Positions 1 to 64,000 of a DNA stretch of 64,000 nucleotides are shown here, one piece after another. The stretch covers positions 25,839,501 to 25,903,500 of the forward strand of contig OX485805.1 of assembly GCA_950295325.1 (NCBI GenBank). Reading direction: 5' to 3'. The notes below the pieces were generated by a model. It made no database searches, was not told the DNA's origin, and saw nothing but the letters and a program-made list of their open reading frames with translations. This stretch comes from Polytrichum commune (lineage: Eukaryota; Streptophyta; Polytrichopsida; Polytrichales; Polytrichaceae). A program made the translations under genes and the position numbers. The stretch's first letter is position 1. Each line of letters opens with the position of its first letter.

Positions 1-144
1 AAGAAGATAGGTTGATGGGGACATCAACAAGTTAAGTGGGGGGCTATGTGATAGCAATTTTTAGTTTATCTTTTTGCAAATTAGAATTCAGTGTAAAAAG
101 GGACAAAATCTGCACTGAAATCTTAAGATACTGTCCATGTGAAC

Positions 145-1540
145 AGACTATAGTCTTCAGATTCTAAAAAGCATAACTTCCAAGGCTATAGTCTGATATG
201 AAAGGATGTAAGGCTGAAGAGGACTCCCCACACAATATAAAGGAAGGGGGAGGTAAGAGAGAAGTTAGTCATCTCTGGGATAGAGATTGAACTCCATTGT
301 TTTTAGACCTTTTGAAGTATAGTCTGTAAATTGATGCACTTTGGTTGTGCATGACGATAGTCTTTTGATGTAACATTGATCAATATTAAGTAATTACTTA
401 TATGGGAGTGAATCCTGAATTATTTCATTGTGCGAGATTTATCTTGTTTTTGTTGTTGTGTCTATTGGATATTAATTGTGAATTCAGGCTATAGTCTGAT
501 ATTGGGATGGAAGACTGATTTGAAGTGATTGTCAGGGCTATAGTCTGTGGCTGTTGTAAGTACACCTTGCAGGGATTGCAAAGTGTAGGAATTATTGTTG
601 TTAGAATTGTTTCTACCTCGCTACAGTGATTACAGTTCATGGCCTTGTGTGTTGTGTGTAATTGATTGTAAGACCACTTGAATCAATAGAATTGAGTAAA
701 CTCAATTACATGATCAGGCCATAGTCTAAATTTATCATTATATAATGATTCAGAGAAAATGTACACGGCCAGGCAATGGTCTGCATTAATAATTGAGATC
801 ATCTCTCATCATAGTTTAAGGCAATAGTCTGGGAAGTTACCTTCCTGTGGGAAGGGAAGATGAGATTTCATTCTCAATTACCTTGAGTGAAGGCTATTGT
901 CTTCGTGATTGACTAGGGAATTTCCCGGAGGGATTGGGGTAGACCCAATTAAGGCAAGACTATAGTCTTGGTAATCAAGAGGAGTTCTCAGAGAGGAATT
1001 GTCATGGTGTAATCAAATGTAAATCTGAGAGCTTCATGTCAATGGAGTAAGAATGTGAAATTAATAAAGTAAGTGATGACATAAGCTAATAAGATGATTA
1101 AATGAAATCAAGGAATCTGTACTAGCCCAATGAGAGTGTGTGTGTGTGTTTGTAATCCTAAGTATAAGTAACTTAATGGACTGAGAAGGCAATAGTCATG
1201 CTGGGAGATGAAAGGGCCTAGTGGAAAGACTATAGCCTTGAACAGTTACCTTGGTGAGAAACCGAAAGGACAACGCAGTCATTGGCTGAATGTTTCCTAT
1301 TCCAGGAAGGGGTAATCCTAATCTCGTTGTTTTGTAATTGATTAATAATTGGATGTATGCGCTCTTATCCTACATATGGTTTTGTTGGATTTATGATTCA
1401 TAATGCATAAAGACTATATTAAAGGCTATAATCAAATGTGTATTATGCTAATATGAATCTAAAGACTATAGCAAAGATCAAAGTGCCCTTGGCTTTGATA
1501 ATTAAGACACAATGATGATACTTATGCAAAGACTATAGTC
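145..1540. repeat. Dispersed array of a 12-bp palindromic motif (AGACTATAGTCT and variants)
   Basis: About 16 copies of a GRCTATAGTCTK-like motif recur at irregular spacing. Two are perfect palindromes, AGACTATAGTCT at 145-156 and 957-968. Others lie near 184, 317, 353, 488, 536, 717, 772, 820, 892, 1189, 1226, 1411, 1424, 1463 and 1530. The sequence between copies does not look repeated, so this is a motif array and not an ordinary tandem repeat. Possible roles are repeated protein-binding sites or short cruciforms within an LTR. Confidence 0.7.
234..243 (+). promoter_or_regulatory. TATA-like box in the putative LTR
   Basis: AATATAAAGG is preceded by a C/A-rich stretch and followed by a purine-rich leader. 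Its position about 190 bp after the putative LTR start is consistent with a U3 promoter. The call rests on motif and position only. Confidence 0.35.
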
Positions 1541-1852
1541 GATGGCTGTGCCTATGCTTGTGCACCGCACTTGGTCCTAATAAAAAGAATTCACTGCCAG
1601 ACGATTGCCATGAAAAGTAAAGTGAGGTGAGAGACTGTCACTCTTGCATGTACTGGAAAAGAGGGGTCTTTTAGATGTTTTTTTACCCCTTACCTTTAAA
1701 TGAATTGTCACACCAAAGATGAAGTAAAGTGTTACACCTTTGTGTTTATCCTAACAAAACCTTGTCTAAGACACCTAGATGATATAAGAATCACCTTTTA
1801 AGTCTTCCCTGACTTGTTCCCTGGGTTTGTTTGTAACCAAAAAGCTAACTAC

Positions 1853-2093
1853 AGGCCCTTGTCTTTTTCTACTAGAGCACTTCATTTGCCTCTCCCACCG
1901 CAAAAACCGTTGAACCATGTCAATGGATAATGTTGGCCTTAAAATATGTCTTTTGGGGAGCTCCGGACTCCATGATCACTCTGGAAAAAATTTCTTGGTG
2001 TAAACTGAAGTGGTCCCGGGATGAGGTCAACAACCAATCACATATTTTACATGGCCTTGGGACGACTTCATGGTTAATGGTGTAAACAACCCC
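1853..2093. mobile_element. MITE-1 copy, truncated (right half only)
   Basis: This matches the right half of the MITE-1 copy at 45873-50186, including the stretch before the T-rich segment and the phrase around TTGGTGTAAACTGAAGTGG. It ends in the MITE-1 terminus (…GTGTAAACAACCCC) followed by TTA at 2094-2096. The left terminus is absent, so this is a deletion or truncation product. Confidence 0.7.
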
Positions 2094-2096
2094 TTA

Positions 2097-3599
2097 GTTG
2101 AGGAATCAACAAACATGTAGTCTGGGGATCCATAAGTAATGAAGGGGAGGTTCATTTTTCGATATGATTTTTGTCGATGCTTCATCATAGATTTGCTAAT
2201 GCAACACAAGTTTTGTATGTTTAAATCTCATCCGTAGAAGTTGTAGAACATGAAAGATGAATAGAATGATACCCACACACCTTGATCATTCATTTATTAC
2301 AAATAGTTCTACATCGTCTAGTGTATATGCTTCAAAGGTCTTGTTCACTCATTCACATACTTCCCATGTAAGGTAAACAAGCCTATTATGGTTACTTCCG
2401 TGAGGTTAATTAGGGCTCTTGTAATGTGTAATGTATCCATGAAAACGATCCGGTTGGTTAGCAAATCACGTGCAAACCCCATGCCATGAGAAAGAGGTTC
2501 AAGTTTCATTGAGGTGGTTAAACCTCACTTTGTGATGAAATTCCAAACAACATATATGCAATCATCTTGTGTGGTTACATAGGTGTGCTTGTTGATGTTA
2601 GTATTGAGCGGATGTTGAGCATTAACTTTTTGCCACTTCCAACCAATGAGCCAACATATGAAACTTGAGAATCGTGTTAAAAGTGTTTGTTTTAAGGGAT
2701 TGTTCAAATGTTTTGCATCGAAAAGAGGGCGTTTGATTAAATACATGTCTACCTTACGAACATATGCATACCACTGCACATTGTAGCTCAAGGAACATAC
2801 AATGGCTCCGTGAAGACGAAATAGGAGGACATATGAGTTTATTCTATGATCTTCAACCCTAAAAGGTACCGGTTATATGTTATACTCCCTCTATCCCAAA
2901 ATGATTGTCCTACCCCCCCCCCCCCGAGTTTTACATCCCAAAATGTAATATAAAGCCCCAACAAATATTCAAACTCAAAATTTAGGAACTTTGTTCTTAA
3001 AAGTGGAACAATATTTAACACAAATTACTACACGTACAAAATGACATAAAAAAAGAGTGATGTGGGCCCTCAAAACATAGCAATGGGATGTTGGGAGCTC
3101 AATTTGAATCTAAGTCTCCCTCCATGCCCATATTTCTAAGCATCCCACTATCATATTCTAAGGGCCCACAGAACGAGCATTGAGTGCTCAATATTGTTAT
3201 GATGTCTAAAAATTATCATTTGTGTATATACAACCTTGTAGGGTTTGAACATAGAAACGTGAGGGTCACATGCTAAGTTAAAGATTATTATACTTGGCTC
3301 TCAAGATTTAAAGTCAAAGTTGCATTGATTCTTTTTTGACCAAGGTGCCCAAAGTACAACCAAATCAAGAAGTGCGATTTCGAGGTTGCCTTTGCGAATA
3401 GGTTGTTTTTTTACACATACCAACTTACCTCGGGTCAAAATCAAATCACAAAACTCGTAACTTTATTCAATCATCCATGTAGCCAATGATTGGAAAGAAT
3501 AATTTTGAGTGGTTTTGTTACTATGTTAGTAAATATTGAGAATATTGTGGAATGTCGGAGAACCTAATTGCACATATCGATGTAGAAGTTTTGAGGGCT
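2097..3599. other. No gene recognised; decayed intergenic DNA
   Basis: Only short spurious ORFs. A pure C run of 13 lies at 2913-2925. No domain, TIR or repeat was recognised. Confidence 0.5.
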
Positions 3600-3927
3600 T
3601 CTTACACTGCATGTGTTGCCATACTTTGTGTAAGGCACACGTGCTTAATTTGGTTACATATCTCAATCAAACGCCTATCCTTGAGTGGCATGTGTTTGGG
3701 TATGGCTCCGATAGCACATGTACATAAGAAAGACATATGTTTAAAAGAGATTGAACAACATGCTAAAAATATGATAAGTATTCTAGGCTAAATGGTCTAC
3801 ATAATTGGGAGGACTTGTATGACTCATTTCAAAAGCATGAGAATCTTCACTTTTATAATGAATAAGACATTCCTATGAGCTTCAAAATTTATGAAAATAG
3901 TGGCCAAGGCCTTGATTTGGATTTGCT
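3600..3927 (-). repeat. Interspersed repeat family L, copy 1 (reverse orientation)
   Basis: Read in reverse, this resembles the copies at 7755, 14085, 55850 and 58340. Shared landmarks are a start like GATTAGCAAATC, a middle stretch on temperature-like AT-rich text ending in ACATGTG…TTGG, and an end containing ATAGGTGTCTGTTTAAGAT. It is strongly diverged and no TIR or TSD was found. Confidence 0.5.
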
Positions 3928-4310
3928 AACTACACTAAATATGATAGTTAGTGTCATATGGTATTTAATGTCACTAAGATGACTTTTTGGATGACACTTG
4001 TTATGAATAAGTGAACAAATATTGTCATGGATGATGGATGAGTTCATCCATTGACCAAAACCCTACCTTCTATTGTCAACAACTTGTGATGAAACATTGT
4101 CATGGATGATTGAATTTTGGATGAATAATCACTTGGGAAGTGATAGTAATTGCAAGACTGTAAATCTATAATCCCCACAAAAAAATTACAAGAGATGACA
4201 AAACAATGTTGAGCTGACATTTAGTGTTGGTGACACTATACCATGGTTTACAATTAGTATTGAGCAAGACAATTAGAATTGGTGACACTAAATATCATAC
4301 TTAGTGTTCC
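3928..4310. mobile_element. CACTA-like MITE, copy 1
   Basis: Left end CTACACTAAATATGATAG…TAGTGTC; right end an inverted version (GACACTAAATATCATACTTAGTG). The ~380-bp body aligns over its length with 22111-22494, including TGTCATGGATGATGGATGAG and the phrase around TTTAGTGTTGGTGACA. There is no coding capacity. The family is assigned from CACTA-type termini seen in the better copies. Confidence 0.65.
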
Positions 4311-4742
4311 ATACCCTAAGAGAAGTGGGCTAGTCAAAAAGAGTAACCAACTAAGACCCGCCTACCTTATGACACCAATTGCTCCTTGAAAGCACCCCTA
4401 TCGTAGGTCTTCTTCCATGGTGGGCCAAATCAAAAAGTGTTAACTAATCGCTTAAAGACCTCACTCATAACATTACTCAGCCATATGGGTTATCTTCGTC
4501 CCTAAGCTACCACTTCTCACCCAAATTATCACACACCCCAATGCATTGGACCCACCAACTCCCTTTGTGAGTCGTGTGGCAAACATCCATTGAGGCACAT
4601 CTTGCAATGGTTGAGGTCAACTTGAAATAGCATGACCTTTATTTCATCTTTCTTAATTATAAAACAAATTCAGCTCGAAATTCCAAAAGTTTCCATAGGT
4701 TTTCCATAGTCATGATTAGAAATTTCATCATAATTATAGTTT

Positions 4743-4899
4743 CTTTATTTTTTTTGGAACATAAGAGGTGTTTTTGACCACCTAGCTAGTTTTCCGTCAA
4801 GTAGAGAGACAATTTCATGGTTGAGAATTGAACCGCCGACCATTCCGTTTAGTTTGGGTACCTCTCCACTAGCATCCGGTAGTTTAGGGTCATGTCACA
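4743..4899 (-). mobile_element. tRNA-derived SINE with A-rich tail and target duplication
   Basis: On the minus strand there is a box A-like GGATGCTAGTGGAGAGG and a box B-like GGTTCAATTCTC at pol III spacing. A ~60-bp body and an A-rich tail (CCAAAAAAAATAAAG) follow. Near-identical direct repeats flank it: CATCATAATTATAGTTT at 4726-4742 and CATCATAATCTTATAGTTT at 4900-4918. Together these support a retroposed tRNA-type SINE of about 157 bp. It is a different family from the one at 30249, because the 3' ends do not match. Confidence 0.65.
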
Positions 4900-5113
4900 C
4901 ATCATAATCTTATAGTTTATGTTCATGCAATTACTTACATTGATTTGCAATTTCATATTCCATGAAAATTGATAGTTCCCCCGTTGTAAAGAAGTTTGAT
5001 GTGCACTACAATACTTGCACCCAGCCTTACATGTATGAGGGCCTAGTTGTTGGTAACCTACAAGAATATAGTTGAGGGTGCTCTATTTCTTCTTTACAAA
5101 TGCAATAATGTAG

Positions 5114-5345
5114 TTTCCACGGTGGCAACGAGTGGGTCTTAGCCAATGTGAGCATGACACGTGGCAAAATTTGGATGAAGAACGTTTTCTTTTCTTGTTT
5201 TGGTCAGAACATAGAGCCCTCCATAGTAGATTGAACCATTGAGGAGTGCACATAAGTGAGATTGTACTGAAGATTGATTGGTGATCATGGATTTTTGCAA
5301 AGTATAGAGGGGATTCAATTGAGAAAGTGATAAACCGACTACATT
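5114..5345. repeat. Direct repeat pair, copy a
   Basis: This matches 6996-7185 in the same orientation. Shared text includes GTGAGCATGACACGTGGCAAA and AGAGCCCTC, and both run to a stretch like TTGAGAAAGTGGAT. It is an old interspersed repeat of unknown class. Confidence 0.55.
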
Positions 5346-6995
5346 GATTATCCCAATTAGCAAGTGTTACTATTTGGAGTTATGCAATGTTATAATTATT
5401 TAATGAGAATGTAATATGTTACCAAGCAAAGTCATTTATGTTGTAAAATGTTTGAACAACCTATTCAACTTTTGTTAGTTAAAATTGAAACTATTGAGTA
5501 CGACATTATTACACTACGTAACTCCTAATAGTAACATGTACTAATCGGGATAATCGATGTAGTGATGTGTTATTTCTACAATCAAGCTTTACTATTTGTT
5601 AAGAAACACAACCCTTACCAATCTACAAGTTAATTAAATTGGGAACACTAACCTCAAAATAGGGTTCGAGGATGTGCCGATTAAAAATGACCCATAAAGT
5701 GTCAAACGTGAACCAAAGGATATTTTTTATGTTGGCAACACGTGAAGTTAGAGACTTTGGTTGTCGGTTCACTTACTTGTATGACCACGGGGAGGAAGTG
5801 TCACTTGCATGCTAACTTGAACCGACATTTAGATGGTTGCCAATAGTGAATAGAGTAGATGACTCTCAAGTAAGTTAGTCACTTAGATGCTTGGGATTTA
5901 GGAAAGAGGATCCTTGTGCATATTGACTCCTCATTTGTACTTCATTGTTTATGGTATTTAGTGTCACATACACTGTTTGTGAAGGGCCTAAACTAGATGT
6001 CTAGAGGTCTCAAATGTCACGTCTATTAATTACCAATATGACACTATTTGTTGATATAAGTAAAAAAAATAAAGATGAAATTATAATTACATCATAACAT
6101 TTAGCACAACACGTTGGGATAGTTGAGATGATAGTTTTGCGTTTTAGTATGCAAGGGGGAGATATTGTTGGGCATGCTAATGGCAAGTGTAATGTGTTTA
6201 CATTTAAGTTTGCATGAGGAAGATATTTTTGAGCATACTATTAATGGCAAGTGTCATTTGTGTATGCTTTAGTCAACTTGTAGGCTATTGTGTAACATAG
6301 GCATATACCTCATAACACTAATGAACATAGAAACCCGTGGCCGGGGAAGGGAGCTTGAGATTTATCTATTCTTCTCTATTTTTACTTTTTTATTTACATT
6401 TTTTGGTATGATTTGTTTTCCATCCAGATCTTCCATTCAAAAAATGCCCTCCTTTCACTTATTACTTGTCATCATTTTTTATTTTATTTTACATGCCAAG
6501 CCTTCATGACTTCTTTTGTTCTTCTGTTTTATTTAGATTGTTTTTGTACACTTTTAATCCAAAAACTCCATGCAAAACGCCCTCCTTTCATCAATTACTT
6601 TTCATCAAAATTATTTTATTTACTTTTCACGGGGAGTTCATACATATAAACTTTATTTGATTACTTAAGGGTTAAGCTCCAATGATTTCATAGTTTGGTC
6701 CCCCATGTTCTCCGCATATGTTTGTAATTTGAAACATCAATAATCCATATCTTATAACATTTTCCATTTTACTAAGAGTAGTAATTAGAAAGATGATTAT
6801 ATCTTCCATACCGTGTTGACCTTTCAAACATGTCCTCTTACAGTCATTGGCATTGCAATGCATGTACACGTGAATTATGTATGGAATTGTTATGTATAGT
6901 GCATGCATTACATGAGTTCTTTGTTGACAACTAAAACCCCCGTGGAAATTTTATTTACAATTTTGATTTTATTTTACATGTGCTAAAATTCGGTT
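5346..6995. other. No gene recognised; possible copia-type PPT and local duplications
   Basis: GCAAGGGGGAGATATTGTTGG at 6150-6170 resembles a copia polypurine tract followed by an LTR start (TGTTGG). A diverged version follows at 6212-6262. The phrase around CGCCCTCCTTTCA is duplicated (6433-6490 and 6560-6618). Nothing coding was recognised. Confidence 0.35.
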
Positions 6996-7185
6996 TCCAT
7001 GTGAGATACAAGTGGGTCATGGTGAATGTGAGCATGACATGTGGCAAAGTTTGAGGAAAATCTTATTTGTTTGTGTCAGAATTGAGAGCCCTCTATCGTA
7101 GTAGAATTGTTGGAGGCATATAGTATAAGGTTGCTTACCTTATAAGTAGGTTCCTATATAGTTAGGTTGAGAAAGTGGATGTACT
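6996..7185. repeat. Direct repeat pair, copy b
   Basis: Second copy of the repeat at 5114-5345, same orientation. It is diverged but alignable without large gaps over about 190 bp. Confidence 0.55.
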
Positions 7186-7754
7186 GATGGTCTTATTCAA
7201 CACTTCTTTCGGGATGTCAAGATTGGAAACATTTTGTTCCAATAGAGTTTTTGTAAATTAAAGCAGATTAAACCATGGGTTTAGTCTCCAAACTATGAGT
7301 ATATGAGAATCAAAACAAAATTATCCATCATTTCTTACTGCTAAAATTATCATACACAAAGAGTGGTATTGAGCTATTAAAAATCATTTTCTTAAGCTTG
7401 TTCTACTAGGATGGGTAGACCAAGTTAGCCTTGCATAGGCCGATCCGGAATTTAGGACAATGGATCCCATACGCATACCTTATTTTAGATATAAAATTTG
7501 TCTCAAAGTTGAAGAGGTGGGAGAAGGAGGTCCCAAAGTTTCACCCAACTTGCAAAATTGGCTCCAATATACGACAAGCCAAGAAGCTCTCAATAGCAAG
7601 TATTCTCAAAGAAGGATCAAACCCATAATTTCATCCCTCATTGTGGGACCTTACGGATGATTCTAATGGATGGTGCTATATTTGTATAAGGTAGGCGGGC
7701 ATGCTTTTACCTCTCTACTCACGTTTCCTAGGATACAAGCATACACTTAGTGCG
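7186..7754. other. No gene recognised
   Basis: AT-rich intergenic DNA with only short chance ORFs. No repeat relationship was noticed inside the window. Confidence 0.5.
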
Positions 7755-8085
7755 AGATGATCAACAAATCTACACCGAAACCGTAGTCAATTTCCTTCTG
7801 ATTTTTGAAGCTCACATGAACATATTGTTTGGAATGAATGTGAAGACTATCTTTCTCATTAAACGATCACATAAGTTCCCCCCCCCCCCCTCTCCCCCCT
7901 AATGTTGAATAGTCTTATCCACAATGGTTAAAATTTTGACCACACAATTTGGTCTCTTGCAAACACATGTCTTTTTGGTGTATGTTCTTCTTAGGTCTGT
8001 AACAAACCACACACACTTAATTATAGGTGTCCAATTAAGATAAATAATCTAATAAGATTCACTTACTTGAAATGTGTCATGTTTA
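7755..8085 (+). repeat. Interspersed repeat family L, copy 2
   Basis: It begins GAGATGATCAACAAATC and ends around TATAGGTGTCCAATTAAGAT. A poly-C tract at 7879-7888 interrupts it. Landmarks occur in the same order as in the copies at 14085 and 55850. Confidence 0.55.
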
Positions 8086-10431
8086 AGTGTCATACTCACA
8101 TTGGTGAGGACAATCTTATATAATGCGTGGAAATCCTTTTTTTGGACACTCAAAGCATTGAATCAAAAAATACACCACAACACCTCTTATATTCTAATTC
8201 CATCGACAACCTAGAGTCAGAGATGACTTTATGCCCTTTGTGATGAATTCCAAAGTGCGCAACCACTAAAATTTCAACCACGATTGTTGCACATGTTCTA
8301 TACACGTACATTTTGACACTAGGGTTAAATTGAGCATATTCTTCACATTTGCAATGGTTGTGGTGGAATAGGCATAGGTGCATGGACAGAAAGAGGAGAG
8401 ATAAAGTGAAGAAGAGGAGATAAAATGCTCGTCTACACATGGGGTGGGTTGTTGATGTAAGTTATCTCTAGTGTCAAGCATCTTCCACAAGTCCATTCCG
8501 GGATTAAGGTGAAGCAACTTTGCTTGATTCAATTGATGCCATGATTGTCCTCCTCAATGATGGTAGGGGTTTCAAGCGATTCATTCAAGAGCTCTTACGT
8601 GTCCTCTTGCCATCGCATCGTTATTGAGGAAAAGAAGCATCTTGCCTTCATTGAAAGTTGAAACCATCGAAGAGGTAGCACATTGTAGCTCAAAATTGTT
8701 GATCTCTCTTGCATTTTTTATCAATGTACATATCTTAAGGAAAATTATTTTAAAATCACATAATTTTCAACAACCTAATGCTCTAAATTAATTAGTATGG
8801 TTAGTTGAAGGAGAAGTTGTAGAAATATGATTCAAAGTCTGAGAAGTTGGTTTATATGCCAACCCAACAATTTGTAGCTCTCAGAAGGTAAGTTCCTAAA
8901 GTTGCCAATATTGTTGATCCTACTTCACTATAAGAGGTGCACAAATCCTCATCCATTTATGAGTTTTTTCTTCTTCTCATTGCTAGGATAAATTTCATGT
9001 CAATTCTTTAAACAATAACAAATCTCTCTCTCCTAATAGTTGGGGTCGGGTAGTCGTTTTCCCGAAGCCACTCAGGACAAGAGTGTTGTTACTAGCGCTG
9101 AAGTGGGTTTGGGTGGCAGAGCTCTCTCCACATGTATAATTTTTCACTTATTCGTTTGATTGGGCTCATAATTTTTGATTTTTTATGAGTTTTTTATTTT
9201 GATTTTTTAAAATTGTTTTTGCACGACGCAGCTATGGTACTACAGTACTTGTTATCAACTTTAATGAAATTTGGATAACTTGCATTATTTGTGTATGACA
9301 CTAATCAACCAATATAGTGTTTTTAAGTACTCGAGTGATAGCACATGAGGCACATGGGCACATCACACGAATGACCTGCACTTTGTACACTGAGGCCCAC
9401 ATCATGCTCGGGATTTTGAGGCATGGTTAAAGCATGATGAAGAGAATGAAAAGTGTACCTTGACAATGTGAGGGATCAAGTACTTGTTCTCCTTCTTTAA
9501 TAAGACACATTTGCTTGCGCAAGAAAAGTGTCGTACTATCCGAATGTTGTATTCTTGATAATACGATGATTTGGTCTCAAGTGTTATATTATCAAGCTTT
9601 TTCAAAAAAATGGTCTATTTTAATGTAAGATGTATTTTGTATCCATAATGAAGATAGATAAGTTTGAAAGAAACATTTGTATTGAAGAAATATGTTCACA
9701 ACATTCCCTCCAATGTTCTTCAAATAACAATGGAAACTTATGTCTAATATAGGAGAGGTTTCAACACAAAGTGTGCCTTGTTGTCAGCTGCATTATAAGA
9801 GCAAAAGTGGCATAGTTTATTATCTCTGGAGATAGGGATAGTTGACCACCATCTAGTTCCAATTGCAAGTATATGGTTTGAGGTGTGGTAAGGAGCAATG
9901 ATTTCCCGTTGTGGTAGTGTCGATGGTTGCTTCAAGTATAATTCGTATGCGTATTTGAGGAAACCCTTGAGGTACAAGTAACCTAGTTTCATCCTTTCAA
10001 AGATGGAAAAGACTCCACAACCCTTTGAACCTTCAACAATCTGATTTGTAAATCCTACAAGTTAAGTATATACAAAGGTGGAATGGGTGGGACATCTATC
10101 CACAATTGTTTATTGTAGGTTGATAGCAAGTTGGGCATATTTTGCCCAAAAATTAATAATTTCATAAAAAAGAGCTTAGGCAACCCATAAAACATTTATA
10201 AAGAATTAGGTGAATAGGCACATAGCATATTCTACATATATCCACGTGTTGTAACTTAATTTTCTTTCATTCATGACTTTGAATTGAGCTTTCCAACACA
10301 CCAAATCTCTTAAAAAACACAAGATCTTGATGATAATTATTTCTTTCATTTAGGCCATCTAGCCCAATCATTTTCAAAAAAATTAGGCTTAGTTGTTTTA
10401 AATTATTTTCTGCCCAACTTGCTATGAACCT
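8086..10431. other. No gene recognised
   Basis: Only short chance ORFs on either strand. No TIR, tRNA-like or domain signal was seen. Some AT-rich runs near 9170-9210. Confidence 0.5.
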
Positions 10432-10777
10432 AGCCCCGGCTAAATCACATCATCATTCAGTTGAACCCCCACCCTCTCACGACTGCTTCACTGCCCGGTC
10501 TTCCTGCCCACACTTGCGTGGGAACTCTTCCTCGTTGGTAACCAATGTGACAATACCTTATCAGAATTACAAATATTCAAGTTGACACCACTTTCATTAT
10601 TCTCAGGTTAATTGATGGAGTTCCCTCACATGCCAAAGGAGCTTAGTGGCTTAAGTGATTGGGTATTATCACATTGGTTCCCAATGGGGAAGAGTTCCCA
10701 TGCAGGTGCGGGCAGGAAGACCGCATGGGAGGGGTGGGACCCAGCCGAATGAAGATGCAATCTAGCCCGGAGCATGA
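10432..10777. mobile_element. Foldback element with long inverted arms
   Basis: The left arm (about 10432-10557) and right arm (about 10661-10777) are inverted copies of each other, separated by about 100 bp. The best-matched core is GTCTTCCTGCCC…GGAACTCTTCC against GGAAGAGTTCCC…GGGCAGGAAGAC. Arms of over 100 bp with a short loop suggest a foldback MITE. The target duplication was not resolved, so the superfamily is open. Confidence 0.6.
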
Positions 10778-11112
10778 ATGATGAAGCCTCGGTATGTGAA
10801 GAAGTCGTGCTATAGATTAACGATGACATCAGCATTCCCTTGATATGTAGTATGATTCCCTTGATTTATACTACATATGTGGATGCTTGGGATGGCTAAT
10901 TGTGGGAGGCTTAAGTTTAGTATAAGCTTACCCAAAGTGGATATGCTCAAGCATGATCAAAATATGGTTTGGATCAAGTTAGTTGTTGACTTAACTAACT
11001 TTACTATAATGAGCAGCCTGCCACTAAATATGACTAGCGAGGCCATAAAATGTGTGACGAAATTTTGACGAGATTATTGAGCGGAAACATCCAATATTCT
11101 AGTGTTTCTATA
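10778..11112. other. No gene recognised
   Basis: About 330 bp between the foldback element and a MITE-2 copy. No coding or repeat signal was recognised. Confidence 0.5.
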
Positions 11113-11449
11113 GGCCACTTTACACATGAGACCGAAGGCCGTGACCACTACATTCTAAGACCTCTCATTGGTCGAAAAGCCGGAGACCATCCATGTTCAC
11201 TTCACATTAGAAGGCGAAGGTTTAAGGGTCCCAAGAAACGACCATGGAGGAAAAGTCTACATGGATTCCTACGTGGTAGACTATGGATAATGTTTCATGA
11301 ATGTTGGAAATTGCGTCAAGTCCACCTGTATGAGGTAGGTCTAATGCAAATTCTAGCATGTCATGTTAGTGGTACGGCCTTCGGATGAGAATCAAGGGCC
11401 CTCACACTTACATATAGTGACAGTTCTTGGCTTGTGTGAGAAGTGTCCC
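11113..11449. mobile_element. MITE-2 (Harbinger/Tourist-like), internally deleted copy
   Basis: Left end GGCCACTTTACACATGAGAC; right end TTGTGTGAGAAGTGTCCC followed by TAA. The body shares the phrase around CATGGATTCCTACGTGG with the ~500-bp copies at 44941 and 54570 but is shorter (337 bp). The left flank ATA no longer matches TAA, so one side of the duplication has mutated. Confidence 0.7.
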
Positions 11450-11452
11450 TAA

Positions 11453-12806
11453 GTCCAACCAATTACATGTTGACATCGTTCCGTTTTTCTTTCTTAATTT
11501 GAGGTATGACCTATGGAAGTCGGGGCTAAGTATCCCTAAAATGATGGTTATTTTGCATGATGTCTTGAACTTCAACCGGTTTGTATGTAACTAGTGGTTA
11601 GTTCTCCCCATTCATTGAACCCATTGTGGAGGTTCATGAGATTTTCTATGTGGTGGATATCATACATATCATTTGTGGTTGATGCATTATATTGAGACCC
11701 ATGGAAACTTTTAGTCCATAATTGCATTCAATAACCGGGTTGAGAACCGGCCACAACATAAAGAACTAACCATAATTGGTACATGCCTACATTGGAACAT
11801 TCACAACTCCTATTGATTGGGGGGGGGGGGGGTGAGGGTGAAAACGCTACTTATTAGTGTAGAGCCCGGTTTTTATTTTAGACAAATCAACTCCTAACAC
11901 ATGATCATAGGCTCCAAATTATTCGAATGATCTTGAATTGGGATGAATGTCAAACTTAATAGGGAGCATGTTTTTATAATCTTCCTTGGTAGGTGTAATG
12001 AAACGAAATCCCATGTGTACAGATAAGGTGATGTTTTGGGACAGAGGGAATCATCACATATGAGCATACCTCACATTCATCAAACATTAATCAAACCTGA
12101 AATAATATGTAGCTCGGAGGTTACACATGTTCGAATACGCCCGTTTTGAAATGGGGTTTGGTGGGCCAAGGTAAAGTAGTTTTGTCCTTGACATGTGCCT
12201 AATCATGTGAGAGGGGGAGTAGGGGGGGAGTAGGGGTTAAAACCGATATTTTCAACTCCGATTGAGAATGGAGGTCTAAAGCCTTACAAAATTGCCGTTT
12301 GCGATCAGAGTAAAGAACAAACATGTCTAGGCTCAGGAAAAGAGGTACTAGCATCAAAACCAACCTCCTCGAGGTTAGGCACATGTCAAGGCCAAAATTG
12401 TCTTACCTCGGCCCACCAAACTCCTTTTTGAAACATGCATTTTTGAATGTGTGTGACCTCCACATGCGAGATATGCTTGTATGTTATTATTCCCTCTCTC
12501 TGATGTTTCATATCACCTATCAAAGGAAGGGTAAAAAGCTGATTACCATGTTGAGCCCATGAGTTTTCATTTCATCCTTAACACCTAAATTGAGGTTAAA
12601 AAAACCTAAATTGGGGCATAGTATTCATGGCAAACCCTTATTTGTGGTAAATTTAAATGAATCAACAGCAACCCTGCATGGGGCAATGTATTGATTTGCA
12701 CACTCCCCATGGTACGTGCTGAGAAATGGAATACCAAATGACCACCTAGGGTTAGAAGAACATTGAGGTTTAAACCTCGTGCAAATGGGCACCTTACGAC
12801 ACAATG
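11453..12806. other. No gene recognised; poly-G tract
   Basis: A G run of about 12-14 starts at about 11819. A near-direct repeat of GGGGGAGTAGGG lies at about 12210-12235. There is no recognisable gene or element. Confidence 0.5.
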
Positions 12807-13333
12807 AGAGGTTGTTTACACCATGGACTATGAAGTTGTCACAAGGCTATGTAAAATTTGTGATTGGTTGTTGAACTCGTCCTGGGACCACTTCGGTTTA
12901 CACCAACGAAAACATGTCAGAGTGATCATGAAGTTCGAGGTCCCCAAAAGACATATTTTAAGGCCTACATTGTCCACTGACATGGTCCAACGGGTTTTCC
13001 GGTGGGAAAGACAAAAGAGGTGCTTTGGTAGAAAAAGGCAGGTGCCCCTGACAAAAAAATATTGCTATGAATTTTTTTTTAATGAAAGTCTTCTGGAAGA
13101 GAAGATGAAAACAAGAGAATGGTCAAACTTTTTGAGCATTTATTTAAAAAAATCAGCACATTCACTTTTGGGTGCATGGTCATTCCTCTTGGTCCACATT
13201 CAATTTACACCTAGTGAGGGGCCCAAAGGCTTTGTAAATAGTTTTTTTTTAAGAAATCGGACCATCAAGTTGGACCATGGGAAAAAGACCATCTTATATG
13301 GCGACTTCATGGTCCATGGTGTAAACGGGTCTT
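12807..13333. mobile_element. MITE-1 (PIF/Harbinger-like), copy with both ends
   Basis: Left terminus …GTTGTTTACACCATGGACTA; the right terminus is the inverse, CATGGTCCATGGTGTAAAC. The 527-bp body contains the family hallmarks: a TTGGTTGTTGAACTCGTCC subterminal stretch, the GGTCCAACGGGTTTTCCG segment and the AAAAATCAGCACATTCAC segment. The outermost bases and the 3-bp duplication are decayed. The ORF spanning it is a by-product of the element. Confidence 0.8.
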
Positions 13334-13679
13334 GAAGAGAAGGAAGCTTGTATGATATGAAGCAAGATGCTCCAAGTTCCAACTTGATTATAAGACACTT
13401 AAGCAATGCCTACCCTCATGATGGCTCAACAAATATGGAAGGTGAACAATCGCTCATAAGTTACAGTTGTTTGGCATCTCGAATTTGTTTTATTTTTATA
13501 AGCCGCCTGGTGAAGAACGACAATGGGTATCAGTACCCAAGAGATTCTAGAGCAACTTTTTTATATTACCCGAAGGCCCGCTTACGCAATGTGGTGCAAT
13601 ATATTAAGCCTTCAAAGGACATAGGGTCTTAATATAAGGCCCAATACACGAATTCTACAGGCCCCATCGACTTCAGAAA
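13334..13679. other. No gene recognised
   Basis: Unique-looking DNA between MITE-1 and a family R repeat. A 94-residue chance ORF has no recognisable motif. Confidence 0.5.
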
Positions 13680-14000
13680 TCGTATGTTATATGTTAAACG
13701 CTTTGACCCTTATATTACACATTGACTTATGTTAAAGAGAGAATACAAAATATTCATTCTTGACATCGGTGATCAAAATACAATGTTTCTATTTGCATTC
13801 AAGAACATCTAGGCTGCATATTTTGACTCAAATCTTCAATAATATCAAGGTGTTTAACCAATTTGAAAAGAGTACTTGAAGAACGAGCATGTTAAAGTCA
13901 CTTTTGACCAAAATAGATAAAGTTAAAAGCATGTGGCTCAAATATGCTATGTTGTGTATGGAGAGGCTCACTCTTTCCCTTTGAGGCCCTTAAGGATTAA
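13680..14000 (+). repeat. Interspersed repeat family R, copy 1
   Basis: It shares ordered landmarks with 29240-29690, 32480-32890 and 52220-52510. These are ACTTATGTTAAAGAGAGAA, a 'GATCAAAATAC' step, CATTCAAGAACATCTAGG, TCTTCAATAATATCAAGG, a GTGGCTCAAATA step, and a GAGGCCCTTAAGGATTAA end. All four copies lie in the same orientation. The class is unknown. Confidence 0.6.
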
Positions 14001-14084
14001 GGTGAATGGATCTTAAACGAACACTCCCCCCCCCCCTCTCCCAATTAGCACACCCCTCCTAGGTTATGAACCATGTGATTAGTA

Positions 14085-15062
14085 CAAGATGATTAGCAAA
14101 TCAAAATCAAGGTCATAGGTACTTCCTCATCATATTTTGGAGATCGTATGCATATCTTATTCATTATCAAAGTGAAGATCATCTTTTTTTATAATTGATC
14201 GGATAGGTTCTTCCAATTATGTTGTCTATCGAGTCTAGAGCGTTTACAGATTTTTGAACACGTGCTCCAACCCAGAGTTCGGGAAGTTTTTGAAGCCTTA
14301 GTGGCTAATTGCCGGTAGTTGCTACGAAGGGTCGGATTTTTTCCAATTTACATCGGCAAGAGCCAGTCTTTTGTAAAATCAATCGGCCAATTGCCTATAT
14401 TTTCATATTTTCATTGGCCAATATCCGATTAAATGGAATTCATATCGGCACTAATTGTTGAAAAAATGTATGAAAAGTTATTAGAAATCATTTCTTAGTA
14501 CAAAATCTTGAATAAGTGAAAAGAAAGGCATGTTCAAAACTTTAAATTTGAAGAGTTAATATCCTTGGCAGGAATTGAACCTAGCAATGCCTTCACCGCT
14601 TGAAGGCCAAGGGTCCCCCAATTCTTCATAGAAGCAATTGGATTTGGTCATGAAAAGGTTGCATAATTCAAAAACTTTAAGGTTTAGGGTACTTCCTCAA
14701 GTGCATCATCAGATGCCCCAGACAAATAACGCTTTGGATGCTTCCGGCTGAAATCCAGTAACTCACAAGAAGAATCGGCTTCATTTCCGGGACATTTTTT
14801 GGTCATCGGCTAATTGCCAGAGGATTGAAATTACAGTCGGATTGCCATCCGATGGTTGGAAATTTGGACCGGCCATGAGAGGAAATCCATTAGCTGATAA
14901 TGAACTAGCCATCGGTTTTCCCCGAACATAGCTCCAACCCCGTTTAAACACGTGTTTTTTTGGTCTCCATTCTTTGTATCCACTCCTTACTGCACATCAC
15001 TCAAATATAGGTGTCCATTCAAGACGAGTAACCAAATTAGCCATGCTTACCTTATGTTATTT
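14085..15062 (+). repeat. Interspersed repeat family L, copy 3, split by an insertion
   Basis: The left part (14085-14273) has the GATGATTAGCAAATC start. The right part (14931-15062) has GTCTCCATTCTTTG…CTCAAATATAGGTGTCC. The 657-bp element at 14274-14930 lies between, so the L copy is the older layer. Confidence 0.6.
14274..14930. mobile_element. MULE-like non-autonomous element with exact 10-bp target duplication
   Basis: It is flanked by GCTCCAACCC at 14264-14273 and 14931-14940. Its ends are weakly inverted (AGAGTTCGGGAA and, read in reverse, TATGTTCGGGGAA). Its interior is full of short ATCGGC/GCCGAT motifs on both strands, a subterminal-repeat pattern common in DNA transposons. A 10-bp duplication favours Mutator-like over hAT (8) or Harbinger (3). 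No transposase. A box B-like GGTTCAATTCC occurs on the minus strand near 14580, but no pol III head is convincing. Confidence 0.6.
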
Positions 15063-15606
15063 TCAAAAAAGGCCATTGAATGGGGATTGAATGCCAGTGG
15101 GTCTAATGTTCACGTGCCATCAATACTAGTCTAGGGGCCCACTAAGGGGCGGTTTACACTATGGACCATGAAGTAGGACCAGGGCTCTGCAAGGCAGCTG
15201 ATTGGTTGTTGAAGTTCTCCCGGGACAACTTCGGTTTACACTAAGGAAAAAATGGCAGAGGGACCATGGAGGTTGAGGTCCCCAAAATATAAATTTTAAG
15301 GCCTAATAAATGCACTGACATGGTCCAACGGGTTTTGCGTTGAGAGAGGCAAGAGAGGTGGTCCGGTAGGAAAAGGCAAGGGCCCATGTCAGAGAAATAC
15401 CATTTCAATAAATTTTTAATGAATCTACCTTTTAAGCACCTTAATTATACCATAGCCCATGAGACATACCAGCACTACCTTGCCCTACCCCTTAAACCGG
15501 CTCACACATGTTTCACCAAACAACGCGGGACATCTAGAACTCAAGAATTCAAGTGCAGATTTGTTTTTTTGGTCTACCAAATGTAATGTTTGGAATTTTG
15601 GGGCTT

Positions 15607-15657
15607 GTAATATACCGTTGGAAAGGTCTTCAAAATACCTTTCCAACGGTATATTAC
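15607..15657. repeat. Perfect 21-bp inverted repeat (hairpin)
   Basis: Arms 15607-15627 (GTAATATACCGTTGGAAAGG…) and 15637-15657 are exactly complementary around a 9-base loop. It lies inside the MITE-1 copy. It could be the centre of a small nested foldback element or a small-RNA hairpin; no transcription evidence is visible. Confidence 0.8.
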
Positions 15658-15789
15658 ACACCCCAATATTATTACAAAATGAAGTTGAAAAAGAAAAAAG
15701 AAAAATCTGTAGTGGTTTAGTGATTGTAGATCAGGGTAGTCAAAAGAAGTGCAATGGGAAATCTTCTAACATTAATTATCAAAGAATTG

Positions 15790-15862
15790 AAAATTAGTGT
15801 TGAGCAAGGTAGGGTGGTAACAACATTAAATATAATCAAACACTAAATATCCTATTTAGTGT
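15790..15862. mobile_element. CACTA-like MITE fragment (right end)
   Basis: It ends TATTTAGTGTAGTG, the best-preserved CACTA-type terminus in the window. It is preceded by text resembling the last ~80 bp of the copies at 3928 and 22111 (AATTAGTGTTGAGCAAG). The left part is not identifiable. Confidence 0.5.
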
Positions 15863-16595
15863 AGTGACAACACAAGGTACATGTCACATGTAAATTACAT
15901 TGAGCATGTACAAATTAAATTGCTCATTTTATTTTATTTAAAAAAATTGTTGTGAGAAGATTTGCAAGCCACATCTTCGACACATTTAACAAGAAGTGAA
16001 GACAAGTGAAGCCCAAGAGAAGACAAGGAATGATCAAACCTTTTTTTTTCTTTCAAAATTGCCCTTTTTGGGCATGTATTAAAAAAATCAGCACCTTCAC
16101 TTTTTGGTGTGTGGTCATTCCTCTTGGTCCACATTCGGTTTACACCTAGTGAGGGGCCCATGAACCATGAAAAATAATATTTTAGTAAATCGGACCATGG
16201 AAGTCGTCCCATGAAGTCATCCCACGCAAAATAGGCCTCTTACGTGGGACGACTTCATGGTCCATAGTGTAAACCGCCCCTAAGTTGGAGGAATGGTTCA
16301 CCCTAACAACCAATATTGGTGGAGATTCACGAGATTAGGTATTCAAGATATGCAATCATAATTGTTGCCTAAGGGATCTAACTTACCAACTCCGATGTCT
16401 TGTGGCGTCCATTCCTATTGAAACTTCAGTCATTGGTCTTATTGTGCGCTCTTCCAACTCCATAGACAATTTTGATCCTTGGATTGGACAAGGAATTGTC
16501 TCATCTAGTTACTAGCAATTACAAACCAGTTAGATCAACATTTTAACTTTCAGAAATAAGAGTTGAGATGCAAAATCTATAAGGTTGTCAAAGTG

Positions 16596-16597
<2 letters not shown>

Positions 16598-16648
<51 letters not shown>
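16598..16648. repeat. (TC)n microsatellite
   Basis: 51 uninterrupted bases of alternating T and C. Confidence 0.98.
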
Positions 16649-16649
<1 letters not shown>

Positions 16650-16654
16650 AAAAG

Positions 16655-19600
16655 ATGTCCATATTCTAAGCACATAATTCAATGATCGAAACATGTTTAT
16701 TTTATTGGTTTATGTCCTTGATTACAAGTCTTGCCATTTACCATTCAATTATAAGTGTTCAATTAAGATGAGTCCCCAAAAAGTCATCACATATGGCACA
16801 TATACCTTAGTTTCCCTCTCCCATGCCAAAAAGATTTAGCAAAAGGGATGACATTGTTCAACACTGTACCTCCCACCACTTACATCGTCATCTAGCTAGA
16901 TACATTTTCAACCTCAATGGTGTATTAGTCAAATAAATAACTCATGGTCAATTCGGCCACAAATAACTACAATTTGGTAAAAACATGACTTTGATGATCA
17001 AATTTGCCATGTAGAGTTACAACACATAAACATGGATATTTACAATGCCATCAAAGCCCAAGTTACGACGATGTTAAAACACAATAATCCATTGCAAGTC
17101 TCAAATTCATAGCATAATAAGTTTGCACCGATCCAAGGTAAATCGCATTTCAAGTGCAAAAATATGCTATCCTTAACGCCTTTGTGTGGATTGATTGGAA
17201 CCATATATTTATTTTATTTTATTTTATTCTTGTTCTCTTGGCCAAAATGCCAATGCAACCAACCAATCGCTCAGAACCCCTTTAATTTGCATTTTGCCCC
17301 CCATTGGTGATGATCATATGTTGAATTTGGGCGGTTTTTTGGAGGATTCTCAAATTTTAACTTGACTTCATGACAATCACAAATGGATGTTAAGTGGACA
17401 AATGGGTTTCAAGTGGGAGTGGCATTTCCCCCCCCTTGAATTTTTATCACACTTCAGAGTTTGTGCCTTGGATCATAATCCGGTCAATGATAGCTCAAAC
17501 AAACAAGGTATGTTGCTTAATTTTGGCACTATGAGATCAAATTCAAGCTTGCATTGCTTGGGCACAAAGCATTCAAGCCATGAGTTCCCTCTATAGTTAG
17601 GGTTTTGCTATAACTTCAATAAACCAAAACTCATGATACAAACTCTCAAGGAAGGCTTTACTTGTGTCTATTACATGCATTTATCACATTGTAGTTCATT
17701 AATCAAACAATAGGATTGCTATCTTCACTCCAAAACATCACTCAATCTTCTTTTACTTTCCTTTCTCTCAAGGTTTCCTCTCAATAGTTTTCATTCAGTA
17801 TTGGATGTGGATTAGTGGCTTTAAGTTTCCATCTTGTCATGAGATTGTAGATCAATAATCATTTGAGAACAATAGTCTTTGAGTATCACAGTCGTCTTTG
17901 GTAATCATTGGCCAATGCATCTTCAAATTAGAACAATACCTTCATTAATTGGTCAATATTACTTCCTATACAAGACAAATGGTTTGTTTCTTAATTCCAA
18001 AATTTAATCATTACTCACAACTTATGCAACTAACAACAATTCTCAAGGTCAAGCTATAGTCTTGGTTGCCCAGCAGAACTTGCAACAACAACAACCAGGG
18101 TAACACACAAGACAATAGTTGATATGATTAACTTGCATTTCATACTCAAAGATCAAGTCTCTAGACTATGCAATCATATAAAACTTCTAATTAATTATCA
18201 AACAACTTGTGCCTAAATCTACTTGATAATCCAAAGTTCATCCTATAATCGTAAGCTATATGTACGACTCATCTTCTTCATTTTTTTCCTCTCACTTTGC
18301 CTCTCACCGGCTTAACAATCGTCAATAGTTTTCTTCTCGGCATGATGCTTAGCTTTTAGTTTTTCCCTCTCTCGGGGAGTCCAATAGTTTCACTTAACAC
18401 AAATCTTCCGTTAGCTTTTGACTCATCGGGCGAATGCTCAACTTACTCTCTTTGTCACTCGGGGTTAATCCACTCGAGGCGCTATCAGATTATGGTTTCA
18501 CGATGTTCCCTCTTGCATAGCGTTTACTCCATCGGTTTGTGGTCTCTCTCTCTCTCTCTAATCCTCTTTGTTCTCTTGCTCTCAAACGCTGAACTTCGAA
18601 AGTGTCTTAACCCTTGGACAATTGCTACACAATATTTAATTTCTTCTCGCTATGGTCTTTAATCATGAATCCCCCTCTGATTCTTTATGCATTTCTACTC
18701 TTTCGTCTTCATTAACTCTTTTATCACTTATTTCTCTTTCTGATTCATCTCCTCTTTCTCTCTAAGGTTGATCAACTCACTCTTGATCTCACATTGCTTT
18801 CTACACTATGAACCCACTCAGTTCCATTCACAATTTTGGACTTAGTCAATTGCAATCTCAACAATGGACAATGATTTCACACATCACCCTTATCAATTCA
18901 GATTCACTCAATTTCTCTCACAATTTCAAGCTTCGTCAATTGCAGTCATAACAATGGTCAATGGTGTTCTAGTTCTCATTTAGTCAATCAAGACATTGTT
19001 CAACTAGGCTTCAGTCATTCAGAGTAGATACTATTCAAAATAACAATGTATTGAAACGAGGATCGGTAATCTTGCAATCATTGCGGTGATTACTCAATCA
19101 ATACAAAAAAAAAAATTGAACTATTGTCCTCACACAATCTTTGTGTTGAGGGAGACACATCGGCTGAGTCTAGCAATGCTTTCAAAACTGCCTACGAGAA
19201 TGCATGCCTCCTTTTCTTCTGCCAACCCCTTTGGCAAGGATGACAATAGTTGCCGTAACCACCTATGAGCACCTACATTCATGCCTATAGTTATAAGTAC
19301 CCTTCCTAGCCTATAATTAATTATCTTCATCCGCTTGGGTGTTACTCCATCCTCTTACTACCTATCTGCCCATAGTTTAACTATTTGGCTAGAAAATTGG
19401 CTCACACGCTCCTTCGAGCCTACTAGATGCTATGGGGGATGTCCTAGCTTGGGTCATTCACTGAACTTCTTTCATAACAAACCCCGGATGGCAAAAGGAC
19501 AACATGTGGCTTGAATGTAATGCAAAAGTTGCCCCCCTACAGGAGTCACCTTACCCACATGCCCCAAGAGTGTATGCCTTCCACACCCCAAAGGTGAGAG

Positions 19601-19720
19601 CTCTCAATTGACAACCGTCGTGCAAGGGCGAGGTTTCAGGAAAAAACCATTCCTTGCCTATCGGTCGTGACCTCACACTTAACTTAGCCTAATCGAAGTT
19701 CCCTACCACCTACTCCAATG
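16655..19720. other. No gene recognised; pyrimidine-rich stretch
   Basis: A possible sixth, very diverged family L relic at 16655-16790 (TATAAGTGTTCAATTAAGAT). From about 17750 to 19400 the plus strand is rich in CT and carries scattered CAATAGTCT and CTATAGTCT words (17869, 18053, 18111) recalling the 1-1560 array, but with no alignable backbone. No coding signal. Confidence 0.4.
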
Positions 19721-22110
19721 CTAGATTCTTGTCATGGTTGTCTGAGCAACACCGTAGTAGCTACCTCTGTGTTGAGAAAATGTGGTCTCAGACTCCCTTC
19801 GCACCCAGTTGGGAGATGCAGGGAATCTTCTCCTTCCTCACAAGTTTTCTATATATTTTTTACTTCCTTCTCTCGCAATCGCATCTGCCCCCCCCCCCAC
19901 GTCCCCCGTCGAATTCGCAGCCGCTTCCCCCCTCTCTCCCCGGAGGTGATCCTTTCCCCCCTTCACTGCTGAGCCGCCATGCCTAGCTTGGCCCAAGTTA
20001 GATGGCCGGTTTCCCCTTTGTCCTCCTACCTGGCGGCCCAACATAATTAGTCACTCCCTTCATTCCTCAGTCCCCTTGATTATTTGGACTGCAAATTAAA
20101 AACATGCCAGGAGAGGGGAAAGAATTGGGGATGCTTAATGACATGTATCTTTCAATACCCTTAACTTGTGCCTGAACCTGATTTCACGTTCTCCTCCCGC
20201 CTCCATGACTTAGGAGGTCAATTTTGTGCTGAAACGTTGGGAAAATAAAAAGAAAACTGGCGAGGGACCATTTTGGCCACTCACATCGAACATTCCCAAT
20301 TTGACATGGTGCAGACGAAGAGCATGTTTTAAGGGCAACTGACAAACTTTCATGCAAGAGGGAAGGATATACCAAAAAACTATGTTGGCAATAAGGGGGG
20401 CATGCATTTCCCAAAGTGAAATCGTATAAATGGCCACAACCACTTGGTGGCATGCTCATTTGCATGAGTTGCCCAGGGTTTAAGGGTTAGCCTTGTCACC
20501 TCAACATCAAAGGTAAACCAATTGGAAATCACTTGTGAGTTCTAGGAACCCCCAACTTCGGACCCAAGGGTTGGCCCCAACTTCCAAATAGCATTCTTCC
20601 AACCACAAAGACTTACCCCAAAGTAAAGTCATGACCAAAAGTGATGGTGGTGGTGCTTAGGGGTTTAGAATGGCGTAAGCACTGGTGGGGCAATGGCCTC
20701 ACCACCGTTACCACATCTTCCATTGTATATTGATGTAACTCATAGTCCTAATCAATACCCCTTCCGTGCATCCATATGCTACTATTTGATAAATTAAGGT
20801 GCACCTCCGAGCCGAAACCTCTTGGAAAAATTTGTTGAATTGTATTTTGCATATAGAATTTCAACCACAAAGTATCCTCTAAAGTTGTACTTTGACGTAT
20901 TTAATTAGTTTTTGAAGTTGAACACAATTCAAAAGAAGCAACTAGCCGCGAGAGTGCTCTACCCTAGTATATTATCTTGCACAGGTGGCCAATTATGGTT
21001 GGTTGTCAAACTAAGACCAAACTTTGGCTCATTTTAGAGATGCCTTTACATCAACATTTACCTGCAACTAGACTCCATTTGAAGAGCGAGTTACTAACAT
21101 CAAATGTGCCTGGTTCTTGTTGGCTACCAAACTTTGGCCCATTTCAAATATTATACCTAGGTCTCTTGCTAGAGGGCAATAAGCTCACCTTCAAGGTGTT
21201 ATCAACTAGGATTTTAAGTATATTTGGATTTGTGCATGAATTTTGGAAAATTCCAACCGCCAATATGACATACACTAGACTGCAAAACTACACAAATATG
21301 ATGATTGGCAAACATGGAATACAAACATTCAAAGTTATGGTCGTTATTTTGTTATCATTTAATGTTTTTGTCCCCACAAATGCACATCCCTTATTTGGAC
21401 AAATGGTTTGTCCAAATATACTCAATTGTCAGTTAATCATGTTCCAAAACATTTGTTTTGAACATAGTCTTGCAATTCGATGTTAATCCATAATCTTTGG
21501 GGATGAGTTCTTGAATGCACTTCATTACATGATCAACTCTTCTTTTCCCACTATTCTACCAATATATTTACTAAAAAATGTCAACATGCAAATTGTGATA
21601 GGTTTACCATGTTTTGACACATATGGAACATAATAACACAACTCTAATTTTCATAGATATACTTGAGTGGCGGGGTGGGGGTTTGATCTATCCGTTTTAC
21701 TATGAGGAGGACATTTGTGGCAAAGTTATGCGGAGGTGAAGATAAACTAGATATGGGTGTAAGAACGTGTGGAGTATCATCATTCCTAAAGCCAAAGTAG
21801 TCTCTTGAGGGGAATAGTGGATAAGTTTTTTTCTTAATCCTTCGCTTCATGAGATTATGGGATTATGAATGACTCTTGAAGTCACACTTATCCAAAAGTA
21901 AGGTGCTAGGAAGGTCTCAATAGGTGTCATTGTGTTCCTCATGAAATGTCATGTTAATGGTGATGATCCCCTCCCAATATGAAAAGATGGTTATTTGAAA
22001 GCAAAGAGTTTTTCTATGTGTAGCTTGGTGTTTCATGCCGCATGAATTTTTTGTGATGAGCAACAAATTGTGATCATAGAGTATGATGTCATGGTTGAGA
22101 AATTGGTGCG
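19721..22110. other. No gene recognised; C-rich island near 19.9 kb
   Basis: 19860-20040 is C- and CpG-rich, with a 13-14-base C run near 19887. A 169-codon ORF at 20977-21486 shows no known motif and sits in AT-rich decayed DNA with a partial internal duplication (CCAAACTTTGGC twice). Confidence 0.45.
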
Positions 22111-22494
22111 CACTACACTAAATATGATTTTTAGTGTCATATGGTATTTTATGTTATTATGGTGACTTTTCGGATGTCACTTCTTGTGAACAAGTGAACA
22201 AATATTGTCATGGATGATGGATGAGTTTATTCATTGGCCCAAACCCTAGCTACCTTCTCTTGTCAACAACTTGTGATGAAAAATTGTCCTGGATGATTGA
22301 GATTTGGATGAAAATTCACTTGGTAAGTGACAGTAATTACAACACTATAAATTTATATTCCCCCAATTTTTTTCAAGGAATGACAAACAATGTTGGGTTA
22401 ACATTTAGTGTTGGTGACATTATACCGCGGTTTACGATTAGTATTCAGCAAGACAATTAGAATTGGGGACATTAAAAATTCATATTTAGTGTAG
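22111..22494. mobile_element. CACTA-like MITE, copy 2
   Basis: It starts CACTACACTAAATATGAT and ends TCATATTTAGTGTAGT. It is 384 bp and alignable end to end with 3928-4310. The CACTA start suggests an En/Spm-type non-autonomous element. The flanking 3-bp duplication is not clear (GCG against TTC), so classification is tentative. Confidence 0.65.
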
Positions 22495-25400
22495 TTTCAT
22501 GTCATGTTTATCTATTGTGCAAACTAATGTTTTACATGGCATTTTTTATGATTCTATTTATGATCCAAGCTTGGACAATGGATACACAAATACAAATCAT
22601 TTTTTTTGCAAATGAAGACACATGCCAAGGCGAAAGATTGGGGTAGCTATGTAAGTTGAAGGTAAAAACATTGGAAACCCCTTATAGTTTGGAATCTTCT
22701 TCCTTTTAGCATATTTGATCCCACGTTAAAAATCAACGATCACAAAGTAACATATGTATATTAATTTAAAAAGAAACACCATAAATACATAGGGCTTATG
22801 TTTTAGGTCTTTTGACATATATGTATATAATACATAATAGGTGGTGGTATTGAGGATGTTACCCCACCCTTCCCACGATTCCAACTTGGCCATTTCCAAA
22901 TGACTCTAATTTTGGATGGAATAATGGCAAGTGGAAAGGGTGAGGTTGCATGGGGGTTGCATAGTCGGTGTTGGTGGGTCACGTGCATGGAGCCCTAGTT
23001 CTACCTTGTTATCTACTCTTAAATGACGGCATTGAATTAGGGTGGTAGGGCCCGCCCACATGCTAGCATCGGCCCACACCCCGTTCCAGTTTGTCCACTA
23101 CATGCATGCCCCCACAGGTGCCACGCTAGCTCCTCACCCCATTGTGTCAACTTGTAACTGGATGCCCACCATTGCCAGTCGTAACATGCATGGTGGTCGC
23201 GCGCCATGAAAGCCATCTTGCCACCATGGCATCCCACTAACCTCATCCCTGGCCACAGTCATCGCAACCCATCATCATGCCCCTCCATCATCATGCCCAC
23301 ACCTACCATACCTCACATTCCTCCTCCGTAACCTAATGAGTTCATGTCCTCATTGTGCACTCACTCTTATCAAGCATGTTGTCTGAATCATTTGCCTATG
23401 ATCATAAACTGGAATTTGGTACTCGAGCTTGCCTTGAGTCACTTTGCCGACTAATATTTGTATTTAACAATCCATAAAGGCAAAGATTTGGGTTTTCATT
23501 GCATTTTGGAGCCTATCTATAGTATTGATATGCCAAAAATTGCATTTTGTTGGATTAAGTTGCATGATTATGATGAGATGTTCACATGAATGGGGTTTGG
23601 GGATTTTTTTTTTGGCTTGTGAGGATGTTCAATTAAAAATAAATTGAAGCTGCATGGAGCAAACTTTCAAGCACACTAGAGTGCAAGTGTGTGGACAACA
23701 ACAACACCAACAACAAAGTTAGTTATGATAATCTCCTCTATATTTTAGGTATGGTTGTAACATGCCAGCTAGTGGTCGTTTTACGGTCTGTGGGGACTAG
23801 ATTTTGTATTATCTTCCATTTGTCATGCTACAAACACGTGGTTTATCATTGTGTAAAAGCGTCCAAGTCCATGCTCAAAGTTAGAATTTTCAAATGCTAT
23901 TCACTTGCATAGGTTCTTGGTGTCCACAAAAACTACCAAAAGTTTTCTTCCATGCTTTTGCATTGTGCTTATTCTTGCATGGTTTAGGTGTATTTTGTTG
24001 TTTTCCTCCACTCATTAAAGAGGACACTCCTCTGCACTGATGTGTGTTGTGGTAATGTATGTGGGAGTTTCTGGTACAATTTGCCCTTACATTATGTTAC
24101 GGGTGTGATGGGTTTGGAGAAAAGCCCACAAATGCAGAGGGGTTTTTTTGCACTTGGTCAACATTGCTTCAAAGTTATGCGATATGGAGCAATCATGTGG
24201 GGACGACGATGTCGTCTATTTTGTGAATTGAGATTCCATTTGTTGGGTTGAACAACATGTTCAATAAGGGTATACATTGACTTGAATATTGAGACTACAC
24301 AAAGTTGCTGCCACATGGGAGACAACATCAAGGGCATGGATGATTGGCATTGTGTACATTATTTGGGGTTCTCTCTCCAACAAGCTAAGGCTCACTAACC
24401 ACTGCATCGGTGGGTGCCCAACATGCCCACTATCGACAAGTGGGGCAAAATTGGAGTTTCCCGTTTATCTTGAATTTGAAACAGCCAAGCAAGGTAATGA
24501 TCTCAAAAAATCTTTGCAACAAGGTGAGCCCTTGCATGTAGGCTCATGAATGTCGATTTGGGGAATTGGCTCAAGATGAATCCAAAGCTTGCAAAGTTTA
24601 AATTTCCATTTGCATGGGCGCAAGTTCAAGGTCAGTACTTCCTGGAGGCTACTTTTACTTCTTTAACAACCGTAATTCTAGTAGAGATTGATGCGAAGGC
24701 GAGTAGGAAGTCCATGATGCCCTGAAGGCACAATCATAGCTTCTCAACTCAAAAACGTGAAGAGGAATTTGTGGATGTGGATGATGATGAACACTTTGCT
24801 GACTTCACCGTTCTGCAACAACATCACAAGAATTGGGCACGCACAAATTTCCCTCTTCAAACGCTTGAAGAGCATCCCCACAAGCAATGTTGGAAACTGC
24901 CAAGGGAGGACGATCTGCAACATGTGCAAGGGTGGGCCATCGACACCACACCAACACACTCCCTTCCTTAAACAACAAGACGAAGGCTCTTGCCCGCAAA
25001 CATAATGGCCCCAATAGTGCACCAATTGTCGTGACTCCGCTTCAGACCTAGAGTCCTCCGACCAACAATCATGCACTTGTACCTTGCAATGGCGTTGTGA
25101 TTCTTCCGCTAGCCCCTTCTCCACCTGCATAGTCCAAACACTTGTGACGGCTGATGTGGATCCCCTTTAGGTCTTGGAGGATGGGCGCCAAACCTTCTTA
25201 TGTAAACACCGCAAGGGTGATGCATCGCTCAATGACAATGGACACCTAGAAACCGCCTATGGTGGCCAACATGCCCTCATTATAGTTTTTTCGTCTCTTC
25301 TTTTGCGGCCTTCTCCACTTCGACTGTGAATGTGGTGACATTGACGTATTGAGAACATGATTCTACAAATGAGGAGTTGATTCTCGTTGTCAAAACAAGT

Positions 25401-25940
25401 TTTGGGTAGCATATGGCATATTTCACATTGAATTACAACAATTGATACTATCAATCTCCACCTTAAAATCTCCAATTTCCAAACTACAACATTTTAGTCT
25501 CATCTTCAATCCATTGTTCAATAATTTTCAACATTCTTCAACATTCTAATTATCCACAATAACGTTCTAATAATGTAAACACGCAACGTTTTGATTATGT
25601 ACATTAACAATGTATAATGTTACAACTTGTTAAAACGCATTCCAGTTTCAAGGTTTAGGGTTAAGTTCTACATTTAGGTCGCCATACCTTGAAACCCTGG
25701 ACCCCAATGCACGTGGCTATGGCCGATACACTTTCGTTCCTACATGGCGATAATCATAGGTGTCCATAGGCATGTTACATGGACGGTAGGCATGTTCTAA
25801 ACTCTCTATGTTACAATTTGAATGTGCCACTCTCAAGCTAGAGAGGATGTTATGGTAGACGTGAAGCACTCCATGGTGACCTTTGGCACTAGGGTCCAAG
25901 ATGAAAGCATAATGTCCATGGAGATATGACTTTGGTGGTG
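22495..25940. other. No gene recognised
   Basis: Mixed-composition DNA with a GC-rich patch at 23040-23260. ORFs of up to 128 codons overlap one another on opposite strands with no recognisable domains. Confidence 0.5.
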
Positions 25941-26140
25941 TCTGTGAAGAACCTTTTTGCTCCAAGGTTGGCATTGCGCAATTGGGTACAGTGGGAGCAA
26001 CGACAATTGGAGAAGGTGCAAGTTTCCATTGAACAAGGTGTATGTGAAGAACCTCTTCGCTCAAAGGTAGGCATTGTGTAGTCAGGCACAATGGGAGCAA
26101 TAACAATTGGAGAAAATGCAAGTTTCCATTGAACAAACTA
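25941..26140. repeat. Two-copy tandem duplication, 100-bp unit
   Basis: Unit 25941-26040 and unit 26041-26140 are in register at exactly 100 bp (TGTGAAGAACC… to …TTTCCATTGAACAA) and differ at scattered positions. Because 100 is not a multiple of 3, it argues against the overlapping minus-strand ORF being a real protein. Confidence 0.9.
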
Positions 26141-26334
26141 TGAAGATCTTTGATAGATTCCAATACCCATAGATCTTGCAACACAAGTGGGGTTGGCACC
26201 CATTGTACCACTCTTTCATTCTGAATCCCTTTGCAAGTTTGCAACTCATTTTCTCCGTTGGAGCACACAAAATCAGAGGCCCTCCTCGTCCTCATCAAAC
26301 ATGTGCATGTGCCACGAGTTGTTCTAGTTCTTTG

Positions 26335-26337
<3 letters not shown>

Positions 26338-26370
<33 letters not shown>
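26338..26370. repeat. Poly(T) run, 33 bases
   Basis: An uninterrupted T run. If it is the poly(A) tail of a minus-strand retroposed copy, the insert would extend rightward from 26371. I could not identify the source or a target duplication. Confidence 0.95.
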
Positions 26371-26371
<1 letters not shown>

Positions 26372-27681
26372 AGATGTTATTTGAAATTCTCCTCCAAAGG
26401 CTTCAACGAGGACAAGGTCTCATCCTAGATAGTAATGGCAGGTGAACCCCCTAGAGTGGTTAATTGTCTTGGTACCACGCTCACAAATACCTCAAATACA
26501 AGGGTTACATAGTTTATGCTACCTCAAGACCACGGCTCCTCCATGAAGAGTGGGTACTACAAGTGGATGAAACATGGGCCGACCTTTTGAAACCGAATGT
26601 GCAGTGGGCCAACCTCACATCATGGTGCCGAAGCGTACAAATGAGGCTTTCATACATATGGCAAGGGAAGAGAAAGATGATTTCGTGGGGGCTTAAGTTG
26701 TCACATCAACCATAGACATCCACAATGTGGCTACTCAGACATATGAGAAACTCCTTTAGAACAAGAAGGAATTCAATGTGGGTTGCATTCTTGCCCTTCC
26801 ATGTAAGCCATATACACCCTTTCACATGGTTGTAACATGTAATTTACTTGGAATTTAGCACCACATGCCTTGCAAGACTGGTGCTCCCACTAGCCCTTTT
26901 GCACAATCTCAATGTAAATATTGCAAAAATCGTCCTCCAATGCGTTGAACATCATAGAATCCTCTGCCAAACATCCCGGTGGAGATGATGATTGACTGGT
27001 TGGTACAAAGGAGCCCACCATCATCAACCTCTCGGAGAACAACGTAGATGAAGCGGGCCATGTTCATTCTGCTCTCCATTGTCCACAAATTGCCAATGTT
27101 GAGAACATTGTTGTAGGTTGGCATGATGATGTTGTGAGTGGCAAAACCAACACCTTTGCTGACAACACAAAGTTGAAGTCACCGCATGAAAGTGATTGCA
27201 ATGGGGACCGCATCTTTAACCACGTCCAAAGGCCACAAAGTGAGGTCCACATTATGCCCTCGTTTGAATACTTTTGAATTTATTGTCTTAATTCTACTTT
27301 CTACTTGCAGTATGCTATTCATGATATCGGCTTATGATTTAATTGAGTCGCCCTCATCACAAGTAGAGTCCTAGCTTGGCCTATCCTCCCACATTCCATT
27401 GACGCAAATGTAGTTGTTGGAGGAAATCCCACATTGGCTAGATTTCTCATGGCATGTTATGTCGTCTTAACCCAGCACCCCACCCTAGGCAAGTAAGGGC
27501 CAATGTGAATAATCCAACACACCACATGCCTTTTCCCCAAGGAACCCTTCATCTTCCATGCCCATTGTGAAAGAAATGGAACTCGTCATGTCAAATTTGG
27601 TTGTACCATGTCTAAACGATGTTGAAGGAACTATGGACACATTTGCGTTTGAAGACATGCACACCATAGCCATACAAACAA
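26371..27681. other. No intact gene; possible LTR-start relic
   Basis: TGTTGGAGGAAATCCCACAT at 27415-27434 resembles the start of many plant LTRs (TGTTGGAG..ATCCCACATTGG). No polypurine tract or partner LTR was seen. The 27558-27770 ORF may be the degenerate upstream part of the protease fragment that follows. Confidence 0.35.
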
Positions 27682-28095
27682 GTGAGGATGTTGTTGAGAG
27701 GCACGATGTTACGACTGCCCATGAAGTTACAACAAGTGAAGTCATTTCACATGAGAATTTTGGCAAATGAGTATGCGGAGGTGGTCATGGGGGTGGAATC
27801 TTGGAGTAATTATCATTTCTATCATTGCATAGACACAATTAGAGTGTTGTTGGTTCCTTATTTCTCTGATGCGCATTGGTCTCTACTTACTATGGATGAC
27901 ATGTGCACATTGCATTTTGACTTCGTCAAGTGTTTTCATTCGAGTGATATGCTACACACATTTGCTATAGTAGTTCGAAGAAGTTGGGCATGGAGGTGGG
28001 GCTTACGCAAAACCAATGACCAATATTGGGCATTTGTAGGCCATAAGAGCTTGACATGTGCAAAAAACATATGGTGGTTAATAGCCATGATGTGA
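27682..28095 (+). pseudogene. Ulp1/C48-like SUMO protease fragment, probably transposon-carried and dead
   Basis: The frame reads a stretch typical of Ulp1 (C48) cysteine proteases. AHWSLLTMDDMCTLHFDF contains the His-Trp of the catalytic histidine and, about 15 residues on, an Asp matching the catalytic aspartate. A typical H-rich helix follows (CFHSSDMLHTF). Where the Gln…Asp-Cys-Gly catalytic motif should occur, the sequence reads NDQYWAFVG, so the cysteine is lost or frameshifted. Plant transposons (MULE and CACTA types) often carry such proteases, and the fragment sits in transposon-rich DNA with no neighbouring gene. No start or TIRs were identified. Family assignment is by motif only. 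Confidence 0.5.
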
Positions 28096-29239
28096 TTAAA
28101 AATAAAATAAAGGTTCTCAACATTGCACTCAATACATAAAATTTAACATGGTAATAGGCACATTTCACGCTTGGAAAAATATTGAAATAACCATATCATA
28201 AAAGAAAAATACCAAAATAAAATAACTTTCTTACTTGGATGCCTATAATCATGTTTCTTTTGTTTCCACTGATCCCTCACAAAAGTTGCTCACTGCTCAC
28301 ATGTTAACGCTCACTACTCACTAGTCACTGCTCAGTGCTCACCTCTTATCTTCACTCCTTACAAGTGCCAAGAGTATGACATTGCTCATCATACTAACAC
28401 CGCAAGGTGCCAAGTCACATGACCTCAATATATGACTCTTAAAACATAAAAATAAAACATGAACTTATAAATGTGAAATCCGAATCTATAGAGCACTAAA
28501 TAATACAACTTCACCTAAGTACCTAGTAAACTTGAATTGAAATTGTCAACATGTGGGGGTGAACTAGGTAGCATTTCCATTCAATTTCGGCCACCTTGAA
28601 CTAAGAGTCTAATGAAACTACTAAATTATTTAAAAGATCGGATGAGCCGCAACACATTTATTGATAAGAATGTTGTGGCTCCACTTGCTCAAAATGTCTC
28701 ATTACTTAGACTCTTTCTTTGCATGGCCCACACCCACGGTACATTGCATAGGTGGACCCATGACTCAAAGTATTTTAGAGTATGCAATTTGAGATATTTT
28801 TTTAGATCGTGGTGCATACTACCAACCGGAGGGCCCTCCAAAATATGTCAACGGGGCCGCCGTGTCCTAGTAGAAATGAAGAGCCTTACATTTTGTTGAA
28901 TAGGATATGGAAATTCGATGTGAGCTCGTTCCGATAAGAAAATGAAGGAAGTGACGAATCATTTGGTCCAAAACAACAAAATATCAAATTCTTCTTCCCT
29001 CTTTGAAACTAAGTGGAAGTTTTCAAGTATGTTAAGAGTTTTGTTGGATGGATATGTATGAAATAGTGGCGTGTCCGACAAAATGAAAATGGTGTGTTGT
29101 GTGGGCAAGAAATGGTTAGTGTTAATTAGGCAATGGCCCCATGAGGTGGCCCATGTTAGGTCCACCATGAAGTCACCTTTGCCAACTATGACTCACAAGC
29201 CTTGTCCTAAATTTATAACTTGTAAGATGTATTGAGAGG
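28096..29239. other. No gene recognised
   Basis: AT-rich DNA with a CTCACTGCTCAC-type simple stretch near 28290-28350. No domains. Confidence 0.5.
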
Positions 29240-29411
29240 GCCTTGTAGAAGAACCAATGACTTCAACGTATGGCCATGTACACAATTTCTACAAGGTTTG
29301 TTAAGTCTAAAGTTCACATTTTATATATATAGGTATGAAACTTTAGTTTATACATTCTCTTATGTCAAGGAGAAAGAAAAAAAATTGCACTCATATGTGA
29401 CAAAATGATCA

Positions 29412-29475
<64 letters not shown>

Positions 29476-29690
29476 CCAAGGGCACCTTGGATGCACACTG
29501 GAACCCAAATCTTTTATAATGGTAAAGTACTCAATTGACTTCAAAAATGCACCAAAAGAATGGGTTAATTTTTTTGCTAGTGTCAATGTTTTGTGCAATT
29601 GGTTTAAAATGGAAGCATGTAGATTAGATAGGCATACATTTTGTGCATGAAGCGGTTCATATTGAGCCTCTTAAACACTTAGGGGTCAAG
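29240..29690 (+). repeat. Interspersed repeat family R, copy 2
   Basis: It has the family landmarks in order: ATGGCCATGTACACAATTTCT, TCTCTTATGTCAAGGAGAAA, GATCAATATAT, CCCAAATCTTTTATAA, a TTTGTGCATGAAGCGG step and a CTTAGGGGTCAAG end. A microsatellite has expanded inside it. Confidence 0.6.
29412..29475. repeat. (AT)n(TG)n microsatellite
   Basis: About 7 AT units followed by about 25 TG units, uninterrupted. It lies within family R copy 2 at the position of the ATAC(ATAT)GCA step in other copies. Confidence 0.97.
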
Positions 29691-30248
29691 ATTTGCGGAG
29701 CTTATGTGCTCACTTTTCTTTATGGGATAGGTACTTATACTTGAGTGGTCCTCCGCAAGTCCTCTAATGAAGGACTTAGTTTGAAAAATGTCATCCAAGA
29801 TTTGTGAGTGGATGGAGGTGGAGATTTCATCCAATGTGAAGTTTTCCTAGCTCTACTCGAGGGAAGAGAAGCAAAAGCTGGGGCAACGTAGGAGCCTTTA
29901 GATATGTCAAATTGCAATCGACGACCGAGATTTTCCTAGCCCCCAACCACATGGGAGGCATTCACAACACCTCAGTAATGTAGCTACATTTGGAGCTTAA
30001 ATAGTTTCTTTCAACATTTTAGAAATAGTGCTCATCATTGTAGCTCTTTGAGAGCTAGCATGAGCTACCAATGCAAGGAAATGCACCAATTACATTGGTG
30101 AATTCCGTCAATCCCTATCTAGTGTGGAATATTGAAGAGGTCGCCAACTTCTAGGGCTAGTATGGATGCAACACTCTTGGTGGCAATGAGGAAGCGTTGT
30201 AGAGCAACAACGACCATGGGCAAGGACGTCAACAAATTCAATCGCATA
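29691..30248. other. No gene recognised
   Basis: About 560 bp between a family R copy and the SINE. CAATCGCATA at 30239-30248 is the 3'-side target duplication of that SINE. Confidence 0.5.
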
Positions 30249-30618
30249 GATAGATAGAAACTCCGGTCCCTTTTTGGCAAGGGGCCGGCGTGAATAAAGT
30301 ATCCGTTCGTAATGCCAATGACCCAATGCCCACTGGACAAGGGGACATTGGGACAATACTACTCTCCCCTTTCGAGGATGGACACTATAGTGACACACTA
30401 TACTAGTTCCTAGCTAGCCACTAGTGCCTTGAAGATACCGGACATGGTATCCCCCCAAAGGGCTTTGAGGTACCCATACAACAAGGTCCAAGGACCCCCC
30501 ACCATAGTTGGGTGGACTAAGGCGGTGAGCACCACGCCGGCATGGGGAATAGAACCCACAACCTCCTCATTGGGGGCCATGAGCCCTAACCACCAAGCCA
30601 AGGCCCGTGGTGCCTTTC
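30249..30618 (-). mobile_element. tRNA-derived SINE whose 3' tail matches the LINE at 46375-50103
   Basis: Read on the minus strand, a tRNA-like head carries box A (TGGCTTGGTGGTTAGGG) and box B (GGTTGTGGGTTCTATTCC). A body of ~140 bp follows, then a 3' region of ~140 bp (plus-strand 30249-30391) that matches the last ~138 bp of the LINE at about 85% by eye. Both end in GGAGTTTCTATCTAT; here the tail continues as TATC-type units. Direct repeats flank the insert: CAATCGCATA (30239-30248) and CAGTCGCATA (30619-30628), one mismatch. The ~370-bp length, pol III boxes, short-repeat tail and TSD make this a SINE and not a truncated LINE, because the head has no counterpart in the LINE. Confidence 0.85.
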
Positions 30619-30628
30619 CAGTCGCATA

Positions 30629-32479
30629 CTTAGAGTTGAATCTCCTAATTGGAGCGCTCTAGTAGGCGATTGAAGGGCATTGAATTGTGAAGCTCTACTT
30701 TTGGAACTACCAACTCTTGTGCCAAATTGAAGTTCAATCTTTTGATGCTAAGAGGCACAACTTAAGTGCCAAAAATCATGATTTAGTATCAGTTGCCATA
30801 AACTAAACATAGTAGTTGTGTTAATTAGCTATGCTCATTTGCCAAATTTACAAAGTGCTAAGTTCCAAAAATTAGCAAGGGTTTGATGGTTAGATTCAAC
30901 AAGCCTTGTTGCAAGCAATTGAATGGGATCAAGATTTGAATGCTCGTGTGATGTGAATTGATGTGGGTCATATGCCGAATGTTAGATTGTTCAAGTGTCA
31001 AATGTTTGAGTGTCCGTGTGTCATTTGTTGCAAACATTGCACCTTTGGACCTATTGAATTGTCCAACACTCTTGTTGAATTGCCAACTAAATTGAGTGTG
31101 TCACTCGTGTTTTGATTTGCTAGGCAATTTTACATATTGCTTTTGGCAAATTGAGAATTTTTGTCAGGATGTGCATCCTCTGAAAATGTAAATGTTTGGC
31201 ATCACATTAGGCAGAGTCTTCTATGTTGGTCTTTGGGCTTATTTTAGCCTATGCAAGGAAGACAAGGAGGCCATGAGACTGACATAGACACCCCAACTAT
31301 TGTAATTAGGAGTCAAATCCCAACATATGAATGCACACATGTGGTCCATGGAAGTCTCTCCCAATCTCAAGAGGAAATTGATGTGCTCTCAAGTCAAAGG
31401 AGGCATAGGAGGAGAAAAACCATAAGAACATATTGACTTTCCAACAATGTCACCTTGGCAACTCATGATGGGCAAGAAGGTTGTAGCATGTAGTGGACAT
31501 CGTTATTTTAGTGGTTGGGATTTGATAGATTATGATGTTTAAAATATATTGTGGCAGAATGTGAAGATGTTGGGAGCCCTTTGTAGTCCAATAAATTCCT
31601 TTTGAAGTTGATTTCACCCCATAATTAATCACAAAAAATTTCAAGAGGTACCTCCTCATTTAGTAGAGAGAGAGTCGTAGAAGAGAGATACAAGTGCCAG
31701 CCAAGTCCATGCTTGCTCTTAAAAAATAAAAAATAAAAAATAAAAAATAAAAAATCCTCATTTTTAAGCTTCTTTCATTCCATGCTAGCCATAATGGGTC
31801 GTGGGCGGGTATAGACTGCATTTTAGTGTCAAAACTCAAGCTAGTTGCACACAGAATTCAAGATTATAACATCAAAATGATCAAGTGTATTGTCCATTGG
31901 ATTAACTTGCAAGCATGTACTTATATGGGTCAAGTGAATGGCATCATTTGGCAATTATGTAGTTCTTCATGGTATAGAATCCACATTATGTAACTTTTAC
32001 TCAAAATGATCCTCAAAGTTGTGTCATTCAAGATCCAATTTATTAGGACTTGGTAATGCAACTCTAATCACTATGTTGCGAAAAAAACATACAAAATGGA
32101 ATTGGTAAACCATCAACAATAAGAATGTATGGTAAATGAAGTTTATGCAGTAAGATACAAAGCGCCTACCTCACATGCACCTAATGTATAATATTCAATA
32201 TCATTTGAAAATAGTTAGTTTGTGTATGTGATGTGAATATCAACGTAACACGATTGTTATATATGTCATGTATCTCATCAAAACAAACAAGATATTGTAG
32301 TTTGTAGTGAAAAACATACTTTGATTCTACATGCATGTCTAATCTAGATCTTTTGCCTTTTTAAAAACTACACCCTACACATGTATGGAGCTTGGTTACA
32401 CACCAACAAGCTTCAAATAGTGAAGAGTTCTCACACCTACTCCCTTGCTAATGAGGTCCCTCAAGCCAACTTCTAACCC
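30629..32479. other. No gene recognised; A-rich minisatellite
   Basis: AAAAAT-type repeats at 31721-31755. The rest shows only short chance ORFs. Confidence 0.5.
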
Positions 32480-32890
32480 TAAAGGATGCGTGGTCTCAAT
32501 ATATGGTTATATACATAATTTATATGGACTTCACTAGGTTCACAAATCATATATTATATAATTATGTGTTTGAAATGTTCTTAGATATATTTTCTTATAT
32601 CAAAGGAGAAATAAAAATATATTCATAGTAGACATAAATGATGAGAATACAACATATGTATTTGCATCCAAAAGCATCTATGTTGCATATTTCAATTTGA
32701 ATATTCAATAGCATCGAAGTGTTCAACTCATTCAAATAATGCACTTGAAGAATAAGTAGATCTCAAATAGGGTCACTCTTGACATGGTCAGCTTGAAAAT
32801 AAATAAAAATAAAAATTTGTAGCTCAAATACGCTACTTTTTGCTTGGAGAGGCCCTAGTATGGGCCACTTAGACACTTAGGAGTTAAGCT
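32480..32890 (+). repeat. Interspersed repeat family R, copy 3
   Basis: It aligns with copies 1, 2 and 4: TATGGTTATATACATAATTT, TTTCTTATATCAAAGGAGAA, TTTGCATCCAAAAGCATC, a GTAGCTCAAATACGC step and a CACTTAGGAGTTAAGC end. Same orientation as the others. Confidence 0.6.
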
Positions 32891-35800
32891 ATTTTTTAAC
32901 CTTGAGTACTTTGCCCTAATGGTTGGGGTTGGAGTTTGCATTTGTACATGTCACCTCATATGGGCTCCCTTAAGTCCTTTTGTAACCTTTCATAAGTCCT
33001 TGAAAGGTATGTTGTAACCTCTCGTGAGCGTAATCTTTTGCATGCATGATTACATGTAGCTAGAAATTATGGGCATGTATATTTTACTACTTCCAATAAA
33101 ATATCCTAAGTGGGGTGTTTTTAAAACAAATATGTATAATTTTTTTTCTTAGGGTTTAGTAAGCATTTTCGTACAAGAGAGAGAGGGAGGTCATTCATGC
33201 TTCAACATTGTAACATCAATCAGACAAGCTTGCTTGCTTTCTATGACATAGACTACTCGAATATCACTTGTGGAATATATATGACAAGATGAATTTCGAG
33301 GCAATATCTTGAAATGTAGCTCTTATGTAACAAAGTTATGAGGTGAAAGCAAGATCCAATGATGACCATTTGTCAAACTAAAATAAGAACTAAAATGTTT
33401 AGAAACAATCTTGGTTGTACAATCTAACCTCCATAATATCACCCTCTTTAATGTGACTCCTTTTCTTATATCCCCAAACCCTATGGAATGGATGTTCTTA
33501 GTGTAAATCTTGCTCCTTATTGTCACATTTCCCTCCCATATATCATGGGTTTGACAATTGAAACGGATTTATGTCAAACAAAAGGGTTCACAAAACAAGA
33601 ACAATAGAGAGTGGAGTCAGACACCCAACAACATGCTCACAAATTCCATCATTTGTACTAGGATTAAAAATATAAAAAATGGGAATGACCAATGGGCTCT
33701 TAAAAATGTTATGAAATTGCCCATGTGTGAAGAGTATGGTTGTTTAGTAAGGGCTTCTCATTGTTTTGTCGATCCCAGAAGATAATGCTGAATTTTCAAT
33801 GGGTCACTTTGACAAGATTGGCCATAGTATGATAGCCAATTAAGTTATGGCACGGGTGCTAAAATACAGGACAATTACTGTTGACTATGGCAACCGGGCA
33901 ATCAGGATGTGCCACATGTCTTCAAGAAGTTGGTCCTCACCCGTAATGTCGTATAGTGGCCTTGTTGGTTGCCACGTCCCCCAACAAAGTGGCCTTACAT
34001 GCAATGAACGGGACAACCGACCGCTAAGCTTAGGGCCGGTTCACACGGGTCCCAAATCCTAAGTCACAACTCACTTGAGGTCAATCCAAGCAATCTCAGC
34101 CGTTGAGAGCATGAAAGTTAGGACTTACCACTTCACATGGGTCCCAATTGCTGAGTCCCAAGTCTGACATGGAAGCCTACATGGCAACACTTTTTGGAGG
34201 TGAGCTTCGGCACTTGTGTTGAGAATTGGGCCGAGCAAAAAGCTAGACGCAACTCTCAACACGAATCCCAAGAAATTTGTATTAAAAATAATCTAAATCT
34301 ACCAAGATATGGGTTGTTAGTTGAAAAATATTGTTTTTAGCTCTACATTGTGGAGGTGGACTCTCTCTCTCTCACTCTCTTACACACACTATTGTGTGAT
34401 TGTATCTTCTGATTTGTCGTATAGGGTTTATAGATTGGTAAAATATTAGGGTTGTTGTGATCAAAATGGAGTGGTTTTTCAGAAAACCAAATTTCGAAAA
34501 GTAGATAAGAGGATTTCATAGCTCTATAGAGTTTTTTTTGGTACATTTTGTGCACAATTCATGTAGTGCATTTCGTCCATTCAATTTCAAGCAAAGGATT
34601 TTAGTTTTTTGTGAGATTGGAGGCACAAATTTTGAAAGTGAAAAGAAAATGTAGGGTAGAAACTGATGTGATAGAACTACGTGAAAAAAAAGATAGACAA
34701 ATTTGAGCACACCCAAGAAGAAAGAACTTGTCACAAGAAGAAGAAAAAAAAATCCTCCCAAAATCCCAAAAACGGCAGCCCCTTAAAAAAACAACAATTT
34801 CAAGAGAACATGTAAGAATGACAACCACATGAGAAGATGAAGATTAAGATGATGATGAAGATTATGCGTTGGGACCAAATTTAGTGGAAGGATAGTGATG
34901 TGGATACATCAATCGCTTTGCACAGAGATAGAACCATGTTTTGTGAAGAATAGCATAAATCAAGATAAGTCGTATTTTTTTTGTTGCAACATGCCAAAGT
35001 CAAATTGGGGCTAATTGGACCTTGTGCTTGGGCCTCCTCTTCCCCCCCCCCCCCCTGCCATTAAGAGGCAAAGCGTTTTTAGGAGGTTGGGATTAAAACC
35101 CTAGTCTCCTCCACCATAATATATACATCTCTACCATCAAAGCATTTTTTATTTGACTTCTAGATTCCCCCCAATTTAGATAATTTGTATCTCCAATGAA
35201 CTTATAAGGTAGATATACTCCTCTCATGGTCTTCTTAGCATTTATGTTTTTTGGAATAAAATCCAATCATGTATACTACTAGACATCCAAAACCGTAATC
35301 CCAAAACTTGCATTGTGCATCTACAATCTCTTGAAACAATACTAAATAAAATGCCTTCCTATATGTACAATGTAGTCGGATCCCAAGAAGGTGCAATAAT
35401 GGGGAACATAACTCCCATCAATTGTTTCAAACACATATAGATTCACAAAGCTCCTCATAATGGCGAAGCAATTATTAAGGCAAAATTTTAAAAATATTTG
35501 GGAGTTACTATTGGTTTTTAAACAATCAAAAGCTTCACATGATTTTTCATAGCTTTGCAACATTCTCTTACAATTCTCAAAGCACTACTATGTGCTATCC
35601 TATATAAATGAACACACATTATTAGAATATATTTACTTCCTAATTTGCTAATGTCAAAGGAAACCTAACTGTGATAATGTCAAAGCAACTCTAGTATGCA
35701 TGGAAATATATATTTCTCATATTTGTATCGATTTCTCCAAAACATGTCTTAAAATTGTGCACAATTTTTTAAATATGGGGAGATTCACTTTGCATACGCT

Positions 35801-37328
35801 TTTTGAGCATATTCCTCGAAAATGAGCTCAAAAGGTTGTACTCTACATATCCATACCCTTCCCTATTGCCATAAAGACCTTGGAAGGGTTCATTTGACCT
35901 ATTTCAAGAATGAAAACAACCATCAACATCATTTCAACATTTTGATCATTCATAACAATTTGTTAAGATGCCAATAAGACGAAAATCATGTGTTTCATGA
36001 ACACGAAAAGAGCAAGGACAACTACATCCATGGCTATCAAATTTGAAAAGATGGTGAACACATGTTTCTATGATGATACAAGTACTTGAAGGCATATGTC
36101 GGGGCTTTGCATTGGAGATGGGGCTTGGGACTTGTACATGGGACTTTGCACTTTACACGGGCAAGTCTTAAGCCCCATCTAAATCATATTTTAATGGCCT
36201 CTTTAGGCTCATAAGTTGGGACTTGTTGACATGGGTGGGACTTGGGACTTGGAACCATGTGTGAACTACCTCATAGTTATAGATGCATTAATTGAGTTTG
36301 AGGAATAATTGGTTCAAATTCAAGACCTCGAGAACATCATTGATCCATTTAGAGGGTTTAAAAAATATTTATTAATTTCATAAAGGAAAACCGAAAGATG
36401 CCAACATGCAACCGGTTGATCTTGGAAACACTAGGATCTTGACCAATTATGCCCACAAACCTCCTTGGACACTACTGACGTGGACAATGAAAGTCGTTCT
36501 TCTTGAACTCCTAAATGGTCGAACTATTTCTCCAATTTATAGATTGATTTCCAACTTTGACTTCTCATAACATTATTAAGTTAAGTTTGTACACTAAGTG
36601 GGGCCAAGAATAAGCTGGATTTAATTCGGAATCATACTTAGTCCATTTTTACATCAGAGCATTGCATTGGGTGTGTATTTGTAGTCTCTGTATATTATGT
36701 TAAGTTGGGGTAGGGGGATGTATATGGGTGAGGGGGTGTAATGGGGGCTTGGTATTTCTCTAGAAGTCATGGTTCTTGAGGATGAGATAGGTGAGGTACT
36801 TGATAGAGATTTTGCTAAGTCTTTACTTACATTGTTTGATGATGGTGATGGGTAGGTCAAGGTCTCTTAGTTGTTGATTATGAATTTGCATGGTTTCGTA
36901 GGTACTAGTGGTGAGGACGATGTAGGGATGTATTGGCCAATAGTTAGATTTTTTTAATTTAAATTTTTTTAAATTCCTTTTATGAGTGAGTTGTATGTGT
37001 CCATTTTATTTTTAGGTGATTGTGGTGACAATTGCTACTCCAATCGAAGTAACATTTCTAAAGATTGGCTGGATGTGTGGACTACTCTAATGCCTCCAAG
37101 CAATAACCTTATATATAACCGTTCAATTGTATCACATTCATCCATATGAACCACCTAAGTTCATTCTAAGTCCATTATTTCATCCCACATGGAACCATTT
37201 TTCATCCACTCTAAAATATCCTAGTTTCATCTAAAATTCATCAATCGCTATCGCGAGGGGGAAAGGGGGGGGGGGGGGGAGGGGGTACCTAACTTCCACA
37301 AAATTTTACATGAGCCATCATTGGTTGG
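32891..37328. other. No gene recognised; possible lone Harbinger-like end
   Basis: TTAGGGCCGGTTCACACGGG at 34031-34050 looks like a TSD (TTA) plus a Harbinger-type terminus, but no matching right end was found. ACTTCACATGGGTCCC near 34131 is a partial direct repeat of it. A C run lies at 35043-35055 and a G-rich run at 37265-37285. No gene was recognised. Confidence 0.4.
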
Positions 37329-37419
37329 GTTGGCCGAGTAGTGGGAGGATTGAAGGTTAAGCCACCCTTCCGAGGAATAGTACTCGGATAGGTGACTTTT
37401 TACCACCTTCCTAGCCAAC
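37329..37419 (+). ncRNA. 5S rRNA-like segment (degenerate; possible Cassandra-type LTR or 5S-derived SINE)
   Basis: The internal control region of 5S rRNA is recognisable. A box A-like AGGTTAAGCC and a box C-like TAGTACTCGGATAGGTGAC lie at exactly the spacing found in plant 5S genes (29 of 44 positions match a plant 5S sequence recalled from memory). GTTGGC at 37329 and GCCAAC at 37414 could form the terminal stem. About 30 nt of the 5' half is missing, so this is not a functional 5S gene. In plants the best-known dispersed carriers of 5S sequence are Cassandra TRIM elements; no second LTR copy was found nearby. Confidence 0.55.
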
Positions 37420-38535
37420 ACTCCAATCAAGCTCAAAGACCAACCGTTGATCTAGTCGTACATACATCTAATGGTTAGCATCTATAGCCAACTCTACCCT
37501 ATCTATTATTCTTTAAATCCCTAAATCCAATTGTCTTTGTCTGCTACCCTCTCGATCCAACGGCCTCTATCGGCTCAACTTTCATGCATTTCACGCTTTC
37601 ATCTGCATACGCCATAGTCCGCTCATACATTTATCTGCTCGATGTCTTCATCCGCATACGTTTTCATGCTCACACCTTCATCTACATGCGCCATCGTCAC
37701 CTCACGCCTTCATCCGCTTGATGTTGTGTCGGGTCCTTGTGTATTCTCTACTTATCTAAGCAATGCTAATTAATTGACATTAATATTATTTCTAATAACT
37801 AACTTTCTTTCTTACAAGAACGTGAGCCTTAACTTAAACTGCGAATGGTTTGGGTGGCTCATAATGACTTTGACTATGAATTGGTTGTGACAATATGTGA
37901 ATTTGATGAGTTGTATAATGATATTGGGGAAGAAGTGGACATGTTGTGGAGGGTGATACGTTGGAGGGGGAGGGGGGAAGGGGGATAGTGAGGATGTTGT
38001 GTACTTTAGGATGGCGTAAGAAGGTCTTGTTTGTTTCGTTTCAATCTTCACGGTTAAGAACTAATATGGGTTATACATAAATACAAAATTATTTAAGGAA
38101 GCTATGAGTAAGTACAAACCGTACCTTTGAGTTCACATATCCCACATGCCATGTAAATGTCACTCTAGTATATACAATTATATGAATGTATGTAGAGATA
38201 GGGTTCCTCATGCCCCCAAGTCCTTTAATTTATTCAAAATGCAATATTGTCAATTTGCAAGATCAAATGCCATTAAATTCTAAGGAAGAAGCCAATCAAT
38301 CAAAATCCATTGATATTTTCTTTAAAAAAATCATTAATTTTATTACTTAAAAACAATTGAGGTACCTAAAGACTTTTGGCATAGCAATTTCAATTGTTTG
38401 TTATAGATCCATCAAATATGCTTATTACATATTATAAGGATTTTGTTGAACTAGCCATGATACTATGGATAATTTGCAAAGTTGGATTGTTAGTACGAAT
38501 TCATGCACTTATTATGCCCACATGTGACATGGCTC
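37420..38535. other. No gene recognised
   Basis: Includes short, loosely repeated CATCCGCATACG and TTCATCTGC phrases at 37590-37710. No coding signal. Confidence 0.45.
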
Positions 38536-38538
38536 TTA

Positions 38539-39861
38539 GAGCATCACCAATGGGCGCCTGTCAAATGCGCCCGTCAAAGGCCATTTGAAGGGCCCTCAGG
38601 GCACTGCAGGCGAGCGGCGTGGGGAGGTGCCGGGCAATAGCCTCAATGCGGCACCCGCCATGCAGTCTAGGTACCCATTCCCGCAGCCATGATGGCGTTG
38701 CAGGCCGGCCACGGTGGCCTGAGCGGGGTAGCCACGGAGGCATGGGCCGGCTCCCATAGAGTAGTTGCACTAATGCAGACCTTGGATAACTCACCAACTT
38801 ATTCAACTATTGGTTAACAAATCGCCTTTGATAACTATAGTTGTTCATGATTTGACCTGCCAAAAAATGTAGTTAACTATAGTTGTTTTAAATTTAGTTT
38901 GCCAAAAACTCTAGTTAACTCTAGTTATATTTAGTTAACTAAGTATCTAGTAAACTAAAGTTGAGCACAACATGTTAACGGAATTCTATTGTAATGTTGT
39001 AGTGTCACTAGTGTGTTATTTGTGTTGGTGGTGTACATGGAGATTGTTTCAGAGCCCAACATTGTGACATATAACATTGAGCCCAATCTATTGTAATGAG
39101 TGTATAAAGGCGTTTCTTGATGATCCTCAGTGGCTTGAGCATATTAAAGACCCTAAATTGAAGCATATCAAGAGGCAAAGTTCTCTGAATATATAATGAT
39201 ACTTGGAATTTTCTAGTTAGCTATAATTGTTATTCAAATCGGTTTGAATTTTTTCTAGTTAACTATAGTTGTTCCCTAAAAATGTATTGAAAAACTATAG
39301 TTATTTTGGCAGTTCTCCAAGGCCTGCACTACTGTGATTAATGTGACTAATGCCTTGTGAGGGCATTAGTCACATAAATTGCAGGGCACTAATGTGACTA
39401 ATGCCTTGTGAGGGTGTTGGTCACATTAGTCGCAAGGCACTAATGTAACTAATATGACAAATGTGATTGTGATTAAGAGTGAAGATTGAAAGAAAGAAAA
39501 AAACAGCATAAGATACGAAAGGAAAAACAAAAAATCACGCTAGCATGAAGACACAAAATGGAGACCAAGAAATTAGGCCACCATCCATACACAAAACAAA
39601 GACCAAAAAATCAAGCCAACATCAAGACACGAAACAAACACCAAAAAGAATCCTTGGCCTTCCCGCCTCTATGACTACTATCCATGCATTGACTATGTCT
39701 AGCAGGAGGAATAAAGCTCATGGCAAAGGGACAAAATTTGCTGAGACCGGGAGGTATTTGGCGAGACATGGGAGATTAACGGGAGTCTTCCCGAACCCAT
39801 TGAGGCGCGCCGAAATTGCCACGCCTGCCAAGCGCCGTTGGCGGGCACATTGCAGATGCTC
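38539..39861. mobile_element. Harbinger-like element (MITE-3) with GAGCATC termini
   Basis: Left end GAGCATCACCAATGGGCGCC; the right end in reverse is GAGCATCTGCAATGTGCCCG. TTA flanks both sides (38536-38538, 39862-39864). The 1323-bp element has GC-rich ends and an AT-rich centre carrying repeated TAGTTAACTATAGTT palindromes (38810-39300) and two hairpin units. No transposase was recognised. The TTA duplication supports PIF/Harbinger. Confidence 0.7.
39341..39426. repeat. Two tandem hairpin units
   Basis: Unit 1: arms 39341-39354 (ATGTGACTAATGCC) and 39362-39375 are perfectly complementary around 7 bases. Unit 2 (39392-39426) repeats the left arm exactly, with a right arm carrying a few changes. 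It lies in the centre of MITE-3. Confidence 0.85.
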
Positions 39862-39864
39862 TTA

Positions 39865-41479
39865 ATCTTAAAGCATTTGAAAAGCCTTATTCATGACATG
39901 ACATGCACCAAAACATGTAAGCTACATCATGTCATTTAAACTCATTACATGTCAAAAGCGACCTATCCAAATTTAATTCATTCATCATGTGCATTTTTTA
40001 GTTTGTACATGGTATGAAGATTGGACCCCCTCCCCCCCTCCTTCCCCCAAACACTAAAAGTAATACTTGCTATGTGATGCCATAGCTACTACTGAACAAT
40101 TCTATTGATGTGAGGAAAAAATTAGTGTGGGACCCTCTATTTGTCGAGTAGGGTGAAAATAATGAGAGTCCAAGACCCGGGGTATTCCCCATCACTTTTC
40201 CTTTAAGACTAACGACCAACACCGTACATAAGATAAAATTGTCATCGTACACAAAAGTAGCCTAGAATAAGATATCACAACATCAAATTCTTAGAAAGTC
40301 AATCAATGTCTCCCTCAAAGGGTTTCAAAGTCACAATTTGTCGTGGGTTGAAAATTAACATGAACCGCACTAATAAAGACTATTTGTTGTAGTTGTCATC
40401 CACTGCACATTTAATTTGTAGAGTATTTAAGCTGCATTCACAAAATATGCGGAATCCTCCATGTGTATAGGACACATAATTTCCATGCAATTCTTGAGCC
40501 CTTGGAGCTTGCAAAGCAAGCTTGAGGATGTTATGCAAACCCACGAATACAAAACTATATGATGATTTGGAGACTTAGCAAGGTTTCCTAGAAATTGCGT
40601 AAGTAAGTAGGTCGCATATTGAGCTTGGGCCCCCTTAGAACTTTACGTAAGAAGTTAAACAAATGATAACCCAACATTGGAATTGGTGACCCTAAACGAG
40701 GTGGGCCAACTTTATGACTCATTTTCCATGCCACATGGCATGTAGCATGCCCTTGACCCTCCCCCCTGACGTGGATAAGAATACTTATGTGATCCAATTG
40801 ATTCCCATTCCCACTTTCTAGGAACCCTTGACTTTGGTCACTTATGTGTGTTCCCAATGGTGTTCCTTGGAGCATACCTATATAGAAAATTAGTGGAACA
40901 TCGTTGAGAACTCCCCCCTCCACGCCAAAAGACAAGGATCTCAAAGTGAATGTAAGTTTGACTTGGAGGTTGGGGGATGGATATTGGAATATATGTGAAA
41001 CTCTAATTGGTCATGTGGGAGGCCTCATACATTTGAAAACATTGGTTTTGAAACAGAGCTTGGTGAGCCAAGGTAAAAGACTTTTGGTCTTGGCATGTGC
41101 CTAACTTTGAGGAGTTTAGTTTCGAGGTTGGTCCCTCTTTTATCGAGTATAAACATATGTTTTCAACTCCGATCCAATTGGTGCCTTCTCAGGGTCAACT
41201 GCCACATGTGATAGTCCATGCTAGAGGACAAGGCAAGGCAAAAACAAATCAAGCCATGAGGAGGAGCAAATGTGTAGGAGCAAATGTGTAGGAGTTTTCA
41301 CGGTTGCTAGCACAAATAATAGAAATGACACTCGTCCAAAGAAATTGGAGCCTAAATTTAAGCTCCGTAGCATATCACTATGGCAAGAACAAAATGGTTG
41401 AAGGTTGTATGGGGTTGGCTTGAAGCTTGGAGACCAAGTGTGGAGATATTCGAAAGGATATACTACAATTGTCATGCCC
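39865..41479. other. No gene recognised
   Basis: Two C-rich runs near 40027-40050. ORFs of up to 118 codons have no recognisable domain. Confidence 0.5.
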
Positions 41480-41482
41480 TTA

Positions 41483-42641
41483 GGGGCGGTTTACACTATG
41501 GACCATGAAGTCGTCCCACGGCCGTCTAAGCGATGTGATTGGACGTTGAAGTCGTCCCAGGACGACTTGGGTTTACACCAAGGAAAAAATGGCCGAGTGA
41601 CCACGGAAGTTGAGGTCCACAAAATATTTTTTTTAAGCCTACTCTATCCACTGCCATGGTCCAACGGGTTTTCCGTTGGGACAAGCAAAAGAGGTGGTCC
41701 GGGAAAAAGAGCAAGGGCCCATGTCATAAAAATGCCGTTTTAATGATTTTTATTTATTTCTTTAATGATTTATTTTCCAACTTAATTAATGATTTTCTTC
41801 GGCTACAGTTAGAAGGTTGTAAAACTGTAAATACATATTTCCATTATGGTTGAAAGCACAGTAGAAAATGCCCGTTTTTTTGCAAGAAATTGATCATTTG
41901 TATTTGTTCTTTTCATCACTATCCAACCGATGCAATGACATTGCTATCCTATCTTGCACCGACACCGTAACCCTGAATTGAGTAATTTTTTTCTCAAATA
42001 CGGACCTAACCTCTCACACAAAAATCTGAATGTATTGTGTGTCACTCGAGTTCGCTTTCTAAATTCATTCTCCGTCCACGAACCCAACAATAAACGGTCT
42101 ACAAATCCAATCATCCGTTCTTGACTCCATATACTCCTCTCTCTATACCCCATATTCTCATAAACCAAGCTCAAAATTGCTAACTTATCCCATTCTCCTT
42201 GCAAAATCAGCGCTTGAATATCTACCACATGCTTTACGAGCATGTACAAAAACATGTACAATCCTAAAAGCAAAACAAATGTCCTCCTCCTCTCCTCCAT
42301 TGCTTGCTGAAATTTTAGGTTCAAGCAAGCGAAAACTACAAGACAAATGAAGAGAAAAGAAGTGAAGAGAAGAGAAGTCAATAGAAGAGAAGAGAATGGT
42401 CAAACTTGACTTTTTCCAAAAACTGTTTTTTTATTATTATTAAAAAAATCAGCACCTCCACTTTTTGGTGCATGGTCATTCTTCATGGTCCACATTCGGT
42501 TTACACCTAGTGAAGGGCCCATGAACCATGAAAACTAATATTTTAGTAACTCGGATCATGGAAGTCGTCCCATGAAGTCGTTCCATGCAAAATAGGCCTC
42601 TTACGTGGGACGACTTCATGGTCCATAGTGTAAACTGCCCC
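41483..42641. mobile_element. MITE-1 family member retaining a transposase fragment (PIF/Harbinger)
   Basis: Inverted termini beginning GGGGCGGTTTACACTATGG on the left and, in reverse, GGGGCAGTTTACACTATGG on the right. TTA flanks both sides (41480-41482, 42642-42644). The outer regions match the short MITE-1 copies. The extra ~600 bp in the middle encodes part of a Harbinger transposase on the minus strand. This links the MITE family to its autonomous parent. Confidence 0.88.
41944..42381 (-). pseudogene. HARBI1-like transposase, N-terminal fragment
   Basis: A 145-codon open frame. The likely true start is the Met of MEERRR near 42300; upstream codons look like leader sequence. The C-terminal half reads GSWTENEFRKRTRVTHNTFR followed by FLCERLGPYLRKK. 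This is the characteristic segment before the DDE domain in PIF/Harbinger (HARBI1) nucleases, where a '…F++ +RM+ + TF L + L P+ +K' pattern is usual. The frame ends soon after, and the whole catalytic DDE nuclease domain is missing. A family protein of some 350-450 residues has therefore been cut to about a third and cannot transpose by itself. It sits inside the MITE-1 termini at 41483-42641. No helper Myb-like gene is visible. Confidence 0.65.
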
Positions 42642-42644
42642 TTA

Positions 42645-43561
42645 ACCCCTAAGTGCCCGAGCAACCATATATGGTTGATCAAAAATTTCGGCTCGTTTGT
42701 GTGTGGGCAGGTAAATTCCTTTGACCGCGTAAATTTTTTTGGCGGGCAGTATGGAAGGGCAACTTTTGGATTGAGGCATTTTTGACCAAAAAGAGTAAAT
42801 ATTCAATTTTAGAGAGGGTCGCAAAGGCATATATGTCCGTGATGTAGGGAATGGGTGGAGAAAGTGCTTTACTATTTCCTCAATGTTTCAGCTAATTGGA
42901 CTATTGTACTTGTTTTTGACATCCAAAGAGTTCTCATTATTCATTTCTTTTGAAAAGTGTTGTAGTGGAAAGAGTAAAAAAATTCCGTATTTTTGACCGT
43001 CGAATATTAGTATTCACGATTACCAATGTGAAGTGATTTGCAATATCAAATCGGCAAGTGTTAAAATAAAGAAAATGCATTTCAAGAATTGCAAGGAGGA
43101 TTGCGAAATGATTGGGATAGCTCTATATGCATACATAGGGTCTTTGGAATCACATTTTCGTATTCTTTCACATGTTGGAGTTGTTCGTGTCACCTCAAAT
43201 TCCTAAAAACACTTATGAGCAAATCATACCAACATTGTGGGGAGGGGCGGCATACAAAAAAAAGAATGTATACATTTCTCTTGTTTGAAACTCACAACTC
43301 TTATGCAATCTCAGTCTCAAAATTGGTATGCATACTAATAAACAAGTTCTTTAAACATCTATACGGTTAGATTTTGGATAAAAGACAAATTCTTCCATTG
43401 AGGATTGTATTAAAGCCATGCACATATTTCTTAGGAAAAGTGCATTCCGAAAGGCTTGGGCACTTAGGGGTTAATTGGAGTAACCCGACACTCAACCTAT
43501 GAGAGTGGATATTGGGGTGACACCCAAGTCATGTGAGGCGACGAGACGATGATCACCCACA

Positions 43562-43593
<32 letters not shown>

Positions 43594-44937
43594 GGTGGGT
43601 GGGTGGGTGGGGGGGAAGTGGGTGGGGGTGGCTAAGCACCAATGTGGCACGAAAGAGGTGCTAAAGAATCACACTAAACCTTGAGAAGGCTAGTTTAGGG
43701 TTTGTCTCAAAGGGGGTCACATGATGCCTGCTAGGGACATCAAGACTCTTTTAATTGCCTAGAACCATAAGTCATCCTAGTCAAGTGATTGAAACAACAT
43801 TGGGAGAGGTAACCTGCAAGGGCTTTCAAATGATGTAAAGAATGTCCCAATTGAATAAGGGATGTGGTTGGTAGAGTCCGTCAAAGTCTACAGGGATGTC
43901 GGCTCCAAAAATGATAGTTGGTCCCACTTTGGGTGGACTTTTTGTTCTTTGATGGTAAGGTATGTAGGACCAAAAAATTATGTGAGTGGGGAAGGGTAGT
44001 GAAGTCATAGAGTGGTGTCCTGGGATGTTCCCCAAACCTAAGACTAATGCGGCTAGTCCTAGTGGAGCTATTTGGGCTCCTTTGTGACAAACACCGGTAA
44101 GGGCATATCCCATACTCTTGATTGAGAGACTCGAGGCTAGTGAGTGATAATGATAACTTGCAATGAGTTTAAGGAATGTCCCTAAGACTAGGAGATGGGG
44201 GTGGCCTGACTCTAAATTGGGGACCGGGGTATATCATAGTGGGGCATACGCCATGCTTTTTGCACTGAGATTTATTGAAGGAAATGGACTAACTTGTGCG
44301 TGACTTTGGTTGCACATGGTTCATGGCATCACAAATCCATTGAATCCCACTTGGTGGCTGCCATTGTCGCACAATGGGTTGCTTTTGAACTCATTGTGGG
44401 TTTGAGTTGAGACAACAACATATGGTTGTTGTAATCTTGGGGTGATAATTTCCCATATTATAAACTTGTACATATTTTGGTTTAAAACATTTTAGAATAA
44501 TAGTCATAAATGAAAATTTCTTTAAATTGACATTTTCTTATAGGACTTATTTATAGATATTTTCAAAATATATTTATATATTATATTGATACATTTTTCC
44601 ATTTAGTTACATGCTTTTGTAAGGTTTATTTTTCTAAGTTGGATGACATGTATCCTAGGGCAATCTTCTCCAGTAGTTTGTTGTTTAATTAAACTTACAA
44701 AACATTTTCTATACACAAAACAGACACAATAACTTATTTCTTGATTTTATTAGAGGTTAGGGACCAACCTCTTTAGAAGGTGAAGTAGTCGCTTGTGAGG
44801 GCTCATGCTAGAAATTTAATGTATTTGGAAAAGCGACATTGATGAGGACCGAATTGCTTGCTAACCAATGAAACAACCAAATTTAGCCCTTGATAACGCC
44901 TTCATTACATGCGTTGTTGTTAAGGCATGGTTAATAT
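42645..44937. other. No gene recognised; G-rich repeat
   Basis: Includes the (TG)n/(GGGT)n tract listed separately. The remainder shows chance ORFs only. Confidence 0.5.
43562..43631 (+). repeat. (TG)n(GGGT)n tract with G-quadruplex potential
   Basis: About 12 TG units run into seven or more GGGT/GGGG blocks. The plus strand has well over four G3 runs separated by single T, the pattern expected for a very stable parallel quadruplex. Confidence 0.9.
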
Positions 44938-44940
44938 TAA

Positions 44941-45439
44941 GGCCCACTTCACACAGGAGACTAAGAGCCCGTGACCATTACACTTCAAGCACTCTCATTG
45001 GTGGAAATGGCGGAGCCGGTCCAAGTTTGCTTCACGCTACGCTTGAGGGACCAACAAAGTATGTGAATGCAAGATGGATGTAAACTCTACATGGATTCCT
45101 ACATGGCATTGAATGGATCATGTTTCATGATCACTTGGATTGTTTTCAAAAACCACATCCTGGAGGTAGGTCTAGCACAAAACCAGGACACCATGGCACT
45201 CCGAACGCTCACAACCGTTGATTTATTCTATTTTATCATGTGTGAAGACCCACATGAATAGAAATTCATTGAAATAACATTTGGTTGAGGGCCCGGTCAC
45301 ATATGAAATCACACTACACTTGAGGGTCCATGACCACACTACATAATTTTGGAGGTGTGTTGGGACGGCTTTTGGACACTTTCTTTTGGGCTCTCTCAAT
45401 TTCATGGTCACGGCTCTTGGCTCGTGGGTGAAGTAGCCC
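44941..45439. mobile_element. MITE-2 (Harbinger/Tourist-like), full copy
   Basis: Left end GGCCCACTTCACACAGGAG; the right end in reverse is GGGCTACTTCACCCACGAG. TAA flanks both sides (44938-44940, 45440-45442). It is 499 bp and aligns in inverted orientation with 54570-55069 over its whole length. Confidence 0.88.
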
Positions 45440-45442
45440 TAA

Positions 45443-45869
45443 ACCACATGCAACAACTTGTAAAGCTCAGAGCCACAATCGTGGGCGAGACTGTGATAGC
45501 CATATAAACTCACAACATCCACATTCACATCCAACAACTTACAACCATTCTAGTGAAATCCATTCATACTACCGCATGACAATGCCATATGCCTCCAAAA
45601 CGCCCTAATGATTTAGTTCTAAGGGCACACATTTTGGTTGAGCAACGTTGGGTCCTTCCCTAGGCACCACATACTACCATACAATGGGCGCTATCTAGGA
45701 TTAGGGATGACTCCCGAGCACCCTCTCGCGGCATTGGGGAGAGAGAAGACCCCCCCCCCCTTACAAAATACCCTAAAACTTTTCGGGCATGGCATGATAT
45801 CGGGCACCCCAAAACTAGTGCCCACAATGGCACACCATGGCTTTGATCCACTCTCCGGTGTGAGTACGC
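45443..45869. other. No gene recognised; poly-C
   Basis: About 430 bp between MITE-2 and MITE-1, with a 10-base C run near 45751. Confidence 0.5.
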
Positions 45870-46359
45870 TAAGGGCCGTTTACACCATGGACCATGAAGT
45901 CGGACCATGGAAGATGGCATTTTTTCATGGTCCGACTTGATGGTCCAACTTCCATGATCTGATTTCTTCAAAAATCAATTTACAAGTTTTTGGGCCCTTC
46001 ACTAGGTGTAAAGCAAATGTGGACCAAGAGGAATGACCATGTACCAAAAAGTGAATGTGCTGATTTTTTTAATATATGCCCAAAAAGGACAGTTTGAATT
46101 TTTTTCAAGTATGACCAGTCTATTGTCTTCACTTGTCTTCATCTCCTCTTCCTATAAAATATAATTCGTCAATAATTTATTATAATAGTGTTTCTCTATC
46201 ATGGGCCCTGCCTTTTTTCTACCAAAGTGCCTCTTTTGCCTCTCCCACCACAAAACCCGTTGGACCATGCTAGTGGATAATGTAGGCCTTAAAATATGTC
46301 TTTTGGGGACCTCGAACTCCATGGTCACTCGGACATTTTTTCCTTGGTGTAAACTAAAG

Positions 46360-46374
46360 TGATCCTAGGACGAG
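46360..46374 (+). repeat. LINE target site duplication, left copy
   Basis: TGATCCTAGGACGAG is repeated exactly at 50104-50118 and occurs once, in related form, in uninterrupted MITE-1 copies. Confidence 0.95.
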
Positions 46375-46375
46375 A

Positions 46376-47488
46376 GCATTCTCATTACAAAATGCCTACT
46401 TAAGATGCATAGGAAAACAACTACAAAACGCCCTCAACGATAAAGGTCGAATTGGGAAAATATATGCCGGGCTACTACAATTCATACTCGCCAAATATGG
46501 GGGCTCTAAGGATATCACTCGTATTAAATACCATCATTGTGTTAGGTCGCCCATCACTAGAACATTATTCCTGCTCAAACATAAAGCCGGAGTCCATCTA
46601 AAAAGTACACTACATAACTTCTTACTAACCCCATCCCCACTTGAAAATGCATGGGTGCAGGAAGCACCAACACTCCATGACCTCAATCCCAACATCTCAC
46701 TTAAATTATTACACAAATTACTAGTACATAATATAACCACACTAGACCAAATCACCATGCCTAATGGCACCACTCTAATGAGTCCGGATGAATTCAAAAT
46801 ATATTATTCCACTCCTTCTAAACTCATCCAAAGCGCACTTAATATCGCAAACCAATTATTCTGCCATCCCCCTTGCAATCAATGCCCTTCACCATGCCAA
46901 CAACACCATCCTCCAAGATCTCTCAAAAACAAATATATCAAAAGACACCACAACATCTTACCCCGCCCACCGACCGCCCCCGTACATCCTCCTACCCTTC
47001 ACACCCCCCCTCCCAACAACATGCTTAACAATCCCCGAAAATTCCCCATACATAAAATACTAGATCATAAACAAAACCAATCCAATGACCATAACGGCAT
47101 AAAAAGCACAGTCACGTCCTACCTCTGCCAATGGACCACGACAAACAACACCACATATAATAAATGGCGTACACAAAGAGACCTTTACCCATACTGTGAA
47201 GCCACCACATGTAACCACAACACAGCCTTGCTGATTCATTACTACACAGAAAGACAACACAAACATTTTTCGAACATCATTAATGCCTACTTCTCCAAAG
47301 ACCAACAACGAGACACAAGGTACGTCACACCAACCACGATAATCCCACTCGCACATATCTCTATTAATGAATTTAACCCAGAAAACGACATCGAAACAAA
47401 CTCTAATACCATACAAACACAATTTGATGTCGCCCACATTTACGAGGACATGGACGACACCTCATCACCATCCCGAAAACTAGACTAA
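46376..47488 (+). pseudogene. LINE polyprotein part A: region downstream of RT (thumb/linker)
   Basis: Open in frame from the 5' truncation point to TAA at 47486-47488, 370 codons. The first Met, at 46655, is internal and not a true start. Helical, K/R-containing text (LRCIGKQLQNALNDKGRIG, then KYGGSKDITRIKYHHC) fits the thumb region that follows RT in LINEs. The middle has a Cys/His cluster (CHPPCNQCPSPCQQHH) of zinc-knuckle appearance, then a proline-rich linker. No RT motif (such as the catalytic DD) is present. Its stop overlaps the next ATG as TAATG. The next reading frame is also open back to 47428, so a simple 1-bp indel between 47428 and 47486 would explain the break. Confidence 0.65.
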
Positions 47489-48828
47489 TGTGGCTATGGA
47501 AACAATACCAATTGGCAAAAAATACCGCACATGGTCTAGAACCATCTACCCAATCATTCGAAACTGAAATTGTTTGGCTATATCAAAGGTACAAATACCG
47601 TATCCCAAAAAACGACCCACTCAAACGTGCCCACTATACTATACCAACGCCCATATTAGATCTTCTCATTACAACATTCAATATTAACCACTCGTACTTT
47701 TCATCTCCAGTTACATGCCCCACACAATTCACACAATTCTATTCGCCATTCTCGAGAGACATAATATTTGGATCTCTAGGAAAAGCTTTTGACCATAAAT
47801 GGCAAGGCATCGGATACGTACATCCTCACAATCCAACAGACCTACAACAAGCCATCCACTGGGCACGCATGGCGGCCCAAAATGACCCAGATACAATCAC
47901 TATACTTATAACCCCGGATACGGATTGGTACAACAACCCCAACCCACACATAGGCCCATTTCCGGACACACACATTATTGCTCACTTCGTTGCTGACACG
48001 ATCACTTATGAGGAACCCACCATACCCCCTGAACTCAATATTAAATGCAAAGAACCATCTACCATGCAAATCTTCTGTATTCATCACCAAAACAACAATA
48101 TTGGTACCTACGAACAAATGAAATTAATAAACGACACAGTAAACATACTCCACATTCTACACAGTCACACACAAATTGCACTACCCACCCCTCCGAACAC
48201 CACCGTCAACCCTAATAAAAAATGGGCTAAATTAACTTATCCAACCATGTTCCCACACAATAATATCCTTACACCACAACTTCCAAACTACCAAACTAAC
48301 TTCCCCCTAAAATTCCACCCCCAATTCAGCTACTACACAGATGGTTCCTTTATAAAACCCACCGAAATTGCCCCAGGGGTATGGAGAAGAGAAAAAACTG
48401 GATACGGTATCTACAGCCCCAAAGGCTTAAATATCGCCAAAAGATTACACGGCCATCAGAACATACTACGCGCAGAAATGATGGCCATACATAAAACACT
48501 AAGAATCATCAATACACAATTTCCTAATGAACCCGCCTTCATATTCACAGACAGTCTAAACGTACTCTATTTACTCAGCACACAAATTAAACATCCCACT
48601 CTTCACAATAGTCACCCAGACCAAACCACACTCAACTCCATGGTAAAACTCCTTCAAAACCATATACAACCAATCACACTATACAAAGTCCGAGCACATG
48701 TCAACATTGACGGTAATGAAAAAGCCGACAAACTTGCAAAAGCAGGCTTACAATTAGAACATAGAATTGCCACCCATCCATATGAACATGCCCATGCCAC
48801 TCCGTATTATTATCAAAAAGATGTCTAG
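47488..48828 (+). pseudogene. LINE polyprotein part B: PCIF1-like methyltransferase segment plus RNase H
   Basis: 446 codons. Residues about 80-205 contain FGSLGKAF (94-101), VHPHN (111-115) where PCIF1-type m6A methyltransferases have the catalytic NPPF, a following helix, ITILITPDTDWY (137-148) matching the 'fvvfiPeW' strand, and a closing MQIFCIHH strand. The changed catalytic motif suggests loss of activity, or a divergent variant. Residues about 280-420 are RNase H type I with all key acids in order: D284 (YYTDGS), E330 (LRAEMMAI), D355 (FTDSLNVL) and D414 (GNEKADKLAK), plus H404. RNase H would remove RNA from the RNA/DNA hybrid during reverse transcription. The frame ends in TAG at 48826-48828, and part C continues in the same frame, so that stop is probably a mutation. 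Confidence 0.75.
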
Positions 48829-48834
48829 GCCTCG

Positions 48835-49791
48835 ATGATCGACGTTCCAGATAAAGGCCCAGTAAGATTCTTAGACAAACAAATTAAGAAATATGATAGG
48901 GAAAACAATATAGCAATCATGGCCACCCAAACCCCCAACACGTGTAAATGGACAGAAAACGCAGACATAGACAAAGAATTATCAAACGACTTTTGGACAA
49001 ATCCCACAATCACTGACAAACAAAAATCATGCCTTATTAAATTCTGCACAGGAACATACATGGGTAATGCTAGGAAACAAATGTTCTTCGGTCCCCAACG
49101 ATACCCCTCTATCATGTGCCCCATATGCCACTCAAACGAACCAGACACTTGGCTCCATGTACTACTTAAATGCAAACAACAACATATACATTCACTCAGA
49201 GTTAAAAGACATAACAAAGCAGTCGGAGAAATTAGAAAGCTCCTAATCTCGTCCGAAAAATCCCGATGCTTTACTCTCATGAATGCCGGTATCTTCAATA
49301 ATAATCCCCAAGAAAATACCGTCCCTAATTGGCTACTCCCCTGTATATGTAACACACAAAGATGTCACTGTAACGCAAAATTCCGACCTGATATACTTTG
49401 CGTTAAAGGACTACCATATCAAAATGACCCACCAGTTGACATTGACCCTGACCTCTCCATACAATTTATTGAATTTACATACTGTAACGATCGGTTCTCC
49501 CGGGAAGCCATAGAAGCTAAAATCAACAAATACAAACCGCTAATTGATAGTATTGCTTCCAGAGGATGGAAAATTGAACCACTTCTTGTCATTACTGCTG
49601 GGGCTAGAGCTACTGCCCACATCCCTCCTATGAAACTACTAGAAGACAATCTCAAAATACCCATGGTAACCATCAAAAATACCTTTAAAAATATCAATAC
49701 CATTGCAATACAATATGCAATGTCAATCCTTCTCCATAAAAGAAGAATTGAAAACCACCAACCACTTCCCCAAAATCTAGATCCCCCATAA
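48835..49791 (+). pseudogene. LINE polyprotein part C: CCHC knuckle and restriction-like endonuclease
   Basis: In the same frame as part B after one stop codon; 318 codons from the first Met. C95-x2-C98-x9-H108-x4-C113 is the CCHC knuckle that precedes the endonuclease in R2-like LINEs, followed by KRHN (124-127). The nuclease core is RPDIL (184-188, catalytic D186), then IEFTYCND (212-219, acidic E213 and D219) and AKINKYKPLIDSI (228-240, Lys 229 or 232). This is the PD-(D/E)XK arrangement that nicks target DNA for target-primed reverse transcription. A second Cys/His cluster (CICNTQRCHC, 170-179) sits just before the nuclease. The natural protein end is probably at 49791. Confidence 0.75.
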
Positions 49792-50103
49792 CTCAAAACT
49801 TAAACTTAAATGTATTCAACACTTATTCCCATCTCAGGATTAGGGATTGGTGCAAGTGTGTTGGTACCAACGTCCCGCCCTTAAAAATTAAAAAAATTAA
49901 AAAAAATTAAAAAAAAAAAAAACTCCCTCGTGGGCCATGACGGGCCCCTGTTATTTGTTACTGGATACTATAGTGTCCATCCTCGAAAGAGGAGAGTAGT
50001 TTTGTCCCAGCTTCCCCATGTCCTGTGGGCATCAGATTGTTGGCATTACGAACGGACACTCTATTCACGCCGGCCCCTAAAGGGACCGGAGTTTCTATCT
50101 ATA
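49792..50103 (+). other. LINE 3' UTR and retrotransposition tail
   Basis: Contains an AAAATT-type run (49883-49921), then a 138-bp terminal block (49966-50103) shared with the SINE at 30249-30618, ending GGAGTTTCTATCTATA. The block probably carries the RNA structure recognised by the LINE protein; candidate pairings such as CGGCCCC/GGGACCG lie close to the end. Confidence 0.8.
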
Positions 50104-50118
50104 TGATCCTAGGACGAG
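50104..50118 (+). repeat. LINE target site duplication, right copy
   Basis: Exact copy of 46360-46374. Confidence 0.95.
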
Positions 50119-50189
50119 TTCAACAACCAATCACATATTTTACAGGGCCTTGGGATGACTTCATGGTCCATGGTGTAAGCAACCCCTAA

Positions 50190-50816
50190 GTAAAATAGGC
50201 TCCCACGAACATTCTCTAGGGAAGCCTTGACATTCATGCATGTTTGGCCAACAAAACATATTTGTCCATCCAAATGATCTTGTACTATGAATTGGTGACA
50301 ATGTCAACCCCTAAATGCCAAAATAGATTCTCACTTTCATAAATTTTATTCTAGAATGTAAATTTCTTTTGATTTTTCTAAGGCATATTGTCTTTCTACA
50401 AAGTTACTGTTGTTACAGGTACTTTGAAGAGCTATATGAATATGATGAAAGCATGTGAGTTCATTCATGAAATTCATCTTATTGGCATTTTTGGCTGTGA
50501 ACGTCCATATTTTGATGAAGCAATTAGTCAATAATTGCATCCAAGTGCTCTATAAAACCACATGCTATCATCCTATGAAAAGATGCAAAGAACATATCGT
50601 TATTCAATTGCATGGTTGTGTTCCATTCTATATTTAACATTCGACATGGGTCTCTACTGTCTTACCTTCATGAGAAGAAACTTAAAAAATAAGGAGAAAC
50701 TAACGTTGATATGAATAGTGAATGCTACTGGTATGAATAGTATGAATATTTTATATAGTGCCGATGTTTTTAATGATAGTGCTACTATGAGTAGTATTTT
50801 GAATGAATAATGCTGG
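50190..50816. other. No gene recognised
   Basis: Unique-looking AT-rich DNA. From about 50705 it grades into degenerate versions of the 31-bp repeat that follows. Confidence 0.5.
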
Positions 50817-50940
50817 GATGAACAATGTTTCCTGTGAATAGTACTAGGATGAACAATATTTTATGTGAATAATACTGAGATGAACAATGATTCTTGTGAA
50901 TAGTACCATGATGAACAATGATTCATGTAAATAATATCGG
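50817..50940. repeat. 31-bp minisatellite, four units
   Basis: Units begin GATGAACAAT at 50817, 50848, 50879 and 50910, exactly 31 bp apart, each with a TGTGAATAGTACT-like second half. More decayed units are suggested upstream to about 50705. Confidence 0.9.
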
Positions 50941-52219
50941 GAATACAACTCCACCCAAAATTTCCATTTGTCAACTTCAATGTATGAATTATAAACAAAT
51001 ATCCTTACTTTTTTTGGGGGGTCCACAGAATATAATTGACATATCCCATGATCATGGAACCAACCCACATGATTGAATAATGTTATGAAAATGTAATCAC
51101 ATGTAAAAATTATAACAAAACTTGCAATATGTAACAAGGTGTTCAACAAAGACCAAATTGTGGTATTTTAGACATTTTTATTATTTTGGCAATCAGATAG
51201 TTGACCATATCAAAATAAGACCACTTCCAAGTTTCCATGTCAAAGATAACATTTTAAGAGTCCAACAAACGTGATGGCAACTTTCCTAGAAGCTTCCTTT
51301 AGGATGAAAGGCGCACACTCAATCATCCATCAACTACTTATGGGCCTTATGGGCACTTTGGGGTTAATGGTAGGACACACTACAATGATTGTAACCTCAA
51401 TGAGGGATGAAACCATGGGTTTGATTGTTCTTTGAGAATTTTTTTTATTAAGAGATCAAGATATCGTTAGCTTGTCATGTATCAAAGCTTGTTTTGAAAG
51501 TTGAGTGAATTTTTTGGACCTCCTCTTTCCACCTCTCAAACTTTGAGAAAATTTTAGGATCTAAAATAGGGTATGCATATGGGACTTGTTGTCTTAACTC
51601 TGGATTGGCCTCTCAAGGCTAGCTTGGCCTACCCATTCTAATAGGAGACGCTAGGAAGCCAAATTAGAATAGCATGACATCACTATTAGTGTATGATAAT
51701 TTACTCATTAAGAAAACTTGGACGACTTTGTGTTAATTCTCATAAACGCAAGGTTTGGGACTGTAACCCATGGTTTCATATGCTTTACTTTACAAACAAT
51801 GCTATTGCAAATCTTGTACTACTTATGAAGTTCAACCACCTTCAATCCAAGGCATGTGGGCCTATATTGCAAAATTCCAACTCCACATGCGCATTTGGAT
51901 TGTGGATGGAAACGTGAATGTCTCATCCGGTTAGCAATTGTGAATCATATGAAGATTGTCTTTTCCAGTGTCAAAATATACCTATTTCAATATTATTATT
52001 ATTATTATTCCAATACTCCAATTTATTCTATTTTTTTTCTTTCAGATTTTTACTTTGAAACTTGAATGATTTTTTTATTTTTTCCTTTTTTCCTTTTTCC
52101 TTTTTCATTTAACGTTTATACCCCCTCCACCCCCCCCCCCTCAAGTGCTGGTCACAAGGGGATCACAAACACACTTAACACCGAACATGTGATAGATAAA
52201 TAATAGTGCTTCTAGAATT
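50941..52219. other. No gene recognised; short ATT repeat
   Basis: An (ATT)n run at 51990-52009 and a poly-C run at about 52130-52140. Nothing else was recognised. Confidence 0.5.
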
Positions 52220-52510
52220 AAAACTTTATATTGTACATTATCTTATGTCAAGCATGAAATAAAAATGACCCTCACATGAGACATTGATGATCAAAATACT
52301 AAGTACATATATGCATTCAAAGGTGCCCATGTTGTGTATTTAAACCCAAATCTTCAATAACATCAAGGCATTCTACCACTTTGAAAAGCATGCTAAACGG
52401 TGGGATAATTTTTTACACAGTTAGTTAAAAACAAAAGTATGTGGTTGAAAGACACATTTTTGTGCATGAATTGGCTTGGAACGAGCCTTTCAGACCATTA
52501 GGGGTTAATA
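52220..52510 (+). repeat. Interspersed repeat family R, copy 4
   Basis: TTATCTTATGTCAAGCATGAA, GATGATCAAAATACTAAG, CATTCAAAGGTGCCCATG, AATCTTCAATAACATCAAGG and a CATTAGGGGTTAATAG end occur in family order and orientation. Confidence 0.6.
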
Positions 52511-54481
52511 GACAACTGATTTTTAGCAAGTTTGTAAAGTCTAAAGCATCATGTACCTTGCTTCCACGATACCTCTTACCAGACCTTTAGCTTGGCATGT
52601 ACACACAAAGCACATGCACCCGTGACAAATAGATGGGCATGTAGGTAGGTATGTACGTAGATGGGTGGGTGAATCAATAGGTCAATAGATTGGTCACCAC
52701 ATGTCACTTGCTTAGGTAAGCCCTATGCTCATTTTTTTTTAAAGACATAGGCACGAGATCAAGAACATCCTTAGTCATTGCCATTACAGACACCTTCAAT
52801 CTCATGCCACCAACTTAAAGGTGAAATTTAAGACCCAATCTAGTCATTTACTGAGTTGAAGGCTCGGTTGAAGGTGCACTCTCCCCTTTTGACTCTTCTA
52901 CCCAATGTGCAACATATAAACATGAGAGTTACAACTCCTCTACAAAGGTACTCCTCGTCACAGTGAGTAGGGAAAGGAAAGCAACTCAATCATCAATAGT
53001 ACGACATTTGACCAAATTGAATCTCAGCTTCAACTTATTCTATGTGGGACATTGTATATTGTAAGAATTAGTTTTGATCACGGGACTCACAACTTGAAGT
53101 GCTCGTATAGAATGGACATGTGAAACATATAGAGGGGCTATTGTCATGTAAACCAAAGCTTTTGATCTAACACCACTTGATGTTGGGTGCTTGGTGTACC
53201 CAAGTACAACAAGTGCTCATGCCCTAAGCACTTCCTTTCCTTCAAAAAGATTGATCCTCAATAAAGTGCAGACATGAGTGTTGCTTGAGAGACGGGCCTT
53301 GGTACATATATGACCTAGATTCAAATATACACCCGATACATAGCACGTACATAGATGACCCATAATCACTTCTTCTTTGTACTAGGTGATGTTAACTATA
53401 GTTTCAATCTCATAGACCAAGTAAGTTGAGAGCACATTTAAGTAATGCTTGTTGGGGGGCTTGTATGAACTAACTCATAGGTTATAGAATATTTATAGTT
53501 GTTTCACCGCAACTCAATTTCACCAGGCTAGTTTGGGATCACAACATTAATTTTGCAGTGACATCAAACTTAAAAATGATATATTTTGTGCTAAGGTAGA
53601 TCATGCTAAAATTAACACCCCACCCATAACTAACACCCTAGAATCTCGTGTATTGTGTATATATTGATTTTGAGGATGTCCACCACCTTAACATCAAGTT
53701 TCCGTGTTGGTTTTGGGTCATCTACCAATAAAACTTTGAACCATTCTAGATTTGTGCACTCAAGAGTCCCATGTCAACTACTAACACACAATTTTATGAA
53801 ACATTTACAACTAATAATATTATCTATGCTCGCCGCATAGAATGACGATTCTAGCACCATCTACCTTCAGGAGTCCCCAACGTTTTCACCTCCAACTTAC
53901 ATGAATGGCATGAATTCAAGTCTTGGCTGCCCTTTAGGGTTAAGGTTTGCAGGTGTCATTCAATCACTTTCCCTTTTACAAACATCTACATTTCATTGGT
54001 TTGTGGTGTAGTTGAGGATCAAAGAACAAACACTAAAAAGACAAAATGTTTGGAAGAGACCAGACTACGTCTTGAAGATGTATTAATTACTCCACACTCG
54101 ATATAGAACATAACTAGGAAGACCTATACATTCAATTAAGAAGTCAACAAGGACACATGCCTGATAACCATAACTAAAGCATGACAAATCCGATTTTCAA
54201 TCTGGTTTTTGCTGATGCTTTATCGTAGATTTGCTAATGCAACGCGAGTATCTAATCCGTGCTAATTGATTCCGTAGAAGTTGTTGGAGAAGATGAAAAA
54301 CAAACCAAATAACAACCCCCCCCCCCAAGGCCGGTGTAGGTTGATGAGAGCTGACCACCTGGGCAGGCTTGACAAGACCACCTGTTGGATCCATTCAAAG
54401 ACATTCTTGGGAGTCGAAACTATCTTTCCTGCTGTGCTGGGTCGGTCCAACGCGCCGACTGGACACACTAGGGAGGCTGGC
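52511..54481. other. No gene recognised
   Basis: A ~40-bp phrase at 53697-53740 (TGTTGGTTTTGGGTCATCTA) recurs inverted at about 56570-56612. A (GTAG/GTAT)n-like stretch at 52640-52680. No coding signal. Confidence 0.5.
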
Positions 54482-54514
54482 TAGGGTTTAGGGTTTAGGG
54501 TTTAGGGGTTTAGG
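54482..54514 (+). repeat. Interstitial plant telomere repeat (TTTAGGG)n
   Basis: About four TTTAGGG units plus one with an extra G. Too short and too internal for a chromosome end. Confidence 0.9.
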
Positions 54515-54569
54515 CTTAATGGAAGCAAATGGGGCAGTGGCCTTATCAACGGGAAGAACCGACCACTTA

Positions 54570-55069
54570 GGGTCACTTCACACACGAGCCAAGAGCCGTG
54601 ACCATGAAATTGTGAGAGCCCAAAAGAAAGTGTCCAAAGGCCGTCCCAACACACCTTCAAAATCATGTAGTGTGGTCATGAATCCTCAAGTGTATTGTGA
54701 AGTCATATGTAACCGGGGCCCTCAACTAAATGCTATATCAATGAATTTCTATTCATGCAGGTTCTCACACATGATCGAATAGACTAAATCAACGGTTGTG
54801 AGCGTTCGGAGTGCCATGGTCTCCCGGTTTTGTGTTAAGCTTGCCTCCAAGACGTGGTTTTTGAAAACAATCCAAGTGACCATGAAACACAATCCATTGG
54901 ATGCCGTATAGGAATCCATGTCGACTTTACATCCATCGTGCATTCACGTACTCTGTTGGTCCCTCAAGCATAGTGTGAAGCGAACTTGGACCGGCTCCGC
55001 CTTTTCCACCAATGAGAGTGCTCAAAGTGTAATGGTCACGGGCTCTCAGTCTCGTGTGTGAAGTGGCCC
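54570..55069. mobile_element. MITE-2 (Harbinger/Tourist-like), full copy, inverted relative to 44941
   Basis: Left end GGGTCACTTCACACACGAG; the right end in reverse is GGGCCACTTCACACACGAG. TTA flanks both sides (54567-54569, 55070-55072). It is 500 bp with the best-preserved termini of the family. Confidence 0.9.
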
Positions 55070-55072
55070 TTA

Positions 55073-55849
55073 GTCACACATGAACTGGTTGAGTTTGAGA
55101 AAACAACCGGTTGAAGTTCACAACCTCAGGAAAATCACAGAAAACTAAATGACCGAAATATCCATTCAAGGAATTGTGAAAAAGGTTGGGAAATCTTGCC
55201 AAAGAAGGTGACCATTTTTGAGGAATCAATGGAACATACCTCAAATTGATGAAGTAAAACCGAAAGATGTCAACATGTAACTAATTAACTGGTTGGGAGT
55301 TGGAAACACTAGGATCACGACCGATTATAAAGCCCAAAAATCTTCCCGGACACTGGGACAGCCCGACCTTTGCAGGTCGGTCACACCTTTGGACGAAGGC
55401 TGCCAAGGCTACCAAACCACTTGAGCTCATGGGGACCCGTACCATTGGGAACAACAAGTTTTGGGTTGGCCACCCCATGCGCATTTCGTTTACCAACTCT
55501 TTGAATGCGGAAACCCTACAAGACAAATGTGGCCTTTTATAAAGAGAGAGAGAGAAAGAGAGATGTGTTAATTGGATGCTATTCTACCACCCTTCTTTTA
55601 GGATATGAAAACATTCCACGTCATTAAATAGTCCTATTGGTGTGGGTTAGTGTTTGTAGTTATGCATTGTTATAACAATTTACCGAGAGTATCGTTTATT
55701 ATCCAATTAACGTTAATAGTTAGTACGTGCATCAAACAACATGATATAACTTACTTGGTAAGATTTGATAATGTTGGTATAGGCTAGAGCAACACGTTAC
55801 TCCAAATGGTAACCCCACACTAATTGGAGTATTTGGTGTAGTAGTGTGA
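55073..55849. other. No gene recognised
   Basis: Contains a short (GA)n run near 55544-55562. 55640-55700 loosely resembles 5365-5420 (TAGTTATGCATTGTTATAA). Confidence 0.45.
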
Positions 55850-56125
55850 GATGATTAGCAAATCTGAACCATGCATGTAGCCTTTTTTGCATCGTGAGTT
55901 TTGGAGTTCATATGCATATCTTCTTCATTAGTATGGTGAACAATTTCCGTGCTCGTTCGGTGGTTAGAGAGGTCTCTCCCTGCCCTCCCAATCATGTTAA
56001 CCATTGTGCCTGGAATGGTCGGCATACATTAAGCATGAAGTCCAATCTTTTTTTATACATGTGTATTTTTGGTGCCCATTCTTAGATCCACATCTGACCA
56101 CACACTACTCAAATATAGGTGTCTA
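55850..56125 (+). repeat. Interspersed repeat family L, copy 4
   Basis: TGAGATGATTAGCAAATC start; middle CATATGCATATCTTCTTCAT; TTTGGTGCCCATTCTTAGATC; and the CTCAAATATAGGTGTCTAG end. It is one of the better-preserved copies and aligns in reverse with 58340-58800. Confidence 0.65.
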
Positions 56126-56641
56126 GATTAGTGTTGTGTTGGAATTCGGCACGTCTACGTTACAAACATACTTCTCATTCATGAAACTTAAAAGCCCTAA
56201 ATGGTATGCAACTTGGAGGTTATTAAGTTTAGTTGGTTTGACAATGTAATTAGCTTGAAAGATCATGAATATGTTTAGTCCAAGTCATAAGAGATGTTAT
56301 GGCCACAAGTTAATAGGGGGTCAAGTTTTTATGTTGGATGGATGAGAGGTATGCTCATATGCAATATTGTGTCTCTCTCCCGTTTAAATCTTTAAAAGGC
56401 TTAGGGTATTGCATAAGGTAGATGTTGCTAAAACTGCCATTTTTAGCAATTAACATAGATATTATTAGAAGATTAACATGTTATGAATTGATACTCGTAA
56501 CCAATTGGCGTAAGATTTCAACACACCAAAAGTGTGTCTTCTTGACTTCCGTATGAAAAACTTTAAATGGTTAAATTTTGACTGGTAGATGACCCAAAAC
56601 CAACATGGGATTCATGTTTCGGAATGGGTGTTTCTATTTTA
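56126..56641. other. No gene recognised
   Basis: Unique-looking DNA up to MITE-4; includes the inverted partner of the phrase at 53697. Confidence 0.45.
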
Positions 56642-56869
56642 GGGCACATTTGCATGTGTTGCTGAAGTTGGTGAAAACCACTAGATGACAAAATTTGGAC
56701 CACATGGAGAGAGAGAGAGAGAGTTCCCTTGTTCAAATTTCCCCTACAATCGTTACGACCGCCAATTCTAGAATTTGGGGGAACATTAGGGCACACTTCT
56801 ATTTGAAAGAGGGTCCAAATTTTGTCATCTAGTAGTTTTCCGACTTTGCCAGCACATGGAAGTGTGCCC
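56642..56869. mobile_element. Tourist-like MITE-4, 228 bp
   Basis: Arms of about 60 bp: left starts GGGCACATTTGCATGTGTTG; right in reverse starts GGGCACACTTCCATGTGCTG. Both run into ACTAGATGACAAAATTTGGA. TTA flanks both sides (56639-56641, 56870-56872). A (GA)n run sits in the middle. Confidence 0.85.
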
Positions 56870-56872
56870 TTA

Positions 56873-58339
56873 GGCCCTTTTATAGTAGAGCATGAGTAAA
56901 GAGCTTGATCTTGTTATTTTTGGGAGTTTGATGCTTGGTTTGATAAGCTCTCATTGAAACTCAAACTATTGAGATTTTGACCAATGATCAAGCTCTCAAT
57001 AGTTCAAGGAGGTGTAATTTGACCATAATGATCAAATTGAGATAACAAAGGTGATCGATACTTAACAATGAAAATTCATGACAAGCCAAAAGAATGGTTG
57101 AAAGATCAACTTGGAGCTAAGAAAATCGGGAGCTCAAGCACTCAACGTTTCTAAGTGACCTCTACAAGGTAGCTTAGAATAACGACCGAGAGCTTAATGC
57201 AATTAGTCCACATGGAACCATGACAATGCCTAAGCATTATATATAAGGCCAATTAAAAAAATTAAAGCTCTCAATTTGAAAGCTCAAGTGTGAAGTGGCT
57301 GAGTGAACATGTGTAACTAATAGGCTCCCCATTGATGTGAAGGCTATTTCCTTCAAGCTCTCAACCTCTCTAAGGTTTGTGGATGTTATTTGGTTACTTT
57401 TCTTAATAAGACACCTTTATTTGATTAGGTGAGGAAAAAAAAAAAAAAAACACCATAAAGACACATTTAAAAGAATTTGGACTATGCTTTCAAACTTTAT
57501 TAACTACTCCACACTCAATAGTGAACACAATTGGGAGGACCTATTGTAACATGCACTCCCGATAACCATAACTAAATAAGGGGAGGTCCAATTTTCAACC
57601 CTATATTTGTTGATGCTTCATCATAGATTTGTTAATAACTGATATTTAAGTTAAATTGGACTAAATTGAGTCCAAAATTATAACATGTTGAGTTCTATCA
57701 TAGGATCTTATGATAAGATTGTATGGTAAGATCCTTCGATAAACTATGCAGAGATGATTATGATAATATTATAGCAATTGTTTTGATTATATTTCCATTA
57801 TTCAACATGTATTCATATTGAGTTAACATTAAAGGATAGATATTTTGATTTTCAATCATATCTTTATAATATACATTCAAGTAATCAATAAAGATTCACA
57901 TGTCTTCCATAAAAATTTGATATATTAAAATTGTATTGACGTATCCGCCAATAGAATTGAAGCAACCAAAAAGTCTATAGCTTAAAAATATGTTCTTATT
58001 TACTTAAATATATCATTAATGCAGCACAAGTTTTGTTGTGTAAATCTAATCGGTACAAGTTGGAGAATTTAGAAAATGAATCGATTAACACGCACACGCC
58101 TTAGTGTAAACAGGGGCCTAGAGGAGCACAATTTCATTCAGCTTGTCATTCATGGTTGCAATGGACTGGTTGGATAAATTTAGCTCCAATTTTTCTGTCA
58201 ACTTACTACGGCCAGTGCTGTGCTCAATGTTTGATTATTTTGCCAATTCCAGATCATGACATCAGTACAACCATATTAAAAGTTACGCGTAGTCGTGCTG
58301 ACCTTTAAATTTTACCTCTATAAAGTAAGATGTAAATAG
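56873..58339. other. No gene recognised
   Basis: AT-rich DNA with an 18-base A run near 57432. No domain or clear repeat. Confidence 0.5.
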
Positions 58340-58800
58340 TATGTATTCAAGTACAATTGTGTATCAAGCTAATTGTCAAGGTAAGTGGGCCTGACTCAGT
58401 CACTTATCTTAAACAGACACCTATATTTGAGTGGTGTGTGATTAGGTGCGGATCTAAGAACGGACACCAAACATACATGTGTGTAAAAGAGATTCATTCA
58501 GCAAAGTTAAGGGTCTTCCTAAATCATCTGATTGACATTGTAGCATGAAGTGTAAAAAATTGCAAGATGTTGTAACTACACTTCAAGGATTCCATGACCC
58601 ACCCTACTAAAGATATGGGTTGACTAATGCTATGTTGGACTATATGCTCAAAGTTTATTAAACCATTCTGGGTTCAATAGTCAACATAATGGGGGGGACC
58701 TCTGATTGCTAAGAAATTCACTTTCATAATAGATAAAGTTTTTGTTGGAGCTCTGAAAACTATGAGCTACAGACACAATTTAGATTTGCTAATCATTTCA
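58340..58800 (-). repeat. Interspersed repeat family L, copy 5 (reverse orientation)
   Basis: Read in reverse it starts GATGATTAGCAAATC-like (near 58785-58800) and ends with GTGTCTGTTTAAGATAAGTG. It is the most complete copy and can serve as family reference. Confidence 0.65.
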
Positions 58801-60196
58801 GACGAATTGTCACATGAAGAATCTTACGACAGACAGGTATGTTTGCAAAGTAATTTCCTCACAACAGATTTCGATGTCAATTCATTAATGCAAAGGTCTG
58901 GAATAAAGACCTTGGCATTATGAATTAAAAGCATGTCCACAAATCCAAGGTGTTGCAGATATGATTTTGATTCGACCCAGACTTGTTCAGTGCTATGACA
59001 ACATTGTAGCAACCACAAAACTCTGCAGTACTCTTGTTGTAGTCAGCAACAACTTGCTGCCAAAAGTGAAACACACATCTTTCCAATTCCTTCAATTGTA
59101 TCTTGTGGGACCCTAAACCTAAACCCTACACCTGACCTTCTACAAAGTGCTTTCCCTTTCATGTCTCTGTCTGGCTCATATGAAGCTTGAATATACAGGA
59201 CTCACATAGGAAGGCTTGCCAATTCGAAACGGTGACCAATAGGTTGCTAATAGTTCATCTCTTTTTGTTTTTAGTCAGAAGGAGCTCATTCGATTGTGAC
59301 CACCTTGAATTGATCACCATTGGCCAAAAACAAGAAGAGACAAACAACAATTGAATTACATGTTCATCACCATTTCGAGATGGCTACCTCCCTGCTGAAA
59401 ACAGTTCCAAGGGAATTTTCAAGATACTTATAATGAAATAAATGCTTATTAAGAAATCTTGAACATAAACATATCATTCTTGAAATATCTATCACTCTAG
59501 AAAGTCACCTTCCAGCATTAAGGTTTGTTATTAAGGATCATGTTGACTTCACATCCATCATATACAGTTGAATGGGCAATGTCAAAGAGCCATAAGCCAT
59601 CTATATGATAAAACGTTGAAATTGTTGCCACAATTAAGGTCAGTGAAAGATATTACCTACTCCACTGCCTAGTACAAAAACATAAAGTTCAAGAATGTAA
59701 GTTGTAAATTAAACAGACTTGTCTAGTACGGAATTGAGGTACAGAGAAACACAATTTTCAATCACTCATATGTTGGTCTCCCTCTCATATCTGACATAAA
59801 TGTGGATGAAGTGCCTCATTAATTTTAAGGTCAGCTTCTAGTGACACCCAAGAATGAATGCTTGGAGCCGATTCAACTGTTTTCCAACTTACATAAGAGC
59901 TCCAACGTGGTTAAGACTCTGATTGACTCCAAATAATCACTAGAATTTTGCAACAAGACATGTAACTTGATAATCTAAATTGTTACCAGTCAATCTAAAA
60001 TCTTACTCCAACCTGAAATGGCTTGTCACATTATTGTACCAGCAGCAACTGATACCATCAAATCCTAGGTGTAGAGGTGTAGAGATGTTCGACACCACAA
60101 ATTTTGTTGCCACCTTTCACAAATAGGGAATCCTGCACAGAGCAAGCAATAACATTGAAGCCAAAAGCCATGTCCAATCTCTGTATTGGTGATAAA
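58801..60196. other. No gene recognised
   Basis: Mixed-composition DNA downstream of the minus-strand NYN gene. No exon-like conserved segments were recognised. Confidence 0.45.
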
Positions 60197-60513
60197 CACT
60201 ACACTAAGTATGATATTTAGTGTCTTACTATTTGGGTTTACACAGTGCTATACCTTTTTATTATTGATGTAATTTTCTATGGCTGGGGCGAAAGAACCCA
60301 TACACTGGCACCTTGGAGGCAGGGCAGCAGTCATCCAACAAGGAACCAGTGTATGGGTTGGTTTGTCCTCCTCATTTTTTACCAAGTAAAAATGTTAATG
60401 TTCTATAATGTCCAAACTATTAATTTGTTGGTAAAATATGAGATATAAAGTAAATAGATATAGTATTGCATAATTCCAAATAGTAAGTGACTAAATATTA
60501 TATTTCGTGTAGT
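60197..60513. mobile_element. CACTA-like MITE, second subfamily
   Basis: Left end CACTACACTAAGTATGATA…CTTACTATTTGG. The right end in reverse is CTACACGAAATATAATATT…CTTACTATTTGG, an inverted terminal match of ~35 bp with few differences. The 317-bp interior differs from the 3928/22111 subfamily and carries a 14-bp inverted pair (60295-60308, 60346-60359; AACCCATACACTGG). The flanking duplication is unclear. Confidence 0.7.
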
Positions 60514-61361
60514 AAGGACTCTTGTCCACAAATCAAACAACTAACAAAATTCTTGATCACAGCCCAAAGAAACCAGAAAAGCATCTGAAGATGACTAAAC
60601 TTAAATAGAAGTCCTAGAGAGCATTTCAAGATTCTAGATGAAGTGCTCAAGGGATCGAGGAAACATAAATTTTCCTTCAACATAACATGAGAGGCAGAAA
60701 ACACAACTTCGGATTCAAAGGCATGAGAGCACTTACATTGTCTAGTTGTGGACAACAATCTCTTCTGGTAATTTCAAAGGGAATCAGTGGCCCTTGCAGT
60801 GGTATCAGACTCCTGTTTAAGCAGCCAGCACATAGCTGCTAGATTCTCTTTTGATGTCTCTTGCTATAGAAGTTGTTTGAACAAAACAAGAGCTCTGTTG
60901 TCTTCTTTTGTTATATAATATTTGCAGCTGGACACAGAGTAATAAGAAGTTGTGTGCCCAGCAGAAGATTTGGTGCAATATTGCAGTGTTCCTTTAGCTT
61001 TGAGGTCAAACAACACTCACTTCCGAGTTGTTACTAAGCTCTGCCAGCACCAAACTGAAGCCATTCTGGTGATAGATACAGCAACGAGGAAAGCTACAAT
61101 CACCACATCATCTAATCTTTCAATCCTTCCAGGGGCATTGCACCTACATTAACATGATTCAGCAGTGCAAAGTAGACTCTGCAGTAAGAGGATGCCATCT
61201 CAAGCTTGCTGTAACACGTTGCATCTTTGGTCTGCTCGAGCTCAACCCACAGTCCATTGCCAACCAGTTCCCTTCATACTTGTGAAGAATCTCACTATGA
61301 AAAAGAACTGCATTATCAGATCAAATTCATTGTTTGACTTCTGTGAGTCTCCCACTGCAAG
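60514..61361. other. Downstream flank / possible 3' UTR of the NYN gene
   Basis: Lies 3' of the minus-strand stop codon at 61362. The 3' UTR probably occupies part of it, but no convincing polyadenylation signal was identified. TGGTATCAGACT near 60802 resembles a retroelement primer-binding site but lacks an adjoining LTR. Confidence 0.35.
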
Positions 61362-62025
61362 CTACTCACGATTACTGCCCTCCTTGGATCCAGGCAGGCC
61401 ATCCTCAGGTAACCACCAGAAATCATTGCATGTGAGACGCTTCTTCTCAGGTGCTCGACTCACCAAGCCTTCCATAGGCCATAATTCATCCCCGTCATCA
61501 TCTTCTTCTGAATCAGAGTCTGGGTTATAAGGCCCAGTATTTGCAGCCCTGTCCCTGCGGAGCTCATAGCCATCTTCGAAGTATTCCTGGTATAATCCAT
61601 CCTCACTTGACCATTGCCCATGAATCTCATTTGCCCTAGCTAAAGCCATCCCAAATGTGACATCCTGCCAAGAAAATTTCTCATCTGCAAACCTACTGAG
61701 AGTTGGAGTGTCACCCACCACTACAGTATATACATGTTTGGATTGTGCCAATTGCAACATTTTGGAGAAGTCTGAATCATCGGATACAAGACAAATGCAT
61801 TGTACCCCTTCTCGGATGGATCTGTTTATATGATGCTTCAGGGCTTCATCGGCTGCTTGAGGCTTATCACTGACCATCCTAACATAAACACCTGCCCTTC
61901 TTAGGTCACCAGCAAGCCCATATCCTACTTTAGGTGTTAGAACCTCTCGGGCTGCATCTTTGTATCTGATAACAGCATATTCACAATTCAGCATCCCATA
62001 ATTGAGAAACATCGATCTAGGACCT
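61362..62025 (-). CDS. Zinc-finger/NYN-domain protein, terminal exon (NYN RNase-like domain)
   Basis: The last coding exon, ending at the stop at 61362-61364. It encodes the NYN (PIN-like) fold found in plant C2H2-NYN proteins: LTPKVGYGLAGDLRRAGVYV, then SDKPQAADEALKHHI (a conserved acid of the NYN site), then CLVSDDSDFSKML (the paired-Asp signature), then VVVGD and FSWQDV. NYN domains are metal-dependent nuclease-like folds usually linked to RNA processing. The tail has an acidic run (PDSDSEEDDDGDE) and a WWLPEDG end. The exon start is set by phase: the upstream exon ends after two bases of a codon, and only the AG before 62025 (…CAAAG|AGGTCC) keeps the frame, giving EE-R-GPRSMFL. The nearer-consensus CTACAG ending at 62033 would run into a stop. 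Plant proteins of this type are often annotated only as 'C2H2-like zinc finger'; no symbol is assigned. Confidence 0.8.
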
Positions 62026-62214
62026 CTTTGCACTGTAGATTAAGTTTATGATAGTGAACATTATCCTTCACATAATACTCAGATTCAAAAATACTATGCA
62101 TTCAGATCAATTGATAACCTTCAATGCTATTGGCAGGGTAAAGTGCCATCATTAAAATGACAAAATTACAAATAATACATGACTAGAATCAAAAAGATTT
62201 GACAGCAAAAATAC
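62026..62214 (-). other. Intron (189 bp) of the zinc-finger/NYN gene
   Basis: Donor AGAG|GTATTT at 62215/62214 and acceptor AAAG|AGGTCC at 62026/62025, GT-AG, phase 2. There is a pyrimidine-poor acceptor region and an alternative, frame-breaking AG 7 bases upstream. Confidence 0.6.
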
Positions 62215-62468
62215 CTCTCTTCCTTCTCTGTCAACCTTAGCTTATATTTGAGACGCTTGTTCCCTTTCAACGAGTTCATTCGATTCATCCTCTTATTGCG
62301 CTCCCTCTCATGTAAATCCCTAAAGTGCTTCTTCAGCTTCTCATTTGTCTTGCACTTCCGTCCACAATAGCCGCAAACATATGGCTCTGACGGCTGCATC
62401 CACATCGTAACACCAAAAGATCCATTAAACCCATACAGTTTGCAAATAAATCCAATCCTCCTTCTCAA
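62215..62468 (-). CDS. Zinc-finger/NYN-domain protein, internal exon (C2H2 zinc finger)
   Basis: Encodes a C2H2 finger, C-x2-C-x12-H-x4-H (CGYCGRKCKTNEKLKKHF then RDLH), followed by a basic helix (HERERNKRMNRMNSLKGNKR, KYKLRLTEKEE) leading into the NYN exon. This order, finger then basic linker then NYN, is the plant C2H2-NYN arrangement. The 3' splice junction is clear. The 5' boundary is not: the frame is open to 62468, but an acceptor could lie at 62394/62393 (ATGCAG|CCGTCA) or further upstream. The N-terminal half of the protein is not found in the remaining 1.5 kb, so earlier exons probably lie beyond the window after a long intron, or the gene is incomplete. Confidence 0.7.
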
Positions 62469-63228
62469 TTAAAATAAAATATTTATGTTCAAGCAAAAAC
62501 AATCTTCCAACAATTTGTCAAAGTGACAATAATTCAATCATCATAGTATCCCAAAGACATAAGAAGACATGCTTCATGGGAAGAAAATCATTCAATGGCC
62601 ATGGAGGAGAATGTTCTGGAGGTGCTAAAAATGCACATTCTGCCAATGCAGTAATCTCATGTTGCTCAACTTTCTGCAGATATACAATCAGCTGTCTAAG
62701 AACCTGTGGACTCCAGAATTCTCACAGGTTTCCTGAATGCCCTAGTACTCCTCTTCCATGCCAAAAAGATTTAGCAAAAGGGGAAAAAATGAACCAGGGG
62801 TTCAAGTCATGACAAAAGTGAAGTATTCCCTTGCCACATGGCTCAAGCGCAAAGTTGCTCAATTATATGTGTGCACACAACCAACCACCTTCCATTTCTC
62901 AAGCATCCAAGTCTTCCATAGACTACCATACTTGGGAAACGTTTCCCCTACCCCAAGCAGTTATTCACATCCCAGTTTCAAGTTCACCTGCAAGTGGCAC
63001 TCCCTCCCTTGAGTTCACATGCTTAAATGAACCAACAACCTATAGGTGATTGTAATTTTCTTTGCTCCTAGTGGCCCCATCTCACTTTGAGACAAAAGTG
63101 AAGTATTCCCTTGCCCCATGGCTTGAGTGCAAACATGTGATGATTGCACTAGTGTAAAGGAGAAGTCCTCTTGAAGAAGGTGGATGTTTTCTTATAAGTT
63201 GGCACCCAACTTACCACCTTCCATTTCT

Positions 63229-63575
63229 CACAGATTGGTGTCTTTCATGAGCCAAAAGAAGCCTTCTGCCTGGAACTGCTCTTTCTGTTTCCAAAGGGCC
63301 AGCTTTTTTCTTTCTTCGGGTGATGCAGTAAGGGCATTTTCAGTAAACTATATGAGTTTCACAGATCCATTATAACAAGGCCACAGATTGCGCTTTTCAA
63401 GCCTTAACCTAATGCACCCATTTGAAGAGAACCAAATTCGGTCTTTTCGAGCCAAAACAGTGGGACGCAAAACAATGCACACACACCAATGGTCATGCGC
63501 TTTAATGAATCAGTGGCGGAGAGGTTTATGACGGGAAACTGTCATGTATGGTTCGGAGGGCAGTTGACTGTAAGG
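63229..63575 (+). mobile_element. Organelle-derived insert (group II intron 3' portion) inside the tandem repeat
   Basis: The extra ~345 bp in repeat unit 2 has no counterpart in units 1 and 3. Near its right end it contains a segment with the size and pairing of group II intron domain V. Nuclear copies of plastid or mitochondrial DNA are common in plants, and this looks like one. The source intron and organelle were not determined. Confidence 0.5.
63521..63554 (+). ncRNA. Group II intron domain V-like relic (34 nt)
   Basis: Exactly 34 nt, the canonical domain V length, from GAGGTTTATGACG to GTATGGTTC. An ATGACGG/CTGTCAT stem is closed by a GAAA tetraloop, then the 2-nt bulge region, then an outer stem ending GGTTC. 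The catalytic AGC triad reads AGG, and some C-to-T changes weaken the outer stem, as expected for a decayed nuclear copy. Confidence 0.6.
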
Positions 63576-64000
63576 ATTCAAATCTTTTGGCAACTAACCT
63601 ACCTGGGATCATTCTCCTATCCACTCTCGGTAATTATCCATACACCAGTTCAGGTTCACCTGCAAGTGGCACTTCCTCACCATGGTCCGCATGGTTAACT
63701 GAACCCATGACCAACAAGCGTTAGGCGAATTTTTCTTCATATTTTAACATCTGCTTCTACTCATGCCTCCATCTCACATCAAGACCGCCTTCCATTTCTC
63801 AAGGATCTAAGTGTTACAATGATTGACCTACTTGCTTTCCCCCTACTGGCTTCAGGCATTTATCCACTCATAAATTTCAAGTTCACCTACAAGTGGGTCG
63901 CCCTCCCCGTGTTTCTATCACATGTTTAAATAAACCAAAAACCGACTTGCAATTGTTGTTTTCTCGTTTTTTTCTCCACTTCTAGTACCCCATAGCCTCA

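Follow-up and report, generated by a model that had tools for sequence, protein, structure and literature searches.

LINEs combining RNase H with a restriction-like endonuclease in one element are named, in the passages cited here, only for Dualen/RandI (PMC3747384, PMC4640811, PMC3636483) and for the Utopia elements of oomycetes (PMC4640811). The RandI/Dualen LINEs of Chlamydomonas are described as possessing as well short-repeat tails, i.e., (ATT)n and (CTATTT)n, along with SINEX partners which share those tails (PMC3747384), traits that belong to these Chlamydomonas families and are not strictly defining. RNase H is found also in plant L1 elements. In these, as in oomycete Utopia, an archaeal-like R is reported in place of the H of the D-E-D-H-D residues (PMC4640811, as cited). 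Of 233 flowering-plant L1 families, 224 are reported to possess a poly(A) 3' end (PMC3747384).

Retrotransposons can also bear methyltransferases. The reported instances are SymbioLINE-Dnmt, SymbioDIRS-Dnmt3, and KnitGypsy-Dnmt3, plus Dam-like enzymes in DIRS (PMC5890265, as cited), that is, DNA methyltransferases. PCIF1/CAPAM, by contrast, is a cap adenosine methyltransferase, one whose activity is lowered or abolished, so the cited passages indicate, upon mutation of its catalytic NPPF motif (PMC10544176, PMC6318281).

The element considered here is from Polytrichum commune. It lies within a window of 64,000 nucleotides, which is the whole of the DNA that was analysed. Its features are collected in Table 1. 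With a probability of about 0.72, it is a non-LTR LINE copy that is inactive and lacks its 5' part, and whose plan, when intact, would run RT, PCIF1-like segment, RNase H, CCHC knuckle, and then restriction-like endonuclease.

Table 1. Positions, strands, and particulars of features of the LINE, its insertion site, and the SINE-like unit within the window.
Feature	Position	Strand	Particulars
Host MITE-like repeat receiving the LINE	45870..50188	.	41-nt inverted ends, 80% complementary
Target-site duplication, left copy	46360..46374	.	exact repeat TGATCCTAGGACGAG
ORF1 remnant	46375..47485 (open frame 46358-47488)	+	no recognised domain
PCIF1-like segment (PCIF1_WW profile 8-106)	47521..47817	+	ends one codon before the catalytic NPPF position
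Region replacing the PCIF1 catalytic half	47818..48300	+	HPHN where PCIF1 has NPPF; similarity not significant
RNase H domain, D-E-D-H-D residues	48325..48750	+	RNase_H 3.2e-14, residues 9-150 of 48301-48825
In-frame TAG dividing ORF2 from ORF3 (broken copy)	48826..48828	+	open-frame reading
CCHC knuckle	49117..49173	+	CPICHSNEPDTWLHVLLKC; ORF3 residues 97-115
Restriction-like endonuclease-type motifs RPD...IEFTY...K, to ORF3 end	49384..49788	+	RPD at ORF3 residue 186
Structured 3' tail common to the SINE-like unit	49967..50103	+	ends TTTCTATCTATA, i.e., (TCTA)n
Target-site duplication, right copy	50104..50118	.	exact repeat TGATCCTAGGACGAG
SINE-like unit duplication, downstream copy	30239..30248	.	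TATGCGATTG on the minus strand; 9/10 match
SINE-like unit, 370 nt	30249..30618	-	weak A/B-box head, 143-nt tail matching the LINE tail, ends TTTCTATCTATC
SINE-like unit duplication, upstream copy	30619..30628	.	TATGCGACTG on the minus strand

A genuine insertion and its reading frames

The element, at 46375-50103, is a genuine insertion, as confirmed by its flanking 15-bp duplication in combination with four host-repeat copies that lack the insertion. That is, its flanks, when joined along with a single copy of the 15-bp repeat, align unbroken over the junction to 13328-12807, 1864-2098, 15434-15141, and 41723-41479. Among 11 non-self rows (E<=1e-5, within the window), only these four paralogous sites cover the junction, with the repeat found in each of them singly and with mismatches. 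The coordinates and exact duplication given by the sequence-only reading of this DNA thus hold. So too does the order of segments which that reading had placed in one non-LTR-type insertion, i.e., PCIF1-related, RNase H, and then restriction-like-endonuclease motifs, an order seen from frames, Pfam, and motifs together. DIRS elements, which carry a tyrosine recombinase, are not known to produce target duplications. A DIRS identity does not fit the duplication seen here, nor was a recombinase, of the tyrosine type or otherwise, matched by Pfam in the element's three frames.

Those three long forward frames are of 376, 466, and 320 aa (ORF1, ORF2, and ORF3). When the element was simulated 1000 times with a first-order Markov model, no frame was longer than 271 aa, a length surpassed by the 466-aa frame, to which this control applies. 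ORF1 occupies a different frame from ORF2, and ORF3 continues the frame of ORF2 following the single TAG. From that one stop, substitutions can be estimated at about 0.7% per site (upper bound 3.8%), and the copy is broken, and apparently inactive and 5'-truncated.

Searching the window with the three frames supplied no second coding copy (tblastn, no match at E<=1). With just this one copy available, it could be imagined that what is present is a host-gene retrocopy or chimera, i.e., a chance fusion of PCIF1-like with LINE sequence rather than a lineage. The PCIF1-like part and RNase H, however, share one uninterrupted 466-aa frame, with ORF3 in that same frame beyond one TAG, and chance joining seems very unlikely.

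No reverse transcriptase is matched by Pfam in the three frames of this copy. The 122 codons (48751-49116) that separate the RNase H match from the CCHC knuckle are too few for an RT, so the RT of an intact relative would be located upstream. The ORF1 remnant would then sit where a post-RT region would lie. The best Pfam match to ORF1 is Chromo, at 0.19 and below cut-off, and among PDB sequences there are none at E<=10. As a separate observation, ten other frames when searched against Pfam provided none at cut-off (best, NYN at 4e-4). Rfam at its gathering threshold along with ARAGORN similarly found nothing in the window.

PCIF1-like segment, RNase H, and endonuclease motifs

ORF2 matches the Pfam profile PCIF1_WW with E of 1.5e-10, i.e., 41.4 bits versus a cut-off of 31.1 (5.6e-11 in a sub-segment search), and the match covers positions 8-106 of a profile of 176. 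When compared with zebrafish PCIF1, the part prior to the catalytic motif scores 72, and none of 2000 shuffles scores as high. In single-sequence searches, PDB PCIF1 chains give no significant match (E of 0.12 and 0.19, and in another run 0.055 and 0.085).

It is at the motif itself that the likeness to PCIF1/CAPAM ends, as the NPPF of that enzyme aligns with HPHN in the element and the catalytic half is not recognisable from there. Past the motif, 60 residues were tested against a stretch of 44 residues of zebrafish PCIF1 starting at the motif, and 203 of 2000 shuffles score equally. The region from 47818 to 48300 has no Pfam match above cut-off, and the PCIF1_WW model, which runs further, ends there too (106 of 176). 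Placing instead the neighbouring NPTD at the motif position, as done by eye, still supplies no aromatic residue and requires two compensating gaps.

The PCIF1-like segment might be viewed as an active or altered adenosine N6-methyltransferase, one marking the element's own capped RNA. Homology to PCIF1 just before the motif is clear, and capture of methyltransferases by retrotransposons has been reported, as noted. Against this are HPHN at the NPPF position as well as the lack of significant similarity past the motif where tested, which together rule out activity as the leading reading. Nor does decay of the copy well excuse HPHN, as at least 4 changes in 12 nt would be needed versus the low substitution estimate. 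An active enzyme is thus very improbable. The absence of the catalytic motif favours instead a binding role: the domain appears to be non-catalytic, as its sequence supports, and most likely is an RNA- or protein-binding domain which has been retained within the polyprotein. Relative to the known methyltransferase-bearing retrotransposons, the likeness is that of a methyltransferase-related domain aboard a retrotransposon (PMC5890265, as cited), the difference being that here it is a relative of an RNA-cap enzyme, lacking the motif and preceding RNase H within a polyprotein of the LINE type.

RNase H is matched in ORF2 above the curated Pfam cut-off (RNase_H, 2.9e-13), with the D-E-D-H-D residues present. 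The domain aligns with human RNase H1 across the E, D, H, D part, and the H is retained, as found in VRAHVNIDGNEKAD.

Toward the C-terminus, the CCHC knuckle is followed by RPD...E...K motifs, as is the case also for R2, R4, NeSL, CRE, and Hero elements. The ordered pattern CCHC...[RK]PD...[DE]...K, devised once the sequence had been inspected, is found in 2 of 20,000 ORF3 shuffles. No endonuclease profile is matched, with ORF3 having 0 Pfam families at E<=1, its C-terminal part 0 at E<=10, and PDB 0 sequences at E<=10. The RPD-to-E spacing is 26 residues in ORF3, and in R2 it is a shorter 12-14 residues. ORF3 presumably resembles R2-type endonucleases beyond the RPD motif. AlphaFold2, run without relatives, returned models that are useless (mean pLDDT of 33.3 for the PCIF1-like part plus RNase H and 41.9 for the endonuclease part).

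The sequence-only reading, in short, was correct in its claims of a PCIF1-like segment and of RNase H. Its supposition of a captured mRNA-adenosine-methyltransferase, taken as an enzyme, is not borne out, and of its endonuclease the motifs in their order stand, but without the match to a Pfam profile.

The shared tail and the SINE-like unit

The LINE ends in (TCTA)n rather than in poly(A), and its last 137 nt recur at 30391-30249 on the minus strand (BLAST E 1.1e-42), as the tail of the 370-nt SINE-like unit. Both tails tend toward stable folding, with z of -2.02 for the LINE (6 of 200 shuffles as stable) and -3.81 for the SINE-like unit (0 of 200). The adjacent 137 nt of 3' UTR folds no better than shuffles (z -0.31), and over its full 312 nt the 3' UTR shows no exceptional stability (z -1.44, 10 of 100 shuffles). 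A consensus fold, derived from these same two tails, has 38 pairs kept in both, including one double change. Its energy is reached by 33 of 1000 random placements of substitutions, and in a structure based on the LINE only, 81 of 1000 placements disrupt no more pairs than the real substitutions do (one of 38). Both controls are modest.

The SINE-like unit is short, is present as one copy in the window, and possesses both its own near-perfect duplication and a LINE-type tail. Such tail sharing would be expected if a LINE recognised a structured tail and mobilised a SINE as well, and it suggests that the 370-nt unit was copied by the machinery of the long element. From a different perspective, the unit could stem from a different LINE family with a similar tail, as a copy cut short at its 5' end, and not be a SINE at all. 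Its head, consistent with this, is not recognised as a tRNA by Rfam or ARAGORN, and its A and B boxes, with 2 mismatches in total, match at chance level, as the window contains five pairs of this kind and two of the others are better fits. Its first 227 nt, on the other hand, resemble neither the 3' UTR of the LINE (blastn) nor its ORFs (tblastn), and the duplication sets both ends of the unit. A truncated LINE seems unlikely, if less so than do the alternatives described above.

Placement among LINEs and proposed mechanism

A plant L1 would share with this element a non-LTR insertion with target duplication. Unlike plant L1, however, the element ends TTTCTATCTATA rather than in poly(A), its RNase H has H and not an archaeal-like R, and it possesses C-terminal endonuclease motifs. 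R2, NeSL, CRE, R4, and Hero differ in that the element has an RNase H, the absence of which from those groups would follow from the RNase H clade list as cited (PMC4640811), and in that the only target known for it is a copy of a MITE. Oomycete Utopia, which shares the combination of RNase H and restriction-like endonuclease, does not fit, as its RNase H, per the cited passage, is upstream of RT and of the R type (PMC4640811), versus here an H-type RNase H with no room for RT between it and the CCHC knuckle.

The closest plan is that of Dualen/RandI, which in Chlamydomonas has SINEX partners (PMC3747384, as cited), a tentative placement made by comparison with published descriptions. The likeness consists of RNase H plus restriction-like endonuclease (here as motifs) in one element, of a short-repeat, non-poly(A) 3' end, and of a tail shared with a 370-nt unit. 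The latter two give the comparison an independent line, one absent from the sequence-only reading. The element differs in its TCTA repeats, and in a PCIF1-like segment which the cited descriptions of Dualen/RandI do not mention.

It may be that the element is Dualen/RandI proper, i.e., that APE and RT accompany RNase H and the restriction-like endonuclease in an intact relative, and that a PCIF1-like segment is general among those elements, though unnoticed there, instead of having been captured by this lineage. The pairing of RNase H with such an endonuclease, along with the tail and SINE partners reported for RandI, argues for this. Both defining features, APE and RT, are however missing from the copy, which leaves the idea plausible if somewhat short of an even chance.

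Relatives were sought more widely, though in collections where plant LINEs are not expected. Pattern matches in viral contigs were confirmed for 0 of 2 (ORF2), 0 of 23 (ORF3), and 0 of 40 (PCIF1/LINE alignment), and for ORF2 in prokaryote genome contigs for 0 of 27. ORF2 has no tblastn match in phages, and the tail pattern occurs 0 times in viral contigs and 0 times in genome contigs. In open-licence literature, a PCIF1-like domain in a LINE is not described among the matches listed (titles and abstract starts), no paper has PCIF1 together with Dualen, and among the matches listed there is none on RandI in ferns, mosses, or lycophytes.

As to mechanism, the C-terminal endonuclease of an intact relative would nick the target. 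The RT missing from this copy would then prime on that nick, starting at the structured tail of the RNA with its terminal UCUA repeats, and RNase H would strip the template RNA. A SINE with the same tail may be copied by this same machinery.

A broader and rather doubtful extension is that there exists a land-plant LINE lineage combining RNase H, a restriction-like endonuclease, and a captured, catalytically disarmed PCIF1-like domain which binds capped RNA, with structured-tail recognition so strict that the lineage sustains a SINE family of its own. The Dualen/RandI plan would then have persisted beyond the green algae and been elaborated there. A SINE/LINE pair of such a type would merit attention in a land plant, as only three SINE/LINE pairs were known from flowering plants at the time of the review cited, with L1 or RTE as partners (review passage, PMC3747384). 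Should intact relatives confirm it, the shared-tail SINE-like unit would offer a ready test of strict 3'-end recognition, and a cap-enzyme-derived domain within a LINE polyprotein would supply a direct handle on how LINE proteins choose their template RNA.

The insertion and its target

The LINE copy considered here, at 46375–50103, lies between two identical copies of a 15-bp direct repeat (46360–46374 and 50104–50118). Its flanks constitute a MITE-like repeat, 45870–50188, with inverted ends of 41 nt. As an empty-site test, these flanks were joined in silico with a single copy of the direct repeat and then aligned to the window. Only four non-self matches in the window cover the junction, i.e., 13328–12807 (78% identity, 574 columns), 1864–2098 (85%, 236), 15434–15141 (77%, 294), and 41723–41479 (80%, 247), and each is unbroken across it. 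These alignments, together with the direct repeat, thus bear out the borders drawn in the sequence-only reading, and they identify the target as well.

The inverted ends of this repeat family centre on GTTTACACYATGGACCATGAAGT, possibly with a TTA/TAA flank. In the copies at 15.1–16.3 kb and 41.5–42.6 kb the halves are separated, as if these were single elements with extra internal sequence. The 151-aa frame has no Pfam match and may resemble a PIF/Harbinger transposase. The NYN-type frame is possibly a host gene; it may be similar to plant proteins, which we treat as a lead only.

Features in the window
Feature	Coordinates	Strand	Remarks
Repeat-family copy or half-copy	1864–2098		inverted ends
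Repeat-family copy or half-copy	12807–13328		inverted ends
Repeat-family copy or half-copy	15141–16282		inverted ends
Repeat-family copy or half-copy	41479–42640		inverted ends
Repeat-family copy or half-copy	45870–50188		inverted ends
151-aa frame	41944–42399	minus	inside 41.5–42.6 kb copy of MITE-like repeat family
SINE-like unit, 370 nt	30249–30618	minus	3' part matches the LINE tail; own 9/10-bp target duplication
NYN-type frame	61362–62036	minus	sub-threshold Pfam match, 4e-4, 21.4 bits (cut-off 24.2)

Coding content and the PCIF1-like segment

The LINE has three long forward frames, ORF1 to ORF3 (376, 466, and 320 aa), the longest of which exceeds the 271-aa maximum of 1000 first-order Markov simulations. 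No domain was recognised in ORF1 using Pfam or PDB sequences. ORF2 matches PCIF1_WW (1.5e-10, 41.4 bits against a cut-off of 31.1; profile positions 8–106 of 176) and RNase_H (2.9e-13), that is, two of the domains which had been proposed prior to any profile search. The third, a restriction-like endonuclease, gained no such backing, as ORF3 matched 0 Pfam families and 0 PDB sequences. ORF3 does contain CPICHSNEPDTWLHVLLKC and RPD...IEFTY...K; an ordered pattern, composed with the sequence already in view, is found in 2 of 20,000 shuffles. Further resemblance to R2-type endonucleases is presumed. Because Pfam finds no reverse transcriptase (RT) in the three frames, the copy appears to be 5'-truncated. 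It is also broken twice: ORF1 and ORF2 lie in different frames, and a single TAG interrupts the frame that ORF2 and ORF3 share.

The RNase H retains all of D-E-D-H-D, H included, the first D (YYTDGS) preceding the residue alignment while falling within the Pfam match. According to PMC4640811, the archaeal-like RNase H of plant L1, as also of oomycete Utopia, instead has R.

The name PCIF1_WW is, according to PMC7641849, a misnomer, the domain being a CAPAM-like methyltransferase. Mutation of NPPF, the catalytic motif of PCIF1 (CAPAM, a cap adenosine methyltransferase), lowers or abolishes activity (PMC10544176, PMC6318281). Single-sequence searches reached PDB PCIF1 chains at E 0.055–0.19 only, and the PCIF1 claim therefore depends on the Pfam profile. 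Against zebrafish PCIF1, the segment before the NPPF position scores 72 (0 of 2000 shuffles as high), and from that position onward, using 44 zebrafish residues, it scores 27 (203 of 2000). NPPF there aligns to HPHN. The ‘VHPHN’ once offered as PCIF1-like thus marks a site where the enzyme's signature is absent; the PCIF1-like segment itself stands, but as a methyltransferase it is probably non-catalytic.

Decay of this copy could have produced HPHN only via at least 4 changes in 12 nt. Given substitutions of ~0.7% per site (upper bound 3.8%, estimated from the single in-frame stop), such decay is unlikely, for which reason the parent element probably already lacked NPPF. Among the matches listed from the open-licence literature, there was no LINE with a PCIF1-like segment.

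A structured tail shared with a SINE-like unit

The LINE ends in TTTCTATCTATA, of the (TCTA)n type. An A-rich stretch in its 3' UTR (49883–49922) might be misread as a poly(A) tail, although the element in fact ends ~180 nt further downstream. The last 137 nt recur at 30391–30249, minus strand (BLAST 85.9%, 142 columns, E 1.1e-42), within the SINE-like unit, the two tails differing by 15 substitutions over 137 ungapped columns plus a single 6-nt gap.

Relative to shuffles, fold stability reaches z −3.81 for the unit's tail (0 of 200 as stable) and −2.02 for the LINE's (6 of 200). For the neighbouring LINE 3' UTR stretch of equal length (137 nt; −0.31, 72 of 200) and for the entire 3' UTR (−1.44, 10 of 100), folding is no better than in shuffles. 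A consensus fold, built from these same two tails, keeps all of its 38 pairs in both, with one double change; in the terminal hairpin the stem is kept and the loop altered by the gap. With 14 of the 15 substitutions placed at random (final column excluded), the consensus energy was reached in 33 of 1000 placements. One of 38 pairs of the LINE-only structure is broken, with as few broken in 81 of 1000. Support for the consensus fold over random placement is modest.

The unit is flanked by TATGCGACTG and TATGCGATTG, and its first 227 nt have no similarity to the LINE. Neither ARAGORN nor Rfam found a tRNA in its head, where promoter boxes are weak (2 mismatches total); the window holds five box pairs of that quality, with two fitting better than the unit's own.

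Placement among known LINEs

Dualen/RandI is the closest known plan, because of the tail-sharing unit, the RNase H, and the endonuclease motifs; no claim of membership is made, as its defining parts, APE and RT, lie outside this copy. Dualen/RandI elements have RNase H and endonuclease, with short-repeat tails and SINE partners reported in Chlamydomonas; to these the RNase H, (TCTA)n, and tail-sharing unit here correspond, and the endonuclease motifs may do so. Oomycete Utopia likewise combines RNase H and endonuclease, but does not fit as the plan, its RNase H being upstream of the RT and of R rather than H type (PMC4640811).

According to PMC3747384, the Chlamydomonas elements SINEX-1, 2, 4, and 5/6 are paired with RandI/Dualen families whose tails are short repeats; for flowering plants it lists just three SINE/LINE pairs. 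Partnership through 3'-end recognition predicts, in that same account, a short, separate unit bearing the LINE tail. A SINE-like unit with this LINE's structured tail and a duplication of its own is what such a partnership predicts, and this unit is the stronger mechanistic clue.
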